From Verrucomicrobium sp. GAS474 (lineage in GTDB: Bacteria; Verrucomicrobiota; Verrucomicrobiia; Methylacidiphilales; GAS474), in NCBI RefSeq assembly GCF_900105685.1, contig NZ_LT629781.1:1426001-1490000 (forward strand): a stretch of DNA of 64,000 bases. Reading direction: 5' to 3'. Below the pieces are notes generated by a model, which did no database searches, was not told the origin of the DNA, and saw only the letters and a program-made list of their open reading frames with translations. Made by a program: the position numbers and the translations under genes. Shown one piece after another: positions 1 through 64,000 of this stretch (position 1 is its first letter; the number at the start of each line of letters is the position of its first letter).

Positions 1-190
1 ACTCGGTCCCCGACATGCCGGGCATCTCCATGTCGGCGACGATCACCGCGTAGGATGCCCCTTTCCCGATGAGCGCCAGCGCCTCCTCCGCGCCGCCCGC
101 CACCTCGACCTCGAACTTCCGCTGCAGAAAGCGCTGATAGACCACCAGCGTGTTGGGATCGTCGTCGACGAAGAGGACTTTTTCACTCAT
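1..190 (-). CDS. Response regulator receiver domain (partial, C-terminus outside window)
   Basis: The first 63 residues of a CheY-like receiver are present; the gene runs off the left edge. The protein opens MSEKVLFVDDDPNT, giving the acidic pocket at residues 9-11 after the first beta strand. The phospho-acceptor is probably Asp53, in VADMEMPGMSG. It should accept phosphate from a sensor kinase, but the output domain is not visible, so it could be a single-domain regulator, a transcription factor or a longer hybrid protein. The ATG at 188-190 is the natural start because the fold begins directly after it. No partner kinase lies nearby on this side. Confidence 0.85.
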   Translation of the reverse strand, partial: MSEKVLFVDDDPNTLVVYQRFLQRKFEVEVAGGAEEALALIGKGASYAVIVADMEMPGMSGTE

Positions 191-312
191 GGGATTAAAG
201 GAACGAGACTGCGCCTTCGCCCCGCCTTTTCCCATGGGGGATAACCCTACCTTGGATGCCGCCCGCGCCTGGACGACGGCCCGGCATCCCGTCCTGACGG
301 CATTGCCGCCGT

Positions 313-585
313 CTAGAGCCTGTCATGCACTTTGGAAAGCCCGCGTTGCTCCTAAAACGGCCTCCATCAAGACGCGAGCGACGCTGCATGCCTGAATGGC
401 ACGCGAGGAGCGAGCAACGCCGAGGGAGACCGTTTTAGGAGCAACCCTTCGGGCCGGGGTTCCACACCCCTTCCCCGTCGTTCTGCGCCGCCTCACGGGC
501 CATTCAGGCACGCTTCGGCGTCGCACGCCTAGGGGAGAGGGGCGCAGCCCCTCCGGCGCGGGCTTTCCAAAGTGCATGACAGGCT

Positions 586-589
<4 letters not shown>
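313..589. mobile_element. 277-bp MITE-like element with perfect terminal inverted repeats
   Basis: Positions 313-345 and 557-589 are a perfect 33-bp inverted repeat (left end CTAGAGCCTGTCATGCAC). The tips read CTA|GAGCC and GGCTC|TAG, which fits insertion of a roughly 273-bp element into a CTAG target with TA duplication, as IS630/Tc1-type transposons do. The interior has no credible gene but carries two more inverted repeats (345-360 with 430-445; 390-404 with 499-513). The right tip coincides with the TAG stop of the glucosidase gene, so the insertion sits exactly at that gene's end without changing its protein. No other copy is visible in the window. The IS630 link is inference. Confidence 0.75.
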
Positions 590-3270
<2,681 letters not shown>

Positions 3271-3678
3271 GCGTGGGGAAAGTGTCCGATGCTAACCCCG
3301 ATCGGCGGCGAGGTCGAGGACGCCCTTGCAGGGTGGGATAAGCCTCCGCCGCAGTGGTCAATGGACGGTTGTTTGGATGTCCTGATAACAAGGATCAGTC
3401 AATCATTTCTGACAAATCCTCCCTTCGATCGCTAGAGTTTTTTGGTCAAGAATTGTTGACTGATCCCTTTTCTGCTTCGTTCAAAAGGGTGATTGAAGCG
3501 CATGGGTCGGTGACGAGGGGGCTGAATTTGAGTTGTGCGCGAACAGGGGCAGATGTTTGAGGTGCTTTCTTTTCCTGCCGCCGAGCGACTTAGAGTTTTC
3601 GAGAGCTCTGGGAGGAATCTTCCTTTGGGTTCTCTTCGAAGGTGGAGCGACACCGTCCGGGATGTGGAAAAGGAGGGC
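3271..3678. other. Gene-free intergenic region with an 11-bp dyad
   Basis: This 408-base gap separates two leftward genes and should hold the promoter of the glucosidase gene. It is visibly richer in A+T between about 3360 and 3660. GGATCAGTCAA (3392-3402) and TTGACTGATCC (3456-3466) form a perfect inverted repeat separated by 53 bases, which may be an operator or a loop-forming site. I see no convincing coding frame, terminator or RNA gene here. Confidence 0.4.
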
Positions 3679-6600
3679 TTACTTTTGGGGCTCGCTCAAT
3701 GTTTCCAAAAGGAGCTTGGCATCGGGATACCTGACTTCGTTGAGGGAATAACGACAATAAACATTCAGGGCCTTGATGGCCTCTTCTTTCCTGCCGAGCT
3801 CGGCGAGGCTTCGTCCTAGAAACCAGTAGGCGGTGTAAAACGTGGGGTTGGACTGCACGTAGGCGGTCCCGGCATCGGCAGCCTTGGCCCAGTTTTTTTC
3901 GAAGTAGGCCTTGGAAAGTTTATAGCGCAGAAGCGATCGTTGTCGGGCGATTTTCGTTTCCATGAAGCCGGTGAAGGCGTCCGGAATTTTTTCGGGTGTC
4001 CCGAGCCCGGACAGGTCGCTTTCGACGGTGTTTAGTAAGGCACCCTGGGGGCTGAACCAGGCTCTCAGGATATCCTGGTAGAAATTGCGAGCGAGCACAT
4101 CGCGAGTCAACGCGGCCTCGTCTCTCATGCCGACCAGTTCGAGGGCGGGTAGGATTTCCTCGTTAAGCTGGGACGAGGTCATCTGATCGGAGGAGAGGGC
4201 AGCGAGGGTCTTCTTGAGCTTGGCCGTGTTCTTTGTTTGAAGGTAGGAACGGATTCGAAGGCGATTGGCTTTGTTGATGTTGTAGGGATCGGCGAGGTTG
4301 GCGAGAGCGAACTCGAGGTTGATGGGATTTCCCGAGCGCAGGGCGATTTGGGCGTCGATGAGGCTGAGCCGTTCGACGGTTTGGGGGAATTTGGCCGCAT
4401 TTCGGTAGGGTTTGACAATATCGAGGAATTTTTGGCGAGTCTCGGTATTGTCGATATCGAGGGCATAGTCGCCGGCGGAAACGAGATAGGACGTAAAGTC
4501 GTCATCCTCGGTGCTCTGGAGGCCGGCTTGGAGGAGGCGGAGGACCGCCTTGCCTCCCGCATCGCTATGGGACAGGTCGCTGAAGAGGTCCTCCCAGAAC
4601 TCGAGATCTACGGGATCTTGAGCTGATTTTATCAAATAAAGCCGGAAGGCTATGGCATCCTCCTGACTCAGGTCGTTGAAATTACCGAAGTCGCGTCGCT
4701 GGTCGAAGGTCGGCGGTTTGGAGATGCTCGATGGAGCGCGCCACGCGAGGCACTCTTTCCGCAGGGTGGTGATAATGGGCGCGTAGGGCTTAGTGAGGTT
4801 GATCTGCTTCAGGAGTTTGAGTTGAAACTCGGGTTTGGTTTGTCCGGCATCGGCGGTGAGGGTGTAGGAAGCGGCGGCTTGGTAGATGGCCTGGGCCGAA
4901 TCGAGATCGAGCGATTGCAGAATGTAGAAAAGGGCGTTTTGGACGAGATCCAGAGAGAGCGCGTCCATCGGCCCCTCTGCCTGCTTTTGGATATAGCCCC
5001 TCAAGGCAGCAGGAGAAGACTTGTCCGTCTTCATGTAGGCGACGATCCGCTCGATCTTCGTCTGCTGCGCCGGAGTCATGGTCTCGTAGCTGGGCGATTT
5101 CCGAAAGTGCTCGAAGACTTCAGGGTGCCAGTTCGTGTAGGCATCCCAGAGGAAATCATAGAGGAAGTCCGCTTTGACGGGCTTGGGGAAGGAGGGGTTG
5201 TCGAGAATGGATTGCGCCAAGGCATTCGCGTCGGCTTGCGATTTGCACACGCTCAAGAGTTGGCTGAATCCCTTGAGGAGGGCCTGCTGCTGGGTGTTTG
5301 CCGTCAGTGCTGGGACGGAGGGGGCGAGGAAGGCGGCCTTGACCCATTCGGCGGGCTGGAACTCCTCCTGGGAGCGGTCGAGGATCTGATCGAGGCGAAG
5401 TAGCCGGGGGTCATCAGGCGATTTCGGTTCCGCATAGTCCCACCAGGATGGTTTGTGATCTTTGAGCCATGCGGCGGCTCCGTCGGCCAGCTGCTTCGAT
5501 GCGAGCGAGGTGTTGCGGAGATTTTCCAGTCGCTCTTTCAGCTCTTGCTGTGTCTTGGCCCCTGTGGCCGGGTTGGCAATGCAGGCATCGAGCGCGCTCG
5601 TTGCGTCAGACTGCCTGCCGAGGGCCAGGTAAAGATCGGTGAGGATGGTGACGGTAGAGCTGGTGTCAGCCTTCGGGGAGGCCTTGATGTCCTGTTCCAG
5701 CACCGTGGTCACTTTATCGAGATCCCGATGTTGCTGTAGCGCGGCGAGCCCCCAAACACGGTGGATGGCCAGCGTGAGTTTCGTGTTGTCGTCGAGACTC
5801 GGACTCCATTCCTTTGCCATAAGGTCGAGGGCCTTGTCGCCCTGATTGGCGTCGACGTAGTTCGCTATGAGGTGAAGGGCGCGGATCTGGCGGTCCTTGG
5901 TATCCTGCGGGGAGAAGGGGGTGAGGATGGAGATGGCAAGGAGACGGAGATCATTGGCGTGATCGGGAAGAAGATCTTCCGCCGTGCCGAAGACGCCAAC
6001 GAATTCAAGGGCCGCATTAGGGTAAAATCGGGCGGCATAGGCCAACTGGCGGAGGAGGGTGAAGGCCTGCTTGGTGTCTTTGTTGCGCTTGGCTTCACCG
6101 AGGCTTTTTCCCAGGCTTGTCAGGCTCGGGATGATGGGGACGACCTTGCGATCCGTGAGCGGTTCCAGCCCTGCGAAGGCTTCCAGCTTCTGCCATTGAG
6201 GCCACCAGGCGTTCCAATTGTTCCAGAAGGAAGGGCTATCGTAGGAATCTTGGAGGCCGGCGAGGACGTTCTTCACTTGTTCTCCCGATTTAAGGAGGTT
6301 CTTCTTGTTTGCTGCCTTCAGAAGCCGGAGGAGGCGAAGGGCCTCGGCCTTGTTGCCGTCGTCGAAACGGATAAAGGTGGCGCGGAGCAGTGCCTCCTGG
6401 GCCGAGGTCTGGCGATCCGCCCAGGGCTCGGCGGTCTGATAGCAGGCGAGGGCCTTCTCGTAATTCCCCCGGGATTCCCAGTTGACGCCGCTTTTCAGCG
6501 CGAGGGGACCTCGAAAGCCGTCGGGGGTGCCGTCGATTTGGGTCAGGGTGGCATAGAGGTCTCCGGCCTCGGCGAGGAGGTTCTTCTTTTCGAGCACTTT

Positions 6601-9600
6601 GGCGTGAAGGATTTCGATGTCGACGTAGACCTCGCTCGAGTGTGGTAGCGCGTCGGCGAGCTTCACCAGGCCGAGGAAGAAGGATTCCTTCGCCGGGGAA
6701 GGGGCGTAACGGAGGCTCCACTCGGCGTCGCTGGCGCAGTTCCAGAGATACTCCGTGAAATCGCCATCGGGCGGGTAGGAGGTGGCCAAACGGACGGCGC
6801 AGCCCAACGCATCGTCGGGCTCGCCACTCTCATCGTGCTGGGCCATGGCCTTCTTTGCCTCGGCAATGGAGGAGAAGGAGGGCTGCTTCTTTTCGAAGGC
6901 GACAATATCGGGCGAATTGGCGAGAAGCTCTTTCAGCCCGGCCTGGAGTGCTAGATGATGGGAGGCAGATTCGGCATCTTCGCGGGCCTTTTTGAGAGCT
7001 TTTCCGAGTGGGCCTCCATTCTGGTCCGGAGTGGCGAGGGAATCGAGAAGGGTCAGGAGTTCGAGGCTTTTTTTCTCTTCGCCCGCATTGACGAACTTTC
7101 GGGAGGTGGAGGTCACCTCGAGAAGAGTATTTTGGATGCTTTCCGATTTTGAGGCAATCAGCACGGAGAGCCGGTCCTTCAGCCTTGGTCCGTCGCCCTG
7201 GTTTAATGCCGTGAGGGCGTAGAAAGCGTAGAGCGAGGGGGCGGCGTCGCTTTCCAGGAGGAGGCCCTTGTCGGCATAGTCCAGGGCGGCCTTGGGCGAG
7301 GCCGTGTCGGCCAGGATGGTGGCCGTCTTGTAGATGGCCCAACCGCGACGTCCCGAGGAGACGGTGTTGTTTTCGGAGATGCCCTGGAAGAGGGCGAGGG
7401 CCTCCTCCTTTTTGCCCAGGCCGAGGAGAGCCGTCGCCTGGAGGTATTCGGCCCAGGCGATCGTGGTAGGATCGAGCGCGGCTCGGTTGGCTTCCAGTGC
7501 TGGCTTCAGGCGGGAAAGGACGCCGTCCCAGTTTTCGACGTTGTATTCTAGGATTGCCAGCTTGATGGAGGCGATGGCGATGGTCTTTTTGTCGGTGGGA
7601 AATATGGCGGGGATTCTCTCTAGGGCGGCCCGGCGTGCGACGACATTGCCGTCGTCCGGAAACTCCGAATCGATCAGGGTCAGTTGCCCCTCTCCGGTCG
7701 GCATCAGCGGGAGGCTTGTCGCTAGTTCCGCATCGGTCTGCGCCGGGATGCCGGGGACGTCTCCCTTTACCTTGCTCAGCGCGAGCGGCTTGGCGGCCCA
7801 ATTTCGAAGATTGCCAGCCATGTCGCCCAGCGAGCGCAGTTCCTCGGGCTGGAAGAGGCTTTTTTCCAGAGTCACCTTGCAGTTGCCGGTCAGGACTCCC
7901 TCCTTGGTGGACCACGAGGACTGGAAGGTGAAACCGGGAGAGCGGGAGAGAAGGGGATCGCCCAGCCGTCCGGCTTCCGAACCGGGGAGGAGTTCAATGC
8001 GGCACGTGATGCGCTGGGAGTCGGGCCAGAGGAAGGTCGTGTTGCGGCGGGTTTTGTAGTCTTTCAGGTCGGGCAGCAGGGAGTCGGGGGAGGGGAATCG
8101 CAGGCTGCTCGCTTCGTCCCCCGTGTTGCCGACGCCTCCCAACGTCATGTAGGCCCGGAGAGAGAAAGAGTCCGGGGCGTTCTTCGGCGAGGATTCCCCG
8201 AGCAGTTCCACGTCGGCAACCGTGGCGCGGGGAAAGAATCCCTGAACCGTTTCCTGGATTCGCGAGAGGAGTTGGTCCTTGGGCAGCCCGCCGTAGTATT
8301 CCCGGTAGCTGGCACGATAATATCCCGCCGCGTCGACCTTGATCCATCCGGCGAGATCCCCGTCGGGGCGCAGCTTCAGATCGAAGGAATACGTCACGGC
8401 GGCGTCGCGGAAGGGGGGCGTGCGAATCCAAGCCGCTTTGCCTTTTTTTACCACGAGGACATCGCGATCCGATTCGCTTCCGCTGAGTAGGCCCGGGGTC
8501 CCATAGGTGATCGTGGGATCGCAGAAGACGGTTTCCTTTCCCACTTGGGCAGCCAGGATGCAGTGGTTGAAGTGGCGGTAATCGGGGCTGGCTTTATTGA
8601 TGAGCCCGGAGTGTTCGGTCGTGAGGAGGGTGAGCCACGCCGGAATGCCCTTGTATGCCAACATGGCCCGGAGAAGGTTGGCCTTATCCTTACAATCCCC
8701 ATACTGCCGATTCCAAACATCCATGGGGTCGTGGGGGCGGAAGTCCGATTGATCGAGTTCGAAGGCCGTGTAGCGAATGTCCTGCGCCACGTGTCCGTAG
8801 AGGATGCCGAGAATCTCACCGGGTTCCTTCGCCGTCCGGGTCCATTCGTCGATCTTGCCCTTCAGGGCGGCATTGAGGGTGACGGTGTTCCTGGTAAGGT
8901 CTTCATACCAAGCGGCGAAAGTATCCCAATCCTTCAGCGTGGAGAGCCAGAGCGTCGGTCCGATCTGATAAGAGGGAGCCCGGGTTTCCGACCAGGGATC
9001 GGCTGCGGTCTCAAGCTTTTCCCACGTCAATTGCTGTCGTCCCGCTCCCGCTTCGACCTTGGCAGGGGTGGGAATCGCTTGCCCCAGGTTCGTGATGGTG
9101 AGCCGCTTGGAGTACGTCGACGGCAGATCGACGACGAGGCGTTGCAGGTATTCCGGCCACGATCCCTTCCACGTGAAGGTCTGGGAGTATTCCCCGGGAA
9201 TCCTTGGCTCCGTATCCTCGAGAACGATGAGGCTCTCCGTGATGCTGCCTGGCTTGATGTTCGAGTAGACCGTGACGAGATCGAGTTGGTCGTTGTAAAT
9301 CGAGTCGGCTATTTCGTTTTGCGGCGTCTTCACAAAAACAGCGTCACTTGTCACCGCAGTCCGCATCTTATCCGGCTGGATCGTCTGAGCGGAGACGAGA
9401 TAAGCGCGTTGGAATTTTTTCTTGTACGTGAAGCTGCCTTGGGCGATCGCCTTGGCTCCTGCGTCGTTCCATGCTTTATAGACCGAGTGGTAGGCCGAGA
9501 CCCGGCTCCCGTCTTCGTTGACGTAGGTGAGAACCTCCTCGAGGAGGACCGTGGCATCGGCGTCGCCGTGGTCCATGCGACTGCCGCTTTCCAGGACTTT

Positions 9601-9786
9601 TTCCAGCGGTGTCAGGAGCTTGGTCAGACTGTCCTTATAGATGGCAGGGGGAGGGGAACTCGGCGGTGGTTCATCGGCCAGGAGTAACCCTGTGGCAAGA
9701 AGAGCTCCCGCTAAAATCACTCCCTGACAAAGAAAACTGACGGGAACACGCTCTTTTTTCGGAGCCATTCGAAAAAATGCAAACAC
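3679..9786 (-). CDS. Giant exported DUF3857 / transglutaminase-like repeat protein
   Basis: A 2035-residue protein. A basic start, hydrophobic segment and ADEPP junction (about residues 15-38) look like a signal peptide. Residues about 50-300 match the DUF3857 beta-sandwich. A transglutaminase-like core follows, with Cys364 in YGDCKDKANLL, His405 or His408 in RHFNHC, and Asp423 in FCDPT, so the thiol triad is intact. About 1400 residues after that look alpha-helical with degenerate TPR-like repeats ending in LGRSLAELGRKEEAIKAL. It probably works in the periplasm or at the cell surface as a peptide-crosslinking or cleaving scaffold. A GTG at 9784-9786 and an ATG at 9766-9768 are both possible starts. 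G+C is lower and codon use more relaxed than in its neighbours. Confidence 0.8.
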   Translation of the reverse strand: MFAFFRMAPKKERVPVSFLCQGVILAGALLATGLLLADEPPPSSPPPAIYKDSLTKLLTPLEKVLESGSRMDHGDADATVLLEEVLTYVNEDGSRVSAYHSVYKAWNDAGAKAIAQGSFTYKKKFQRAYLVSAQTIQPDKMRTAVTSDAVFVKTPQNEIADSIYNDQLDLVTVYSNIKPGSITESLIVLEDTEPRIPGEYSQTFTWKGSWPEYLQRLVVDLPSTYSKRLTITNLGQAIPTPAKVEAGAGRQQLTWEKLETAADPWSETRAPSYQIGPTLWLSTLKDWDTFAAWYEDLTRNTVTLNAALKGKIDEWTRTAKEPGEILGILYGHVAQDIRYTAFELDQSDFRPHDPMDVWNRQYGDCKDKANLLRAMLAYKGIPAWLTLLTTEHSGLINKASPDYRHFNHCILAAQVGKETVFCDPTITYGTPGLLSGSESDRDVLVVKKGKAAWIRTPPFRDAAVTYSFDLKLRPDGDLAGWIKVDAAGYYRASYREYYGGLPKDQLLSRIQETVQGFFPRATVADVELLGESSPKNAPDSFSLRAYMTLGGVGNTGDEASSLRFPSPDSLLPDLKDYKTRRNTTFLWPDSQRITCRIELLPGSEAGRLGDPLLSRSPGFTFQSSWSTKEGVLTGNCKVTLEKSLFQPEELRSLGDMAGNLRNWAAKPLALSKVKGDVPGIPAQTDAELATSLPLMPTGEGQLTLIDSEFPDDGNVVARRAALERIPAIFPTDKKTIAIASIKLAILEYNVENWDGVLSRLKPALEANRAALDPTTIAWAEYLQATALLGLGKKEEALALFQGISENNTVSSGRRGWAIYKTATILADTASPKAALDYADKGLLLESDAAPSLYAFYALTALNQGDGPRLKDRLSVLIASKSESIQNTLLEVTSTSRKFVNAGEEKKSLELLTLLDSLATPDQNGGPLGKALKKAREDAESASHHLALQAGLKELLANSPDIVAFEKKQPSFSSIAEAKKAMAQHDESGEPDDALGCAVRLATSYPPDGDFTEYLWNCASDAEWSLRYAPSPAKESFFLGLVKLADALPHSSEVYVDIEILHAKVLEKKNLLAEAGDLYATLTQIDGTPDGFRGPLALKSGVNWESRGNYEKALACYQTAEPWADRQTSAQEALLRATFIRFDDGNKAEALRLLRLLKAANKKNLLKSGEQVKNVLAGLQDSYDSPSFWNNWNAWWPQWQKLEAFAGLEPLTDRKVVPIIPSLTSLGKSLGEAKRNKDTKQAFTLLRQLAYAARFYPNAALEFVGVFGTAEDLLPDHANDLRLLAISILTPFSPQDTKDRQIRALHLIANYVDANQGDKALDLMAKEWSPSLDDNTKLTLAIHRVWGLAALQQHRDLDKVTTVLEQDIKASPKADTSSTVTILTDLYLALGRQSDATSALDACIANPATGAKTQQELKERLENLRNTSLASKQLADGAAAWLKDHKPSWWDYAEPKSPDDPRLLRLDQILDRSQEEFQPAEWVKAAFLAPSVPALTANTQQQALLKGFSQLLSVCKSQADANALAQSILDNPSFPKPVKADFLYDFLWDAYTNWHPEVFEHFRKSPSYETMTPAQQTKIERIVAYMKTDKSSPAALRGYIQKQAEGPMDALSLDLVQNALFYILQSLDLDSAQAIYQAAASYTLTADAGQTKPEFQLKLLKQINLTKPYAPIITTLRKECLAWRAPSSISKPPTFDQRRDFGNFNDLSQEDAIAFRLYLIKSAQDPVDLEFWEDLFSDLSHSDAGGKAVLRLLQAGLQSTEDDDFTSYLVSAGDYALDIDNTETRQKFLDIVKPYRNAAKFPQTVERLSLIDAQIALRSGNPINLEFALANLADPYNINKANRLRIRSYLQTKNTAKLKKTLAALSSDQMTSSQLNEEILPALELVGMRDEAALTRDVLARNFYQDILRAWFSPQGALLNTVESDLSGLGTPEKIPDAFTGFMETKIARQRSLLRYKLSKAYFEKNWAKAADAGTAYVQSNPTFYTAYWFLGRSLAELGRKEEAIKALNVYCRYSLNEVRYPDAKLLLETLSEPQK

Positions 9787-9984
9787 GGAGGCCGACAGCC
9801 TAAATACGTATCACAAACGAGTCCACTTAAAATGCGATATTTTCAAGTGCTACGCTGAAGGAAACTGAAGGCGGAGTTGGCATGACAGATCTTTGCGCTT
9901 TTGTGCGCGAGCTGCGAAGCGAGTGTTCCGGCTAAAAGGCCTGAAACTTGAGCTAATCCCCTCAGAGCGAGGGGAAAGGAAAAA

Positions 9985-10070
9985 TGGTGGGCAGAACAGG
10001 ATTCGAACCTGTGAAGGCGTAAGCCAGCAGATTTACAGTCTGCCCCGGTTGGCCACTTCGGTATCTACCC
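9985..10070 (-). tRNA. tRNA-Tyr (anticodon GTA)
   Basis: Read on the minus strand the sequence folds as a class II tRNA of 86 bases. The acceptor arm is GGGTAGA paired with TCTGCCC (one T-G wobble), followed by A and a genome-encoded CCA (9985-9987). The anticodon loop is CTGTAAA, with GTA at 10034-10036. A long variable arm lies before the T arm, whose loop is GGTTCGAATCC. All features fit tRNA-Tyr. The 9787-9984 gap downstream has no recognised gene. Confidence 0.97.
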
Positions 10071-10112
10071 AAAAGGAAAGGAGGAGCTAGACTACTCGCT
10101 CGGGGGCGGAGG

Positions 10113-11702
10113 TCAACGCTCTTTTCGCGGAGGGGGCGGCTTGGCCCGGTCCGGGGGGCTTCTACGGGTTAGTAGAAGTTGACGAGGTCGCCGGGGGGAT
10201 ACGGGTTGACGATCATCGAGTCGGCGGGGTGCTGCTTCAGGGTGCGGTAGCTGGCGCCGGGGCCGACGGGGAGGGGGCCGGTGGCGAGGTCGACGACGCC
10301 GAGGCCGATGTCGGAGACGGTGCGGCCGGTGCCTTGGACGAGGCCTTTGGTCCAGGCGACGGTGGGGCCTTCGAGCTCGTTGAGGGTGAACATGGAGTCG
10401 AGGATCTCGGTGGGGGCGAGGGCGATGTTGGCGAAGCCGCGACCGACTTTGTCGTAGAGGGTTTCTTTCTTCGGCATGGAGATGTCGGCGCGGAGGGGGG
10501 CGCTGATGAGGCCGAGGAGGAGGAGGGTGCCGAGGAGGGCGGGGGCGACGGTCGAGGAACGCATGGTCACTTTTTACGCTTTTGACGAAATGTACGCCAG
10601 TACATTTATCATGGTAACGCGGTTTTTTAGGGGGTGCCGGGATCGGGGGGGAGGAGGGGTTCGGGGGGGTGTAGGGGGGGAGGGAGATGACGGGGTGGCC
10701 TTCGAGGGGGGGGCGGCGTTCGTGGATGCCGGGGGCGATCTGGGGTTTTTCGGCGAAGGCGCAGCGGAGCATTTCGACGCGGGCGTCGAGGTTGTCGAGG
10801 TAGTGGAGGGCCCAGGCTTCGGCGGTGCGGGGGGTGACGGGGGCGCCGTATTCGCGCTGGCCGTGGTGGGAGGCGATGAGGTGGAGGAGGTGGAGGCGGA
10901 CGGTTTCGGAGGGGGGCTGGTGGCCGGGGGCGGCGGCGAGTTTGAATTCGGGGTGGTCCTGGAGGGTGCGCCAGAGGTGGTTGGCGAGTTCGATGCCGAC
11001 GGGGATGTGGCCCATGAGTTCTCCGACGAGGGTGTGGGGCATGAGGAAGCCCTGGGCCTGGTAGTCGTTTTCCCAGAGTTTGCCGCTGTCGTGGAGGAGG
11101 ACGCCGAGGATGACGAGGTCCCAGTGGAGGTGGGGGTAGACGGGGCGGAGGGCCTGGGCGCCGCGGATCATCTGGGCGACGTGTTCGATGAGGCCGCCGC
11201 GGCGGGCGTGGTGGTAGTCGCGGGCGGCGGCGGCGCGGCGGAATTTTTCGCCGTGGAGGGTGAGGAAGGTCTGGCCGAGGAGGCGGAGGCGGGGGTCGGC
11301 GAGGGTGTCGATGGCGGCGGTGATGTGGTGGAGTTCGCTGTCGAGGAAGGCCTGGCGTTCGGGGGTGCCGGCGAGGAGGGTGTCGATTTCCTGGGGGGTG
11401 AGGGGGCGGAGCTGGGGGCGGTTGAGGTTGAGGCCGTATTGGTTGCGGTGGTAGTGGGCTTCGAGGGCGACGAAGGCGCCGGGGCTGTGGCGGAGGGCTT
11501 CGGGGTAGGCGGGGCTGTCGGCCCAGAGTTTGATTTTTTCGTTGCCGGTGCCGTCGCCGATCTGGAGGTCGAGGTAGGGTTTGCCGGTTTTGGTTTCGCC
11601 GGGGTGGAGGGCGGTGATTTGGACGGGGATTTCTCCGTGCCAGCCGCTCTCGCCGTCGTTGGTTTGGTTGGCGAGGTGGGTGAGGAGGTCGCGGAGGGTC
11701 AT
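10113..11702 (-). CDS. YhaM-like OB-fold / HD-domain phosphohydrolase (C-terminal end uncertain)
   Basis: From ATG 11702 the protein has an OB-fold nucleic-acid-binding domain (about residues 20-100; LDLQIGDGTGNEKIKLW) and an HD domain (about 165-310) with GGLIEHVAQM, LLHDSGKLWE, ASHHGQREYGAP and LHYLDNLDARVEML. This is the architecture of YhaM, a 3'-5' exoribonuclease active on RNA and single-stranded DNA. The family usually ends shortly after the last block, here near 10630, but this frame stays open to 10113 and adds an Arg/Pro-rich tail that looks like out-of-frame read-through of the TIGR04073 gene. Seven-G runs at 10645-10680 are likely places for a sequencing error or slippage. The N-terminal 350 residues are secure; the tail is not. 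Confidence 0.7.
   Translation of the reverse strand: MTLRDLLTHLANQTNDGESGWHGEIPVQITALHPGETKTGKPYLDLQIGDGTGNEKIKLWADSPAYPEALRHSPGAFVALEAHYHRNQYGLNLNRPQLRPLTPQEIDTLLAGTPERQAFLDSELHHITAAIDTLADPRLRLLGQTFLTLHGEKFRRAAAARDYHHARRGGLIEHVAQMIRGAQALRPVYPHLHWDLVILGVLLHDSGKLWENDYQAQGFLMPHTLVGELMGHIPVGIELANHLWRTLQDHPEFKLAAAPGHQPPSETVRLHLLHLIASHHGQREYGAPVTPRTAEAWALHYLDNLDARVEMLRCAFAEKPQIAPGIHERRPPLEGHPVISLPPYTPPNPSSPPIPAPPKKPRYHDKCTGVHFVKSVKSDHAFLDRRPRPPRHPPPPRPHQRPPPRRHLHAEERNPLRQSRSRLRQHRPRPHRDPRLHVHPQRARRPHRRLDQRPRPRHRPHRLRHRPRRRRPRHRPPPRRPRRQLPHPEAAPRRLDDRQPVSPRRPRQLLLTRRSPPDRAKPPPPRKER
10169..10564 (-). CDS. Exosortase system-associated TIGR04073 family protein
   Basis: A 131-residue exported protein. 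A signal-like N-terminus (MRSSTVAPALLGTLLLLGLI to about residue 26) is followed by a short conserved region with YDKVGRGFANIALAPTEI and a Gly/Pro-rich tail ending NPYPPGDLVNFY. This layout is that of the TIGR04073 family, found in Verrucomicrobia and relatives that carry exosortase/PEP-CTERM sorting; its function is unknown. ATG at 10564 is chosen; a GTG six bases upstream is also possible. An 8-bp hairpin lies 24 bases upstream. The reading frame of the HD-domain gene upstream continues through this gene in another frame, an unusual arrangement discussed under findings. Confidence 0.75.
   Translation of the reverse strand: MRSSTVAPALLGTLLLLGLISAPLRADISMPKKETLYDKVGRGFANIALAPTEILDSMFTLNELEGPTVAWTKGLVQGTGRTVSDIGLGVVDLATGPLPVGPGASYRTLKQHPADSMIVNPYPPGDLVNFY
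10588..10607. promoter_or_regulatory. 8-bp perfect hairpin/palindrome before TIGR04073 gene
   Basis: AAATGTAC (10588-10595) and GTACATTT (10600-10607) are perfect complements around a four-base loop. It is an A+T-rich island in very G+C-rich surroundings, 24 bases before the TIGR04073 start and just beyond the expected end of the HD gene. It could be an operator or an RNA hairpin; no U-tract follows, so a simple terminator is unlikely. Confidence 0.35.
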
Positions 11703-11752
11703 GGAGGGAGGGTAGGGCAATGGGGAGGCGGGGTTCAAGCTGGAGAGACGGG

Positions 11753-11781
11753 GCCCATACGCCCTGACTCCTATTGGGAGA
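11753..11781 (-). repeat. Fragment of the 245-bp dispersed repeat
   Basis: On the minus strand this reads TCTCCCAATAGGAGTC followed by a GGCGTATGGG-like segment. It matches the first module of the three full repeats at 30193, 54534 and 57661. The rest of the repeat is missing. It abuts the stop codon of the acyltransferase gene at 11782. Confidence 0.7.
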
Positions 11782-12591
11782 TCAAGCCGCTTCGGTCAAG
11801 GCCGCTGCGCGCACTTCGCCCGCATGGAGTCGGGCCGCCTCGGCGTGGAGCCGCAGGGCGAGGTCCTTCCGGTCCTCCCCTTCCTGCGCGGAGGGAACGT
11901 GGGAAAAGGTGACGGTGGCCTCGATGCTCGGCTTGGTGAGGAGGTTGAGGAGGTGGGGGAAGAGGGTCATTTCTTTCCAGTAGCTGACTTCCTCGGCGGG
12001 GTCGCCCTCGCCGGGGGGGAGGCGGTAGCGGATGGCGGCGACGGCGAGGGGGGGGCTGTTGCGGAGGGCGGGCTGGAGGAGGGGGGCCTTGAAGGGGAGG
12101 ACGTTTTCCCCGCCGCTGCTGGTCCCTTCGGGGAAGAGGATGACGGTGTGGCCGTTCTGGAGGGCGGACTCGATTTCGTTGACGGTGTGGCCGGTGCGGG
12201 TGCGGCGTTCGCGGTTGACGAAGAGGGTTCCGGCCTGGCGGGCGAACCAGCCGAAGACGGGCCAGGCGGCGACTTCTTTTTTGGCGACGAAGATGACGGG
12301 GTGGAGGGAGGCGAGGAGGGGGATGTCGAGGTAGCCGAGGTGGTTGCTGACCAGGAGGAGGCCCTGGCGGTCGTGCCGGGGGCGGGGCGGGGTGCCGACG
12401 ACTTCGACCCGGAGGCGGAAGTGGGGAAGGAGGCGGCGGGAGGTGCGCCGGAGCCAGCGGGCGCGGGCCTGGGCCTTGTCCGCGGGAGGGCGGAAGGCGC
12501 AGGTGAGGAGGTGGTCGGCGGCGGAGTAGGCGAGGCTGAGGCCGATGCGGAGGAGCCGCCAGGCCATGCGGAGGAAGCGGCGGGGGGTCAT
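11782..12591 (-). CDS. PlsC-type 1-acyl-glycerol-3-phosphate / lyso-lipid acyltransferase
   Basis: A 269-residue LPLAT-family enzyme. The catalytic NHLGYLD block is at residues 83-89 (His84, Asp89) and FPEGTSSGG starts at 153, the acyl-acceptor-binding motif. An N-terminal hydrophobic stretch fits membrane association at the inner leaflet. PlsC enzymes move an acyl chain from acyl-ACP or acyl-CoA onto a lyso-lipid. The gene overlaps the preceding GNAT acyltransferase by four bases (ATGA), so the two are translationally coupled. In ornithine-lipid synthesis OlsB (GNAT) makes lyso-ornithine lipid and OlsA (this family) adds the second chain. An OlsA role is therefore plausible, but a phosphatidate-pathway role is not excluded. 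Confidence 0.85.
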   Translation of the reverse strand: MTPRRFLRMAWRLLRIGLSLAYSAADHLLTCAFRPPADKAQARARWLRRTSRRLLPHFRLRVEVVGTPPRPRHDRQGLLLVSNHLGYLDIPLLASLHPVIFVAKKEVAAWPVFGWFARQAGTLFVNRERRTRTGHTVNEIESALQNGHTVILFPEGTSSGGENVLPFKAPLLQPALRNSPPLAVAAIRYRLPPGEGDPAEEVSYWKEMTLFPHLLNLLTKPSIEATVTFSHVPSAQEGEDRKDLALRLHAEAARLHAGEVRAAALTEAA

Positions 12592-13445
12592 TCTCCGAAG
12601 AATTTCTGGCGGACCTGGGGGGAGAGGGAGTCGAGGTCGAGGAGGGTGAGGAAGTCGATGGTCTGGAAGTGGCGGTCGAGGGCGGGGGGGCCGCAGATTT
12701 TGGCCCCGAGGCTGAGGTAGGCGCGGAGGAGCTTGGGGAGGGGCGGGGCCTCGTCTTCGGGGGCGAGGGTGTGGAGGGGGCAGTCGTAGGCGGGGAGGGG
12801 GAGGGTGCGCCAGGGATGGGGGGCGAGGTGGCGGCGGATGAGGTCGTTGTAGGCGCTGGCTCCGACGGCGGGGTTCTGGCTGGTGAGGGAGCTGCAGCCG
12901 ATGAGGTAGCGGGCGCGGTGGTCGTGGGCGTAGCGGGCGATCCCTTTCCAGAGGAGGCCGAGGACGATGAGGTTCCGGTGGGGGGCCTCGACGCAGGCGC
13001 GGCCGAGTTCGACGAGGCGGGGGCGGAGGGGCTCGAAGGGGGCGAAGTTGAATTCCTGGGCGGAGTAGTAGCCGAGGTGGCCGGGGCGGGCGGCGGCGGT
13101 CCCGGTCTGGAGGCGGTAGGTGCCGATGATGCGGGCGCTGGGGAGGTGCTCGACGAGGAGGTGGTCGCAGAGGGGGTCGAAGGGGTCGGCGTCGAGGCCG
13201 GTGAGGTGGGAGGCGGCGAGGCCCTCGCGGAGCTCGAGGTTGAAGACGCGGTAGCGGAGGGCCTGGGCCTCGCGGATTTCGTCGGGGTTCCGGGCGAGGC
13301 GGAGGACGTAGTGGGAGGCGGCGGGGGTGACGGCGCCGCCGGTGCTGCCGCCGATCCGCTCGCCGAGGGGGCGGGCGGGGGCGGGGTGGGAGAGTTCGCG
13401 GGGAAGGGCGGAGGGGGTGGCGACGACGTGGGAGGGCGGAATCAC
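12588..13445 (-). CDS. GNAT N-acyltransferase, OlsB/hemolysin-like
   Basis: About 285 residues of the Acetyltransf_5 type (the OlsB or 'putative hemolysin' group). Marks are LRYRVFNLELREGL, DPFDPLCDHLLVE, RIIGTYRLQT, VELGRACVEAPHR and IGCSSL. Members transfer 3-hydroxyacyl chains from acyl-ACP to an amino group, classically ornithine. The Pro/Ala-rich N-terminal 45 residues look unconserved. The GTG at 13445 is chosen because no ATG lies before the conserved region and a GGCGG stretch precedes it; the true start is uncertain. The stop overlaps the start of the PlsC gene, and together they look like an olsBA-type pair. Confidence 0.75.
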   Translation of the reverse strand: MIPPSHVVATPSALPRELSHPAPARPLGERIGGSTGGAVTPAASHYVLRLARNPDEIREAQALRYRVFNLELREGLAASHLTGLDADPFDPLCDHLLVEHLPSARIIGTYRLQTGTAAARPGHLGYYSAQEFNFAPFEPLRPRLVELGRACVEAPHRNLIVLGLLWKGIARYAHDHRARYLIGCSSLTSQNPAVGASAYNDLIRRHLAPHPWRTLPLPAYDCPLHTLAPEDEAPPLPKLLRAYLSLGAKICGPPALDRHFQTIDFLTLLDLDSLSPQVRQKFFGE

Positions 13446-13546
13446 CCGCCGAGGTTCACGCGGGCGTGCGGCGGTTGCGTGGCGGCCGTGTGAATGTTTT
13501 TCGACCGACCGGTTACGATTCGGCGACGCTTCTTTCCGGCTTGGCC

Positions 13547-14956
13547 CTAATCGGCGTCGTCCTCGATGCGCTCGCTGATTTCGTCGCGGTATTTCATCCG
13601 CAGGCAGGCGTAGCCGACGAGGCTGACGGCGAGGGCGCTGAGGAACCAGAGGGGGAATTGGTCGAAGGGAGGCTCGGGATGGGAGGAGAGGTTGCCGACG
13701 ATGGGGAGGCTGAGGAAGAGGAGGGAGAGGGCGGAGTGGAGGAGGTGGCGGAGGCGGAGCTGGCCGCGCTGCCGGAGGGAGAGGGGGGCGGCGACGGCGA
13801 TCATGGCGTAGACGGTGAGGAAGCCGTAGGTGGCGAGGGTGCCGAGGTAGCCGTAGATGTCGATGAGGGGGATATGGGCGAGGATGCACCCGGCGGGGAC
13901 GAGGAGGATGAGAATGGCGGAGAGGGTGATGGCGTGGTGGGGGGTGGCGTTGACGCGGTGGGTCTGGGCGATCCGGGGGGGGAGGATGCCGTGCCGCCCG
14001 AGGGTGAAGAGGATGCGGGACCCGGCGTTGATGCAGGCGATGGCGCAGGCGAAGGCGCTGATGATGACGCCGATGGAGAAGAGGAGGCCGAGGGCGGGGT
14101 GGCCGAGGTAGGCGGTGAGGGTGATGATGGGGGTGTCGCTGCGGGAGAGGTCGGCGCCGATGGTGTGGAAGCTGAGGATCGAGACGTAGGAGATGACGAT
14201 GAAGAAGAGGCCGCTGCCGAGGACGCTCCAGGAGATGGAGCGGGGGATGTTGCGGAGGGGGTCGCGGTCCTCGGTGCCGAGGGTGGTCGAACTCTCGAAG
14301 CCGACGAAGCTGAAGATGGCCATGATGAGGCCGATCTTGATGCCGTCCGGGGTCGCCCCCTGGAGGGTGAACTGGGCGGGGTCGAGGAAGATGCCGTGCC
14401 GCAGGCAGACGAGGGCCCCGATGAGGAGGGTGAGGAGGACGGAGAAGGCCTCGGCGCTGAGCATGAGGCGGGCGGAGAAGCGGATGTCCCGGTAGGCGAC
14501 GTACCAGACGGCGAGGACGCTGGCGGCGAGGATGAGGAGGGTGGGCGGGGCGAGGAGGGGCTTGAAGTGGCGGAGGTAGTCGACGGCGATGATGAGGACC
14601 GACATGGCGGTCAGGAGGTAGGCGATGACGGAGCACCATCCGGCGACGAAGCCGGTATCGGGGCCGAGGGTCTGGGCGACGTAGGTGTAGAGGGAGCCGG
14701 GGGAGGCGGTGCGCCGGGCGAAGTAGCGGATGTGGAAGCTGACGCAGAGGAGGCCGCAGCAGGCGAGGAGGTAGGTGATCCAGGTGCCGTTCCCGGCGAA
14801 GGAGTAGACGACGGCGGCGTTCGCGGCGGCGGTGAAGGTGGGGGAGATGGCGGCGACCGACTGGGAGAGGGTCTCGGGGAAGGAGAGGCAGGTGGAGCGG
14901 AGTTTCCCCGCGCGCGACGGGGGAAGGGAACCGGGGAGGGGGGGCGCTTCGTCCAT
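13547..14956 (-). CDS. APC-superfamily amino acid permease
   Basis: A 469-residue membrane protein with about 12 hydrophobic helices in the LeuT-like arrangement of the APC superfamily. The first helix carries the substrate-loop pattern SVAAISPTFTAAANA, and FSFVGFESSTTLGTED marks helix 6 with the unwound region, as in cationic or general amino-acid permeases. It should import or exchange an amino acid or amine across the inner membrane; substrate cannot be assigned. Sitting upstream of the acyltransferase pair it could supply ornithine, but a gap of about 100 bases separates them and this is speculation. The C-terminal tail is acidic. Confidence 0.85.
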   Translation of the reverse strand: MDEAPPLPGSLPPSRAGKLRSTCLSFPETLSQSVAAISPTFTAAANAAVVYSFAGNGTWITYLLACCGLLCVSFHIRYFARRTASPGSLYTYVAQTLGPDTGFVAGWCSVIAYLLTAMSVLIIAVDYLRHFKPLLAPPTLLILAASVLAVWYVAYRDIRFSARLMLSAEAFSVLLTLLIGALVCLRHGIFLDPAQFTLQGATPDGIKIGLIMAIFSFVGFESSTTLGTEDRDPLRNIPRSISWSVLGSGLFFIVISYVSILSFHTIGADLSRSDTPIITLTAYLGHPALGLLFSIGVIISAFACAIACINAGSRILFTLGRHGILPPRIAQTHRVNATPHHAITLSAILILLVPAGCILAHIPLIDIYGYLGTLATYGFLTVYAMIAVAAPLSLRQRGQLRLRHLLHSALSLLFLSLPIVGNLSSHPEPPFDQFPLWFLSALAVSLVGYACLRMKYRDEISERIEDDAD

Positions 14957-15284
14957 AAGAGGGGCAATAGGGGAGTACGAGGGGCGGTACTAAAGGAATT
15001 CAAATCTTTCGTCTAACATTTATCCCGGATCTAAAGCGGGAGCGATTCCCGGGCCAACTCGGCGACGATCCGGGGGAGGTGTGCGGGGGCGCGCGTGCTA
15101 CCGCAAACCGCCATCGGACCCGGGAGCGTTACAGTGTAAAATTATCTTCTTTTTTTTCGGTATAACAGGTATGGGATCGTGACAAGGATGCCGTCCGGGG
15201 TGGAGGATGGGTTTGTTTTGAGCGAAAGCGGTGGTCAGTGGTGGTTGGTTCGAGTCTGCCGAGTCTGTTTTGGAAGCCCTGCGC
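14957..15284. other. Divergent intergenic region between permease and sensor kinase
   Basis: This 328-base region separates two divergent genes and must hold both promoters. I note a T-rich run around 15145-15158 followed by TATAAC at 15161-15166, a possible -10, but without a matching -35. A short CGGGA/TCCCG hairpin lies near 15040. No gene is supported here. Confidence 0.35.
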
Positions 15285-18227
15285 ATGGATCTGAAAAAAG
15301 CCCAATCCGATATCGACGGCAGCGTCGTCGCGCTGAGGGCGTTTTCGTTTTGGGCCGCCTTCCTCCTGATCGTTTTTTCCTCCCTGATCCTCTTCGGATG
15401 GGCGACCGACAATGCGGTGCTGAAGGGAACCGCCTTCGGCCCCCATCCGACGAAGCCGGCGATCTGCCTCCTGCTGATCCTCTCGGGGATCGGCGTCCTC
15501 GGCCTCCACCTGCGGGAGTGGCGGCTGGCGGAACGGGTCGGGATGGCGGCCTCGCTCCTCACCTTCGTCCTCGGCCTCTCTACCTTCACGATCTGGCACA
15601 TGGGCTGGCAGACGCCCTACGACGGCCTCGGCTTCCACGGCAGGGAGGGGGAGATCGTCCGGGTCTCGGGCGGCTCGCTCTTCTTCGTCCTCAACGGCAT
15701 GGCGCTGGTCTTCCTCTTCGCCCGGATGGACCGGCTGGCGCAGATCCTTTCCCTGGCGGCGCTCTGGCTCGGCTTTTACCTGCTGATCGGTTTCTTCTAC
15801 CGGATCTCCCCGGAGGAGATGAGCCTCTTCTTCCATCCCTCGCCCTACGGCGGGGTGATGATGACCCTCCTCTCGGCGGCGGTGCTGGCGGCGAAGCCCT
15901 CCGTCGGCCTGATGCGGGAGATCGTCCACCGGAATCCCGGCGGCGGGATCGCCCGGTGGCTGCTGCCGTGCGGCATCCTCTTCCCGACGCTGATCGGGGC
16001 CCTCTTCATCCGGCAGATCGCGGCGGGGCACATGTCCCCGGCCTCGGCGGCGGGGATCGGGATCACGGCGGGGGTCGCCCTCTTCTGCTTCGTCATCTGG
16101 CTCAACGCGCGGCGGCTGAACCTCGTCTACGACCGCCTCGCCCGGCGGGAACGGCTCTACCAGGTCCTCAGCGAGTGCAGCCAGGACATCGTCCACATCC
16201 GGGAGCGGGTCGCCCTCTTCGACAGCATCTGCCGGAGCGCGGTGGGGACGGGCGGCTTCCAGGCGGCGTGGATGGGGACCGTCGCCGACGGCGGGTACCG
16301 CCTCGTCGTCCTCGCGGCGTGCGGCGAGGGCGTCCGGGCGTGGATCGACCGCTCCGTCCTCTGCGGCGTCTGGGGGGAGCCCCTCTGGGAGAGCCTCTCC
16401 AAGGGGACCCCCGCGATCCTCAACGACGGGCGCGAGTACCGGAAGAAAACCCCGTGGCGGACCCTCCCCGTCGAGGTCCGGCCCGGCTCGATCGCGATCT
16501 TCCCGATCCGGTGCCGGGGGATGATCGTCGCGCTCTACGTCCTCCACGCCGCGCGGCCCGGGGCCTTCGACGCGGAGCACACCGCCCTCCTCACCGAGGT
16601 GGCGAACGACGTCTCCCACGCCCTCGACCTCATCGAGGACCGCAACGCCCGCCTCCGTGCCGAGGAGCAGCTCCAGACCGCGACGCGGCGGCTGAACGAG
16701 GCCCTCTCGAAGAACCCGACCCTCTTCTACGCCCTCCGCTTCGAGGCGGGCCACCTGATCAGCACCTACATCAGCGAGAACATCCGGCAGATGGTCGGCT
16801 ACACGCCGGAGGAGGCGCTGAAGCCGGGCTGGTTCTGGGGGAACATCCATCCCGACGACGCGGCCCGCGTCCGCGCCGGGGACATCGCCGCCCAGACGCC
16901 GGGCCGCGAGAGCGACGCCCGGGACTTCCGCTTCCGCACGAAGGACGGGGAGTGGCGGACGATCCGCGACGAGCGGCGCATCGTCTCGAACGCGGCGGGG
17001 AAGCCGGTCGAGATCATCGGCGCGTGGAGCGACGTCACCGAGCGCCTCCAGCTGGAGGAGCAGTTCCGGCAGGCGCAGAAATTCGACGCCGTGGGGCGGC
17101 TCGCGGGCGGCGTCGCCCACGATTTCAACAACATCCTCACCGTCATCGAGGGCCACGCGTGGATCCTCGAAAGCTGCATCGATCCCGAGAGCCAGGGCGC
17201 GATGGCCGAGTCGACGCGGGAAATCTTCCTCGCGACGAAGCGGGCCACCCGCCTCACCCGCCAGCTCCTCGCCTTCAGCCGGAAGCAGGAGATCAAGCCC
17301 CAGCCGCTCTCCCTCAACGACGTCGTCGAGGAGATGTCGAAGATGCTCCGGCGCAGCGCCGGGGAACACATCGAGATGGCCGTCCAGATCGACCCGACGA
17401 TCCCCGTCGTCCTCGCCGACGAGGGGATGGTCGAGCAGATCCTCCTGAACCTCGTCGTCAACGCCCGGGACGCCATGCCGAAGGGAGGGAAGATCACCAT
17501 CGTCACCGCCCAGGTCGACCTCGGCGGGAACGAGGACGGCCTCCTCGATCCGGCCCCGCCCGGCCCCTACGTCCGCCTCTGCGTCATCGACACCGGCACC
17601 GGCATCGCCCCGGAACACCTCACGAAGATCTTCGAGCCCTTCTTCACCACGAAGGCAGCCGACAAGGGGACCGGCCTCGGCCTCGCCACGGTGCGGAACA
17701 TCGTCCGCCAGCACCAGGGCGCGATCCGTCTCTCCAGCACCCTCGGCGAGGGGACGAAGTTCCAGATCTACTTCCCCGTCGGCGAGGATGTCGGCGCGGC
17801 CCATACGACGAAGCGGAAAGCCCCCGCCCGTCCCGCCGACCTCGAAGGCAAGGGGACGCTCCTCGTCATGGAGGACGATCCCGGCGTCCGCACGCTGACC
17901 CGGGCGATCTGCCAGCGCCTCGGCTACCGCGTCGTCGAGGCCGCGACGGGCTCCGAGGCGATCGACCTCTTCGACAAGCACGCCGGGGAGATCGACCTCC
18001 TCATCGCCGACATCGTCCTGCCGGGGAACCTGAACGGGAAGGAGGCCGCCGACATCCTCCGCGCCCGCAATCCCCGCCTCCCGGTCATCTTCACGAGCGG
18101 GTACGAGATCAACTTCGCCGAATACGGGATGAACGACGAGGACCAGCGGCGGTTCCTCCGGAAGCCGTGCCCCTCCGAGGATCTCGCCCGGGCGATCCGG
18201 GAATGTCTTTCGCCCAAGGTCGCCTAG
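15285..18227 (+). CDS. Membrane hybrid sensor histidine kinase (TM-GAF-PAS-HisKA-HATPase-REC)
   Basis: From ATG 15285 the protein is 980 residues. Residues 1-275 hold about eight membrane helices, an unassigned sensor module. A GAF-like domain covers about 290-450, a PAS domain 465-590 (YISENIRQMVGYTPEEALKP), and a dimerisation/phospho-acceptor domain has His612 in LAGGVAHDFNNILTV. The ATPase domain has the N box around Asn727 (NARDAMPKGG), IDTGTGIAPEH and GTGLGLATV. A C-terminal receiver (858-975) has EDDPG and phospho-Asp909 in IADIVLPG. All catalytic motifs look intact, so it is an active hybrid kinase. A GTG 54 bases upstream is possible, but ATG precedes the first helix more naturally. 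No cognate regulator is adjacent. Confidence 0.92.
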   Translation: MDLKKAQSDIDGSVVALRAFSFWAAFLLIVFSSLILFGWATDNAVLKGTAFGPHPTKPAICLLLILSGIGVLGLHLREWRLAERVGMAASLLTFVLGLSTFTIWHMGWQTPYDGLGFHGREGEIVRVSGGSLFFVLNGMALVFLFARMDRLAQILSLAALWLGFYLLIGFFYRISPEEMSLFFHPSPYGGVMMTLLSAAVLAAKPSVGLMREIVHRNPGGGIARWLLPCGILFPTLIGALFIRQIAAGHMSPASAAGIGITAGVALFCFVIWLNARRLNLVYDRLARRERLYQVLSECSQDIVHIRERVALFDSICRSAVGTGGFQAAWMGTVADGGYRLVVLAACGEGVRAWIDRSVLCGVWGEPLWESLSKGTPAILNDGREYRKKTPWRTLPVEVRPGSIAIFPIRCRGMIVALYVLHAARPGAFDAEHTALLTEVANDVSHALDLIEDRNARLRAEEQLQTATRRLNEALSKNPTLFYALRFEAGHLISTYISENIRQMVGYTPEEALKPGWFWGNIHPDDAARVRAGDIAAQTPGRESDARDFRFRTKDGEWRTIRDERRIVSNAAGKPVEIIGAWSDVTERLQLEEQFRQAQKFDAVGRLAGGVAHDFNNILTVIEGHAWILESCIDPESQGAMAESTREIFLATKRATRLTRQLLAFSRKQEIKPQPLSLNDVVEEMSKMLRRSAGEHIEMAVQIDPTIPVVLADEGMVEQILLNLVVNARDAMPKGGKITIVTAQVDLGGNEDGLLDPAPPGPYVRLCVIDTGTGIAPEHLTKIFEPFFTTKAADKGTGLGLATVRNIVRQHQGAIRLSSTLGEGTKFQIYFPVGEDVGAAHTTKRKAPARPADLEGKGTLLVMEDDPGVRTLTRAICQRLGYRVVEAATGSEAIDLFDKHAGEIDLLIADIVLPGNLNGKEAADILRARNPRLPVIFTSGYEINFAEYGMNDEDQRRFLRKPCPSEDLARAIRECLSPKVA

Positions 18228-18345
18228 TTTCCTGGCGCTAGGTCCTCGCGGGGTGGGAACTTCATCAGGTAAACCAATAATAATCGGGCCCGTTCTCGAT
18301 TGTGATTGTACCGATGGCATGGTTCTGGCTATAGACCAAGGAGTT

Positions 18346-18972
18346 ATGTCACGTCTTCGCAAGCGCGATCGGGCGCAAATCGGCGCTCCTGCCACGGCGC
18401 ATTCCGGCGCCAAGATCATCGCGCGCGGCAACGCCCTTCGCGGCAATGCGCCCTTCACCCTTCCCACCGGGACGGCCAAGGGGAAGACCGTGCCGAAGGC
18501 CGCCGCAACGAAGCCGAAGGCGAAGGCCGATCCGCAGAAGACCATGTCGGTCATGGCCTGGATCGAGGACGCCTTCGGGAACATCCTCCTCGTGAAGCAG
18601 CTCCGCGGACGCGGCATGTGGGCCCTCCCCGGCGGCAAGGTCCGGCAGAAGGAATCGCTCCTCGGCGCGCTCCGCCGCGAGGTGAAGGAGGAACTCGGCG
18701 TCGAGATCGACGTCGCCACTCCCATCGATCTTTACGACCGCCCGCAGAAGGGGGCCGTCGTCGTCCTCTTCCGCGTCATCCTCCGGCAGAAGACCCGGGT
18801 CAAGGCTGTGAAGACCGCGAAGGGAAAGGCCACCTCGCCCTTCAACCCTCGCGCCGGGGAGATCGCCGCCTGCCTCTTCCACCGGAAGCCGCCCCTCGAC
18901 GCAACGCCTTCTCTTTCCTATTTCTGGAAACGGGCGCAGCGGACCTTCGAGCCCCTTTCGCTCTTCCGCTAA
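18346..18972 (+). CDS. Nudix hydrolase
   Basis: About 208 residues. The Nudix box fits GX5EX7REUXEEXGU: GKVRQKE, then REVKEELGV. The box follows MWALPGGKV, the usual entry strand. A Lys/Ala-rich, low-complexity N-terminus of about 60 residues precedes the domain and may be a basic linker. Nudix enzymes cleave nucleoside diphosphates linked to another moiety; this one lacks substrate-specific marks, so oxidised dNTP clean-up or sugar-nucleotide hydrolysis are both possible. The ATG at 18346 is preferred because AAGGAG lies directly before it, a rare clear Shine-Dalgarno in this window; earlier starts at 18253 and 18319 are open. Confidence 0.85.
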   Translation: MSRLRKRDRAQIGAPATAHSGAKIIARGNALRGNAPFTLPTGTAKGKTVPKAAATKPKAKADPQKTMSVMAWIEDAFGNILLVKQLRGRGMWALPGGKVRQKESLLGALRREVKEELGVEIDVATPIDLYDRPQKGAVVVLFRVILRQKTRVKAVKTAKGKATSPFNPRAGEIAACLFHRKPPLDATPSLSYFWKRAQRTFEPLSLFR

Positions 18973-18997
18973 GGCCGCGCGTTCGCTAGAGTCCGGG

Positions 18998-19768
18998 ATG
19001 CTCACCCCCGGCCTCGTCTCCGTCACGTTCCGCCCGCTTTCCCCCGCCGAGATCATCGCCCTCGTCGTCCGTTCCGGGCTGAAGGCGATCGAATGGGGAG
19101 GCGACATCCACGTCCCCGCCGACGGCTCCGGGACCGCCGCCGAGGTCGGCCGCATGACGCGGGACGCCGGGCTCCTCGTCTCCTCCTACGGCTCCTATTA
19201 CCGCGTCGGCGAGGGGCAGCCCTTCGAGCCGGTCCTCGCGGCGGCGGTCGCCCTCGGCGCTCCCGCCATCCGCGTCTGGTCGGGCGCGATCTCCTCCGCC
19301 GAGGCGACCGAGGCCGACCGCGAGCGCGTCGCCGCCGACTACCGCCGCATCGCCGCCCTCGCCGCCGCGCAGGGCCTCGTCGTCGCCAACGAGTTTCACG
19401 ACCACACGCTGACCGACGACGCCCCGACGACCCTCGCGATGTTCGACCGGGTCGGCCCCGCCGCGCCGAATCTCCGCAGCTACTGGCAGCCCCGCCACGG
19501 CCAGCCCGTCGAGGTCGGCCTCGGGGAGATCGCGGCGCTTTCCGGCTCCGGCCGCCTCGCCAACATCCACGCCTTCCACTGGTGGCCGTCGCCGTCGGAG
19601 CGCCATCCCCTCGCCGCCGGGCGCGATCGGTGGCTCGCCTTCCTGCGCCGGATCGCCGGGGTGCCGGGGGACCGCTTCGTCCTCCTCGAGTTCACCGTCG
19701 GGGACGCCCCGGAGTCGTTCCTGGCCGATGCCGTCGTCCTGCGGGAGCTGCTTGCCGAAGTCGGCTAG
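18998..19768 (+). CDS. Sugar phosphate isomerase/epimerase-like TIM barrel
   Basis: A 256-residue AP_endonuc_2/xylose-isomerase-like barrel. Strand ends carry the family's usual acidic and His ligands: IEWGGD, the NEFHDHTL segment (Glu and His), SYWQPRH, NIHAFHWW and LLEF near the end. Such proteins isomerise or epimerise sugars or related polyols using one divalent metal. Substrate is unknown. No signal peptide is present, so it is cytoplasmic. TAGAGT lies five bases before the ATG, suggesting a leaderless transcript. It follows the Nudix gene by 25 bases and precedes yebC. Confidence 0.8.
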   Translation: MLTPGLVSVTFRPLSPAEIIALVVRSGLKAIEWGGDIHVPADGSGTAAEVGRMTRDAGLLVSSYGSYYRVGEGQPFEPVLAAAVALGAPAIRVWSGAISSAEATEADRERVAADYRRIAALAAAQGLVVANEFHDHTLTDDAPTTLAMFDRVGPAAPNLRSYWQPRHGQPVEVGLGEIAALSGSGRLANIHAFHWWPSPSERHPLAAGRDRWLAFLRRIAGVPGDRFVLLEFTVGDAPESFLADAVVLRELLAEVG

Positions 19769-19837
19769 AACTGGTATCTCTTGCCCCTCCGTTTCACTTT
19801 TCCGCACTCTTTCCAACTCTAAATCGAAGCTACTTTT

Positions 19838-20569
19838 ATGGGACGTCAATGGCTCTTGGCAAAACGGGAGGTCGCCTCCCTCCGCAAATCGCAGAGCTCG
19901 GGGAAGTATCTCCGGGAAATCTCGGTCGCCGCGAAGCACGGCGGCGCCGACCCGGCGAACAATGCCCGCCTCCACGCCGCCATCGAAAAGGCGAAGAAGG
20001 AGAGCGTCCCGAAGGACAACATCGACCGCGCCATCAAGAAGGGCGCCGGGATCGGCGACGAGAAGCTCGTCCTCGAGCAGATCGCCTTCGAGGGCTACGC
20101 CCCGCACAAGATCCCCGTCATCGTCGAGGTGCTGACCGACAACAACAACCGGACTGCGCCCGAGATCCGCACCCTCTTCCGCAAGGGCCAGCTCGGCGCG
20201 GGCGGGAGCAACAAGTTCCTCTTCGACCACGTCGGCCTCGTCGAGGCCTACCATCCCGACGCCGCCGCCGACATCGAGGGCGCGGCCATCGAGGCCGGGG
20301 CGAACGAGGTCGAGGCGCTGACCCACGAGGGCCACGAGGACATCCCCGAAGGCGTCGCCGGAGCCCGCTTCATCGCGGAACGGACCGCCCTCCACACCGT
20401 TTCCCAGTGGCTCGCCGCCAACGGCTGGAAAGTCGTCACGAGCGAGATCGGCTACATCGCGAAGAGCTTCCCCGAAATCAGCGCCGAGCACCGCGCCGAA
20501 GTCGGCGAATTCCTCCAGGCGCTCGAAGACCACGACGACGTCCATCGCGTCTGGGCCGCGCTGAAGTAG
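19838..20569 (+). CDS. yebC: YebC/PmpR family protein
   Basis: A 243-residue YebC/TACO1 family member. The N-terminal basic segment and the conserved ARLHAAIEKAKKESVPKDNI, GYAPHKIPVIVEVLTDNNNR and LFRKGQLG blocks are diagnostic. Family members bind DNA or act on ribosomes; some are transcriptional regulators (PmpR) and others help translate proline-rich stretches. The copy here is single and complete, of usual length. The first residues (MGRQWLLAKRE) differ from the common AGHSKW start, as in TACO1-like branches. Confidence 0.93.
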   Translation: MGRQWLLAKREVASLRKSQSSGKYLREISVAAKHGGADPANNARLHAAIEKAKKESVPKDNIDRAIKKGAGIGDEKLVLEQIAFEGYAPHKIPVIVEVLTDNNNRTAPEIRTLFRKGQLGAGGSNKFLFDHVGLVEAYHPDAAADIEGAAIEAGANEVEALTHEGHEDIPEGVAGARFIAERTALHTVSQWLAANGWKVVTSEIGYIAKSFPEISAEHRAEVGEFLQALEDHDDVHRVWAALK

Positions 20570-20584
20570 AGGCTTTCCCCTCCC

Positions 20585-21412
20585 CTACGGCCCGGCGGGG
20601 GGAGGCGCCGCCCCCTGTTCCAATTCCGTCCGCAGCGTGTGGACCGACAGCTGCCACGCCACGGCCTCGTCGAGGGCGCGGATGAAGGCAGGCGTGGCGA
20701 CGCCGAAGTTTTTCCAGCCCCGGGCGTAGGCGATGGTCTTTTTCGGTCCCTGGACGGCGGAGAGCCACGACGTCGTGTCGAAGTAGCCGTCGTCGGGGTG
20801 GAGCTGGGCGACGGCGAGGGCGCTTTGCCCCGTGCCGAGTTTCGCCGCCGCCTCCTTGATCGTGAAGGTCCCTTCGCCGCCGGGGGCGAGGAAGGGGATG
20901 CGGTCCCGCAGGTGATAGCCGTAGCGGCCCCGTTCCGGGACGTCGGTGACGATGAGCCCGGCGAGGCGGGGCGGGGGCGGCGGTACGGCCGCGCCGCCGA
21001 GGGCCGCCGCCGCGCCGAGGCCCCGGCCCAGCAGGAAGATCGGCGCGTTGCGGGCGACGAAGGCGGGGGGTGCCGCCTCGACGATCCGCTCCAGGTCGGC
21101 GGCAAAGTCGTCGGGCGCATAGTCGCCCCCTTTCACCGAGGCGTAGCGGACCGTCTCGATGCCGAGGACGTAATAGCCCATCTTGGCCAGATGGCCGCCG
21201 ACCCGGTCTTCCCACAACGTCCAATCGCCCTTCCCGGTGAAGAGGAGGATCACCGCCGGGGCGGGCGTCGTCCCGGGCGGCGGGAGGTCGTGGACGGTGA
21301 AGACGGCGTGGGCGAGCTGGACGGGGAGGGTGGTGCGGACGCCGTCGCTCTTCTGCCCGTGGAGGAACGCGGGGAGGAAAAGGAGCAGGAGGACGAGGAG
21401 GCGGTGCATCAT
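20585..21412 (-). CDS. Exported VirJ/AcvB-like alpha/beta hydrolase-fold protein
   Basis: About 275 residues. MMHRLLVLLLLFLPAFLHGQ is a signal peptide. The rest resembles the VirJ domain of AcvB/VirJ proteins: PAVILLFTGKGDWTLWE, YYVLGIETVRYASVK, DFAADLERIV and GRGWKNF-like blocks. VirJ proteins are periplasmic serine hydrolases; AcvB acts on aminoacyl-phosphatidylglycerol. At the nucleophile elbow this protein reads LLGRGLGAA, where the family has a G-x-S-x-G motif, so the Ser appears replaced by Gly and activity is doubtful. The start overlaps the nagA stop (ATGA), so the two are coupled. Confidence 0.65.
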   Translation of the reverse strand: MMHRLLVLLLLFLPAFLHGQKSDGVRTTLPVQLAHAVFTVHDLPPPGTTPAPAVILLFTGKGDWTLWEDRVGGHLAKMGYYVLGIETVRYASVKGGDYAPDDFAADLERIVEAAPPAFVARNAPIFLLGRGLGAAAALGGAAVPPPPPRLAGLIVTDVPERGRYGYHLRDRIPFLAPGGEGTFTIKEAAAKLGTGQSALAVAQLHPDDGYFDTTSWLSAVQGPKKTIAYARGWKNFGVATPAFIRALDEAVAWQLSVHTLRTELEQGAAPPPAGP

Positions 21413-22587
21413 GAATCCCGGAATGATTTTCCCTGCTGGCAGATGTCGTACTGGCCCATGCCGCCCTCGGCGTCGAAGCGGAAGAGGGCGAAGTCGGCAC
21501 GGTTTCCCACCTTCACGCGGGCGTCGTGGCCGATCCACTGGGCCGGGCGGAGGGAGAAGGCGTCCCAGCAATCGGCCCACGGCAGTCCGGAGAGGGTGGC
21601 GGCGGTGAAGACGCCGGAGAAGGGAAGGAGCGTGGAGCCCGCCAGCCGCCGGGAGCCGGGCAGGACGGCGCAGCCCCGTTCGTCGAGGGCGACGGTCTGG
21701 TAGCCGAGGGTGACGGTGGCGGGCTCGGCGGAGGGGGCGGGCGGGAGCATTCCCGCTCCGGCCATCGCGTCGGTCGTCAGGAGGAGGCGGGGGCCGAGCG
21801 CCCGTGCCAAGGCTCGGAAGGCGTGGCGGGGAAGGTGGGCGCCGTCGGGGATCAGCGAGGCGAAGAGGTTTTCCTCGGCCAGGGCGTGGAGAATCACATT
21901 GTCGAATTTGTCGACCTGCCTCGGCATCGCGTTGCCGAGGTGGGTCCAGCACGAGGCCCCCGCCGCCACGGCCTCGCGGAGGACGTCGCCCATCGCGAGG
22001 GAGTGGCCGATCGAGATGCGGACGCCCTCGGCGACGCGGGCGCGGATGAAGGGAAGGGAGAGCTCGGGGGCGATCTCCGGGGCGAGGGTGATGAGGCGGA
22101 TGCGGCCTCCGGCGGTCTTTTGCCAGCGGGCGAAGAGGGCCTCGTCGGCCGGGATCATCCGGGCCGGGTCGTGGGCGCCGCGCGTGCCGGGATCGGGGTT
22201 GAGGAAGGGACCTTCGAGGTGGATGCCGATGCAGTTGAAGGGCGTCTCGGAGATCCGGGCGGCGAGGAGGGCGAGGAGGGCGTCGGTCTCGTCGGCGGAA
22301 TGGGTGATGAGGGTGGCCAGGAAGGCGGTGCAGCCGTGGGCCAGGAGGACGCGGCAGGCTTGTTTCCACCTCTCGGGGGTCAGCCCCTCGGCCCGGTTGA
22401 AATCGACGCCGCCGAAGCCGTTGATCTGGAGATCGACGAGGCCGGGAGCGAGGAGGGGAGCCTCGGGCGCTTTCTCCTTCAGGGGCTCGATGGAGACATA
22501 CCGTCCCTCGGCAATCGCGAAAGAGAAAGCTTCCTCGGTCCGGTAATGACGGGCGACGAAGGTACCAGAGGTGTTAACAGCGGACAC
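21409..22587 (-). CDS. nagA: N-acetylglucosamine-6-phosphate deacetylase
   Basis: A 392-residue amidohydrolase of the NagA family. APGLVDLQINGFGGVDFN is the first NagA block, with the family's Q-x-N in place of H-x-H. Glu125 in GIHLEGPF, ISIGHS, THLGNAM and the catalytic Asp in TTDAMAG follow. The enzyme removes acetate from GlcNAc-6-phosphate, giving glucosamine-6-phosphate for amino-sugar catabolism or peptidoglycan recycling. A GTG start is used. No nagB or GlcNAc transporter lies next to it. It is co-transcribed with the VirJ-like gene downstream. Confidence 0.9.
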   Translation of the reverse strand: MSAVNTSGTFVARHYRTEEAFSFAIAEGRYVSIEPLKEKAPEAPLLAPGLVDLQINGFGGVDFNRAEGLTPERWKQACRVLLAHGCTAFLATLITHSADETDALLALLAARISETPFNCIGIHLEGPFLNPDPGTRGAHDPARMIPADEALFARWQKTAGGRIRLITLAPEIAPELSLPFIRARVAEGVRISIGHSLAMGDVLREAVAAGASCWTHLGNAMPRQVDKFDNVILHALAEENLFASLIPDGAHLPRHAFRALARALGPRLLLTTDAMAGAGMLPPAPSAEPATVTLGYQTVALDERGCAVLPGSRRLAGSTLLPFSGVFTAATLSGLPWADCWDAFSLRPAQWIGHDARVKVGNRADFALFRFDAEGGMGQYDICQQGKSFRDS

Positions 22588-22704
22588 GGCGCGATGATTG
22601 CAGTCGCCCCGCCGTTTTGGAAGAATTTAACCCTCCATTCCATTTTGGGGCGTGTGTTGTACGGAAATGGAATAATAATTGCTCTCCCTGTTGCCCTAAT
22701 CGCT

Positions 22705-23304
22705 ATGTCCGCCCCCACCCTCCGCTACGCCACGTCGCTCGTCCCCGCCACCACCCGCATCTATATGGAGATGGGCTCGGTCTTCGCGAAGCAGCTCGCC
22801 AACGGCTCGACCTTCGTCGTCCTCAGCTACCAGCCCGACGAGGGCCGCATCCGGGCGAAGACCTCGACGCTGAAGCCCGAGGGCCGGGGGCCGACCTACC
22901 AGCTGCGGACCACCCACGGCGTCTACGAGATGGGGGCGACCCAGCGCCTCCGCCTCCGCGACGGGCGGGCCGTCCCGATCGCCGAGGTCCAGCCCGGGGA
23001 GGAGATCCACTCGTGCGACATCCAGAACGCCGACGGCTTCATCTTCATCGACACCGGCAAGGGCCTCGCCGCCCTCCACGACCTGATCGAGTCGGACATG
23101 CAGGGGATCGCCGCCCAGCTCGGCATTCCCCAGCCTTCCTCCTACCAGCCGGGGATCGTCCAGAAAGTCGTCTCGGTCACCCCCGGCCCCGACGCCGACC
23201 TCTGCCTCCTCTCGGTCGACGACCCGACGACGAACGCCGACGGCCATTGCTTCATGCTCTGGCCCGACGGAACCTCCTTCGGATCAGGTATTTTCGTTTA
23301 CTGA
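22705..23304 (+). CDS. Small protein with Hint/intein-like fold signature (degenerate)
   Basis: A 199-residue cytoplasmic protein, not recognised with confidence. Residues about 65-105 (LRTTHGVYEMGATQRLRLRD, then a VPIAEVQPGEEI segment) resemble the Hint pattern T-x-x-H...DG...EL-x-PGD. The C-terminal VVSVTPGPDADLCLLSVDDP and a following N-A-D-G resemble the last Hint strands that normally end in HN. The expected His of block B is Leu here, and no C-terminal His-Asn or splice-site Cys/Ser is evident. It would then be a stand-alone, non-splicing Hint relative. It lies between nagA (divergent) and parB. Beyond the fold hint no function can be claimed. Confidence 0.5.
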   Translation: MSAPTLRYATSLVPATTRIYMEMGSVFAKQLANGSTFVVLSYQPDEGRIRAKTSTLKPEGRGPTYQLRTTHGVYEMGATQRLRLRDGRAVPIAEVQPGEEIHSCDIQNADGFIFIDTGKGLAALHDLIESDMQGIAAQLGIPQPSSYQPGIVQKVVSVTPGPDADLCLLSVDDPTTNADGHCFMLWPDGTSFGSGIFVY

Positions 23305-23376
23305 GCGCCGAATAAGGGAGGTGCGGCATCGCGGGGCTTGATCCCCCGGCCCTGGCCTGTAGTACGTACGCCCAGT

Positions 23377-24285
23377 ATGGCAGGAAAAGGACTCGGGCGC
23401 GGATTGAGCGCCCTCATCGGAGCAGGCGCCCAGGGACTCGCCTCCCCCCAACCTCAGTTCGAGAAGGGGGAGACCGTCCGGCGCATCCCGTTGGAGCAGA
23501 TCGTCCCCAGCCCCTTCCAGCCCCGGAAGAACTTCGCCCCGGAGCAGCTCGCCGAGCTCGTCGAGTCGGTGCGGGAAAAGGGGATCATCCAGCCCCTCGT
23601 CGTCCGCCTCGTCGGCGGGAAGTACGAGCTGATCGCCGGGGAACGCCGCTGGCGCGCCTCCCAGGCCGCCGGGCTGAAGGAAGCCCCCGTCATCGTCCGC
23701 GCGGCGAGCGACCGGGAAGTCCTCGAACTCGCCCTCATCGAGAACCTCCAACGGGCCGACCTCGACCCCGTCGAGGAGGCCGAGGCCTATGCCCTCCTCA
23801 TCAACCAATTCCGCCTCACCCAGGAGCAGGTCGCCCAGCGCGTCGGCAAGAGCCGCGCCAACGTGGCCAACGCCCTCCGCCTCCTCACCCTCTCCGAAGA
23901 CCTCCGCAGCTGGGTCTCCGGCGGCCGCCTCAGCGTCGGCCACGCCAAGGTCATCCTCGGCCTTCCCGACAAGGAGACGCAGGCGAAGGTCGCCGACCGC
24001 GTCCTGAAGGACAACCTCACCGTCCGGGCGACCGAGAAACTCGTCGAGTCGCTCCGCCCCCGCTCCGGTTCCGGAAGCGCGGCCAAGGGCTCCGGCGCGA
24101 AGGCCAAGGCCCCCGCGCCCGTCACCGAGGCCGCCTGGGCCGACCTCGAAAAACGGCTTCAGCGCGCCCTCGGCACCCGCGTCCGCCTGGCCGGGACGAA
24201 CCAGGCCGGGAAGGTCGTCATCGAGTACTTCTCGGCCGACGAGCTCGACCGGTTGTTGAAGGCCCTCGGCGTGACCGAATTGTAA
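23377..24285 (+). CDS. parB: Chromosome partitioning protein ParB
   Basis: About 302 residues. The N-terminus MAGKGLGRGLSALIG is typical of chromosomal ParB. The CTPase domain has IVPSPFQPRKNF, GIIQPLVVR and the GERRWRAS box. The helix-turn-helix region contains LTQEQVAQRVGKSRANVANA, followed by LSVGHAKVILGL and a C-terminal dimerisation segment ending LLKALGVTEL. It loads at parS and spreads as a CTP-dependent clamp to position the origin. parA, usually directly upstream, is not adjacent here. A -10-like TAGTAC (23360-23365) lies 11 bases before the ATG with TTGATC 16 bases further upstream. Confidence 0.93.
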   Translation: MAGKGLGRGLSALIGAGAQGLASPQPQFEKGETVRRIPLEQIVPSPFQPRKNFAPEQLAELVESVREKGIIQPLVVRLVGGKYELIAGERRWRASQAAGLKEAPVIVRAASDREVLELALIENLQRADLDPVEEAEAYALLINQFRLTQEQVAQRVGKSRANVANALRLLTLSEDLRSWVSGGRLSVGHAKVILGLPDKETQAKVADRVLKDNLTVRATEKLVESLRPRSGSGSAAKGSGAKAKAPAPVTEAAWADLEKRLQRALGTRVRLAGTNQAGKVVIEYFSADELDRLLKALGVTEL

Positions 24286-24312
24286 AATCGCCGAGCCGGG
24301 TTAGATTGCCCT

Positions 24313-25089
24313 ATGGAATCCCTACCCGATCCCTCCGTCATCCCGGTCGCCGTCCCCGCGGCGGCCCCGGGGGCGGTCGTGCCGCGCCTCTCCCGGATCG
24401 CCGTCGCCGCCGGGGTCGTCTCGGCCCTCGTCCTCGGGCTCTTCGCCTGCGTCTTCGGCCTCGGGACGCTCGCCGTCGGCGGCGTCCCCCTCTTCGGCAT
24501 CCTCGCCCTCCTCGTCTGGGTTCCGGCGGCGGCCCTCGTCTTCCTCGTCCTCTCGGTCCTCTGCCTCGGCCTCAGCGCGGCGGCGGCGGCCCACGTCCGG
24601 GAACGGGCCTACCTCTACGGCCTGCCGTGGACCGTCTTCGGCCGCGTCGCGGGCGGCGTCGGCGTCGCCGTCTCCCTCGTCATCCTCATCGGGACCGTCA
24701 CCCTCCCCTCGTTCCTGATCCAGCAGGAGTCGATCGCGTGGCGGCAGACCGCCAACCGGGGCATCGCCAGCTTCGAGGCGACCTCGGCGAAGCTCGGCGA
24801 CATCGACGCCTCCCTCCAGAAAGGGCTCACCGCCCTCCAGGCGATGGCCCCCGACGCCTCCGCCCTCGACCGGGCGCGGCTCGCCGGCCTCTTCGCCGAG
24901 CAGACCGCCCGCCTCCAGGCCATCACCGAATCGCTGATCGTCCAATCCCGCTCCTGGCAGACCGCCCTCCAGATGACCCTCCGCAACAACGGCGCGAACG
25001 CCGCCGACGCGGCGAAGTGGATGGGGACGTGGCTCCAGGGATTGTGGGGGAAACCGGTGCCCCCTCCCTCGCCTTCCCCAACACCCTAG
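24313..25089 (+). CDS. Membrane protein of unknown function with coiled-coil tail
   Basis: A 258-residue protein with about three long hydrophobic segments between residues 25 and 140 (for example GVVSALVLGLFACVFGLGTL). A polar helical region follows, rich in Ala, Gln and Leu (QTANRGIASFEATSAKLGDI), that could form a coiled coil, and a Pro/Ser tail ends it. No known family is recognised. TAGATT stands five bases before the ATG. It follows parB by 27 bases and precedes another membrane protein by 14, so the three may be co-transcribed. Confidence 0.6.
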   Translation: MESLPDPSVIPVAVPAAAPGAVVPRLSRIAVAAGVVSALVLGLFACVFGLGTLAVGGVPLFGILALLVWVPAAALVFLVLSVLCLGLSAAAAAHVRERAYLYGLPWTVFGRVAGGVGVAVSLVILIGTVTLPSFLIQQESIAWRQTANRGIASFEATSAKLGDIDASLQKGLTALQAMAPDASALDRARLAGLFAEQTARLQAITESLIVQSRSWQTALQMTLRNNGANAADAAKWMGTWLQGLWGKPVPPPSPSPTP

Positions 25090-25103
25090 AAAACCCGAAC
25101 CCC

Positions 25104-25613
25104 ATGACTTCCCTTCCCACCCCTTACCCGGTCCTGATCGGCCGCTTCCGCCTCGTCCTCGGCCTCTTCATCGTCGCCTTGGTCCTGAGCGGGCTGACGG
25201 CCTTCCCGTTGCTCACCGAATTGCGGCTCCTGGAGCGGATGACCCATTCCCATCTCGGCGGCAACGGCGCGGGGGCGTTCGTCGCCTCGTGGATCAACCT
25301 CGTCTACCACGGCCTCGACGAGACCTACCGCTTCTATCCGTGGATCGCCTACGGGACCGATTGGCTCGCCTTCGCCCACATCGTCATCGCCCTCTTCTTC
25401 GTCGGACCGTGGCTCGATCCCCGTTCGGGCCGGTCGACGCTCCTGGCCGGGATCGCCGCCTGCGCCCTCGTCCTCCCGCTCGCCTTCATCTGCGGTCCGG
25501 TCCGGGGGATCCCCTTCTACTGGAGGCTGATCGATTGCTCCTTCGGCGTCATCGGCGTCGTGCCGCTGTTGTATTGCCTGGCGTTGCAGAAGCGGATCGT
25601 GGGGCGGAAGTAG
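25104..25613 (+). CDS. Small integral membrane protein of unknown function
   Basis: A 169-residue protein with four predicted membrane helices, near residues 15-35, 90-105, 120-135 and 145-162. Conserved-looking polar patches between them are MTHSHLGG, YHGLDETYRFYPWIAYGTDW and CGPVRGIPFYWRLIDCSFG. I do not assign a family; proteins with this arrangement occur as conserved hypotheticals. Cytoplasmic tail KRIVGRK fits the positive-inside rule. It is 14 bases downstream of the preceding membrane protein gene and probably shares its transcript. Confidence 0.6.
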   Translation: MTSLPTPYPVLIGRFRLVLGLFIVALVLSGLTAFPLLTELRLLERMTHSHLGGNGAGAFVASWINLVYHGLDETYRFYPWIAYGTDWLAFAHIVIALFFVGPWLDPRSGRSTLLAGIAACALVLPLAFICGPVRGIPFYWRLIDCSFGVIGVVPLLYCLALQKRIVGRK

Positions 25614-25702
25614 CCGGCTTCGGTTTCACACTCTCCCCCCCATGCTACTGTAAGGATAAAGATCGCCTCGGCTTTTCGCTCCGACCCGATCTAGACTTCG
25701 GG

Positions 25703-26725
25703 ATGTCCCTTCCCCGTCTGCTCGGTTTCGGCCTCCTTCTTTTCCTCCCCCTCATCCCGCTCCGCTCCGAGGAGTCGGCCCCGGCCCCGCTGCGGGTCCT
25801 CGCCGTCGGGAACAGCTTTTCCCAGAATGTCTTCGCCTACCTTCCCCAGTTCGCCAAGGCGGGCGGGAAGTCGGTCTCCCTCCTGATCGCCTACAAGGGC
25901 GGCTGCTCCCTGAAGGAACACGCCGACGCCTATGCCGCCGCCGAGAACGATCCGGCCTCGCCCGCGGCCTGCATCTATTCGGGAACGCAGTGGTTCGAGG
26001 AAGGGCATCCTGCGGCGGCGGGGACGAAGAGCTTCAACCTGATCGACGCGCTGAAGAAGGAAAAGTGGGACATCGTCACGATCCAGCAGTACAGCGCCCT
26101 CAGCTACAAGCCCGAGACTTACGAGCCCTACGCCGGGCAGGTGGTCGCGGCGATCCGCAAGTACGCGCCGCAGGCCGAGATCGTGATCCACGAGACCTGG
26201 GCCTATCGCGACGACGATCCGCTCTTCAGGAAGGGCGACTTCACCCCCGCGCTGATGCAGGAGCAGTTGAAGGCCGCCTACGCGAAGCTCGCCGCCGCCT
26301 ATCACTTCCGCACGGTCCCCGTCGGCGACGCCTTCGCCGCCGCCCGCGTGCTGCCCCGCTGGACCTTCGCGCCCGATGCCGCCTTCGATTTCGCCCATCC
26401 CGCCGAGGGGGCGTTGCCGCAGGAAAAAGCAGGGCTCCACAACGGCTACCGGGGCGCGAAGGACCCGAAGACCGGCGTTTACGCCGTCCATCTCGACGGC
26501 CATCACGCGAACAAGGACGGGGAATACCTCGGCGCGGCGGTCTTCTACGAGGCCCTCTTCGGCGGGAACGTCGAGGAGGTCGCCTTCGTCCCCCCGAATG
26601 GCAGCCTCACGCCCGAGGACGCCGCCACGCTCCGCCACATCGCCCACCAGGCGGTCCGGGCGCAGAAGGCCGCCGAGGCCGCGATCGTCCCCGCTACCGC
26701 AGCTTCCGCCCCCTCCACGCAATAA
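25703..26725 (+). CDS. Exported DUF4886 protein (SGNH hydrolase-like)
   Basis: About 340 residues. MSLPRLLGFGLLLFLPLIPL is a signal peptide. VLAVGNSFSQNVFAYLP carries the nucleophile block (Ser in GNSFS) of DUF4886, an SGNH-like family. VTIQQYSALSYKPETYEP and VIHETWAYRDD follow, and DGHHANKDGEYLGAAVFYEAL supplies the C-terminal Asp-x-x-His dyad. It should be a periplasmic esterase-type hydrolase, possibly deacetylating polysaccharides; substrate unknown. TAGACT lies five bases before the ATG. Its 3' end overlaps the convergent glycosyltransferase gene by 32 bases. Confidence 0.8.
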   Translation: MSLPRLLGFGLLLFLPLIPLRSEESAPAPLRVLAVGNSFSQNVFAYLPQFAKAGGKSVSLLIAYKGGCSLKEHADAYAAAENDPASPAACIYSGTQWFEEGHPAAAGTKSFNLIDALKKEKWDIVTIQQYSALSYKPETYEPYAGQVVAAIRKYAPQAEIVIHETWAYRDDDPLFRKGDFTPALMQEQLKAAYAKLAAAYHFRTVPVGDAFAAARVLPRWTFAPDAAFDFAHPAEGALPQEKAGLHNGYRGAKDPKTGVYAVHLDGHHANKDGEYLGAAVFYEALFGGNVEEVAFVPPNGSLTPEDAATLRHIAHQAVRAQKAAEAAIVPATAASAPSTQ

Positions 26726-27575
26726 GGCGCTTCTGGAGGGAGCGGTTCCACCGCTTCTTCCGCAGCACGGTGCGGCGGTGCTTCGGGTCCCCGGAGAGGG
26801 CCGCCGCGTCGGCGAGGAGGGCGGCGAAGCGGTCCTCGTCGCCCGCGATCGCGGCGAGGTCGGCACGGCTCATCGCCGAGAGGAGGGCCGAGACCTCGGT
26901 GTTCTGGTTCCAGTAGTGGTGGAAGCCCATCGCGTCGGCCTCGACGCCGTATTTTTGCTCCCCGATCCAGGCGAGGGCGAATTGCTCCGTCCACTCCGGC
27001 TGCTCGTGGAAGTTCACGCAGAGCCAGTCGGTGAGGCGCTGCGCCTCGACGAGGAGGCGGGCCGTCTCCCGCGTCGCGCGGAAGCCGATGAGGCCCGAGT
27101 TGAACATCTTGAACCCCGTCGTCATCCCCGGCCATTCCGAGGCGGTGACGCGCGGGGCCTCGCGGAGGAGGAAGCGGTTGAAGGCCGGATAGAAATCGTC
27201 GCCGACGAGGCCGTCGAGGTTGTGCATCACCCACGGGCGCGCGCCGAGGTCGGGGGCGACGCCGCCGGGGAGGCCCTTGAAATAGGTGTCGGTGTCGGTG
27301 TAGATCACCGGGCTCCCTTCCTCCGCGGAGAGGGCGTGGCGGAGGAGGACCGCGATCTTCACCCGGTGCCGGTAGCCGACCGGGGCGCACCCCGCCGCGA
27401 CGTCGATCGGCGAGAGCGGGTGGACGCGGACCCCCTCGGAGAGCCCGGAGAACGAGGCGGGCGCGTCGGTGTAGACGTCGATCCGCGCCGCAGGGAGGCG
27501 GGCGAGGATCGAGAGGACGGAGAGGACGCCCGGCTTGGAAAAGCGTTCGCCGCCGTAACAGTAGGTGAGGAACAT
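26694..27575 (-). CDS. Putative glycosyltransferase with DxD motif
   Basis: About 293 residues from ATG 27575. FLTYCYGGERF opens a GT-A-like nucleotide-sugar fold, and VIYTDTDTYFKGLPGG holds a D-x-D metal/nucleotide site near residue 95. FNSGLIGFR and a C-terminal FHHYWNQNTE segment resemble galactosyl/glucosyltransferases of the GT8/GT-A type. The C-terminal 40 residues are basic, suggesting membrane or polysaccharide association. It does not sit in a visible polysaccharide cluster. A related but distinct enzyme with a DAD motif is at 40220-41323. CATAAA nine bases before the ATG may be its -10. Confidence 0.65.
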   Translation of the reverse strand: MFLTYCYGGERFSKPGVLSVLSILARLPAARIDVYTDAPASFSGLSEGVRVHPLSPIDVAAGCAPVGYRHRVKIAVLLRHALSAEEGSPVIYTDTDTYFKGLPGGVAPDLGARPWVMHNLDGLVGDDFYPAFNRFLLREAPRVTASEWPGMTTGFKMFNSGLIGFRATRETARLLVEAQRLTDWLCVNFHEQPEWTEQFALAWIGEQKYGVEADAMGFHHYWNQNTEVSALLSAMSRADLAAIAGDEDRFAALLADAAALSGDPKHRRTVLRKKRWNRSLQKRLIAWRGRKLR

Positions 27576-27604
27576 GACGCCCGATTTATGCCCGTCCCGC
27601 CGGA

Positions 27605-30067
27605 TCAGGGCGAGGGGTTTTTCACCGGCGCCATCTTCTGCAGCGTCGGATATTCCCGCACCACTTCCTCGTAGAGCTTCTCCCCCGAGCCGGGGAGGCG
27701 GACGGTGAGGATACCGCCGAAGCGGATGGGGGCCTGCGCCTCGGCGTTCGCCGTCGGGAGGCGGGAGTGGGCCTGGAGGAGGAGGAAGGGGCGGTGGAGG
27801 CTCCGCGCGGGGAGGGTGATCGAGCTGCGGACGACGGTGTCCCAGCGGAGGTCGCCGCCGTGGAGGCGGGCCCCGGCGCGATAGGTGTTCGCCGATTTGG
27901 AGAGGGGCAGCTCGGAGCGGGTCCAGCGGGCCGATTCGAGGGCGGCGGCGAGGTCGGCCTCGGCCTCGATGTTGACGCGGCGCGGGGCGGGGGCCGGCTT
28001 CAGGTAGGAGGGCGGGGCGTAGGCGTGGAGCCGGGCGTCGGGGTAGAAGGTGGCGGCGACGCCGTGGGCGGTGTACTCGACGGGGACGCGGGGGTCGACG
28101 GGGCTCTGGACGACGAGGGTCCATTCGAGGGTGACGCGGCTCTTGTTCCCCTCCAGGAGCGCCGGGGGGAGGGGGATCGGGAGGCGGGAGGCGGTCTTCG
28201 GCGGGAGGGCGTGGTCGATGAGGACGGAGACGGTGTCGGGCGGGCAGCCGAGGAGGGCGTCGGGGTCGTCGGGGCAGAAGCCGTGGCCGAGGAGGTAGTC
28301 GAAACCGGGGGCGGCGGACGCCTTCGCCCCCGGCGGGACGGGATGGCGGCTGTGGTGGATGAGGAGGGCGCGGAGGAGGGCGGGGGAGAGGCCGGGATGG
28401 CGGCGGAGGAGCTCGGCGCAGCGGCGGACGACGAGGGGGGCGGCGAAGCTGGTGCCGTAGTCGAGGACGCGGAGGCCGGGCCGCGCGGAGACGAGGTGGA
28501 AGGGGGTCCGCTCGCAGCCGCCGAAGGCGGCGAGGTCGGGCTTCACCTTCGCCCCCTCGCGGCCCGGGCCGCGGCACGAGTAGGGGACGGAGTAACGCTG
28601 GGTTCCGTATTCGCCGTACGCGCCGACGGAAAGGGCGTTGACGGCGTCGGCGGGGGCCTGGATGCGGCCGTAGCCCGGTTCCTCGCCGTCGTTCCCGACG
28701 GCGACGATGGGGAGGAGGTCGTGGGCGTGGGCGAGGGTGTCGAGGACGTAGGTGAGGCGAGAGAGGTTGTCGTCGGAGATCGGGCCGCGCGGGCCGAAGC
28801 TGAGGTTGAGGAGGCGGACGCCGAGGCCGGGGAGGGTGGGGACGATCCGCTCCATGGCGTCGATCGCCTCGTAGAGGTCGAGGTCGTCGGGATCGGAGAG
28901 GGGGAAGACGCGGTAGCCGAGGACCGAGAGGGGCGGCGCGGGGAGGACGTCCCGCGCGGCGTGGGGATTGAGCGGCCCGTGGAGGAGCGCCCCGGCGACG
29001 GCGGTGCCGTGGGCGACGCAATCGGGATGGGCGGGGACGGGCCATTCCCCGGCCTTCGGGTCGTCGCCGGCGTGGCCGGCGAGGAGCGGGAGGGAGGGAT
29101 CGAAGCCGCCGTCGAAGAGGGCGACGCGGATCGGCGCGGGGGGCGCGGGGAGGGGCGGCTTCGGCGCGGTCAGCATCGGGCCGGAGCGGAGGGCGGGGAA
29201 GGGGCCGAGGTCGAGGGGGCGGGCGGTGCGGAGCGGATTGTACCCGCGCAGGAGGGCGAGGGCGCCGGGGCTGAAATCGGGATCGAGGCGGAGGCTGACG
29301 AAGGTGGGGCCGCTGCCGTCGGCGTAGGAGCGGAGGCGGAGGGAGGCGCGGCTCGGGTCGGTCCATCCCATGCCGCCGAGGAGGTGGAGGAGGTGGGCCT
29401 CCCGCGCGGCGGCGGTGAGGAGGGCGGGATGGAGGACGAGCTCGACCCGCCCGCCCTTCCACGTCTCCGGGAAGGAGGCGGGGGGGATCCGCTCGTGCGG
29501 GGCGAGGAAGTCGATCCGCTCGAGGCGCTGGAGGTCTTCCTTCACCGGCCGGGGGAGGCTCCCCTCGCTCCGTTCCAGCACGCGCCGGAAGCCGGTGAGG
29601 AAGGCCTCCTCGGCGACGGCGACGAAGAGGAGCCGCGCCGCCGCCGTGACGCGGCCCGCCGCCGCCTCCCGCCGCAGCCGGGCCGAGGGAGCGACGGCGT
29701 CGTCGCCGACGAGGGGGGCCTGCCACAGCCGGGAGCCGACCTTCGCCGCGCCGGGCGTCAGGGCGAGGAAGTGGTCGGGCTCCTGGGCGGCGGAGGGGTA
29801 ATCGGGATGGAGCCGGAAGGCGAGGACGGTCTCCCCGCGGTACTTCATCTCCGGGGGGAGCTCGGCGAAGCGGGCGCGGAGCCTTTCCAGTCCCTCCCAG
29901 AAGCGTTGCCGCACCTCGGCGTAGGGCCGCAGGGGCGGGCGGGGGAAGGGCCGGGGGCGGCGCGGCGCGGGCTCGATGAGCCGTTCCCCGCCGTTCAGCA
30001 ACGGCAGCGGATCGTCGTCCTGCGTTGGGGCGGAGGGCGATCGGGAGGGCGGAGAGCGGCGGGCCAT
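27605..30067 (-). CDS. Intracellular S8 subtilisin-like serine protease
   Basis: An 820-residue protein with a complete S8 catalytic set: Asp319 (ALFDGGFD), His353 (AHGTAVAG), oxyanion Asn459 (AVGNDGEE) and Ser540 (YGTSFAAP). About 300 residues precede the catalytic domain, Arg/Pro-rich at first and then globular, and about 270 follow. No signal peptide is visible, so it probably works in the cytoplasm. Size and layout resemble the stand-alone subtilases found beside AAA ATPases, such as IetS of the IetAS defence pair, but no ATPase gene lies next to it. Directly upstream is the dispersed repeat at 30193. Substrate is unknown. Confidence 0.85.
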   Translation of the reverse strand: MARRSPPSRSPSAPTQDDDPLPLLNGGERLIEPAPRRPRPFPRPPLRPYAEVRQRFWEGLERLRARFAELPPEMKYRGETVLAFRLHPDYPSAAQEPDHFLALTPGAAKVGSRLWQAPLVGDDAVAPSARLRREAAAGRVTAAARLLFVAVAEEAFLTGFRRVLERSEGSLPRPVKEDLQRLERIDFLAPHERIPPASFPETWKGGRVELVLHPALLTAAAREAHLLHLLGGMGWTDPSRASLRLRSYADGSGPTFVSLRLDPDFSPGALALLRGYNPLRTARPLDLGPFPALRSGPMLTAPKPPLPAPPAPIRVALFDGGFDPSLPLLAGHAGDDPKAGEWPVPAHPDCVAHGTAVAGALLHGPLNPHAARDVLPAPPLSVLGYRVFPLSDPDDLDLYEAIDAMERIVPTLPGLGVRLLNLSFGPRGPISDDNLSRLTYVLDTLAHAHDLLPIVAVGNDGEEPGYGRIQAPADAVNALSVGAYGEYGTQRYSVPYSCRGPGREGAKVKPDLAAFGGCERTPFHLVSARPGLRVLDYGTSFAAPLVVRRCAELLRRHPGLSPALLRALLIHHSRHPVPPGAKASAAPGFDYLLGHGFCPDDPDALLGCPPDTVSVLIDHALPPKTASRLPIPLPPALLEGNKSRVTLEWTLVVQSPVDPRVPVEYTAHGVAATFYPDARLHAYAPPSYLKPAPAPRRVNIEAEADLAAALESARWTRSELPLSKSANTYRAGARLHGGDLRWDTVVRSSITLPARSLHRPFLLLQAHSRLPTANAEAQAPIRFGGILTVRLPGSGEKLYEEVVREYPTLQKMAPVKNPSP

Positions 30068-30192
30068 GTCGGGACGGGGAAGGAATACCGTCCGAAGTTA
30101 TCAAGGAAAACAAGGGGTAATGAAAGCACAGACGAGATGGGGTTTTCTCCCGAGGCGCATTCTCTACCAAGCGTTTCGCTCCCATACGCATT

Positions 30193-30439
30193 TCTCCCAT
30201 AGAGCCGTCTTCCAATAGGAGTCTAGGCGTATTGGTCCCGTCTCCCCCCGCAACCCGTACCCTCGGGCGTACCGGAACCATCCGATTTTAATCCAGTTCG
30301 GAGACGAGGCGCCGCCCAAGCGCGTCCGCCTAGTTCAGGCCCTCAGAACAGGAGGTTCCAGGAGGGGCAAAGCCCCTCTTGGGCTATAAAGCGGATCGCC
30401 TCCAGCTGTACAGGATTGACCGCGCCAGTCCCGAAGGGC
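30193..30439 (+). repeat. Dispersed 245-bp structured repeat, copy A
   Basis: Shares its full length with copies B (54534) and C (57661). Ordered landmarks are TCTCCCATAGAGCC, CCAATAGGAGTCTAGGCG, GATTTTAATCCAGTTCGG, CGCGTCCGCCTAGTTCAGG, the hairpin GAGGGGC-AAA-GCCCCTC with flanking CCA/TGG pairs, and AAAGCGGATCGCCTCCAG. It fills most of the 407-base gap (30068-30474) between two leftward genes. The rest of the gap (30068-30192) is A+T-richer and has no recognised gene. Confidence 0.85.
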
Positions 30440-30474
30440 GGTTCCCGGCCCGCGAACCCTGCCTCCCCTCTCAC

Positions 30475-30867
30475 CTAGATGCAGAGGAATCGAATGAGGG
30501 CGAAGTTGAGGGAGAAGAGGAAGCTGAAGATGAAATGGGAGCGCGGCGAGGTGCCGGGGGATTTTTTCCGGCGATAGGCTGCCATCAGGCAGGAGAGGGT
30601 GGCCGTCGCCAAGGGCGAGAGGACGAGGTTGAGGACGCGCAGCCACGGAGCGTGGAAGAAGGAGTGAGGGAAAAGCCAGAGCGATACGCCCCCGAAGGCG
30701 ACGCCGACGAGCAGGCTGAGGAGGGCACACGGGATGACGGCATCGTCGAGGCCGGGACGCCCCTTTTTCTGCCGTTGCCTGTCGCTCTTGGTGAGCGCGG
30801 CCTCCCATGGAAGCTCCCCGAGAATCTGAAGGCCGATTTCGAGGAGGGCCTGAATGATCTCTTCCAT
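30475..30867 (-). CDS. Small membrane protein of unknown function
   Basis: A 130-residue protein. Two clear hydrophobic helices (about residues 45-66, ALLSLLVGVAFGGVSLWLF; and 78-95, LNLVLSPLATATLSCLM) and a third at the end (FIFSFLFSLNFALIRFLCI) follow an amphipathic N-terminus. Basic stretches SDRQRQKKGRPG and YRRKKSPGTSPR separate them. No family is recognised. It starts 15 bases after the argS stop on the same strand, so it is probably the last gene of the argS transcript; the structured repeat copy A follows its stop by 36 bases. Confidence 0.55.
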   Translation of the reverse strand: MEEIIQALLEIGLQILGELPWEAALTKSDRQRQKKGRPGLDDAVIPCALLSLLVGVAFGGVSLWLFPHSFFHAPWLRVLNLVLSPLATATLSCLMAAYRRKKSPGTSPRSHFIFSFLFSLNFALIRFLCI

Positions 30868-30882
30868 CGCCTTTGACGGACC

Positions 30883-32628
30883 CTACATCTCCTCGACAAC
30901 GCCGATTCCCAGCAACTCCAACCCCAGCTGCAGCGCCTCCGCCGTCAGCGCGCAGAGCGCGAGGCGGCTGGTGCGCACGTCTTCCGGAACGCCCGCCTTC
31001 AGCACGGGGCAGGCCTCGTAGAAGGCGTGGAAGGCGGTGGCGAGCTCGCAGAGGTAGATGCAGAGGTAATGCGGGCGGCTCTCGGCGACGACGATGCGGA
31101 CGGTTTCCCCGAGGGCGAGGAGTTTCTTCCCCAGCGCGATCTCGGCCTCTTCCTGCAGGTCGATCTGCGCGTCGTCGCCGGGGATCGCGATCCCCTCGCC
31201 GACGGCCTTGCGGAAGATCGACTTGATGCGGACGTAGCCGTTCTGGAGGTAGGGGGCGGTGTTGCCGTCGAAGGCGAGGAGCTTGTTCCAGTCGAAGACG
31301 TAGTCGAGGTTCCGGTTCTGGCCGAGGTCGGCGAATTTCAGCGCGCCGAGGCCGACGACGTTGGCGATCTCGCGGCGGCGTTCCTCGGAAAGTTCGGGAC
31401 GCTTCCCGGTGATGATGTCGAAGGCGCGGCTCTCGGCCTCGTCGAGGAGGGCGCGGAGCTTGATCGGCTTCCCCTCGCGGGTCTTGATCGGCTTCTTGTC
31501 GCCGCCGAGGATCGCGCCGAACCAGACGTGCTCCAGCGCGGTGGGGACGACCCGGTCGACGCCCCATTTCCGCACGGTGGCGAAGAGCTGCTGGAAGTGG
31601 AGCTGCTGCCGCCCGTCGGTGACGTAGATGATGCGGGCCGGCTTCCACCGCTCGACGCGGTAGGCGACGGTGGCGAGGTCGGTGGTGGCGTAGAGGAAGG
31701 CCTCGTCCGACTTGCGGATGAGGAACGGCTTGTCGGTGAGCTGCTTGTCGTCGCTTTCGTCGAAGAAGACGGCGATGGCCCCTTCGCTCTCGCGGGCGAT
31801 GCCCTTCTTCTCCAGCTCCTTCACCGTCGCCTCGAGGCGGTCGTTGTAGGCGCTCTCGCCGAGGGTCTCGTCGAAGCGGACGCCGAGGCGGCCGTAGATC
31901 TTGTCGAGCTCGGCGAGGGTGGCGGCGACGAAACGCTTCCACAGGGCGAGGCTCTCCGCGTCGCCCTGCTGGAGGGCGAGGAGTTCCCCGCGGGCCTCCT
32001 CCTGGATCGCCTCGTCGGTCTTCGAGGCCTCGTGGATCTGCTGGTAGAGTTCCTCGAGGTGCTCGATGGGCCGCTCGGCGAGGTCGGCCTCGTTGCCGTG
32101 GCGCTTGTAGCCGAGGAGGATCTTGCCGAACTGGGTGCCCCAGTCGCCGAGGTGGTTGTCGGTGACGACGGCGTGGCCGAGGAAGCGGTGGCACCGGGCG
32201 AGCGCCTCGCCGAGGATCGTGCTGCGGATGTGGCCGACGTGCATTTCCTTCGCCACGTTCGGCCCGCTGAAGTCGAGGATGACGGGGCCTGATGCGGAGG
32301 CGGCGGCCTCCACGCCGATCTTCCCCTCGGCCCGCGCGGTGGCGAGGGCCCGGTTCAGCCAGCCCGCCTTGAGGGTGAAGTTGAGGAAGCCGGGGCCCGC
32401 GATGACGGGGGCGGCGAAGGCCTCGTCCTCGGGCAACAGGGCGGCGAGTTCGGCGGCGAGTTCCCGGGGGTTCTTGCCGAGTTCCTTCGCCCGGATCATC
32501 GCGGCGTTGGTCTGGAAATCGCCATGCTTCGCGTCGGCGCACGGCTTCACCTGGACCTCGGCGGAACCGAAGAGTTGGAGGGAGGCGGCGGCGAGGCGCG
32601 CTTCGAGGACTTGCTGGGGGGACTTCAT
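30883..32628 (-). CDS. argS: Arginyl-tRNA synthetase
   Basis: A 581-residue class I synthetase of usual bacterial length. The N-terminal additional domain is followed by ILDFSGPNVAKEMHVGHIRS (HIGH-type box near residue 130), TDNHLGDWGTQFGK, the YVTDGRQQLHF segment and the C-terminal DALR anticodon-binding helices (NTAPYLQNGYVRIKSIFR onward). It charges tRNA-Arg with arginine using ATP. ATG 32628 is preceded by a TATCCT hexamer 11 bases upstream. Nothing looks truncated. Confidence 0.96.
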   Translation of the reverse strand: MKSPQQVLEARLAAASLQLFGSAEVQVKPCADAKHGDFQTNAAMIRAKELGKNPRELAAELAALLPEDEAFAAPVIAGPGFLNFTLKAGWLNRALATARAEGKIGVEAAASASGPVILDFSGPNVAKEMHVGHIRSTILGEALARCHRFLGHAVVTDNHLGDWGTQFGKILLGYKRHGNEADLAERPIEHLEELYQQIHEASKTDEAIQEEARGELLALQQGDAESLALWKRFVAATLAELDKIYGRLGVRFDETLGESAYNDRLEATVKELEKKGIARESEGAIAVFFDESDDKQLTDKPFLIRKSDEAFLYATTDLATVAYRVERWKPARIIYVTDGRQQLHFQQLFATVRKWGVDRVVPTALEHVWFGAILGGDKKPIKTREGKPIKLRALLDEAESRAFDIITGKRPELSEERRREIANVVGLGALKFADLGQNRNLDYVFDWNKLLAFDGNTAPYLQNGYVRIKSIFRKAVGEGIAIPGDDAQIDLQEEAEIALGKKLLALGETVRIVVAESRPHYLCIYLCELATAFHAFYEACPVLKAGVPEDVRTSRLALCALTAEALQLGLELLGIGVVEEM

Positions 32629-32679
32629 GGGGAAGGGGGAGGATAAGGAGGGGAGAGGGGCGAATCAAGGATCGAAGGG

Positions 32680-33426
32680 CTAGCCCTTCGCGTGCCGGAC
32701 GAGCGCGACGAGCTCGGTCCAGACCCAGAGGGCGCCGGTCCACAGGGTCTTCCCCGTCCAGGCGTAGGCGTCGAGGGCGTGGTGCCAGAGGCCGAGGCCC
32801 ATCCGGGGGAAGCCGTGCCAGCCGCCGAGGATCCCCGTGAGGCCGATCTCGATCAGGAGGAGGTTCAGCAGGAGGATGACGACGAGGGAGAAGAAGACGC
32901 CCTCGCCCTTCAGGTCCTGCTGGCCCTCGCCGATCATGCTGACGGTGAAGGTGAGGTGGAAGCCCCACGTGATCCCGATGCCGAGGTAGAGGAAGGCGAG
33001 GTAGTGGGCGAGGGGCTTCCAGTAAAAGGCGGCGAGGAGCCAGAGAGCGAGGAGGAAGACGGTGTAGAGGGGGATGAAGTAGGGGGAGAGGGAGATGAAC
33101 CAGCTCGTCTTGTCGGTGATGACGTGGCCGCCGCGCTTGCTGACGTGGAATTTGTAGACCTCTCCCGCGTGGAGGTAGACGGCGAGGGCGTGGGTCAGCT
33201 CGTGGCCGAAGACGTAGAGCCACATCGGCCGGGGCAGGGCGAAGTAGACGACCAGCCAGAGGGCGAAGCCGCCGCCCAGCGCCCAGAACCAGTATTGGCC
33301 CCACGCGCGGTCGTGCCAGAAGAAGCGGGAGAGATCGCCGAGGGCGAGGAGGGCCGCGGCGAGGAGCGGGAGGAGGAGGAGGCCGACGACGAATTTGAAG
33401 GCCTTGGCCTGGCGGGGATTTTTCAC
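32680..33426 (-). CDS. M50-like integral membrane metalloprotease-fold protein
   Basis: About 248 residues from GTG 33426. Seven or so hydrophobic helices surround FGHELTHALAVYLHAGEVYK, an HExxH zinc motif within a membrane helix as in M50 site-2 proteases. The second M50 signature (an Asp in a late helix) is not obvious, so activity is uncertain; it may be a non-proteolytic member. An earlier start at 33522 would run into the divergent rpsT gene and is rejected. The gene lies between argS and rpsT. Confidence 0.65.
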   Translation of the reverse strand: MKNPRQAKAFKFVVGLLLLPLLAAALLALGDLSRFFWHDRAWGQYWFWALGGGFALWLVVYFALPRPMWLYVFGHELTHALAVYLHAGEVYKFHVSKRGGHVITDKTSWFISLSPYFIPLYTVFLLALWLLAAFYWKPLAHYLAFLYLGIGITWGFHLTFTVSMIGEGQQDLKGEGVFFSLVVILLLNLLLIEIGLTGILGGWHGFPRMGLGLWHHALDAYAWTGKTLWTGALWVWTELVALVRHAKG

Positions 33427-33452
33427 GCTTAATCGCTTCTCTTGGAAGGGGC

Positions 33453-33482
33453 TTGACTTAAAAAGGCCGGGGCCTCTACTTT
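33453..33482 (+). promoter_or_regulatory. Predicted rpsT promoter
   Basis: TTGACT (33453-33458), an 18-base spacer and TACTTT (33477-33482) precede rpsT. The ATG is ten bases after the -10 hexamer, which predicts a transcript start only a few bases before the start codon. No Shine-Dalgarno sequence is present. Confidence 0.55.
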
Positions 33483-33492
33483 CTTCCTCCTT

Positions 33493-33837
33493 ATGGCTAA
33501 TACCCGCTCTGCAGCAAAACAAGCACGAAAGAGCTCCCGCCTCCGTCTCTTGAACAAGAAGGCGGGCGACGAGCTGCGTCAGGCCGCGAAGAAGATCAAG
33601 AACCTCGTCAAAGAGGGTCTGAAGGACGAAGCGACCGCCCTCCTCAAGGGCTACCAGTCGATGGTCGACAAGGCCGCCAAGAAAGGCCGCCTCAAGAAGA
33701 ACACCTCCATCCGCCGCACCAGCCGCATCGCGAAGCTCGTGAAGAGCGACGTGAAGGTCGTTGCCGCCAAGGCGAAGCGTTCCCCCAAGGCCGCTCCCCG
33801 CAAGGCCGCCAAGAAGGCGACGCCCCCTGCCGCCTAA
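33493..33837 (+). CDS. rpsT: 30S ribosomal protein S20
   Basis: A 114-residue S20. The N-terminus MANTRSAAKQARKSSRLRLL and the helical hairpin with KKGRLKKNTSIRRTSRIAKL are diagnostic; S20 binds 16S rRNA early in 30S assembly. It is longer than the usual 85-90 residues because of a Lys/Ala/Pro tail (about the last 25 residues). A strong terminator follows at 33856, so it is monocistronic. The leader is probably extremely short. Confidence 0.97.
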   Translation: MANTRSAAKQARKSSRLRLLNKKAGDELRQAAKKIKNLVKEGLKDEATALLKGYQSMVDKAAKKGRLKKNTSIRRTSRIAKLVKSDVKVVAAKAKRSPKAAPRKAAKKATPPAA

Positions 33838-33855
33838 ATCCGAATCAGCGTTTTC

Positions 33856-33894
33856 AAAAAACCGGGACTGGGTCTGACCTAGCCCGGTTTTTTT
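33856..33894 (+). terminator. Rho-independent terminator after rpsT
   Basis: AAAAAACCGGG (33856-33866) pairs perfectly with CCCGGTTTTTT, followed by T residues to 33894. The loop is 16 bases. It ends six bases before the lgt start codon, so lgt needs its own promoter, read-through, or a promoter within this stretch. The A-tract also makes it usable in the opposite direction. Confidence 0.9.
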
Positions 33895-33900
33895 CTGCCC

Positions 33901-34737
33901 ATGTTCCTAGGCTATTACGTCGACCGCCTCAGCCCCTTCCTCTACGAGTTCGGGCAGGGGAGCGGCGTCGGCATCCGCTACTACGGCCTCGCCTACTTCC
34001 TCGGCTTCGTCTTCCTCTTCTGGTTCCTCCACCGGCAGATTGATCTCGGCTGGCTGAGGATCTCCCATGAGGAGGCCGACCGGGCCATCGTGAAGATCGC
34101 CGTCTTCGGCGTCTGCATCGGCGGCCGCCTCGGCTCGTGCCTCTTCTACAACTTCGACGAGACGATCCACCGGCCCTGGACGATCTTCCTGGTCTGGAAG
34201 GGGGGGATGGCGAGCCACGGCGGGATCATCGGCGTCATCCTCGTCATGCTCTGGGAGGCGCGGCGTCTGAAGATCCCCTTCTACCACCTGGCCGACGCCG
34301 CGGCCCTCTGCACCCCCGTCGGCCTCGGCCTCGGGCGGATCGCGAACTTCGTCAACGGCGAGCTCTGGGGCCGCCCCTTCGACGGGCCGTGGGCCGTCAT
34401 CTTCCCGAACGCGCCCGACCTCCTGCCCCGCCATCCTTCCCAGCTCTACGAGGCGGCGATGGAGGGGGCGATCCTCTTCGGCCTCATCCTCTGGGTCCGG
34501 CTGCGGACGTTGAAATCGCCCCGCGACGGGGCGACGGCGCTCACCTTCTTCGGCGCCTACGGCGTCCTGCGGATCATCGGGGAATGCTTCCGGGAGCCCG
34601 ACGCGCCGATCGGCTATTACTTCGGCTTCGTCACCCAGGGGCAGCTTCTCTCGGCGGGGATGGTGGTCGGGGCGCTGGTTCTCGAGGCGCTGCGGCGGCG
34701 GACGCCCCCGCATGGCTCCCCGGTGAAGCGGCGTTGA
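33901..34737 (+). CDS. lgt: Prolipoprotein diacylglyceryl transferase
   Basis: A 278-residue polytopic enzyme of the inner membrane. SGVGIRYYGLAYFLGF, KGGMASHGGIIG (catalytic His region), GRIANFVNGELWGR (Lgt signature) and HPSQLYEA are all present. It transfers diacylglycerol from phosphatidylglycerol to the lipobox Cys of prolipoproteins, such as the Pal homologue at 61515. The start lies six bases after the rpsT terminator, so the gene has almost no room for a separate leader. Confidence 0.95.
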   Translation: MFLGYYVDRLSPFLYEFGQGSGVGIRYYGLAYFLGFVFLFWFLHRQIDLGWLRISHEEADRAIVKIAVFGVCIGGRLGSCLFYNFDETIHRPWTIFLVWKGGMASHGGIIGVILVMLWEARRLKIPFYHLADAAALCTPVGLGLGRIANFVNGELWGRPFDGPWAVIFPNAPDLLPRHPSQLYEAAMEGAILFGLILWVRLRTLKSPRDGATALTFFGAYGVLRIIGECFREPDAPIGYYFGFVTQGQLLSAGMVVGALVLEALRRRTPPHGSPVKRR

Positions 34738-34762
34738 CTTTCCGGGGGAAGTTCCGTCTTAT
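34734..34762 (+). promoter_or_regulatory. Predicted promoter of the UraD-like gene
   Basis: TTGACT (34734-34739), a 17-base spacer and TCTTAT (34757-34762) lie over the lgt stop codon. Seven bases after the -10 is the GTG start at 34769, so transcription should begin at or near the start codon. Confidence 0.45.
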
Positions 34763-34768
34763 GGCGGG

Positions 34769-35308
34769 GTGGACTTCGATTTCAGCCAACTGAAACCGGC
34801 CCCTCCGAAGCTGGCCGACCTCAACGCCATGCCGCTGCTGGAATACGTGGGAGCGTTGCTCTCCGTTTACGGGAACGCGGCATGGATTCCGGCGTTGTCC
34901 TTCGCCCAGAGCCCCTTCACCAGCCTCGACCACCTCCACCGGGTGATGACCGAGATCGCGGCCACGGCCGATCCCGTGACCCAGGAACAGCTCCTCCGGG
35001 TCCAGCCCGATTTCCTTTCCGAGCGGGAGAGCGCCTTCGTCACCCCGACCGAGCGGGCCGCCGCCGCCGCCCTGGAATTGACGCGCGACGAGGTGAAGAC
35101 CCTCCACAAGCAGCAGGCCGAGTACCAGAAGAAGTTCGATTTCCCCCTCATCGTCTGCCTCGTCGGCCCCGACGCGAAGCCCCGCTCCGGCCTGATGGCC
35201 TCGATCGCCTCCCGCCTCGGCAACACGCGCGAGGACGAGCGGCAGGTCGCGCTGGGGGAACTCTCCCGCATCTCGCGCGTCCGCCTCTTCGAGCAGATCC
35301 CGGAATAG
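34769..35308 (+). CDS. OHCU decarboxylase-like (UraD-like) protein
   Basis: A 179-residue protein with the all-helical fold of 2-oxo-4-hydroxy-4-carboxy-5-ureidoimidazoline decarboxylase, the last step from urate to (S)-allantoin. Supports are LDHLHRVM, TPTERAAAAALELT, LHKQQAEYQKKFDFPLIVCL and SIASRLGNTREDE. The family's catalytic His lies in an HPDL motif; here the position reads RVQPDF, a His-to-Gln change. The Glu (TPTER) and Arg (SRLGNT) partners remain. No urate-pathway gene is nearby. Activity is therefore doubtful. GTG 34769 is the start. Confidence 0.75.
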   Translation: MDFDFSQLKPAPPKLADLNAMPLLEYVGALLSVYGNAAWIPALSFAQSPFTSLDHLHRVMTEIAATADPVTQEQLLRVQPDFLSERESAFVTPTERAAAAALELTRDEVKTLHKQQAEYQKKFDFPLIVCLVGPDAKPRSGLMASIASRLGNTREDERQVALGELSRISRVRLFEQIPE

Positions 35309-35350
35309 GCGATCGCCTTCCGCCCCGTCTTCCGGCGGGGAATTTCGTTC

Positions 35351-36625
35351 CTATTCCAGCGCGAGGTCGAACCACCGGACGGTTCCCGCCTCCGTCGCTT
35401 TCCCCTTCAGGGTCGCCCCGAGGCTTTTCACGGCCTGCTCGGCGGCGGGCGGGAGGTCCTGGGCGGCTCCGGTATCGCGGAACTCGAACCGGAGCGCGTT
35501 CTTCACCACCCCGGCGATGAGGACGATCTCCCCGCCGGAGGTCCGCTCGATGGCGTCGTTCAGGAGGAGGGTGACGGCGCGGAGGAGGAGCGGGCCGTCG
35601 CCCGGGAGCGTCGCGGGGATGCCGGGGAAGGCGTCGAAGGCGACGGTGCTTTTCTTCGCCGAGGCCCGGATGCGGGCGGCGAGGACGGCCTCGGCGGCGA
35701 GGGCGGCGGGATCGAGGGGGTGCGAGGAGGGCTCCGACTCGGCGGTCACGGCGGCGGCGGTCTCGGTCAGCGCGAGGGCGGCGTCCCGGACGGGGCTGGC
35801 GGGCAGGAGGATCAGGTCCTGGGCGAGGCGGATCAGCGCCTTGCCGTCGCCTCCGGCCGGGGAGGGGCGCTGCTTCAGCGCGGCGAGTTCGGCTTCCTTC
35901 GCGCCGAGGGCGAGGGCCGAGGCGTTGCCCCGGTCCTGGGCCTGCTTCAGCGCGTCGCGGAGGGAGGCGAACTCGGCCTTTTCCGCGGCGCGGCTCTCGA
36001 GGGTGCTTTCGAGCTCGGCCTGGAGGCGGCTGAGCGTCGTGTTCGCGACGGCGGCGAGGGGCTTGGCGAGCTGGGGGCCGAGCTTCGAGGCGTAGGAGGA
36101 GGCGAGGATCGTGGCGAGGACGAGGGAGAAGGCGAAGGCGATCAGGACGGAGGGGAGGAAGCCGGCCCAGCCGTTGTCGCGGCGGAGGTAGAGGGAGCCG
36201 ACGGGATGGCCGTCCGAGGAGAGGAGGAGGGCGGTGGCGCTTTCCCGCAGCGTCGAGGTGCGGACTTCGACCTGCTCCTCGGCGAGGAGCTGCTTGTCCG
36301 GGAGGGGCTTGCCGCCGTCGCGGACGTACTGGGCGCGGAGGTCGCCCTCGGCGTTGTAGACGGCGACGCCGGTGACGAAGGGATCGCTGCCGAGGAGCGG
36401 GAGCTCCGCCTGGAGGCGGTCGGCCTCGGGCAGGGCGGGGCCGCGGGAGAGGAGGGAGGCCGCCTCGATGTGGGCGAGGAGGGCGGCGCTTTCCTGCCCG
36501 TTCGAGAGGAGGCGGAAGGCCTGCCCGCCGCCGACGAGGAGCGTCGTGAGGATGACGAGGAGGAGGGCGAAACCGAGCTGTTTCCGGGAGAGGAGCGAGG
36601 CGATGTTGGGAGGGGTGTCGGCCAT
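35351..36625 (-). CDS. Membrane sensor protein with degenerate histidine-kinase C-terminus
   Basis: A 424-residue protein. A membrane helix at about 18-35 and another at about 158-175 bracket a periplasmic sensor region (SDPFVTGVAVYNAEGDLRAQ resembles a dCache/PAS-like pocket). A coiled coil follows (LQAELESTLESRAAEKAEFA, to about residue 255). The C-terminal segment with LLRAVTLLLNDAIERTSGGE and FRDTGAA resembles the N and G1 boxes of a HATPase domain, but I see no phospho-acceptor H box and no clear G2 lid. It may bind ATP weakly or act only as a signalling scaffold. Confidence 0.6.
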   Translation of the reverse strand: MADTPPNIASLLSRKQLGFALLLVILTTLLVGGGQAFRLLSNGQESAALLAHIEAASLLSRGPALPEADRLQAELPLLGSDPFVTGVAVYNAEGDLRAQYVRDGGKPLPDKQLLAEEQVEVRTSTLRESATALLLSSDGHPVGSLYLRRDNGWAGFLPSVLIAFAFSLVLATILASSYASKLGPQLAKPLAAVANTTLSRLQAELESTLESRAAEKAEFASLRDALKQAQDRGNASALALGAKEAELAALKQRPSPAGGDGKALIRLAQDLILLPASPVRDAALALTETAAAVTAESEPSSHPLDPAALAAEAVLAARIRASAKKSTVAFDAFPGIPATLPGDGPLLLRAVTLLLNDAIERTSGGEIVLIAGVVKNALRFEFRDTGAAQDLPPAAEQAVKSLGATLKGKATEAGTVRWFDLALE

Positions 36626-36772
36626 GGGAGAAGGACGATAAGGGGTTGGGATGGAAGAGAGGTCGGCTGATTAAAGCGGGATTCCCCGTCAATGTACAGG
36701 GCCTTTACTGAGTCTTCCCAAAGGGCGCAAGAGGCTCTATTCTTCCTCTTCCCACTTTCAGAAAGACCCCTC

Positions 36773-39430
36773 ATGTCCCTTCCCGAATCGCCCGCCTCCG
36801 CCCCCGAACCCGATCTTGAACTGGCCAAAGCCTACGAGCCCGGCCCGATCCAGGACCGCCTCTATGCGGCGTGGCTGGCGAAGGGCTACTACCACGCCGA
36901 TCCGGCCTCGCCGAAGGAGGGCTACTCCATCGTCATCCCGCCGCCGAACATCACCGGCATCCTCCACCTCGGCCACGTCCTGAACAACACGATCCAGGAC
37001 ATCCTCTGCCGCAAGGCGCGGATGGAGGGGAAGGAGGTCCTCTGGCTCCCGGGGACCGACCACGCGGGCCTCGCCACGCAGACCGTCGTCGAGAAGCACC
37101 TCCGCAAGGAGGAGAAGATCACCCGCCACGACCTCGGCCGCGAGGCCTTCCTCCAGCGGGTCTGGAGCTGGAAGGAAGACCGGGGCGGGATCATCATCGC
37201 CCAGCTGAAAAAGCTCGGCGTCTCGTGCGATTGGGACCGGACCCGCTTCACCCTCGACGCGGCGTACACCCGCGCCGTCCAGGACGTCTTCGTCGCGCTC
37301 TACAAGAAAGGGCTCATCCGGCGCGGAAAGCGGATGGTGAACTGGTGCCCCGGCTCCCTCACCGCGATCTCCGACGAGGAGGTGATCCCGAAGCCGCAGA
37401 AGAGCAAGCTTTACCACATCCGCTACGAGATCGTCGACGCCCCCGGCACGTTCCTCACCGTGGCGACGACCCGTCCCGAGACGATCCCCGGCGACACGGC
37501 CCTCGCCGTCCACCCGGACGACCCGCGCTACGCCGCCCTCGTCGGGAAGACGGCCTACCGCCCCTTCCCGAAGGAGGCCCTCCCCATCGTCGGCGACGCC
37601 CACATCGACCCGAAGTTCGGCACCGGCGTCCTGAAGGTGACCCCGGCCCATGACAAGGCCGACTTCGAGATCGGCGCGCGCCACCATCTCCCGACCCGCG
37701 ACATCCTCACCCCCGACGGCAAGATCGCCTGCCCCGAGGTCCCGGAACTCCACGGCCTCGACCGCTTTGAAGCCCGGACGAAGGCCGCCGCCCTGCTCGC
37801 CGAGCTCGGCCTCCTCGACAAGGAGGAGGACTACCAGAACACCGTCGGCTTCAGCGAGCGGGCCGACGTCCCGATCGAACCCCGCCTCTCCGAGCAGTGG
37901 TTCCTCGACTACCCGCAGACCGAGGAGGCTCTCCGCGTCGTCCGCGAGAAGCTGATCCGCTTCTTCCCCGAGCATTGGGAGAAGGTCTACAACCATTGGC
38001 TCGAGAACATCCAGCCGTGGTGCATCTCCCGACAGGTCTGGTGGGGCCACCGCATCCCCGTCTGGTACAAGCCCGGCGCCGAGCCCCTCTGCCAGGTCGA
38101 GAGCCCCGGCGCGGAATGGGAGCAGGACCCCGACACCCTCGACACCTGGTTCTCCTCGTGGCTCTGGGCCTACGAGACGATGGACGTCGCCGACGGGACG
38201 CGGAAGAAGTTCTACCCGACGAACGTCCTCGTCACCGGTCCCGACATCATCTTCCTCTGGGTCGCCCGGATGATCGTGGCCGGCCTCGAATTCCAGCCCG
38301 GAAAGGACGCCTCCGCCGAGGCGAACATCCCGTTCCGCGACGTCTACTTCACCGGCCTCATCCGCGACAAGCAGGGGCGGAAGATGTCGAAATCGCTCGG
38401 CAACTCCCCCGATCCCCTCGACCTCATCGCCAGCTACGGGGCCGACGGCGTCCGCTTCGGCCTCGTCCGCATCGCGCCCCAGGGGCAGGACATCCGCTTC
38501 GACGAAAAGCAGATCGAGGAGGGCCGCAACTTCGGCAACAAGCTCTGGAACGCCTGCCGCTTCCGCGCCATGCAGGGGAAGATCGACCCGCAGGCCGATC
38601 CCTCCCGGCTGGCCCTCTCGCCCTTCGCCGCCGCGCTCCTGGAATCCCTCCACGCCACGATCGCGAAGGTCAACGCCGCCCTCGACGCCTACGAGTTCAG
38701 CGTCGCCGCCGGAGCCCTCTACGATTTCGTCTGGAACGATTTCTGTTCCCGCTTCATCGAGGCGGCGAAGGTCGACTTCCTCGACGCCGCCTCGCCGACG
38801 CGGGCGGGGACGTTGGCCGCGACCGACTACACGCTGAGCCGCGTCCTCCGCCTCCTCCATCCCTACATGCCGTTCCTCACCGAGGAACTCTGGCTCAACC
38901 TCGGCTTCGGCACGGGGACGATCCAGTTCGCGGCGTGGCCGAAGGGGGAAGCCGCGCCGACCTACCCTACCGCCGTCGTTGCGCGGCATGGTTATGAAAC
39001 TGCTGAAAAAGGACGCAGTCTTCGTAGTCAGTTTGGTCTCCCATCGAATAAAAAAGTCCCCTTCCTTATTACGGGTGGAGCTTCAATTACTGGGCCGATT
39101 CGTCGTGAGCTCGAAACTCTTTTGAATGCGGAAATGATCGAATTTGTCGATGTCGCGCCGGAGCGGACGCCGTCGATCCTCACGCCGCTCGGCGAACTCT
39201 GCCTTCCCCTCGCGGGCCTCATCGATCCCGAGGCCGAGCGGGCCCGGATCGGCAAGGAACTGGCGAAGATCGAGAAAGACCTCGCCCTCACCGAGGGGAA
39301 GCTCGCGAACACCGAAGTCGTCAGCCGCGCCCCGGAGGCCAAGGTCAACGAATGGCGCACCCTCCTCGAGACGCTGAAGGCGGGCCGGGAACGCCTCGGC
39401 GAGCAGTTGAAGCAGCTCGAATCGCTCTAA
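36773..39430 (+). CDS. valS: Valyl-tRNA synthetase
   Basis: About 885 residues from ATG 36773. NITGILHLGHVLNN holds the HIGH box, WLPGTDHAGLATQ and WCISRQVWWGHRIPVW are ValRS signatures, and KMSKSLGNSPDP is the KMSKS loop. An editing CP1 domain and a C-terminal coiled-coil arm (ARIGKELAKIEKDLALTEGK) are present, so the protein is complete. It charges tRNA-Val and edits threonine. Bases 39001-39150 have visibly lower G+C (68 of 150 by hand count) and A/T-ending codons, unlike the rest of the gene. TTCCCA-N17-TATTCT upstream is a possible promoter. Confidence 0.96.
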   Translation: MSLPESPASAPEPDLELAKAYEPGPIQDRLYAAWLAKGYYHADPASPKEGYSIVIPPPNITGILHLGHVLNNTIQDILCRKARMEGKEVLWLPGTDHAGLATQTVVEKHLRKEEKITRHDLGREAFLQRVWSWKEDRGGIIIAQLKKLGVSCDWDRTRFTLDAAYTRAVQDVFVALYKKGLIRRGKRMVNWCPGSLTAISDEEVIPKPQKSKLYHIRYEIVDAPGTFLTVATTRPETIPGDTALAVHPDDPRYAALVGKTAYRPFPKEALPIVGDAHIDPKFGTGVLKVTPAHDKADFEIGARHHLPTRDILTPDGKIACPEVPELHGLDRFEARTKAAALLAELGLLDKEEDYQNTVGFSERADVPIEPRLSEQWFLDYPQTEEALRVVREKLIRFFPEHWEKVYNHWLENIQPWCISRQVWWGHRIPVWYKPGAEPLCQVESPGAEWEQDPDTLDTWFSSWLWAYETMDVADGTRKKFYPTNVLVTGPDIIFLWVARMIVAGLEFQPGKDASAEANIPFRDVYFTGLIRDKQGRKMSKSLGNSPDPLDLIASYGADGVRFGLVRIAPQGQDIRFDEKQIEEGRNFGNKLWNACRFRAMQGKIDPQADPSRLALSPFAAALLESLHATIAKVNAALDAYEFSVAAGALYDFVWNDFCSRFIEAAKVDFLDAASPTRAGTLAATDYTLSRVLRLLHPYMPFLTEELWLNLGFGTGTIQFAAWPKGEAAPTYPTAVVARHGYETAEKGRSLRSQFGLPSNKKVPFLITGGASITGPIRRELETLLNAEMIEFVDVAPERTPSILTPLGELCLPLAGLIDPEAERARIGKELAKIEKDLALTEGKLANTEVVSRAPEAKVNEWRTLLETLKAGRERLGEQLKQLESL

Positions 39431-39463
39431 ACTCCAGGCTTAAGGGACGCCGCCGAGCACGCC

Positions 39464-40213
39464 ATGCAATCGCCCTACGGCATCGCGAACTGGAGGCTCT
39501 CCCCCGGGGCGGCGTTCGTCTTCGGGCTGATCTGGGCGATGCTCGGCGTCGTCGGGATGCTCCCTTTCTTTTTCTTCGATCCGGTATCGAGGGGGCAGTG
39601 GGCGGGCGTCCTGGTGTGCGACGGGCTCGGCCTCGCGGCATTCGGCTTCGGCATCTTCTGGATGGTGAAAGCGGGGCGCGTCCTGGCGGCCCGTTACCGC
39701 GCGCGGAGGGAATCGTGCACCGGCTGGGTCACCGGCTTCAAGGCCGAGACGATGCCGGGCTCCCCGCTCCCCGCCATCCACCTCACCTACGGCTACGTGA
39801 TCCTGGGGGAGGGCGCCTCGCGCCAGGGGATGAGCCCGCCCCTTTCCCTGCGGCAACTCGAACGGTGGCGGATCGGCGACCCGATCCAGGTCTGTCCCGA
39901 TCCGTTCCGCCCCGCCTTTTCCTTTCCCGATCTCGGGGAACATCCCCGGAGCGCGATCGACCGCGCCCTCCTCGATCCCGCTCAGAAGGAGGCCCTCCGG
40001 CGTCTTCTCGGCGGCAGGGCGGCGCTCTGGTTCCGTTTCGCCTTCTTCGCCGGGATCATCGGGGCGATGGGAGTGGCGGGCCATTTTCACCGCGACCCGT
40101 CGGGAGGGGAGGGGGATCGGCGCTGGCTCGGCGGCCTCGCGTTCCTCGCGCTCGCCCTCATCCTGCTGGCTTGCGCCGTGAGGGCGCTGCGGAAGAAGGC
40201 GCGTTACAGCTGA
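39464..40213 (+). CDS. Membrane protein of unknown function (DUF3592-like)
   Basis: A 249-residue protein with two hydrophobic helices at about 15-35 and 48-68 and two more near 185-200 and 218-238. Between them is a soluble beta-rich segment (ESCTGWVTGFKAETMPG to VCPDPFRPAF), the layout of DUF3592-type proteins. Function is unknown. It follows valS by 33 bases and may be read from its transcript. The C-terminal AVRALRKKARYS is basic and probably cytoplasmic. Confidence 0.6.
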   Translation: MQSPYGIANWRLSPGAAFVFGLIWAMLGVVGMLPFFFFDPVSRGQWAGVLVCDGLGLAAFGFGIFWMVKAGRVLAARYRARRESCTGWVTGFKAETMPGSPLPAIHLTYGYVILGEGASRQGMSPPLSLRQLERWRIGDPIQVCPDPFRPAFSFPDLGEHPRSAIDRALLDPAQKEALRRLLGGRAALWFRFAFFAGIIGAMGVAGHFHRDPSGGEGDRRWLGGLAFLALALILLACAVRALRKKARYS

Positions 40214-40219
40214 TCCAGG

Positions 40220-41323
40220 CTATGCCCCCGACCAGAGCGCCCGGTCGTACCGCTCGACGTCGGGGGCATGGAGGCGTTCCTCGCTCCGCGCGTAGAGATA
40301 GCGCGGGCCATTCGGCAGGAGGCGGCGATGGAATCCCTCGGGCAGCGGACGGAGCGTGTCCCAGACGGCGGGGACGTCGGTTCCCCAGAGGTCGTCGGGA
40401 GGCTGGATCGTCGCCGCCTTCCCGAAGGAGGTCGGCACGGTGCCGTCGAGCGTCAGCGTGGCGATCTTCGAGAGCTCGGCGGTCCGTTCCTCGTAGAAGG
40501 GAAGGAGGAGGGCGTCGATGAAGAGGGCCTCGAACAGGGCGTGGTCGGCGGCGAGCGTCGCCGATTCGTTGCGGTGGCCCTCCCGCATCCGTTCCCGGAG
40601 GAGGTCCTGCGCGGGGGCGGGGAGGGCCTCGATGCCCGGCTTCGTCCCGTAGCCCGCCCAATGCCAGAGCCGGACCCGGGCCTCCCCCTTGTGGAGGGCC
40701 GATCCCTCCCGCCGCCACTCCCCCGGCGCGTCGAAGGCGCCGACATTGTAGTAATCGCGCTCCGCCGCCTCGGGGAGGACGGTGCAGGGGACCGTCCAGT
40801 CGGGCGTCCCGACCGAGGCCATCAGCCGGAGCGCGTACTGGTCGAAGAAATTCCCGACGAGCGGCAGGAGGCGTCCCTCGATCAGATGGGTCCACAGCCA
40901 CCAGAAACGGGGGTCGGAGGCCGAGAGCGCCCCGGCGTTCACGAGCGGGAACGTCATGCCGACGCTGGCGCTGTGGCCAAAGTCGCCCGTCAGGACGACG
41001 CCCGGCGCTCCGACTTCGTTCTCCGGGAAGAAGTGCGGCAGCGGCGCGAAGATGAGGATGTCGGCGTCGAAGTAGGCGATCCGCGCGGCATGCCGCGAGA
41101 GATAGCGGCCGATGACGGCCCGCATCGTCATGATCTCCCCCGCATGGGCGACGCCGGGCTGGAGCGTCAGCCGGGCGTAGAGCGGGCCGTCGACGAGGAG
41201 GAAGGGGATGTCGGGATGGGCCGCCTTGAACGTCGCGCGGAGGAGACGGGCCTGCCGGACCGCCTCGGGACCGATGGCGATCGTGAAGGCGAGGCGGGGA
41301 ATCGGAGAAAGACCCGATGGCAT
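40220..41323 (-). CDS. Putative glycosyltransferase (GT-A, DAD motif)
   Basis: A 367-residue protein. LAFTIAIGPEAVRQARLLRATF starts the nucleotide-sugar fold, and IAYFDADILIFAPLP holds the D-x-D motif near residue 87. PLVNAGALSASDPRFWWLW resembles acceptor-site segments of GT8-like enzymes. No membrane helix or signal peptide is visible. It shares only the general fold with the enzyme at 26694-27575. Donor and acceptor are unknown. Its stop lies seven bases from the convergent membrane protein gene's stop. Confidence 0.6.
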   Translation of the reverse strand: MPSGLSPIPRLAFTIAIGPEAVRQARLLRATFKAAHPDIPFLLVDGPLYARLTLQPGVAHAGEIMTMRAVIGRYLSRHAARIAYFDADILIFAPLPHFFPENEVGAPGVVLTGDFGHSASVGMTFPLVNAGALSASDPRFWWLWTHLIEGRLLPLVGNFFDQYALRLMASVGTPDWTVPCTVLPEAAERDYYNVGAFDAPGEWRREGSALHKGEARVRLWHWAGYGTKPGIEALPAPAQDLLRERMREGHRNESATLAADHALFEALFIDALLLPFYEERTAELSKIATLTLDGTVPTSFGKAATIQPPDDLWGTDVPAVWDTLRPLPEGFHRRLLPNGPRYLYARSEERLHAPDVERYDRALWSGA

Positions 41324-41427
41324 TCCCTCAAGCTCTGCCAGAGCTTCCCGCGCTTGTCACGGGCGGAGTCACCATGGAAACGCGCCGGTTCCGCGAGGAA
41401 GGGGTCGCGGAACGGGCTGAAACAGGA

Positions 41428-42087
41428 TTAGGAACGGGAAGAGACCGCCGGCTCGCCCTCGTAATCGGCCCGGACGAGGCCGTGGCGGATCGCGTAGCGG
41501 GTCAGCGTCGCCACCTCGTGGATGTCGAGTTTCCGCATCAGGTTCGCCCGGTGGGTCTGGGCGGTCTTGAAGGAGATCCCCATCTTCGTCGCGATTTCCT
41601 TCGTGCTGTTCCCCTCGGCGACGAGGCGGAGGAGTTCCATCTCCCGGCCCGTCAGGAGGAGGGCGGGGGGGCGATGGAGGTTGCCGACGGGGGCGGGCGC
41701 GGCGGCGGCGTCGGGGGCGAGGATCGGCTTCACCACCTGGCGGATCACCGAGAGGAGGTGGTCGAGGGGGGCCTGCTTCGCGATGTAGCCCTCGGCTCCG
41801 GCGCTGCGGAATTCGTTGATCAACTCGGGCGTCTCGAAGGCCGTCATCATGATCACGTGGATCGACGGCTGGGTCGCCCGCAGGTGGCGGAGGACCTCCA
41901 TGCCGCTGAGGCTCGGCAGGTAGAGGTCGACGAGGACGAGGTCGGGCTTCATGGCCAGCGCCCGCTCCAATCCCGTCTTGCCGTCGCGGCAAACCTCGAT
42001 CTCCTCGAATTGAATCTCCTGCTTGAGGGTGCGCAGGAGGAGATCGCTGAACAAAACCTGATCCTCGATGATGAGGGCGTTTTTCAT
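41428..42087 (-). CDS. NarL/FixJ-family response regulator
   Basis: A 219-residue transcription factor. The receiver (1-120) has acidic residues in IIEDQ, phospho-Asp54 in LVDLYLPSLSG, Thr in MMTAFE and Lys in YIAKQAP. A linker rich in Ala/Pro leads to a LuxR-type helix-turn-helix (about 143-205; LTGREMELLRLVAEGNSTKE and KTAQTHRANLMRKL). All signalling residues are present. No kinase is adjacent. The upstream region carries a 12-bp palindrome (42229-42240). Confidence 0.92.
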   Translation of the reverse strand: MKNALIIEDQVLFSDLLLRTLKQEIQFEEIEVCRDGKTGLERALAMKPDLVLVDLYLPSLSGMEVLRHLRATQPSIHVIMMTAFETPELINEFRSAGAEGYIAKQAPLDHLLSVIRQVVKPILAPDAAAAPAPVGNLHRPPALLLTGREMELLRLVAEGNSTKEIATKMGISFKTAQTHRANLMRKLDIHEVATLTRYAIRHGLVRADYEGEPAVSSRS

Positions 42088-42228
42088 TTTTTAGGGAACA
42101 ATTGGGGAATCAATGGATTGCCTGAGAGGTTGTATTTTGTTAAACCGCATCTCGTTTTATCAATGGATGTGAGAGGTTTCGATCCTCTACGCTGAGGAGG
42201 CCTTCCATTCCCTCAAGGATACCTTAAA

Positions 42229-42240
42229 TTGCAATTGCAA
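42229..42240. promoter_or_regulatory. 12-bp perfect palindrome upstream of the NarL-type regulator
   Basis: TTGCAATTGCAA is a perfect palindrome in the A+T-rich 276-base gap (42088-42363), 142 bases before the regulator's start. It may be an operator for this or another factor. Further along, GTGCGC-GATT-GCGCAC (42337-42352) is a short hairpin next to the stop of the metallophosphoesterase gene. Confidence 0.3.
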
Positions 42241-42363
42241 CAATAGGGATCATTCCCTAGGTGGTTTTCCACACATCAGGAGATGAATGGGGACCATTTT
42301 TGGCCTGTTTCCGTTAACAGGGCAAAAGGGTTTCTTGTGCGCGATTGCGCACGTGGCGCGGGC

Positions 42364-43545
42364 TTAGGCGCGGAAGAGCCGGAGGAGGACGATCTCCGAC
42401 CGGGTTCCCACGCGCATCGGCGGTCCCCACGATCCGGCCCCGCTGCTGGTGCAGACCTGGAGGTTTTTCCCGAACGGATGGAGGCCGTAGACGAAGGCGC
42501 CGTGGACGCGCCGGGCCAGCCCCTTCCACGGCCAGACCTGGCCGTTGTGGGTGTGGCCGGAGAGCTGCAGGGAGATCCCTTCCTCGTCGGCGACCGGGAA
42601 ATTCGCCCGGTGGGGGATGTGGGCGAGGAGGAGGGCGGCCCGCTCCCTGTCGATCCCGGCGTGGTGGAGGAACGTCCGGAGGCTCTCCGGCGTCGTCGCC
42701 TCGCGGTCGTGGAGGCCGAGGAGCTGGAGGCCGTCGAGCTCGACCTTGCCGTGGTTTTTCTCGGTCCCGTTCAGGATGTTGATCCCGGCGTGGCGGACGA
42801 AGGAGAGGAAGATCTCGCGCTCGCCGAACTCCTCGTGGTTCCCCGTCACGTAATGGACGCCGAAGGGCGGGGCGAGGGCGGGCGGCTTCCACGGCGCGAG
42901 GATCGGCTCGAAGTCGCGCGCGACCCCGTCGAAGAGGTCGCCGCCGATCAGGACGAGGTCGGGGGAGAGGGCGCGGAGCTTCGCGACGACGCGGCGGGAG
43001 AACCGGACGCCGTAGATGTGGCCGAGGTGGAGGTCGGTGACGAGGGCGACGGTCCGCCCGTGCCACGAGGCGGGGAGGTTCCGCAGGAAGACGTCGCGGC
43101 GGGTGACGCGGAGGCCGAGGAGGGCGTTCGCCATGCCGTAGAGCGTCGCCGCGAGGCCGAGGCCGAAGAGGAGGTCGGCGAGGTTGCAGGCCGTCTCGGG
43201 CGCGTCGAGCAGCACCGCCGCCTCGCCGCCGATCCACGTCAGCGCCCCCGCGAGGAAGAGGTAGCTGAGGAGCGCGAGGGAGACCGCGCTGAGGCGGTAG
43301 GCGTAGCGGAGGAGGTTCTCCTCCTCGGGCCGCCGCCGTTCCCGGGAGAAGAGGAGGGCCGGGACGAAGAGGTAGGAGGGGAGGAGGAGCGCCCAGAGCC
43401 CCGCCGTGCCGCCCCAGCCGAAGCGTTCCCAAGCCGAGACGGCGGTGACGACCCCGACGGTGAGGATGAGGGTGAAGACGCCGAGGAAGATCAGGAGGAC
43501 GGGCCCGCTGCGGGAGGGATGGGAGGGGCGGGCGGAGGTGGGCAT
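42364..43545 (-). CDS. Membrane-anchored metallophosphoesterase
   Basis: About 393 residues from ATG 43545. Four hydrophobic helices occupy the first 140 residues. A calcineurin-like phosphoesterase domain follows: LVTDLHLGH (metal-binding D-x-H), LVLIGGDLFDG (GGD), VTGNHEEF (GNH[DE]), AHIPHRANFP and LSGHTHNGQ. All five metal-binding blocks are intact. Such proteins hydrolyse lipid or nucleotide phosphoesters at the membrane; YkuE-like lipid phosphatases are similar. A start 57 bases upstream would overlap the DUF5069 gene and is less likely. Confidence 0.85.
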   Translation of the reverse strand: MPTSARPSHPSRSGPVLLIFLGVFTLILTVGVVTAVSAWERFGWGGTAGLWALLLPSYLFVPALLFSRERRRPEEENLLRYAYRLSAVSLALLSYLFLAGALTWIGGEAAVLLDAPETACNLADLLFGLGLAATLYGMANALLGLRVTRRDVFLRNLPASWHGRTVALVTDLHLGHIYGVRFSRRVVAKLRALSPDLVLIGGDLFDGVARDFEPILAPWKPPALAPPFGVHYVTGNHEEFGEREIFLSFVRHAGINILNGTEKNHGKVELDGLQLLGLHDREATTPESLRTFLHHAGIDRERAALLLAHIPHRANFPVADEEGISLQLSGHTHNGQVWPWKGLARRVHGAFVYGLHPFGKNLQVCTSSGAGSWGPPMRVGTRSEIVLLRLFRA

Positions 43546-43591
43546 GGGGATGAAGGGGCGGGGGACGATAGCGACGATAGCGGAGGCCGGG

Positions 43592-44044
43592 TTACTTCGC
43601 AAAGCTCTGGCGGTCGTCCTCCTCCATCCGGTCGCACGTCGTCGCCTGCTGCGGGTCGAGGCCGAGGCGGAGGCATTCGGAGACGAACCACGCCGATCCG
43701 TCCCTCCCGGGCCGCTCCGCCTCGAAGGCGGCGCTCCAGGCCCGGACCTCCTCGGCGGTCCGCGGCGTCCCGTGGGTGTTCAGCCACGCGGCGATCTGCC
43801 CGTCGTCGGCCCCTCCGGCCAGGAGGGCCGTGAGCTCGTTAAGTTCGTGGCCCGTCAACCCCTTGAACGCGAAGAGCTTCTTGTCGAGCGGGCAGCCGTA
43901 GAGGTACTCCCCGAGGGTCCCGGCGAGGGAGGCCCGGCCCTTGTCGAGCGTCCGCGCGAGGATCGCATACTCGCCGATCCGGACGCGGGGGCTCCGGGGG
44001 GCCTCGGCGGAGAGGTCTTTGGCCGAAAGGGAGAAGGCGTGCAT
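43592..44044 (-). CDS. DUF5069 domain protein
   Basis: A 150-residue soluble protein. DLSAEAPRSPRVRIGEYAIL, ARTLDKGRASLAGTLGEYLY and CPLDKKLFAFKG define the DUF5069 fold, found widely in Verrucomicrobia and Planctomycetes with no known role. The N-terminal block contains the conserved Lys-Gly-Arg-Ala segment. A tandem two-domain version lies at 54793-55770. The metallophosphoesterase gene follows within about 50 bases and may be co-transcribed. Confidence 0.8.
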   Translation of the reverse strand: MHAFSLSAKDLSAEAPRSPRVRIGEYAILARTLDKGRASLAGTLGEYLYGCPLDKKLFAFKGLTGHELNELTALLAGGADDGQIAAWLNTHGTPRTAEEVRAWSAAFEAERPGRDGSAWFVSECLRLGLDPQQATTCDRMEEDDRQSFAK

Positions 44045-44158
44045 GCGAGTGAGAAGAAGGGCAAAAAGAATTTTTTAACGCCCCTCGTCAGAGATAAACC
44101 GACGCCTGTCGCTAATACAGCACTGGACGGGAAGAGGGTCAAGTGGTAAGTTCCGGAA

Positions 44159-44770
44159 GTGAGTTTTTCCCCGCCCGTCCTGCCCCCCGCGGAGGCCTCC
44201 GTCGATCCCCGGATCCGGCGGACCCGGCAGATGTTGTTCACCGCCTTCAAGAGCCTCCTGGAGGAAAAGGGCTTCGACATGATCACGGTGCAGGACATCG
44301 CCGAGCGGTCGACCGTGAACCGGGCGACCTTCTACGACCACTTCACCGACAAATTCGCCCTCCTCGACGCCATGATCGGCGACCAGTTCCGCGCCCATAT
44401 CGAGCCCCGCCTGGCCGACGCCGACGGGAGCTGCGAGGCCGGGCTCCGCCAGCTGATCCTCGCCGTCTGCGATTACCTCGGCCACCTCGGCTCCGTCCCC
44501 TGCCAGAAGGCGCGGAAGCAGTTCGAGCCGATGGTCGAGGCCCGGCTGAAAAACGTCGTCCGCGATTTCCTCCTCGTCGGCTTCCGCGCCCACGGCACCC
44601 CCGAGGCCGACGCCCTCCTGCGCGGCACCGTCGCCGCCTGGGCGATCTGCGGGGCCGTCTTCGAGTGGTCCCGGACGAAGGAACCCTCCGCCGAGGCCTT
44701 CGCCGCCGCCCTCCTTCCCCTCGTGAAACCGACCCTCCTCTCCCCGGGAGGCTGCGCGACCGCGCGGTGA
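44159..44770 (+). CDS. TetR/AcrR-family transcriptional regulator
   Basis: A 203-residue regulator. The helix-turn-helix is at about residues 20-66 (TRQMLFTAFKSLLEEKGFDM, then ITVQDIAERSTVNRATFYDH), the canonical TetR DNA-binding block. The C-terminal ligand domain (80-200) is unassigned. Start is GTG 44159; TAAGTT lies six bases before it. TetR factors often repress adjacent genes; candidates here are the gene itself and kamA downstream, but no operator is identified. Confidence 0.88.
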   Translation: MSFSPPVLPPAEASVDPRIRRTRQMLFTAFKSLLEEKGFDMITVQDIAERSTVNRATFYDHFTDKFALLDAMIGDQFRAHIEPRLADADGSCEAGLRQLILAVCDYLGHLGSVPCQKARKQFEPMVEARLKNVVRDFLLVGFRAHGTPEADALLRGTVAAWAICGAVFEWSRTKEPSAEAFAAALLPLVKPTLLSPGGCATAR

Positions 44771-44783
44771 TTTCCCCCTCCAT

Positions 44784-44811
44784 TTGACAACCCCCCGAAC
44801 GCACTTAGCGT
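44784..44811 (+). promoter_or_regulatory. Predicted kamA promoter
   Basis: TTGACA (44784-44789), a 16-base spacer and TAGCGT (44806-44811) fit a housekeeping promoter with a perfect -35 and a weak -10. The kamA start at 44897 leaves a leader of about 79 bases. Confidence 0.45.
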
Positions 44812-44896
44812 AGTTTTCAAGACGGCCTCCACCCCAGCCAAGACGGATACAGACACCCCCTGCGGGCACTTCTTTGGCACCTCCCCAAATCCTCCT

Positions 44897-46102
44897 GTGA
44901 CACCCACCGATCTCCGCGCCTTCCTCCCGACGCCCCGCAAAAGCTGGGCCGACGTTTCCGACGCCGACTGGAACGACTGGACCTGGCAGCTCCGCAACCG
45001 CCCGACGAACCTCCGCCAGATCGAGGCCCGGCTGAACCTCACCCCGTCCGAGCGGCTCGGCATCACCGAGGCCGCCGTGCGGAAGCTCGCCGTCGCCATG
45101 CCGCCCTCCTTCTTCAACCTCATCGACGGCGACGATCCCGAGTGCCCCATCCGCCGCCAGGTCGTCCCCCGGCAGGAGGAGATGGACTACGCCCCCCACG
45201 AGATGGCCGACCCCTGCGGCGAGGACAAGGACATGGTCGCCCCCGGCCTCGTCCACCGCTACCCCGACCGCGTCCTCTTCCTCATCACCGACCGCTGCGC
45301 CGCCTACTGCCGCTACTGCACCCGCAGCCGCCTCGTCAGCGGCGTCGGCGAGCAGGAGCTCGAGGTCGACTTCGAGGAGGCCCTCGCCTACCTGCGGGAA
45401 CACACCGAAGTCCGCGACGTCCTCCTCTCCGGCGGCGATCCGCTCCTCTTCTCCGACAAGAAACTCGAGGCCCTGCTCCGCCAGATCCGCGCGATCCCCC
45501 ACATCGAGATCGTCCGCCTCGGCAGCCGCGTCCCCGTCTTCCTCCCCCAGCGGATCACCCACGAGCTCTGCCAGATGCTTCGGCAGTTCCATCCCCTCTG
45601 GATCAACATCCACGTCAACCACCCGAAGGAGCTGACCGCCGAGGTCCGCGACGCCCTCGGCCGTCTCGCCGATGCCGGCATCCCGATGGGAAACCAGTCG
45701 GTCCTGCTGAAGGGCGTGAACGACAACGCCGAGACGCTGAAGATCCTCTTCCAAAAGCTGATCCGCGCCCGCGTCCGCCCCTACTACCTCTACCAGTGCG
45801 ACCTCATCCAGGGGACGAACCACCTCCGCGTCCCTGTCTCGCGCGGCATCGAGCTGATGCGGCAGATCCGGGGCTTCACCACCGGCTTCTCCGTCCCCCA
45901 ATACGTCGTCGACGGCCCCGGCGGCGGCGGCAAGATCCCGCTGAACCCCGACTACGTCATCGCGAAGGACGGCGAACGCCTCCTCCTCCGGAACTACGAG
46001 GGGGAGATCTACGAGTACATCGACAAGGCCGAGGCGGCGGAGAAAGCCCCGCAGACCAAGCCCGTCCCCGCCTTCCGGCACGAAGAGCTGCCGGTGGGGT
46101 GA
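44897..46102 (+). CDS. kamA: KamA-family lysine 2,3-aminomutase-like radical SAM enzyme
   Basis: A 401-residue radical SAM enzyme. The cluster motif is Cys134-x3-Cys138-x2-Cys141 in DRCAAYCRYCTRSR. SGGDPLLFSD, IVRLGSRVPVF, WINIHVNHPKE and the PLP-Lys region PGGGGKIPLNPDYV match lysine 2,3-aminomutase. It converts L-lysine to beta-lysine with SAM and PLP. In many organisms ablB (beta-lysine acetyltransferase) follows; it is absent here, so N-acetyl-beta-lysine osmolyte synthesis is not supported locally. EF-P-lysylation and glutamate mutase branches are alternatives. A promoter precedes it at 44784. Confidence 0.88.
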   Translation: MTPTDLRAFLPTPRKSWADVSDADWNDWTWQLRNRPTNLRQIEARLNLTPSERLGITEAAVRKLAVAMPPSFFNLIDGDDPECPIRRQVVPRQEEMDYAPHEMADPCGEDKDMVAPGLVHRYPDRVLFLITDRCAAYCRYCTRSRLVSGVGEQELEVDFEEALAYLREHTEVRDVLLSGGDPLLFSDKKLEALLRQIRAIPHIEIVRLGSRVPVFLPQRITHELCQMLRQFHPLWINIHVNHPKELTAEVRDALGRLADAGIPMGNQSVLLKGVNDNAETLKILFQKLIRARVRPYYLYQCDLIQGTNHLRVPVSRGIELMRQIRGFTTGFSVPQYVVDGPGGGGKIPLNPDYVIAKDGERLLLRNYEGEIYEYIDKAEAAEKAPQTKPVPAFRHEELPVG

Positions 46103-46108
46103 AGGATG

Positions 46109-46144
46109 CTATCGCTTGACGATAGTATCTTGATCCGTTAGTAT
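46109..46144 (+). promoter_or_regulatory. higBA promoter with overlapping dyad
   Basis: TTGACG (46116-46121), 17 bases and TAGTAT (46139-46144) form a strong promoter nine bases before the GTG of higB. CTATCG (46109-46114) and CGATAG (46120-46125) are a dyad over the -35, a likely HigA operator for autoregulation. Confidence 0.6.
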
Positions 46145-46153
46145 CGCTTCCCC

Positions 46154-46435
46154 GTGATCGGAAGCTTCGCCTGCGCGGAAACGGAACGGATTTTCGGCGG
46201 CGAGGCCAGCCGCAAGCTGCCGCCCCAGATTCAGGAGGCCGCCCGGAGGAAACTGCGGATCATCGCCGCCGCCATGCGGCTCGACGATCTGCGCGTCCCT
46301 CCGGGCAATCGCCTGGAAGCGTTGAAGGGCAGCCGCAAAGGCTGGCACAGCATCCGGATCAACGACCAATGGCGCATCTGCTTCCGCTGGGAGGGAGAGA
46401 AAGCCATCGCGGTCGAAATCGTCGATTACCACTAG
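46154..46435 (+). CDS. higB: HigB/RelE-type toxin
   Basis: A 93-residue RelE-superfamily mRNA interferase. RKLPPQIQEAARRKL, LDDLRVPPGNRLEALKGSRK, WHSIRINDQWRICFRW and EIVDYH match HigB-type toxins, which cut mRNA at the ribosome. The gene begins with GTG, nine bases after a -10 hexamer. It is toxin-first and followed seven bases later by the antitoxin, the usual hig order. Confidence 0.9.
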   Translation: MIGSFACAETERIFGGEASRKLPPQIQEAARRKLRIIAAAMRLDDLRVPPGNRLEALKGSRKGWHSIRINDQWRICFRWEGEKAIAVEIVDYH

Positions 46436-46442
46436 GAGAACC

Positions 46443-46742
46443 ATGAAGAAACTGAAGAACATCCATCCCGGCGACGTCCTCCTCGAAGATTTCATGAAGC
46501 CCCTGGAACTGACCGCCTACCGCGTCGCCAAGGACCTCCACGTCTCCCAGACCCGCCTCGGGGAAATCCTCAAGGGCCAGCGCTCCGTCACCCCCGAAAT
46601 GGCCCTCCGCCTCGCCACCTGGTGTGGCAGCACGCCTCACTTCTGGCTCAACCTCCAGGAGGCCTATGACCTGGAGGAAGCCCAGCGCTCGCCCATGGCG
46701 AAGAAAATCGCGGCGGAAGTGAGACCGATGGTGGCGACCTAG
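46443..46742 (+). CDS. higA: HigA-type antitoxin
   Basis: A 99-residue XRE-family protein. IHPGDVLLEDFMKPLELTAY is the typical HigA opening. The helix-turn-helix covers YRVAKDLHVSQTRLGEILKG and a following MALRLATWCGSTPHFWLNLQ block. It neutralises HigB and represses the operon, probably through the dyad at 46109. A short polar tail ends the protein. Confidence 0.92.
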   Translation: MKKLKNIHPGDVLLEDFMKPLELTAYRVAKDLHVSQTRLGEILKGQRSVTPEMALRLATWCGSTPHFWLNLQEAYDLEEAQRSPMAKKIAAEVRPMVAT

Positions 46743-46753
46743 CCGACCTTAAC

Positions 46754-47923
46754 TCAACCCCGCGACCGCTCTCCGAAGAGAGCCTCCGCCAGCCGGTCGA
46801 TCTCTTCCGCCGTCGCTTCGGCGGTGAGGCTGGCGCGGAGGCGGGCTTTGCCTTTGGGGACGGTGGGGTAGCGGATGGCGGGGAGGACGATGCCTTGCTC
46901 GGCCAGCTTTGCGCTCGCGGCGAGGGCTTTTTCTTCGGAACCCAGGACAATGGGGAAGATCGGCGAGGCGGCGGGGAGGCCGGTTCCGGCGGCGAAGCGG
47001 GCGATGGCGGTCCACAGTGCTTTCCGGCGCGTTTCCCCTTCGGCCTCGCCGACGAGTTTCAGCGCCTCCAGGGCCGCGCCGCACGAGGCGGGGTTCGGTG
47101 CGGTCGAGTAGATCGCGCTGCGGGCGTGGTTGACGAGGGTGTCGATCAGGAGGCGCGATCCGGCGATGAAGCCGCCGCTGGAGCCGAGGGCCTTGCTCAG
47201 TGTCCCCATCTCGACCTCGATCCGGTCGGCGACGCCGAGGGCGGCGGCGAGGCCCCGGCCGCCGGGGCCGAAGATCCCCGTGGCGTGGGCCTCGTCGACG
47301 AGGAGCCAGGCGCGGCCTTCGTGCTTTTCCTTCAGCGCGACGATCTCCCGCAGCGGCGCGGTGTCTCCGTCCATCGAGAAGACGGCCTCGGTGACGATGA
47401 GGATGCGGCGGGCCCGGGCGCATTCGGTCTTCAGCAGCTTTTCGAGGTAGCCGAGGTCGTTGTGGGGGAAGACGCGGAGGCGGGCGCCGCTCAGCTTCGC
47501 CCCGTCGATGAGGGAGGCGTGGGAGAGCTTGTCGACGATGACCGTGTCCTCCCGTCCGGCCAGGGCCGGGATCGTGCCGAGGGCGGCGGCGTAGCCGCTG
47601 GAGAAGCCGAGCGCGGCCTCGCGGCCCTTGAACGCGGCGAGGGCCTCGTCGAGGGCGGCATGGACGGGGAGGTTTCCGCAGACGAGACGGGAGGCGGCGC
47701 TCCCCGCGCCGTAGCGGCCCGCCGCCTCCTGTGCCGCCGCGACGAGGCGGGGATGGCGGGCGAGGCCGAGGTAGTCGTTCGAGGCGAAGCGGAGGGTGCC
47801 GTCGGGGGCGGTGTGCCCTGTGAACGGTTCCGAAACGCGGAGGCGGCGAAGGAGGCCCTGCGCCTCGCGTTCGGCGAGGGCGGCGCGGAGCTGGCTCTCG
47901 ATGGAATCGCGGCCTAGGTCCAT
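46754..47923 (-). CDS. bioF: 8-amino-7-oxononanoate synthase
   Basis: About 389 residues of the alpha-oxoamine synthase family. [45 protein letters not shown] and the PLP-Lys segment [11 protein letters not shown] are diagnostic. It condenses pimeloyl-ACP or -CoA with alanine in biotin synthesis. The N-terminus lies within the last bases of the SDR gene (10-base overlap), so it is the third gene of an amidohydrolase-SDR-bioF operon. bioB is separate at 56616; bioA and bioD are not in the window. Confidence 0.9.
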
Positions 47924-48576
47924 GGGTCGATCCTCGAGTCGAGTTGGAAGACCTGTCCCGAGGTGTGGGGGAGGGTGGCGAGGAAGAGGAGGAAGCGGGC
48001 GGCTTCCTCCGGGGTGTTGAAGCGGCCCAGGGCCTGCTGGGCGAGGATCGCGGCGCGGCGCTCCGGCTTCACCGAGGCGGTCATCTTCGTTTCGAGGAAG
48101 CCGGGGAGGACGGTGTTGATGCGGATGCCGTCGGCTCCGTGTTCCTTCGCCGCGCTCTGGGCGAGGGCGAGGAGGCCTGCCTTCGAGGCCGCATAGGCCG
48201 CCTGCCCGTGGCCGCCCCGCCGCCCGACGCGGGAGCCGACGAGGATCGCCGCTCCCGCGCTCGCCTTCAGCAGGGGAAGGGCGGCGCGGAGGGGAAGGAA
48301 GACGCCCCGGAGGTTCGTGCCGAGGAGGGCGTCCCAGAGTGCGGAGTCGAGGTGTTCCAGCCGCTTGTTGTCGGCGATCCCGGCGTTGGCGACGAGGAGG
48401 TCGAGCGCGGGGAGGGTCGAGAAGTAGCGTTCGACCGAGGCGGCGTCGGCGACGTCGAGGGCGTCCCGTCCGGGGGCGAGGACGCACCAACCGGCGGCCG
48501 CGAAGGCGTCGGCGACCGCGCGGGCGAGGTCGCCCTTGCCTCCGGTGATCAAGACGGTCTGCTGCGCCGGTGCCAT
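47914..48576 (-). CDS. SDR-family oxidoreductase beside bioF
   Basis: A 220-residue Rossmann-fold short-chain dehydrogenase. VLITGGKGDLARAVADAF (cofactor loop), LLVANAGIADNK, VGSRVGRRGG (catalytic Ser region) and YAASK (Tyr-x-x-x-Lys) are present. It starts directly at the stop of the amidohydrolase gene and overlaps bioF. FabG-like enzymes reduce 3-oxoacyl-ACP, so a role in making the pimeloyl precursor is possible, but the substrate cannot be read from sequence. Confidence 0.8.
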   Translation of the reverse strand: MAPAQQTVLITGGKGDLARAVADAFAAAGWCVLAPGRDALDVADAASVERYFSTLPALDLLVANAGIADNKRLEHLDSALWDALLGTNLRGVFLPLRAALPLLKASAGAAILVGSRVGRRGGHGQAAYAASKAGLLALAQSAAKEHGADGIRINTVLPGFLETKMTASVKPERRAAILAQQALGRFNTPEEAARFLLFLATLPHTSGQVFQLDSRIDPWT

Positions 48577-49863
48577 TCAGCGATCTTCCGAGATGATCCG
48601 CCGCCCGTCGAGGACGAAGCAGGTGGGGGGCGTCGTCCCGGCGATGAGGCTGAGGAAGGGATCGTTCCCCGTCTTCGGGAGGAGGGGGAAGGCGACCATG
48701 TCGGCGAGGGCGCCGGGGCTCAGCTCCCCGAGGCGGCCCGCCTGGCCGAGGGCCTTCGCGGGGTGGACGGTCATCATCCGCCAGACGTCGAGGGGAGTCA
48801 GCGTGCCGTGGACCTCGCCGCCGTTGCCCTCCTCGCGGGCGGCCTCCTCGGGATCGACCGCCGCCGTGCCGTGCCGGGCGAGGACGAGGCGGGCCTCGGC
48901 GCGGAGGTCGAGGGAGGTGTTGCTGGCGAGGCTGTCGGTGCCGAGGCAGACGTTGATCCCCTCCTTCCGCATCCGCTCCATCTGGAATTCGGCGTAGCCG
49001 AAGTAGGCGTGGGACTTCGGGCAGTGGACGACGCTGGCGCCGCTCCGCCGCAGCATCTCCCAGTCGTACTCCTGCATGTAGTTCAGGTGGACGGCGAGGC
49101 AGTCCTGGGTCAGCACCTCGTGCTCGACGAGGTGGGAGAGGGAGGAGCCGTGGCCGCAGTCGGTGTTGTCCCGGCCCAGCTTCGCCATCATGGCGTGGAG
49201 GGGGCCGCTGCCGTAGAGGAACATCTCGTTCTCCTCGCGGGACTCGGCGATGTGGGTGGTGAACGGCATGTGGAAATGCTCGCTGCACCGCCGGGCCAGC
49301 CGGTAGAGGTCGATCGAGGCGCTGTAGGGGGCGTGGGGCGAGAGGCCGAAGCCGCCGAGCCACCCGGGCCGGTTGTGGAAGAAGCTGAGGACGCCGAGGG
49401 TCCGCTCCTCCGCGTCGGGGAGGATCCGGAGGTCGTTCAGCTCGAGGAACCACCAGGTCCGGATCGGGGGCGCGGGGAGGCGGGGGAGGAGCTCCGGGAA
49501 GCTCTCGATGTTCCCGACGGTGGTGGTGCCGGAGGTGATGAGGAGCTCGAAGCCGTGGTGGATCGCCTCGATGAAGTCGTCGTCGGAGAAGGTCCGCTTG
49601 TGGGAATTGATCGAGGCGATCCACTTCGGGAAGCTGGCCCGGGGGAGGAGCCCCTTCATGCGGGAGTAGTCGAGGTGGCAGTGGGCGTTGATGAAGCCGG
49701 GGCTGAGGACCTGCCCGGAGAGCGTCACGATCGGCTCCCCGGCGAAGGGCGGCAGCGACGCGGCGGGGCCGACGGCGAGGATCCGGTTGCCCGCGATCCG
49801 CACCGCCCCGTCGGGGATCGCCTCCCCGCGGCCTCCGATCACGATGTCGGCGCGATACAGCAT
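48577..49863 (-). CDS. TRZ/ATZ-type amidohydrolase (deaminase-like)
   Basis: A 428-residue metal-dependent hydrolase. FINAHCHLDYSRMKGL (H-x-H), FTTHIAESREE (His and Glu), LAVHLNYM and the late VHCPKSHAYF and CLGTDSLASN (Asp) blocks are the family's metal and catalytic sites, all present. Relatives include SAH/MTA, guanine and 6-aminodeoxyfutalosine deaminases; the last belongs to the futalosine menaquinone pathway. Which substrate applies cannot be decided here. It heads the operon with the SDR and bioF genes, with no gap before the SDR. Confidence 0.78.
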   Translation of the reverse strand: MLYRADIVIGGRGEAIPDGAVRIAGNRILAVGPAASLPPFAGEPIVTLSGQVLSPGFINAHCHLDYSRMKGLLPRASFPKWIASINSHKRTFSDDDFIEAIHHGFELLITSGTTTVGNIESFPELLPRLPAPPIRTWWFLELNDLRILPDAEERTLGVLSFFHNRPGWLGGFGLSPHAPYSASIDLYRLARRCSEHFHMPFTTHIAESREENEMFLYGSGPLHAMMAKLGRDNTDCGHGSSLSHLVEHEVLTQDCLAVHLNYMQEYDWEMLRRSGASVVHCPKSHAYFGYAEFQMERMRKEGINVCLGTDSLASNTSLDLRAEARLVLARHGTAAVDPEEAAREEGNGGEVHGTLTPLDVWRMMTVHPAKALGQAGRLGELSPGALADMVAFPLLPKTGNDPFLSLIAGTTPPTCFVLDGRRIISEDR

Positions 49864-49872
49864 TTCCAGGGG

Positions 49873-49902
49873 AGGGTAGCCTGCTCTTTTGCCTTAAGGC
49901 AA
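49873..49902 (-). promoter_or_regulatory. Promoter with 14-bp palindrome for the amidohydrolase-SDR-bioF operon
   Basis: On the minus strand TTGCCT (49897-49902), 18 bases and TACCCT (49873-49878) lie nine bases before the ATG. TTGCCTTAAGGCAA (49889-49902) is a perfect palindrome that covers the -35, a good operator position for a repressor. Confidence 0.5.
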
Positions 49903-49951
49903 TCGGCGGGATGGAGGGGTTCCACTCATCTCCGCTTAGGAGTTGACGCTG

Positions 49952-50611
49952 TTAAACCAACTCGGGATGGGCCTGGGCGAGGCGGGGCGCGATCCGCGGG
50001 GCCCAGCGCCGCCACAGGACGCGGGCGACGAAGACGATCCCCCACAAATAACCGAGCGCGAGGAGGAGCGAGCCGAGGACGTCGCTCGGGTAATGGGCCC
50101 CGAGGTAGACGCGGGAGTAGCTGACGAGGGCGGCCCAGAGCCAAACAATCCAAACCCAGCCGAACCGGCGCCCGCCCCATACGACGCAGGCGAGGAAGGC
50201 GAGGGCGACGTTGTTGAAGACGTGGCCCGAGGGGAAGGAGCGCCCGCCGGGCTCGGCCCGGGGCCACGCCCAGCGGACGGCGATCCCTTCGCCAACCCCG
50301 GCCTGCTCCGCGATGCGGACCCCCTCCAGCGCCTCGTTCGGCCTCGGGCGGTGGACGATCTTCTTCCCCCAGTTGTCGATGACGCCGTCGCCGAGGGCGA
50401 TGGAGAGGGCGAGGAGGACGAGGAAGGTCCGCCCCTTGAAGCCGCCCCAGATCGCGAGGGCGACGACGCCGGCGGCGATGGGGATGGCGAAGAACTTCGG
50501 CGACGAGACGGCGAGCATCACCGGATCGAGGAAGGCGGAGGACCACGCCCCGTTGATCCGGAAGAGGAGGGCGATGTCCCAGGAGGAAAGGGTCTGGAGG
50601 AGGGCGTGCAT
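49952..50611 (-). CDS. PAP2-family membrane phosphatase
   Basis: A 219-residue polytopic protein. The three PAP2 signature blocks are complete: KKIVHRPRP, SFPSGH, and SRVYLGAHYPSD. Five or six membrane helices carry them. Such enzymes remove phosphate from phosphatidate, undecaprenyl diphosphate or other isoprenoid diphosphates outside the membrane. As the last gene of the prenyl-synthase operon, an isoprenoid-diphosphate substrate is plausible. It follows the acyltransferase gene by four bases. Confidence 0.85.
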   Translation of the reverse strand: MHALLQTLSSWDIALLFRINGAWSSAFLDPVMLAVSSPKFFAIPIAAGVVALAIWGGFKGRTFLVLLALSIALGDGVIDNWGKKIVHRPRPNEALEGVRIAEQAGVGEGIAVRWAWPRAEPGGRSFPSGHVFNNVALAFLACVVWGGRRFGWVWIVWLWAALVSYSRVYLGAHYPSDVLGSLLLALGYLWGIVFVARVLWRRWAPRIAPRLAQAHPELV

Positions 50612-50615
50612 CGAA

Positions 50616-51389
50616 TCAGTTGTGGGGATCGAATCCGGCCAGTCTGCCCGCGAGGGCGCGGCGGAACCACTCCCATTTTTTGTTCGCCGAGAGGCGGGGG
50701 CGTTCGAGTGGGACGAACTCCCCCGCGCGGAGGAGGGCGGCGAGGTCGCGTCCCGGCTCCGCGGCGACGAGCCGTTCGAGGGAGAGGGCGGGCGCGCGCA
50801 GGAGGGAAAGGAGGGCGTCGTCGCCGGTGATCGAGGCGGCGGGGACCGGCGCGGCGGCCTCGACGAGGACGGCGGGGCGCTCCTCGCGGAAGAACTCGTA
50901 CCGGAGCGCGATGGGGAGGACGACGGCGTCGGGAACCCGGGCGGCGAGCCAGGCCGCGCCGGGCCGGACGGCCCCGGGGAGGCCGGGGGCCTCGATCCGG
51001 CCCTGGGGGAAGAGCCAAAGGAGGACGTCGGGCTGCCGCAGGTGGCGCACGGCGCGGCGGAGGCCGAGGGCGGCCCGGCCCGGCGTCTCGAGGTCGACGG
51101 AGAAGAGCCCCAGCCCGCGCAGGAAGCGGTGGGGGGCGAGGTTCCGTTCCTCCATCATCCCGTAATGGGCCTTGTGCGGGACGAGGCGGGTGAGGCGGTG
51201 GAGGAGGAAGAGGTCCCACCAGTTCGTGTGGTTCACGAGGGCGAGGACCGGCTTTCCCGGGGGGAGGTGGGCGGGGGTGAAGTGGGCCGCGCCCCGGAGG
51301 TGGACGCCGTGGAAGGCGGCGCGGACCCGGCTCCGGGTGTAGAGGCCGAAGAGGGCGTCGACGGCGGCGTTTTTCCTCGCTTCGATCAT
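50616..51389 (-). CDS. LPLAT-family acyltransferase in isoprenoid operon
   Basis: About 257 residues. LVNHTNWWDLFLL holds the catalytic His54/Asp59, and WLFPQGRIEAPG is a variant of the FPEGT block with Gln in place of Glu. RFLRGLGLFSVDL resembles acyl-acceptor helices. The start overlaps the stop of the squalene/phytoene-synthase gene (ATGA). In some bacteria acyltransferases of this family esterify carotenoid glycosides; that function is suggested here only by position. Confidence 0.75.
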   Translation of the reverse strand: MIEARKNAAVDALFGLYTRSRVRAAFHGVHLRGAAHFTPAHLPPGKPVLALVNHTNWWDLFLLHRLTRLVPHKAHYGMMEERNLAPHRFLRGLGLFSVDLETPGRAALGLRRAVRHLRQPDVLLWLFPQGRIEAPGLPGAVRPGAAWLAARVPDAVVLPIALRYEFFREERPAVLVEAAAPVPAASITGDDALLSLLRAPALSLERLVAAEPGRDLAALLRAGEFVPLERPRLSANKKWEWFRRALAGRLAGFDPHN

Positions 51390-52348
51390 CGCGGCTCCGG
51401 GGTGGGCGTCGGCGGCGGGCGATGGCTGCGGAGCCATGCCTCGACGAGGAGGGAGGCCTTCCGCCACCGGCCGACGCGGGCGCGGCGGGTGAAGACGTCG
51501 AAGTCGTTCCGCTCGATCTCGTCGAGGATCGCCGCGTAGAGGAGGCGCATCGTCCAGACCGTGCGGCGGGTCCCGTCGTTCGGGAGCCGGGCGATGCCGG
51601 GGTCGGCCTTTTGGTACCATTCCCGCGCCCGCTCGATCTCGAAGCGCATGAGGGCGCGGAACCGGTCGTCGGTCTTGCCCGCCTTGTTTTTCGTCGCCTT
51701 GTCCTTGTGGAACGCGGCGATGTCGCCCTCGCCGAGGCCGAATTTCGCGAGGTCGTAGGAGGGGAGGTAGATCCGGTCCCGCTCCCAGTCCTCGCCGACG
51801 TCGCGGAGGATGTTCGTGAGCTGCATCGCGGTGCCGAGGGCGGCGGCGTGGTCGAGGAGTTCCGCGTCGGGATCGGCGACGAAGATCCGCGTCATCACCA
51901 GCCCGCAGAGGGAGGCGACGTGGTGGCAGTAGAGGTCGAGCTCCGCCCAGCTTCCGATCCGCACCGCGCCGCAATCGAGGGAGATCCCCTTCAGGAGCCC
52001 GTCGAAGTAGCCGCGCGGGATGCCGCGCCGTTCGCAGGTGTCGCGGAAGGCGGGACCCCAGGAGGGGAGGGCCGCCGCCTCGATGCGGGGATCGAACAGG
52101 CGGTCGAGGCCCCTCTCCTGCGCCGCCAGCGCGGCGCGGCGGGAGGCGTCGTCGGTGGCGAGGTCGACGGCGTCGTCGGCGACGCGGCAGAAGGCGTAGA
52201 CGGCCCAGGCTTCCCGGCGCTTCCCCTTCGGCAGGGTGTGGGAGGCGAGGTAGAAGCTCCGCGCATGGCGGCGGGTGATCTCCCGGCAGGCGCCGTAGGA
52301 GGCGTCGAGGGAGGCGGAGGGCGAAGCGGCAGGGGAGGTCAAGGTCAT
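51386..52348 (-). CDS. Squalene/phytoene synthase family protein
   Basis: About 320 residues. SFYLASHTLPKGKRREAWAV, YAFCRVADDAVD (first Asp-rich motif), YCHHVASLCGLVMTRIF, LTNILRDVGEDWERDRIYLP (second motif, D-x-x-E-D) and YQKADPGI are all typical. It condenses two prenyl diphosphates head to head to form C30 or C40 products. The sequence does not separate CrtB, CrtM or HpnC/HpnD. It overlaps both neighbours by four bases, so the set is tightly coupled. Confidence 0.88.
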   Translation of the reverse strand: MTLTSPAASPSASLDASYGACREITRRHARSFYLASHTLPKGKRREAWAVYAFCRVADDAVDLATDDASRRAALAAQERGLDRLFDPRIEAAALPSWGPAFRDTCERRGIPRGYFDGLLKGISLDCGAVRIGSWAELDLYCHHVASLCGLVMTRIFVADPDAELLDHAAALGTAMQLTNILRDVGEDWERDRIYLPSYDLAKFGLGEGDIAAFHKDKATKNKAGKTDDRFRALMRFEIERAREWYQKADPGIARLPNDGTRRTVWTMRLLYAAILDEIERNDFDVFTRRARVGRWRKASLLVEAWLRSHRPPPTPTPEPR

Positions 52349-53463
52349 GCCAGGGCGTCGAGCTGGTCGAGGAGGCCGAGGAGCCCGGCCAGGCTGGCAT
52401 GGGGGGGGCCGAGTTCCCGCCGCGCCTGGAGCCGGAGCGCGGCCTGCCGTTCCCGCAGCTGCGCCGGGGCGTCCGATTTCCCGATCAGCTCCCGCAGCAG
52501 CGGCAGGCGGGAGGGATCGGCGGCGGGGAGGGCGAGGGCGAGGCGGAGGAGGGGGCGCTCCGCCTCGGGGAGCCGCTCGTAGGCGAGGCGGAGGAGGAGG
52601 GTCCGCTTGCCGAGGAGAAGGTCGGCCCCGCCGGTCTCGGGGCGGAGGTCGTTGTAGTCTTTCAGGTCGTTGGCGATCTGGAAGGCGAGGCCGAGGGGTT
52701 CGGCGACGCGGGCGAGGTCGAGGAGACTCGCCTCGTCGGCCCCGGCGAGGATCGCCCCGAGGGCGAGGGGAGCCTCGAAGGTGTAGCGCGTCGTCTTCAG
52801 GTGGGAGACCTGCTCGATCTCGGCGAGGGAGACCGAGGCGATGTCCCGCGTGCCGAGGACGATGTCGCCGATCTCCCCCGCCCCGGTGTCGGCGGCGGCC
52901 TGGAGGAACCGCCGCAACGCCGCCTCGCGGCGGGCGACGGGGAAGCCGGAGGCGAGGAGGGTGTCGAGCGCGAGGGCGTGGAGGAGGTTCCCGGCGACGA
53001 GGGCGATCCCCTCCGCCTCCTTTTCCCGCCCCTTCCCCAAGCCGAGCCGGGCCTCGACGGCGCGGTGGAACGAGGGGAGGCCGCGCCGGAGGTCGGAGCG
53101 GTCGATCACGTCGTCGTGGATCAGGGTGAAGGCGTGGAAGAGCTCCATCGCCGCCGCCGCCCGCAGGAGGGCGGTCTCCTCGTCGATCCCGGACTCGAAG
53201 GAAAGGGGGGCCGCCCCGCCGGGATGGCCGAAGTGCCGGAAATGGCGGTAGGAGGCGGCGAGGAGGAGGGGCCGGAGCCGCTTCCCCCGGCGGAGGACGT
53301 AGCGGGAGAGGTCGTCGTAGAGGGGCTCGAAAAAGGCGCCGTAGTCGTAGCGTTCGGCCTGTTCCCGGAAGAAGCGGGCGAGGAAGGCGTCGAGGCGGGC
53401 GGGGAAGGCCTGCCAGTCGACGGACGCCGCCGTCAGGGAGGAGAAGAGGGGCTCCGATGCCAT
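52345..53463 (-). CDS. Polyprenyl synthetase family protein
   Basis: About 372 residues from ATG 53463. GKRLRPLLLAASY, LIHDDVIDRSDLRRG (first Asp-rich motif, DDVID) and LKTTRYTFEAPLALGAIL match trans-prenyltransferases making FPP, GGPP or longer chains from IPP. The second motif reads QIANDLKDYND, with Asn at the first Asp position, so metal binding there may be changed. It heads the operon, with TTGCCA-N16-TATCCT seven bases before the ATG. Confidence 0.85.
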   Translation of the reverse strand: MASEPLFSSLTAASVDWQAFPARLDAFLARFFREQAERYDYGAFFEPLYDDLSRYVLRRGKRLRPLLLAASYRHFRHFGHPGGAAPLSFESGIDEETALLRAAAAMELFHAFTLIHDDVIDRSDLRRGLPSFHRAVEARLGLGKGREKEAEGIALVAGNLLHALALDTLLASGFPVARREAALRRFLQAAADTGAGEIGDIVLGTRDIASVSLAEIEQVSHLKTTRYTFEAPLALGAILAGADEASLLDLARVAEPLGLAFQIANDLKDYNDLRPETGGADLLLGKRTLLLRLAYERLPEAERPLLRLALALPAADPSRLPLLRELIGKSDAPAQLRERQAALRLQARRELGPPHASLAGLLGLLDQLDALA

Positions 53464-53470
53464 GGAAGGC

Positions 53471-53532
53471 AGGATAGATTCGGCACCGCCGTTGGCAAGG
53501 GGAGTTGCAAGTGGAGGGGAGGCGCGTATCGT
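53471..53532. promoter_or_regulatory. Back-to-back divergent promoters
   Basis: Minus strand: TTGCCA (53493-53498), 16 bases, TATCCT (53471-53476), seven bases before the prenyl synthase ATG. Plus strand: TTGCAA (53505-53510), 16 bases, TATCGT (53527-53532), ten bases before the MBL-fold ATG. The -35 elements are only six bases apart, so the two promoters may compete. Confidence 0.5.
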
Positions 53533-53542
53533 CTTCCTTATC

Positions 53543-54526
53543 ATGGCCACCTCCCGACGTGACTTCCTGACCCGTGCCGCCGTCGCCACGGCCGCCGCCG
53601 TTTTCCTCCCCCGCTTCGCCGGTTACGACATGGCGCTGGCCCAGCCCGTGGCGACGGACAAGAAATGGGTCTCCCAGACCTTTCGCGTCGGGGCGATCAA
53701 GGTGACCTCCTTCCGCGACGGCACCGCCGCCCTCCCGCTCCGCCCCATCATGACGAACGCCCCCGCGGGCGAGGCCGAGGCGGTGATGAAGGCCGCCGGG
53801 CTGCCCGATCCGGTCCCGATCTCCTTCAACGTCCTCCTCATCGAGGACGGGACCGAGAAGATCCTCGTCGACACCGGCTACGGTGCGCTGGCCGGGGCGG
53901 CGGCGGGCGGCCTCCCTGCGGCCCTCCGGGGTTACGGCCTCGCGCCGGAGAAGGTCACCGCCGTCGTCCTCAGCCACGCCCACGGGGACCATTACGGCGG
54001 CCTCCTCGACGCGGCGACCGGGAAGCTGAACTACCCCAACGCCCGCCTCTTCATCACCCAGACCGAGTACGACTTCTGGACTTCGGGCGCGAACCTTTCC
54101 AAGACCCCGCTCCCCGCCGACCAGCAGAAGGGGATGATCGAGGGCTCGGCCAAGGCGCTGAACGCCCTTGCCGGGAAGTGGGAGAAGGTCCCGACGAACC
54201 AGAAGATCATCGAGGGCGTCTGGCTCCTCCCCGCCCCCGGCCACACCCCGGGCCACAGCGCCCTCCTCATCGCCTCGGGGAACGAGCAGCTCCTCCACAT
54301 CGTCGACGCCGCCCACAACCACGTCCTCATGTTCGCCCGCCCCGAGTGGACCATCGCCTTCGACACCGACCCCGCCCAGGCCGTCGCCACCCGCCGCCGC
54401 CTCTTCGACCGCGCCGCCGCCGACAAGCTCCGCATCATGAGCTACCACCTCCCCTTCCCCGGCACAGGCCGGATCGTGACCGAGGGGAAGGGGTACAAGT
54501 GGGTAGGTGAGGTGTTCACCACCTAA
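53543..54526 (+). CDS. Tat-exported MBL-fold metallo-hydrolase
   Basis: About 327 residues. MATSRRDFLTRAAVATAAAV is a twin-arginine signal (S-R-R-D-F-L) with a cleavage region near ALAQP. The metallo-beta-lactamase fold has VVLSHAHGDHYGG (H-x-H-x-D-H), PAPGHTPGHSALL and HIVDAAHNH. It should be a folded-state exported zinc hydrolase such as a lactonase- or glyoxalase-like enzyme. The TatC homologue at 60054 could serve its export. It is divergent from the isoprenoid operon. Confidence 0.88.
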   Translation: MATSRRDFLTRAAVATAAAVFLPRFAGYDMALAQPVATDKKWVSQTFRVGAIKVTSFRDGTAALPLRPIMTNAPAGEAEAVMKAAGLPDPVPISFNVLLIEDGTEKILVDTGYGALAGAAAGGLPAALRGYGLAPEKVTAVVLSHAHGDHYGGLLDAATGKLNYPNARLFITQTEYDFWTSGANLSKTPLPADQQKGMIEGSAKALNALAGKWEKVPTNQKIIEGVWLLPAPGHTPGHSALLIASGNEQLLHIVDAAHNHVLMFARPEWTIAFDTDPAQAVATRRRLFDRAAADKLRIMSYHLPFPGTGRIVTEGKGYKWVGEVFTT

Positions 54527-54533
54527 GCGCCCC

Positions 54534-54779
54534 TCTCCCATCGACACGTCTCCCAATAGGAGTCTAGGCGTATGGGTACTGCTACCCCTCCAATACGTAC
54601 CCTCGGACGCTTGGGAAGCAGCGGATTTTAATCCAGTTCGGAAACGAGGCGCCGCCAAAGCGCGTCCGCCTAGTTCAGGCCCTCCGAAGGGGAGGTTCGA
54701 GGAGGGGCAAAGCCCCTCTTGGGCTATAAAGCGGATCGCCTCCAGCTGTACAGGGTTGACCCCGCCAGCCCCAACGGGC
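54534..54779 (+). repeat. Dispersed 245-bp structured repeat, copy B
   Basis: Lies between two convergent genes, eight bases after the MBL-fold stop and 14 before the tandem DUF5069 stop, filling the gap. It is collinear with copies A and C. The hairpin is again GAGGGGC-AAA-GCCCCTC; one flanking pair is mismatched (G opposite G). Confidence 0.88.
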
Positions 54780-54792
54780 CCCCCCGCCCCTC

Positions 54793-55770
54793 TCACCCCC
54801 GCACCGGCCGCCCCTCATCAATATCGATGTAATCAAACATCACCGCCACCGCCCCCGCCGGGTACCCCGAGTCATCGAGGCGGAAGGCCAGGCGCTGGTA
54901 AAGCGGATCGCGCCAACCCCGCTTCGTCATGAAGGCGTTCCACACCGTGATCTCCTCATCACTCGGGCGCGCGCCCCTCGGGCTGGTCGCGAAAGCCCAG
55001 GCGAGCAGCACCGAGGGATCGGTCTCGCCCGCCAGCACCTTCGCCTGGATCGCGGCGTAATCGATCCCGAGGAAGCGGCAGCAGAGCGAGTCGAAGTTCT
55101 TCGCGATGGCCGGATCATTCCCGGCGTAGCCGCAGGAGGCGATCCATTCCTGGGGCAGCTTCCCGGCGGCGGCGAGGGCGATCTTCGTGACCATCCGGGG
55201 AAAGTAGACGACGCCGTCGATCTTCTCGTAGGGGCTCGGCAGGCCGGGGATGACGGTCGGCGACTTTTCGGGCTTCGCGCTCGCGACGGGGCCGGGCGGG
55301 AACGATTCCGGCTTGAAATCGGAGGGGGTCTTCCGCCCCTCGTCGATGTCGAAGCCGTCGAACCACGTCAGCACCGCGTCGGGATCGGCTCCCAGTTTCA
55401 CCGCCCATTCGCGCATCGAGGGGGTCGCGTCGTCGCGCCAGCCCCGCTTCGAGGCGTAGGCGCTCCAGATCTCGGTCTGCTCCGCCGTCGGATTCTTCCC
55501 CGTCGCCCGCGCCCATTCCAGCACGGCGGCGTCGGTCGGCAGTTCATGGGTCTTCGCGACGAGGTCGGCATAGGAGACGCCGAGGAGGCGGCAGCACCGC
55601 GCGTCGAAGACATGGCCGCCGAATTGGGGCGCGTCGCCGAGGTAGGGGACGTAGACCTGCGGGAGCTTCCCGACGGCGTGGAGGCGGATCTTCCCCAGCA
55701 TGCGGGGGAAATAGACCAGGCCGTCGATGGCGTCGTGGGCGGAGGGAAGCTCGGGAAGGGGATGGGGCAT
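54793..55770 (-). CDS. Tandem DUF5069 protein
   Basis: A 325-residue protein made of two DUF5069 units. The first (about 1-140) has DGLVYFPRMLGKIRLHAVGK and RCCRLLGVSY; the second (about 170-320) repeats DGVVYFPRMVTKIALAAAGK and LCCRFLGIDY, with the same WFDGFDIDEGR / MFDYIDIDEGR ends. An internal duplication is therefore clear. A Pro/Lys-rich linker joins them. No function is known; the Cys-Cys pair conserved in both halves could bind metal. A single-domain paralogue is at 43592-44044. Confidence 0.85.
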   Translation of the reverse strand: MPHPLPELPSAHDAIDGLVYFPRMLGKIRLHAVGKLPQVYVPYLGDAPQFGGHVFDARCCRLLGVSYADLVAKTHELPTDAAVLEWARATGKNPTAEQTEIWSAYASKRGWRDDATPSMREWAVKLGADPDAVLTWFDGFDIDEGRKTPSDFKPESFPPGPVASAKPEKSPTVIPGLPSPYEKIDGVVYFPRMVTKIALAAAGKLPQEWIASCGYAGNDPAIAKNFDSLCCRFLGIDYAAIQAKVLAGETDPSVLLAWAFATSPRGARPSDEEITVWNAFMTKRGWRDPLYQRLAFRLDDSGYPAGAVAVMFDYIDIDEGRPVRG

Positions 55771-55960
55771 ACGTATCAGAAAGGATCGGATACGATCGGG
55801 ATGGGGTCAAGAGGAGGAGGAAAATTCACGGAAAGAAAATAAAAAGAGGGGAAAGCGAATTCAGGGCTCAAGTTTTTGCCCGATCGGCCGATAAAGGGGA
55901 AAAGGCCAGGCTTGAAGTTTTTGAGTTCAAGGGTGGTCCAACGATCCGACCCCCACCCTT

Positions 55961-56548
55961 ATGACTCCCATCAACGCCATCACCAGCGGCACCTCCGGAA
56001 GCAAGACCCCCACTCCGAGCGAGGTCTACGCCCAGCTCCTCGCCGAGGCCGCCGCCCAGAAAAAGGCCGCTTCGGCCCCGGCCCCGACTCCTTCCGTCCC
56101 CGCTGCCGCCGCTTCGGCGAATGCCGCGACGGCGGTCCCGGCTTCGGCCGCGGTCAGCACGCCCGCCCCCGGCAGCAGCACCGCGAATGCGGCTTTGGGA
56201 TCGAGCTCCGACGCCAACGCGGGGTCCGGCTCCGGCTCCAGCGCAACGGCCTCCGCCGGGGCGAGTGAGAGCAGCGCCGCCGCCGCGGCGACGACGACCG
56301 AGGCGACCTACACCAATTCCTACGGCGACACCGTCAGCATGAGCGGCATCGTCCTCGTCGCCGCCCGGGGCGACGGCCACAAGGGCGAGGACGATCCCGA
56401 CATCGCCGCCGCGCGGGACGCCTCCGCCGCGACGAAGAGCGCCGAGGTCAAGGCGACCGCCGCGAAGGAAGCCGCCACGGCGACGACCCCGGGCGATTCC
56501 CTCGACGGCCAGCAGCAGCTCCTCCAGAAGGCCTATTCCCGGGTTTAA
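55961..56548 (+). CDS. Ala/Ser-rich low-complexity protein of unknown function
   Basis: A 195-residue protein. Residues 35-115 are almost wholly Ala, Ser, Pro, Gly and Thr, as in disordered linkers. The ends are more ordered: PSEVYAQLLAEAAAQKKA near the start and a short YTNSYGDTVSMSGIVLVAAR block followed by a helical DSLDGQQQLLQKAYSRV. No signal peptide is seen. It precedes bioB by 67 bases on the same strand but the bioB promoter lies between. The opposite strand is also open, as expected for this composition, so coding status is fairly likely rather than certain. Confidence 0.5.
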   Translation: MTPINAITSGTSGSKTPTPSEVYAQLLAEAAAQKKAASAPAPTPSVPAAAASANAATAVPASAAVSTPAPGSSTANAALGSSSDANAGSGSGSSATASAGASESSAAAAATTTEATYTNSYGDTVSMSGIVLVAARGDGHKGEDDPDIAAARDASAATKSAEVKATAAKEAATATTPGDSLDGQQQLLQKAYSRV

Positions 56549-56576
56549 TCCCGGGCCGGAGCGGGACCGGTACCGC

Positions 56577-56615
56577 TTGACCCACGTCAACCGCTTCCCT
56601 ACGGTTGGTTGACGT
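56577..56615 (+). promoter_or_regulatory. bioB promoter with BirA-type operator
   Basis: TTGACC (56577-56582), 17 bases and TACGGT (56600-56605) form the promoter. ACGTCAACC (56584-56592) and GGTTGACGT (56607-56615) are a perfect 9-bp dyad with a 14-base spacer, spanning the -10. BirA operators follow TTGTAAACC-N14-16-GGTTTACAA; six of nine positions agree in each half. The dyad ends directly at the ATG, so the transcript must be almost leaderless. Confidence 0.6.
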
Positions 56616-57620
56616 ATGGCCCTCCTTCGCACCGCTCCTGCGCCGAAGCTCGACGAACTTCGCCGACTCTACGAACTCCCCCTCTTCGAGCTGGTCCACC
56701 AGTCGCGCGCGGTCTACACCGCCCATTGGCCCGATCCCGAGATCCAGCTCTGCTCCCTCCTCAGCATCAAGACGGGTGGCTGCAGCGAGGATTGCTCCTA
56801 CTGCGCCCAGAGCTCCCACTATGATACCGCCCTCCAGCCCGAGCGGCTCATGGAGAAGGAGACCGTCCTCGCCGCCGCCCGCCGGGCGAAGGCCGAGGGG
56901 GCGACCCGCTTCTGCATGGGCGCGGCCTGGAAGGGCGTGAAGGGCGGCGACGCGAAGCTCGACGCCGTCTGCGGCATCGTCGAGGGCGTCGCCGAACTCG
57001 GCATGGAAGTCTGCGTCACCCTCGGCAACCTCGACACCGAGGCGGCCCGGCGGCTGAAGGAGGCGGGCGTCACCGCCTACAACCACAACATCGACACCAG
57101 CCCCGAGTTCTACCCGAAGATCGTCACCACCCACACCTTCGACGACCGCCTCCGCACGATCGGCGAGGCGCAGAAGGCCGGGATGTCGGTCTGCTCCGGC
57201 GGGATCATCGGGATGGGGGAGACGGTCACCGACCGCCTCCGCATGCTCGAAGTCCTCGCGGGGCTCGAGACGGTGCCGGAGAGCGTGCCGATCAACGTCA
57301 TCACGCCGATCCCCGGCACCCCCCTCGGCGACGCGGAGCCGGTCGATATTTTTGAACTCGTCCGCCTCATCGCCGTCGCGCGGATCACTTTCCCCGTCTC
57401 GAAGGTCCGCCTCTCGGCGGGCCGGACGAAGCTGAGCCGCGAAGGCCAGGCCCTCTGCTTCTACGCGGGGGCGAACGCGATTTTCTTCGGGTCGAAGCTC
57501 CTTACCGCGCCGAACCCGGAAGCGAACGAGGATCTCCGTTTGCTGCGTGATCTGGGGTTTAAGCCGCAGGCTCCGTATACGGATGTGCCGGTGCCGGATT
57601 CGGTGGCGGCGACGGTTTAG
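56616..57620 (+). CDS. bioB: Biotin synthase
   Basis: A 334-residue radical SAM enzyme. Cys56-x3-Cys60-x2-Cys63 in GGCSEDCSYCAQSS binds the 4Fe-4S cluster. The 2Fe-2S ligands are expected in FCMGAAW, CVTLGNL and VCSGGIIGMGE, and RLSAGR supplies the Arg. YNHNIDTSPEFY is the substrate region. It inserts sulfur into dethiobiotin. The promoter and a BirA-like operator lie directly upstream; copy C of the structured repeat follows the gene. Confidence 0.96.
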   Translation: MALLRTAPAPKLDELRRLYELPLFELVHQSRAVYTAHWPDPEIQLCSLLSIKTGGCSEDCSYCAQSSHYDTALQPERLMEKETVLAAARRAKAEGATRFCMGAAWKGVKGGDAKLDAVCGIVEGVAELGMEVCVTLGNLDTEAARRLKEAGVTAYNHNIDTSPEFYPKIVTTHTFDDRLRTIGEAQKAGMSVCSGGIIGMGETVTDRLRMLEVLAGLETVPESVPINVITPIPGTPLGDAEPVDIFELVRLIAVARITFPVSKVRLSAGRTKLSREGQALCFYAGANAIFFGSKLLTAPNPEANEDLRLLRDLGFKPQAPYTDVPVPDSVAATV

Positions 57621-57660
57621 GGGGGGGCGATATGGGGGGGGTCGCGGATGGGGGAATGCC

Positions 57661-57904
57661 CTTCGGGGCTTGCGCGGTCGACCCTGTACAGCTGGAGGCG
57701 ATCCGCTTTAACGCCACAGAGGGGCTTCGCCCCTCCGTGACCTCCTGTTCTGAGGGCCTGAACTAGGCGGACGCGTTTCCCCCTGCGCCTCGTTTACTAA
57801 CTGTTTTAAAATCCGCTGCTTCCCCAGCGTCCGAGGGTACGTACTGAAGGGGTAGCGGTACCAATACGCCTAGACTCCTATTGGGAGAGGGCTCTATGGG
57901 AGAG
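57661..57904 (-). repeat. Dispersed 245-bp structured repeat, copy C
   Basis: The minus-strand copy, in the 337-base gap between the convergent bioB and phosphodiesterase-like genes. The hairpin has the same GAGGGGC/GCCCCTC core with loop GAA, but its outer stem is CAC/GTG instead of CCA/TGG in copy A, so pairing is kept by double changes. The remaining flanks (57621-57660 and 57905-57957) hold nothing recognisable. Confidence 0.85.
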
Positions 57905-57957
57905 ATATCTTCAGGGGTTGAAGCGCCGAGGGGATGGGCCTGCTCCTTGCCTTCGAC

Positions 57958-59691
57958 CTACGGCTCGCCGACGCCGCCGCGGCCTGCGCCGCCGCCGTTG
58001 CCCTCTTCCATGTAGACGGCCCCGTTGATCCGGGAGACGCGGAGGGTCTGCTGCCACGCGCCGATGGTGGCGGTCATGTTCTCGGTGTCGACGGTGTAGC
58101 TCGCCGCCGGATAGTCGCGGACGGCCTCGACGAGGACCCGGCCGTCCATCCACGGGGGCGAGGCGAGGCGGAGGAGCCCGGCGATGGTCGGCGCGAGGTC
58201 GGCGTTGCCGGTCGGCAGGTCGTCGACCCAGCCGGAACGGATGTCGGGGCCCGAGGCGATGAGCGTCCCGGCGAGGTCGAAGCGGCTCAGCGTCCCGTTG
58301 GAGGCGAGCTTCTCGATGCCGCCCCCGGCGACGTCGGCGAGGGCGGTGCCGGGGACGCCGTGGGAGTTCGCCTCGGCGGTCCACCGCATCGAGAGGACGA
58401 CGTCGGGCAGCTTCTCCCAGTCGCCCGTGGCGAGGTTCGCCTGGTGGAGGGTGAAGGCCCCGTCGCGCGCCTCCCGGCTGAAGAGGACCCCGGCGTAAGT
58501 GCTCCGCTGGAGGAATTTCAAGAGCCGCTCGGCGACCTCCCCGTCATGGCCGCCGACGTAGAAGAGGACGGTGCCGCCGCAGCCGACGACGAGGATCTTC
58601 CCCTTTTCGAGCGCCGCGCCGGGATTCGACTCGGCGATTTCGGGGGTGACCTTCAGCTTGCGCGTCGCGTTGAAGCCCGCCTTGGCCAGGTCGGCGGCGA
58701 CGTCGATGCCCTGCCGGACCGACGAGTAGCCGGTGTCGGAGACGATGAAGAGGTCGGTCTTCCCCCGGATGCCCTTCGCCTCGAGCGCCTGGAGGATGAG
58801 GCGGAGGTTCTCGTCCTGGGCGTGGATCGAGAGGAGGGCGTTGGGATCGCCCAATCCGTTCTCCCGCTGCGCGGCGGCGGGATCGGTGAGCCAGAGGCAG
58901 GAGAAGGCGGGGACCTCCTTTGCCCAGACGCCGTTGAGGAGCGCCCGCGTCATCCAGCGATCCTGGGGGGAGTTCGGCGTCGCCGAGGGGGGAAGGGGCT
59001 TGAGGAGTTTCTCGAGCGTCGCGCCGAGGGCGGCGGGGACGGTCAACATCTTCAGCGGCAGGACGGCGGAAGGGCTCGCGTTGGAGCCGGTGTTGGAATT
59101 GGCAGTGGAACTGCCGGAGCCCGCCTTGGCCGCAGGGGGCGTGGCGGCGATCGTCGCGGCGTAGACGACCGAGGAGGTCGTCGAGGCGCGGCCCTCCTCG
59201 GGCCGCCGGTCGGCGAGGAAGGGAAGGAGGCCGGCGCCGACGACGGCGGTGGAGCGGTCCCCGGCCTGGAGGAGCTCGGGCAGCGTGGCGACGGTGAGGT
59301 AGTGGCCGTCGGAGAGGGCGTCTCCCATGCGGACGGCGGCGGGGATCGCGGCGGGGACCGGCTTCGCCGCGTCGAGCGCGGGGAGGTAGGCCTTGTCGGC
59401 ATAGATGCCGCTCCGGCCCGGATAGGCCCCGGTGAGGAGGGCGATGCCGTTGACCAGCGGCGTGGTCGGGTAGACGGCGTGGTGCCGGGAGAAGCGGGTC
59501 CCCTCCTGCGCGAGGCGGAAGAGGGTCGGCGTGAGGGTCTCGGTCACCGCGTCGGGACGGAGGCCCGACCAGACGACGAGGACGACGTGCTCCGCCTGCT
59601 GGGCCGGGGCGACGGCGGGGAGGAGGGCCAGGACGAGCGCCAGGGCCAAGCCGGGGCGGATCAAGGGGACCGATCGGAGCCTGGGGATCAT
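57958..59691 (-). CDS. Exported phosphodiesterase/alkaline-phosphatase-fold protein, probably inactive
   Basis: A 577-residue protein with a signal peptide (LALALVLALLPAVAPAQQ). It follows the type I phosphodiesterase/nucleotide pyrophosphatase pattern: LRPDAVTETLTPTLFRLAQE, HAVYPTTPLVNGIALLTGAY (Thr nucleophile region) and DLAPTIAGLLRL. However the first metal Asp of the usual DG motif is Ser (VVWSGLRPD), the SDHG block reads VSDTGYSS, and no His precedes the last Asp. A Ser/Asn-rich insert lies near residue 195. Metal binding is thus probably lost and it may act as a binding protein. It follows xseB by 23 bases. Confidence 0.7.
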   Translation of the reverse strand: MIPRLRSVPLIRPGLALALVLALLPAVAPAQQAEHVVLVVWSGLRPDAVTETLTPTLFRLAQEGTRFSRHHAVYPTTPLVNGIALLTGAYPGRSGIYADKAYLPALDAAKPVPAAIPAAVRMGDALSDGHYLTVATLPELLQAGDRSTAVVGAGLLPFLADRRPEEGRASTTSSVVYAATIAATPPAAKAGSGSSTANSNTGSNASPSAVLPLKMLTVPAALGATLEKLLKPLPPSATPNSPQDRWMTRALLNGVWAKEVPAFSCLWLTDPAAAQRENGLGDPNALLSIHAQDENLRLILQALEAKGIRGKTDLFIVSDTGYSSVRQGIDVAADLAKAGFNATRKLKVTPEIAESNPGAALEKGKILVVGCGGTVLFYVGGHDGEVAERLLKFLQRSTYAGVLFSREARDGAFTLHQANLATGDWEKLPDVVLSMRWTAEANSHGVPGTALADVAGGGIEKLASNGTLSRFDLAGTLIASGPDIRSGWVDDLPTGNADLAPTIAGLLRLASPPWMDGRVLVEAVRDYPAASYTVDTENMTATIGAWQQTLRVSRINGAVYMEEGNGGGAGRGGVGEP

Positions 59692-59714
59692 CCTGGGTTT
59701 GGGGTAATGGTGAA

Positions 59715-60029
59715 TTAGAAGAGGCTGGGGCCTTCCTCGGAGGGATCGATTTCGTCGGGCCCGGAGGCGGGTGCGGGCTTGGACTTCGGTTCCTTGGCCG
59801 TTTTTTCCTTCTCGGCCTTGCCCGAGGTGAGGACCTCGATCTTCTGCTCGGCCTCGGAGAGCTTCTCGTCGCAGAGCTTCACGAGCTTGATCCCCTCCTC
59901 GTACCGCTCGATCAGGTGGTCGAGGGGGAGCTCGCCGTCTTCCATCTCGGTGACGATCCGCTCGAGGTCGGCCAGGGCGGCTTCGAACTTCGGCGTCGGA
60001 TCGTCGTGGGGAGAAGGCTTGGCTTTCAT
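59715..60029 (-). CDS. xseB: Exodeoxyribonuclease VII small subunit
   Basis: A 104-residue protein. KFEAALADLERIVTEMEDGE and LPLDHLIERYEEGIKLVKLC form the XseB helical hairpin; the Lys/Pro-rich acidic tail is unconserved. It binds the large subunit XseA, not in this window, to degrade single-stranded DNA. It lies 24 bases after tatC on the same strand and 23 before the phosphodiesterase-like gene. Confidence 0.93.
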   Translation of the reverse strand: MKAKPSPHDDPTPKFEAALADLERIVTEMEDGELPLDHLIERYEEGIKLVKLCDEKLSEAEQKIEVLTSGKAEKEKTAKEPKSKPAPASGPDEIDPSEEGPSLF

Positions 60030-60053
60030 GACGGGGATGACGTTATGGGCAAA

Positions 60054-60839
60054 TCAACCCGTCTGCCAGTCCGATTCGTCGCCCGCCTGGCCTTGGAGAT
60101 CGCCCCGGCGGCGCTCGACGAACCACATGATGACGAGGGTCCCCTCGAAGAGGAGGTACATCGGCCCGGCCATCATGAGGAGGGAGAACGGGTCGGTCGA
60201 CGGGACGACGCAGCAGGCGAGGATGAAGAGGATGAAGGCGGTGTGCCGCCGGTAGCGGGCCAGCGTGGCGCGGCGGACGATGCCGAGGATGTTCAGCACG
60301 AGGAGGACGAGCGGGAGCTCGAAGGAGAGGCCGAAGGCGAGGAGCATCTGGGTGACGAAGTCGATGTAGCTCTGCACGGTCCACTCCGTGCGGAAGCCGA
60401 GCCAGGCGTCGAACTCGTAGAAGAACTTCAGCGTCTGCGGGAGGATCAGCTCGTAGCAGAAGAAGGCCCCGCCGACGAAGAGGAGCGCCCCGGCGACGAA
60501 GGCCGGGATCAGCGCCCGGGCCTCGCGCGGCGTCAGCGCCGGGAGGAGGAACGAGGCGAGGAAATAGAGGATGAACGGGAGCGCGATGAGGACGCCGCCG
60601 GAGAGGGCGAGGCTGATCTGGATCGAGAGGGCGTCGGCGACGCCGAGGACGCGAAGCATCTCCCCCGGGTTCTGCCCGGCGAGGCGGAGGGGGTGATAGA
60701 GGATCTCGAGGAACGGCTTCGTCAGCGCGAGGCTGATCGTCATCCCGATGGCGAGGGCGGCGAACCCCCGGATCAACATCCAGCGCAGATCCTCGACATG
60801 GTCGAGGAAGCTCTTCGTGGTTTGATCGTTGACCTTCAT
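60054..60839 (-). CDS. tatC: Sec-independent translocase protein TatC
   Basis: A 261-residue protein with six membrane helices. The N-terminal HVEDLRWMLIRG matches TatC's signal-binding region (H-x-x-E-L-R), and GLSFELPLVLLVLNILGIV, ARYRRHTAFILFILACCVVPSTDP and GPMYLLFEGTL are conserved. With TatA/B it exports folded proteins carrying twin-arginine signals, for example the MBL-fold protein at 53543. TatA is not adjacent. Confidence 0.95.
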   Translation of the reverse strand: MKVNDQTTKSFLDHVEDLRWMLIRGFAALAIGMTISLALTKPFLEILYHPLRLAGQNPGEMLRVLGVADALSIQISLALSGGVLIALPFILYFLASFLLPALTPREARALIPAFVAGALLFVGGAFFCYELILPQTLKFFYEFDAWLGFRTEWTVQSYIDFVTQMLLAFGLSFELPLVLLVLNILGIVRRATLARYRRHTAFILFILACCVVPSTDPFSLLMMAGPMYLLFEGTLVIMWFVERRRGDLQGQAGDESDWQTG

Positions 60840-60867
60840 GGCGGCAATTGGGAGGACGGGGATGAGC

Positions 60868-61179
60868 TTAGGGCAATTCGAGATAGTCGCCAGCTTTCAT
60901 CCCGCCCAGGGCCGCAGCGATGTCGGCGACGCGGCTTCGGAGCCGAGGCCAGCTCGTCGTCGGCAGGATCAGGAGCGCGGTCTTTCGTCCCGTCAGGTTC
61001 TGCTGGTAGCGGAGGTTCTGGTCGGTGGTGACCAGGACGTCGAAATCGTGGTCGGCCATGGCCAGGAGCTCGCCGTTCTTGAGGCGGGACCAGCCCATCT
61101 CAAAGGCCGTCCGGACCTCGCATCCCGGCAGGTGTTCCCGGAGCGGGGCGGGCGTCCCCTGATCGAACAGCACCCTCAT
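60868..61179 (-). CDS. DUF5615 PIN-like toxin
   Basis: A 103-residue protein. MRVLFDQGTPAPLREHL, TAFEMGWSRLKNGELLAMA, DFDVLVTTDQNLRYQQNL and ALLILPTTSW match DUF5615, a PIN-like nuclease fold, with acidic residues in FDQG, GELL and TTDQN. It overlaps the DUF433 gene by four bases. DUF433-DUF5615 pairs are predicted VapBC-like toxin-antitoxin modules; RNase activity is inferred, not known for this member. Confidence 0.82.
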   Translation of the reverse strand: MRVLFDQGTPAPLREHLPGCEVRTAFEMGWSRLKNGELLAMADHDFDVLVTTDQNLRYQQNLTGRKTALLILPTTSWPRLRSRVADIAAALGGMKAGDYLELP

Positions 61180-61394
61180 GCCGCCAACAGACTTTTCTCG
61201 GCATGCCCCAGGACGGCCTCGGCCTGTTCCCGGGTGACGCCGGGAAACCAGACGACGAAATCGGTGATGCTGGCTCCGTCTTCGAGGTTTTCAAAGAGGG
61301 CCTTCACCGGAACCCGGGTGCCTTTGAAGACCCACGAGCCGCTCACGACCTCGGGATCGTGTTCGACAGCCGCGCATTGGTTCCAATCGAGCAT
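61176..61394 (-). CDS. DUF433 antitoxin
   Basis: A 72-residue protein. VVSGSWVFKGTRVPVKALFE and a following ASITDFVVWFPGVTREQAEA are the DUF433 winged-helix pattern. It pairs with the DUF5615 toxin, with translational coupling. TTGTCC (61424-61429), 17 bases and TAAGAT (61401-61406) lie six bases before the ATG on the minus strand, so it has its own promoter. Confidence 0.85.
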   Translation of the reverse strand: MLDWNQCAAVEHDPEVVSGSWVFKGTRVPVKALFENLEDGASITDFVVWFPGVTREQAEAVLGHAEKSLLAA

Positions 61395-61400
61395 GAATCG

Positions 61401-61429
61401 ATCTTACGCTCGCCCACGCAGCGGGACAA
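61401..61429 (-). promoter_or_regulatory. Promoter of the DUF433/DUF5615 pair
   Basis: Minus strand TTGTCC-N17-TAAGAT, six bases before the DUF433 ATG. The spacing is ideal and predicts a leaderless transcript. tatC and xseB may be read from it too, since gaps downstream are short. Confidence 0.5.
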
Positions 61430-61457
61430 GTCCGATCGCCCTCCCCCCCCAAGCGGC

Positions 61458-61485
61458 CAAAAAAAGGGAGGCCGAAGCCTCCCTT
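61458..61485 (-). terminator. Rho-independent terminator after pal
   Basis: On the minus strand AAGGGAGGC pairs perfectly with GCCTCCCTT around a TTCG tetraloop (61464-61485) and is followed by a T-tract to about 61459. It closes the tolB-pal unit. Confidence 0.92.
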
Positions 61486-61514
61486 GGTTTCAGAACCGGA
61501 ATGTGGACGGCTCT

Positions 61515-62075
61515 TTACTTCGTGATGACGCCGGGGGCGACGCGGCGGTTCTTCGAGTAGGCGTCCTCGTTGGCGGCGTCGACGGCGGGCTTTTCCGAGC
61601 CGTAGGAGATCGTGAAGAGGCTGCCGGGGGCGACGCCGAGGCCGGCGAGGTATTCCCGGACGGTCTGGGCGCGGCGCTCGCCGAGGCCGCGATTGTATTC
61701 GGGGGTGCCGCGGACGTCGGTGTGGCCGGCGAGCATGAGGCGCTTGCCGGGGTTGTCCTTCAGATAGTCGGCGATCTTTTGGAGCTTGCCCCGCTCGCTC
61801 CCCTTCACGACGGTGCTGTCGTAGTCGAAGTAGATGGTTTCGGAGGAGAGGACGGAGTAATCGACGTCGGCATTGGGATCGATGTTGGGGGGACGCTCTC
61901 CGGCGGGAATGCCGTTCGGGCTCAGTGCGTCGGTGCCGCCGGGAAGGTTCGGATCGACCAGGTCGCCTGAGTCGCCGCTGCCGGGATGTTTCTTCGACGG
62001 ATTGCTGCAGCCGCCGAGGACGAGGGTCGCCGCGATGGCGAGGGTCGCGAGACGGGAGAGGGAAAGAATCTTCAT
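61515..62075 (-). CDS. pal: Pal/OmpA-family peptidoglycan-associated lipoprotein
   Basis: A 186-residue lipoprotein. The lipobox is LVLGGC with Cys23 as the acylated residue. A Pro/Gly-rich linker leads to the OmpA-like domain (about 75-180): IYFDYDSTVV, LAGHTDVRGTPEYNRGLGER with the DAP-binding Asp and Arg, and ISYGSEKP. It anchors the outer membrane to peptidoglycan in the Tol-Pal system. It lies 83 bases downstream of tolB and is closed by a strong terminator. Confidence 0.93.
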   Translation of the reverse strand: MKILSLSRLATLAIAATLVLGGCSNPSKKHPGSGDSGDLVDPNLPGGTDALSPNGIPAGERPPNIDPNADVDYSVLSSETIYFDYDSTVVKGSERGKLQKIADYLKDNPGKRLMLAGHTDVRGTPEYNRGLGERRAQTVREYLAGLGVAPGSLFTISYGSEKPAVDAANEDAYSKNRRVAPGVITK

Positions 62076-62158
62076 GATTTTAAATAGGTTATGTTAGATA
62101 TTACGCTACTTCCTTAAAAAGTACAGCCGATATTTCAACTTTTTTTCGCGCCCCTCTT

Positions 62159-63307
62159 TTAGTGGGCGATGGCGGGCTCGCTGCACCGGCTGAGGCCGAC
62201 GGGGAGGGGGGCGGTGCGGCCGGTGACGGTATCGAGGATATAGAGGTCGCCGCTGCGGGCGTAGACCAGGTGGCGGGAATTGGTGGTCCAGGTCGGGTTC
62301 TGCCCGCCCGAGGTGGTGACGAGGACGGAGCGGCCGGTCGAGAGGTCGTAGACGCCGATCTGGAACTGGCCCGCCGAGCGGCCGGTGAAGGCGATCTTCG
62401 TCCCGTCGGGCGACCAATCGGGCTCCGTGTTGTAGGAGACGCTCGTGACGAGGCGGGTCGGCGTGCCGCCGCCGGCGGGGACGGTGTAGAGCTGGGCGCT
62501 GCCGTGCTCGTCCGAGTCGAAGACGACGCGGGTGCCGTCGGGGGACCAGCTGGGGGAGGTGGCGGTCCCGGTGCCGCTGGTGAGGCGGGAGGCCGCGCCG
62601 CCGCCGGAGGGGATCGTGTAGATCTGCGGGGAGCCGTCCTTGCTGAGCGTCAGCGCGAGGCGGCCGCCGTCGGGGGAGAAGGAGGCCCCGGTGTTGATGC
62701 CGGGGAAGAAGGCGACGCGGAGGCGCTGGCTGGTGGCGAGGGTGATGACGTAGCAGTCGGGATAGCCCTTGAGGTAGGAGGTGTAGGCGATCTTCGTCCC
62801 GTCGTGGCTCCACTGCGGGCGGGAGGAGAGGGTGTGGTCGTTCGTCAGCTTCTTCCCGTCGGCCCCGTCGATGCCGACGACGCAGAGTTCCTTCGCCCCG
62901 CCCTGGGCGGAGATGACGGCGATCTGGTTCGTCGAGAAGCCCTTCACGCGGGTCAGGGCGAAGAGGACCTCGTCGGAGAAGAGATGGGCCGCGCGGCGGA
63001 CGTCGCCGGAGAAGGTCTTCGCGACGAGGCTGTTCCCGTTGTCGGTCAGCTGGCCGCTGAGGGAGCCGGCGGAGAGGGTGGCGCTGACGATCTTCCCGCC
63101 CGAGGCCCCCGGCGTGGCGTCGATGAGGAGGGAGCGGTTGAGGTCGGCGATGACGATGCGGGCCGCCTCCTCGCCGCCCGGGCCGCTGAACGGGGCGACG
63201 CTGACGGGGATCTTGTACCCCTCGACGGTGACCTGCGCGGGGAGCGGCAGGGCGAGGGCGCAAAGGGTGAAGGCGGCTACAGAGAGGAGGCGAAAGGGGG
63301 TGATCAC
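62159..63307 (-). CDS. tolB: TolB-like periplasmic beta-propeller protein
   Basis: A 382-residue protein. A signal peptide (LLSVAAFTLCALALPLPAQ) is followed by a TolB N-terminal-like domain (about 25-140; VAPFSGPGGEEAARIVIADL) and a six-bladed propeller of WSHDGTKIAYTS / FSPDGGRLALT / WSPDGTRVVFDS / WSPDGTKIAFTG repeats. TolB binds Pal and helps keep the outer membrane tight during division. Start is GTG 63307 with TATATA seven bases upstream. tolA/Q/R are not in the window. Confidence 0.92.
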   Translation of the reverse strand: MITPFRLLSVAAFTLCALALPLPAQVTVEGYKIPVSVAPFSGPGGEEAARIVIADLNRSLLIDATPGASGGKIVSATLSAGSLSGQLTDNGNSLVAKTFSGDVRRAAHLFSDEVLFALTRVKGFSTNQIAVISAQGGAKELCVVGIDGADGKKLTNDHTLSSRPQWSHDGTKIAYTSYLKGYPDCYVITLATSQRLRVAFFPGINTGASFSPDGGRLALTLSKDGSPQIYTIPSGGGAASRLTSGTGTATSPSWSPDGTRVVFDSDEHGSAQLYTVPAGGGTPTRLVTSVSYNTEPDWSPDGTKIAFTGRSAGQFQIGVYDLSTGRSVLVTTSGGQNPTWTTNSRHLVYARSGDLYILDTVTGRTAPLPVGLSRCSEPAIAH

Positions 63308-63410
63308 AACGCGCTATATAAGCGGTTGAGGGAGAAAGGTACAGAGGAATTTTCGGGGGGCGGAGGGGAGCCGCCTTGCCCCGTCCGTTCCCAGGCCTTA
63401 ACTTCCCCCC

Positions 63411-64000
63411 ATGACTACCGAGATCAAGCGGGACCGCGTTTCCATCGTCGGCGTGGGCCGGATGGGGGCGAACATGGCGCGGCGGCTGGCCGAGCGGAAC
63501 TTCCACGTCACCGCCGTCTACGACGTGAACCACAAGGCCGCCGTCGACCTCGCCGCCGAGCTCGGCTGCGCCGCCGCGAACACCCTCGCCGAGGTCGCCG
63601 CCGCTGCCGACTTCATCCTCACCGTCGTGACCGACGACGCCGCGATGCGCCAGATCTTCCTTGGCGACGGCGACACCCTCCTGGCCTCGGCGGCCGATGC
63701 GGCGGGGAAGATCTTCGTCAACTTCGCCACCGTCTCCCCCCAGGTCCACCTGGAGGTCGGCGCCGCCGCCGCCCACGTCGGCGCGGTCTCGATCGAGGCC
63801 TGCATGGCCTCCAGCATCACCCAGGCCCGGCAGGGGACCCTCTATCTCATCCTCGCTGGGGACGAAGGGGCGGTCGCCAAGGCCGAGCCCGTCCTCGAGG
63901 CCCTCAGCGCGGCCCGCCGCCACGTCGGCGCGGCGGGGAAGGCGGCGCAGGTGAAGGCGCTGGTGAACATGGTCATGAACATCAACACGGCGGGCCTCGC
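63411..64000 (+). CDS. 3-hydroxyisobutyrate dehydrogenase-like oxidoreductase (partial, runs off the right edge)
   Basis: The first 196 or so codons of a beta-hydroxyacid dehydrogenase. VSIVGVGRMGANMARRLAE is the G-x-G-x-x-G NAD(P) loop, with AVYDVN as the second strand, and SSITQARQGTLYLILAGDE resembles the substrate-binding block. The Lys motif appears as KAAQVKALVNMVMN. The C-terminal helical domain is missing because of the window edge. Substrate may be 3-hydroxyisobutyrate, tartronate semialdehyde or a related compound. TTAACT lies seven bases before the ATG. Confidence 0.85.
   Translation, partial: MTTEIKRDRVSIVGVGRMGANMARRLAERNFHVTAVYDVNHKAAVDLAAELGCAAANTLAEVAAAADFILTVVTDDAAMRQIFLGDGDTLLASAADAAGKIFVNFATVSPQVHLEVGAAAAHVGAVSIEACMASSITQARQGTLYLILAGDEGAVAKAEPVLEALSAARRHVGAAGKAAQVKALVNMVMNINTAGL

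Follow-up and report, generated by a model that had tools for sequence, protein, structure and literature searches.

A conserved verrucomicrobial family of stand-alone predicted Hint-fold proteins without the splicing residues, probably a domesticated intein fold

Analysis of a 64,000-nucleotide stretch of DNA from Verrucomicrobium sp. GAS474 (here called the window; contig NZ_LT629781.1, positions 1,426,001 to 1,490,000 of genome G000, a single contig of 3.76 Mb) revealed a gene for a stand-alone protein with a predicted Hint fold at 22705..23304 on the plus strand. The assignment is based on the open reading frame, the seven members of a protein family, an AlphaFold2 (AF2) model compared by Foldseek and VIA-align, and hhalign profile comparison. 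The protein is, on balance, probably a free-standing Hint that has lost splicing and cleavage and was domesticated as a cytoplasmic binding protein. It belongs to a Hint-like family that is under purifying selection and has been kept in old lineages.

The gene begins with ATG at 22705, ends with a stop codon at 23302-23304 and encodes a product of 199 amino acids. Its GC content at the three codon positions (0.63/0.47/0.94) is like that of five adjacent genes. An alternative in-frame start lies at 22594, upstream of the ATG at 22705. The short form was adopted because in the orthologue (L001), which encodes a protein of 198 amino acids, the complete stop-to-stop frame of 207 codons has no room for an extension from 22594. 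The in-frame extension, 22594-22704, occupies the gap after a divergent amidohydrolase gene. The orthologue is 74 to 75% identical to the window protein and is flanked by the same two genes, and a profile of these two sequences recovered five further full-length members, 29 to 39% identical to the window protein. An orthologue with the same two neighbors and five further full-length homologs demonstrate that 22705-23304 is a real gene and not a chance frame. The seven full-length members, including the window protein, are distributed over three families of one verrucomicrobial class, namely f1 (the window protein and L001), f66 (L009, L011, and L012), and f76 (L010 and L013). They are 198 to 203 amino acids long, with no second domain attached.

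Searches with established models were negative or gave chance matches. The window protein matched no Pfam or NCBIfam model up to an E value of 10; NCBIfam was searched with the window protein alone and Pfam with all seven members, for which the sole Pfam match was the unrelated SPAR at an E value of 0.12. PADLOC models gave no match to the seven members up to an E value of 1, and PHROG gave three, each to one member only (best E value, 0.041). A PDB sequence search with the window protein returned an antibody chain at an E value of 0.025 and other matches, all set aside as chance. With the family profile, a PDB search reached the DnaB intein (1mi8) only at an E value of 1.3, behind six other rows. 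The sequence of the window protein contains no CxxC motif. Neither an endonuclease domain nor a zinc finger was found in it, as judged from the lack of a Pfam match and from the predicted Hint fold, which approximately fills the 199 residues.

AF2 prediction from the seven-sequence alignment yielded a best model with a pLDDT of 83.1 and a pTM of 0.79; the remaining four models had pLDDT values of 76.8, 59.1, 50.3, and 46.0 (2 of 5 models above 70), and prediction from only two sequences gave a pLDDT of 37.6. The model shows a full all-beta Hint horseshoe over nearly the whole chain. VIA-align superposed it on the Mtu RecA intein (Z 16.0, 1.8 Å, 133 residues aligned), the Hedgehog domain 1at0 (Z 13.4), and the BIL domain 2lwy (Z 13.2), and the best 50 matches listed (Z 16.0 to 11.7) were all inteins, Hedgehog autoprocessing domains, or BIL domains. 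No AXH domain is among these 50 listed matches, which is no evidence of absence. Foldseek against the PDB gave 36 matches with E values of 1e-3 or lower, all of them inteins or BIL domains (best E value, 1.2e-6). Foldseek matches among viral predicted structures included proteins named Hint or intein and also terminases, polymerases, and reductases, which were taken to carry inteins. In the structure alignment, model residues 12-199 pair with the intein from its residue 1 to what is presumably the last position ahead of its C-terminal Asn. An earlier note on this DNA, made from the sequence alone, had proposed a Hint-like fold and had named a predicted fold without the horseshoe as the finding that would speak against it. 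The horseshoe is present in the predicted model, and the intein, Hedgehog, and BIL matches together with the register of the profile comparison uphold the proposed fold. According to the model and the alignments, the predicted fold is well supported, and the window protein would be a Hint domain and little else. The stand-alone state described in that note was likewise confirmed, in that the predicted Hint domain nearly fills the chain and neither another domain nor exteins are found.

The fold was also examined by a structure-free profile comparison. Global hhalign of the family profile (A2) against a reference set of 51 nonredundant Hint domains, nearly all of them viral, gave a score of 21.0. 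For 100 column-shuffled copies the mean was 2.9 (standard deviation, 2.4; maximum, 9.1), and the reversed alignment scored 2.8. Overlapping segments of 200 columns (27 in all) from eight unrelated control families reached a global score of at most 7.9; these families, partly neighbors of family members, are weaker controls than the shuffles because seven contain 2 sequences each and the eighth, ParB, contains 3 usable sequences of 8 loci. The global alignment spans residues 11-199 and has the same register as the structure alignment to within one residue at the N-terminal end. The best local hhalign score was 29.2, and the shuffles reached at most 19.6. This score carries less weight than the global score because one control family, TypA/EFG-like, reached 23.2. 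The best local alignment pairs residues 81-106 with block A, off the global register. We ascribe this pairing to the fact that the Hint fold has internal two-fold symmetry, as mentioned in PMC7664689. With an initial, smaller set of Hints, no local match to the family extended over its full length. When hmmsearch was run with the Hint profile, members and shuffled copies were not distinguished: the window protein was found at an E value of 1.1 with two decoys ranked better, and the other six members were outside the first 15 rows.

Comparison of the conserved blocks revealed which parts of a catalytic Hint have been kept. The clearest is a block A remnant, residues 14-25 (22744..22779, plus strand; structure and profile alignments), which had gone unmentioned in the earlier note; here, PATTRIYMEMGS corresponds to Hint block A (V/I-A-G-T-K-I-T-M-A-D-G-S). 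The strings quoted in that note are present as well, namely DG at residues 86-87, VQPGEEI at 95-101, SVTPGPDADLCLLSVDDP at 157-174, and NADG at 177-180. The profile alignment places the equivalent of block B at residues 72-82 (22918..22950, plus strand), with Thr replaced by G77 and His by Q80, and that of block F at residues 165-184 (23197..23256, plus strand), with His181, likewise unmentioned in that note, conserved in 7 of 7 members. Structure and profile alignments agree on a block G remnant at residues 195-199, GIFVY (23287..23301, plus strand).

The catalytic positions were compared in the order window protein, L001, L009, L010, L011, L012, and L013. All 51 Hints have Cys at position 1, where the members read S, T, C, R, C, C, and P in the profile alignment, in which it is residue 11 (Ser11). 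It is residue 12 in the structure alignment, a column that reads L, R, Y, Y, Y, Y, and Y. The two alignments thus leave an uncertainty of one residue in the placement of position 1, and Cys1 is absent in four members and possibly kept in three. The block A Thr (51 of 51 Hints) reads T, A, T, S, T, T, and T. Block B has lost both residues in all seven: the members have G, A, G, A, G, G, and G in place of the Thr (found in 48 of 51 Hints) and Q, Q, Q, A, Q, Q, and L in place of the His (found in 47 of 51). The block F His, present in 31 of 51 Hints, is His in every member. At the block G His (48 of 51 Hints), the members have Y, Y, Y, C, Y, Y, and G, a replacement in 7 of 7. Tyr199 occupies the position of the penultimate His and is followed by no Asn; the terminal Asn is absent because the chain ends at this position. 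With respect to exteins, only 8 to 11 residues precede position 1 and none follow the C-terminal end. These alignments indicate that blocks B and G have been lost throughout the family, and the predicted loss of catalysis is well supported. The absence of the block B His and of a terminal His-Asn, as claimed in the earlier note, was found in the profile alignment, and the survey of homologs for active-site retention that it proposed revealed that the block B Thr and His and the block G His and Asn are lost in 7 of 7 members.

A class 3 intein was considered and set aside. Class 3 inteins carry Trp at B12, Cys at F4, and Thr at G5 (PMC3196547). On our own placement of these positions on the alignment, the residue two after the block B His column is L, V, F, V, F, F, and L in the members, not Trp, and F4 (the column of residue 168) is Cys in L001 alone. 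Some inteins splice without the block B or penultimate His through compensatory changes (PMC7664689, excerpt). The window protein lacks the terminal Asn and any C-extein on top of these two losses, and from its sequence we infer that it would neither splice nor cleave.

The loss of catalytic residues was not accompanied by decay of the gene. Among the three f66 members, dN/dS (NG86) was 0.034, 0.036, and 0.045, and between the window gene and its orthologue it was 0.31; dS is above 1.5 (saturated) in two pairs, and the very high GC3 may inflate the value of 0.31. Thirty columns, Met1 included, are invariant among the seven members. Eleven of them, Met1 excluded, fall within 16 positions, residues 180-195 (hypergeometric P value, 2.7e-7, from seven sequences that correspond to about four distinct lineages). 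This cluster forms a family signature, GHCFMLWPDGTSFGSG (23242..23289, plus strand; invariant-column cluster and alignment gap), and contains an invariant segment, GH....WPDGTSFGxG, that lies in the interval from block F to block G. Residues 185-192 constitute an 8-residue insert between these blocks without a counterpart in Hints. Residues 104-150 (23014..23154, plus strand), located between blocks B and F, mostly lack a counterpart in the Hint profile and sit where inteins presumably carry a linker or endonuclease. N108, G111, I113, F114, L124, D131, and G134 are invariant in this stretch, and AF2 predicts short strands and a helix (residues 124-133). The word "degenerate" in the earlier note therefore holds for the lost catalytic residues and not for the state of the gene, as the loss itself is conserved under selection.

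The distribution of the family was determined with the seven-member profile A2. Full-length members were found in 7 of 384 genomes of the class, 5 of 62 genomes of the order, 2 of 5 genomes of the order of G309, 1 of 387 genomes drawn from the phylum (that of the window itself), and 0 of 197 genomes of another class; these samples overlap. Each member-bearing genome had one copy in the profile searches. Of the three genomes available for the genus, one (G001, with a completeness of 95%) yielded no copy. An exact-peptide scan of a collection of 84,980 species returned L001 alone. Phage and plasmid records gave best E values of 2 and 1, with no credible relative, and three scans of viral contigs revealed none. 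Partial matches at an E value of 3e-4 or weaker (L007, L008, L014, L015, L016-L020, L021, L129, and L130) were left out of the member count, as were the partial matches L004 and L005. Five weak matches were rejected by eye, as antisense to a gyrase A-like gene (L003) or as genes of the oxidoreductase (L008), phosphodiesterase-like (L014), sialidase-like (L015), and methyltransferase-like (L129) types.

Analysis of the genomic localization revealed a divergent amidohydrolase gene at 21409..22587 on the minus strand (Pfam Amidohydro_1), presumably NagA-like, and a downstream parB gene at 23377..24285 on the plus strand (ParB_N, HTH_ParB, and ParB_C). Both genes flank the member in the two f1 genomes. 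The position next to parB stressed in the earlier note is thus real here and in one congener. In G001, parB has other neighbors, the gene before it resembling bioB, and in the f66 and f76 genomes it is located on other contigs than the Hint-like gene. The adjacency is limited to two genomes of one genus. A parB-linked function was considered and set aside. Both f76 members directly adjoin an Amidase_3 gene (L124:9182-10491 and L125:9277-11185); the two proteins are only 31% identical and yet share this neighbor, possibly an old link. In f66, a small protein without a Pfam match and a DUF6036-type nucleotidyltransferase occur in 2 of 3 genomes, and a GNAT gene lies near the member in 2 of 3, the third contig stopping short. 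In two f66 genomes a small protein with a hydrophobic N terminus is encoded directly upstream (L126:7842-8369 and L127:9878-10366); the L126 copy has no Pfam match. No other gene was common to all three families in the regions compared, and f76 and f1 are linked by a single weak match (27% identity) at a distance of roughly 6 kb or more. The intein model PF14890 matched in 0 of 8 genomes (the six with a further member, G000, and G001), and the control was positive in 6 of 14. The lack of a shared neighbor and of an intein model match in these eight genomes would be in keeping with a protein that works independently. PF14890 matched in 1 of 112 class genomes, below the curated cutoff; this protein (L027) is a verrucomicrobial RHS-type protein that ends in a Hint domain with CFVAGT and VHN intact.

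The finding would be explained as follows. The ancestor would have been a catalytic Hint whose splicing or cleavage was lost while the fold was retained. The former splice-junction cleft may have been remodeled by the WPDGTSFG segment, placed by this reading near the retained block F His181, and could now bind a partner, a protein or a small ligand, with the backbone of the Hint left unbroken. The putative binding role is proposed on the basis of the loss of catalysis and the conservation. It is somewhat probable that the family is a bacterial domestication of the Hint domain alone, devoid of exteins and endonuclease, in which the splicing residues were traded for the invariant binding or catalytic segment. 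The domesticated intein fold envisaged in the earlier note gains support from the Hint fold, the loss of catalytic residues in all seven members, and the purifying selection.

Several other readings were weighed against domestication as a binding protein. The Hint fold might have become a new kind of enzyme, in which H181, R18, D188, S191, or further invariant polar residues would carry out catalysis. The 11 invariant residues in 16 positions around H181 could equally well mark an active site or a binding site, and D131 and N108 are invariant too; however, no Cys is invariant among the seven members, and the 50 structural matches listed are all autoprocessing Hints, none of them an enzyme that uses this fold on another substrate, which leaves a new enzyme rather unlikely. 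Autoprocessing could persist in a Hedgehog-like form, in which position 1 would undergo an N-S or N-O acyl shift and a short N-terminal peptide would be released. In the profile alignment a possible nucleophile occupies position 1 in 5 of 7 members (S, T, C, R, C, C, P), and the compensated inteins mentioned above (PMC7664689, excerpt) offer a parallel. This reading is nevertheless improbable, given that the block B Thr and His are both replaced in every member, that R and P stand at position 1 in two of them, that the structure alignment begins at Leu12, and that the released piece would amount to 8 to 11 residues.

The family might also descend from an old Hint-fold lineage that ran parallel to inteins and never spliced, as would be allowed by the deep divergence (29 to 39% identity between lineages) and by the intein model having no match in any of the eight genomes. 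Against such a descent, block A, the block F H-N-F, and the G-I-F ending of block G are kept as in catalytic Hints, and one lineage has a Cys near position 1; we consider it a doubtful explanation. A decaying intein pseudogene, comparable to Arthrobacter Arth_1007, would match the lost catalytic residues, the stand-alone state, and the absence from one of the three genomes of the genus, but is very hard to reconcile with dN/dS values of 0.034 to 0.045 among three relatives, open full-length frames in all seven members, and 30 invariant columns. That AF2 merely reproduced a common training fold and the protein is no Hint is suggested by pLDDT values below 60 in 3 of 5 models and by the family models without a match; it is highly improbable, as the global profile alignment, which uses no structure, gives the same register.

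Comparison with known systems likewise places the window protein apart. Mini-inteins (Mtu RecA, Npu DnaB, Ssp DnaB, and Ssp DnaE) share the whole fold and the block order A-B-F-G with the window protein. In contrast to them, it has no C-extein and only 8 to 11 residues ahead of position 1, lacks the block B Thr and His and the His-Asn end, and has a different stretch between blocks B and F and the extra WPDGTSFG segment. BIL and Hedgehog autoprocessing domains (2lwy and 1at0) have the same fold (Z 13.2 and 13.4) and catalyze bond cleavage (PMC7664689, excerpt), whereas the window protein has no attached domain to release. The nearest precedent for stand-alone, extein-free relatives of inteins is the HO/WHO yeast endonucleases, which, according to PMC7282813, have no exteins and no motif G, and of which HO does not splice; both retain a zinc finger and an endonuclease region, whereas the window protein is a Hint only. 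In bacteria, the nearest precedent known to us is the Arsp-FB24 Arth_1007 intein, whose exteins amount to 66 amino acids in all, which has lost the block B His and does not splice, and which its authors judged to be a pseudogene that has decayed within the remnant of a prophage (PMC3196547). It shares the short exteins and the lost block B His with the window family, which is instead conserved under selection in three families. The inteins discussed in the excerpt of a review on the recruitment of mobile elements in prokaryotes still splice (PMC8987985). Among open-license PMC papers on domestication, BIL domains, inactive or degenerate inteins, and free-standing or intein-like Hints, we found no report of the family described here.

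A separate observation concerns the AXH domain (ataxin-1 and HBP1). A profile of 25 viral and phage Hint domains (A4; loci L028-L122), searched against PDB chains, matched AXH over Hint positions 1-109 at E values of 4.6e-11 to 3.5e-8, which are stronger than the match to Hedgehog at 1.1e-4. The single Hint of L027 also matched AXH (1.8e-5 to 2.8e-5) via the block DHPFYVK.KGW.S..P. From these sequence matches, AXH may be another domesticated Hint, and our literature search found no paper joining AXH and inteins.

Inteins are usually regarded as elements that splice or vanish. If the domestication reading is true, an intein fold can outlive splicing, contrary to the argument of Tori and Perler that inteins, once inactive, would diverge until they could not be recognized (PMC3196547). 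Unlike this expectation, the window family is still recognizable. In the literature considered here, the stand-alone domestication (HO) keeps its nuclease and the decayed intein is called a pseudogene. A conserved Hint-only family without the splicing residues represents a natural experiment on the use of this fold without splicing, and with seven sequences and one new motif it is a compact target. The Hint models of Pfam and NCBIfam do not detect the family, so that further Hints without catalytic function may hide among hypothetical proteins.
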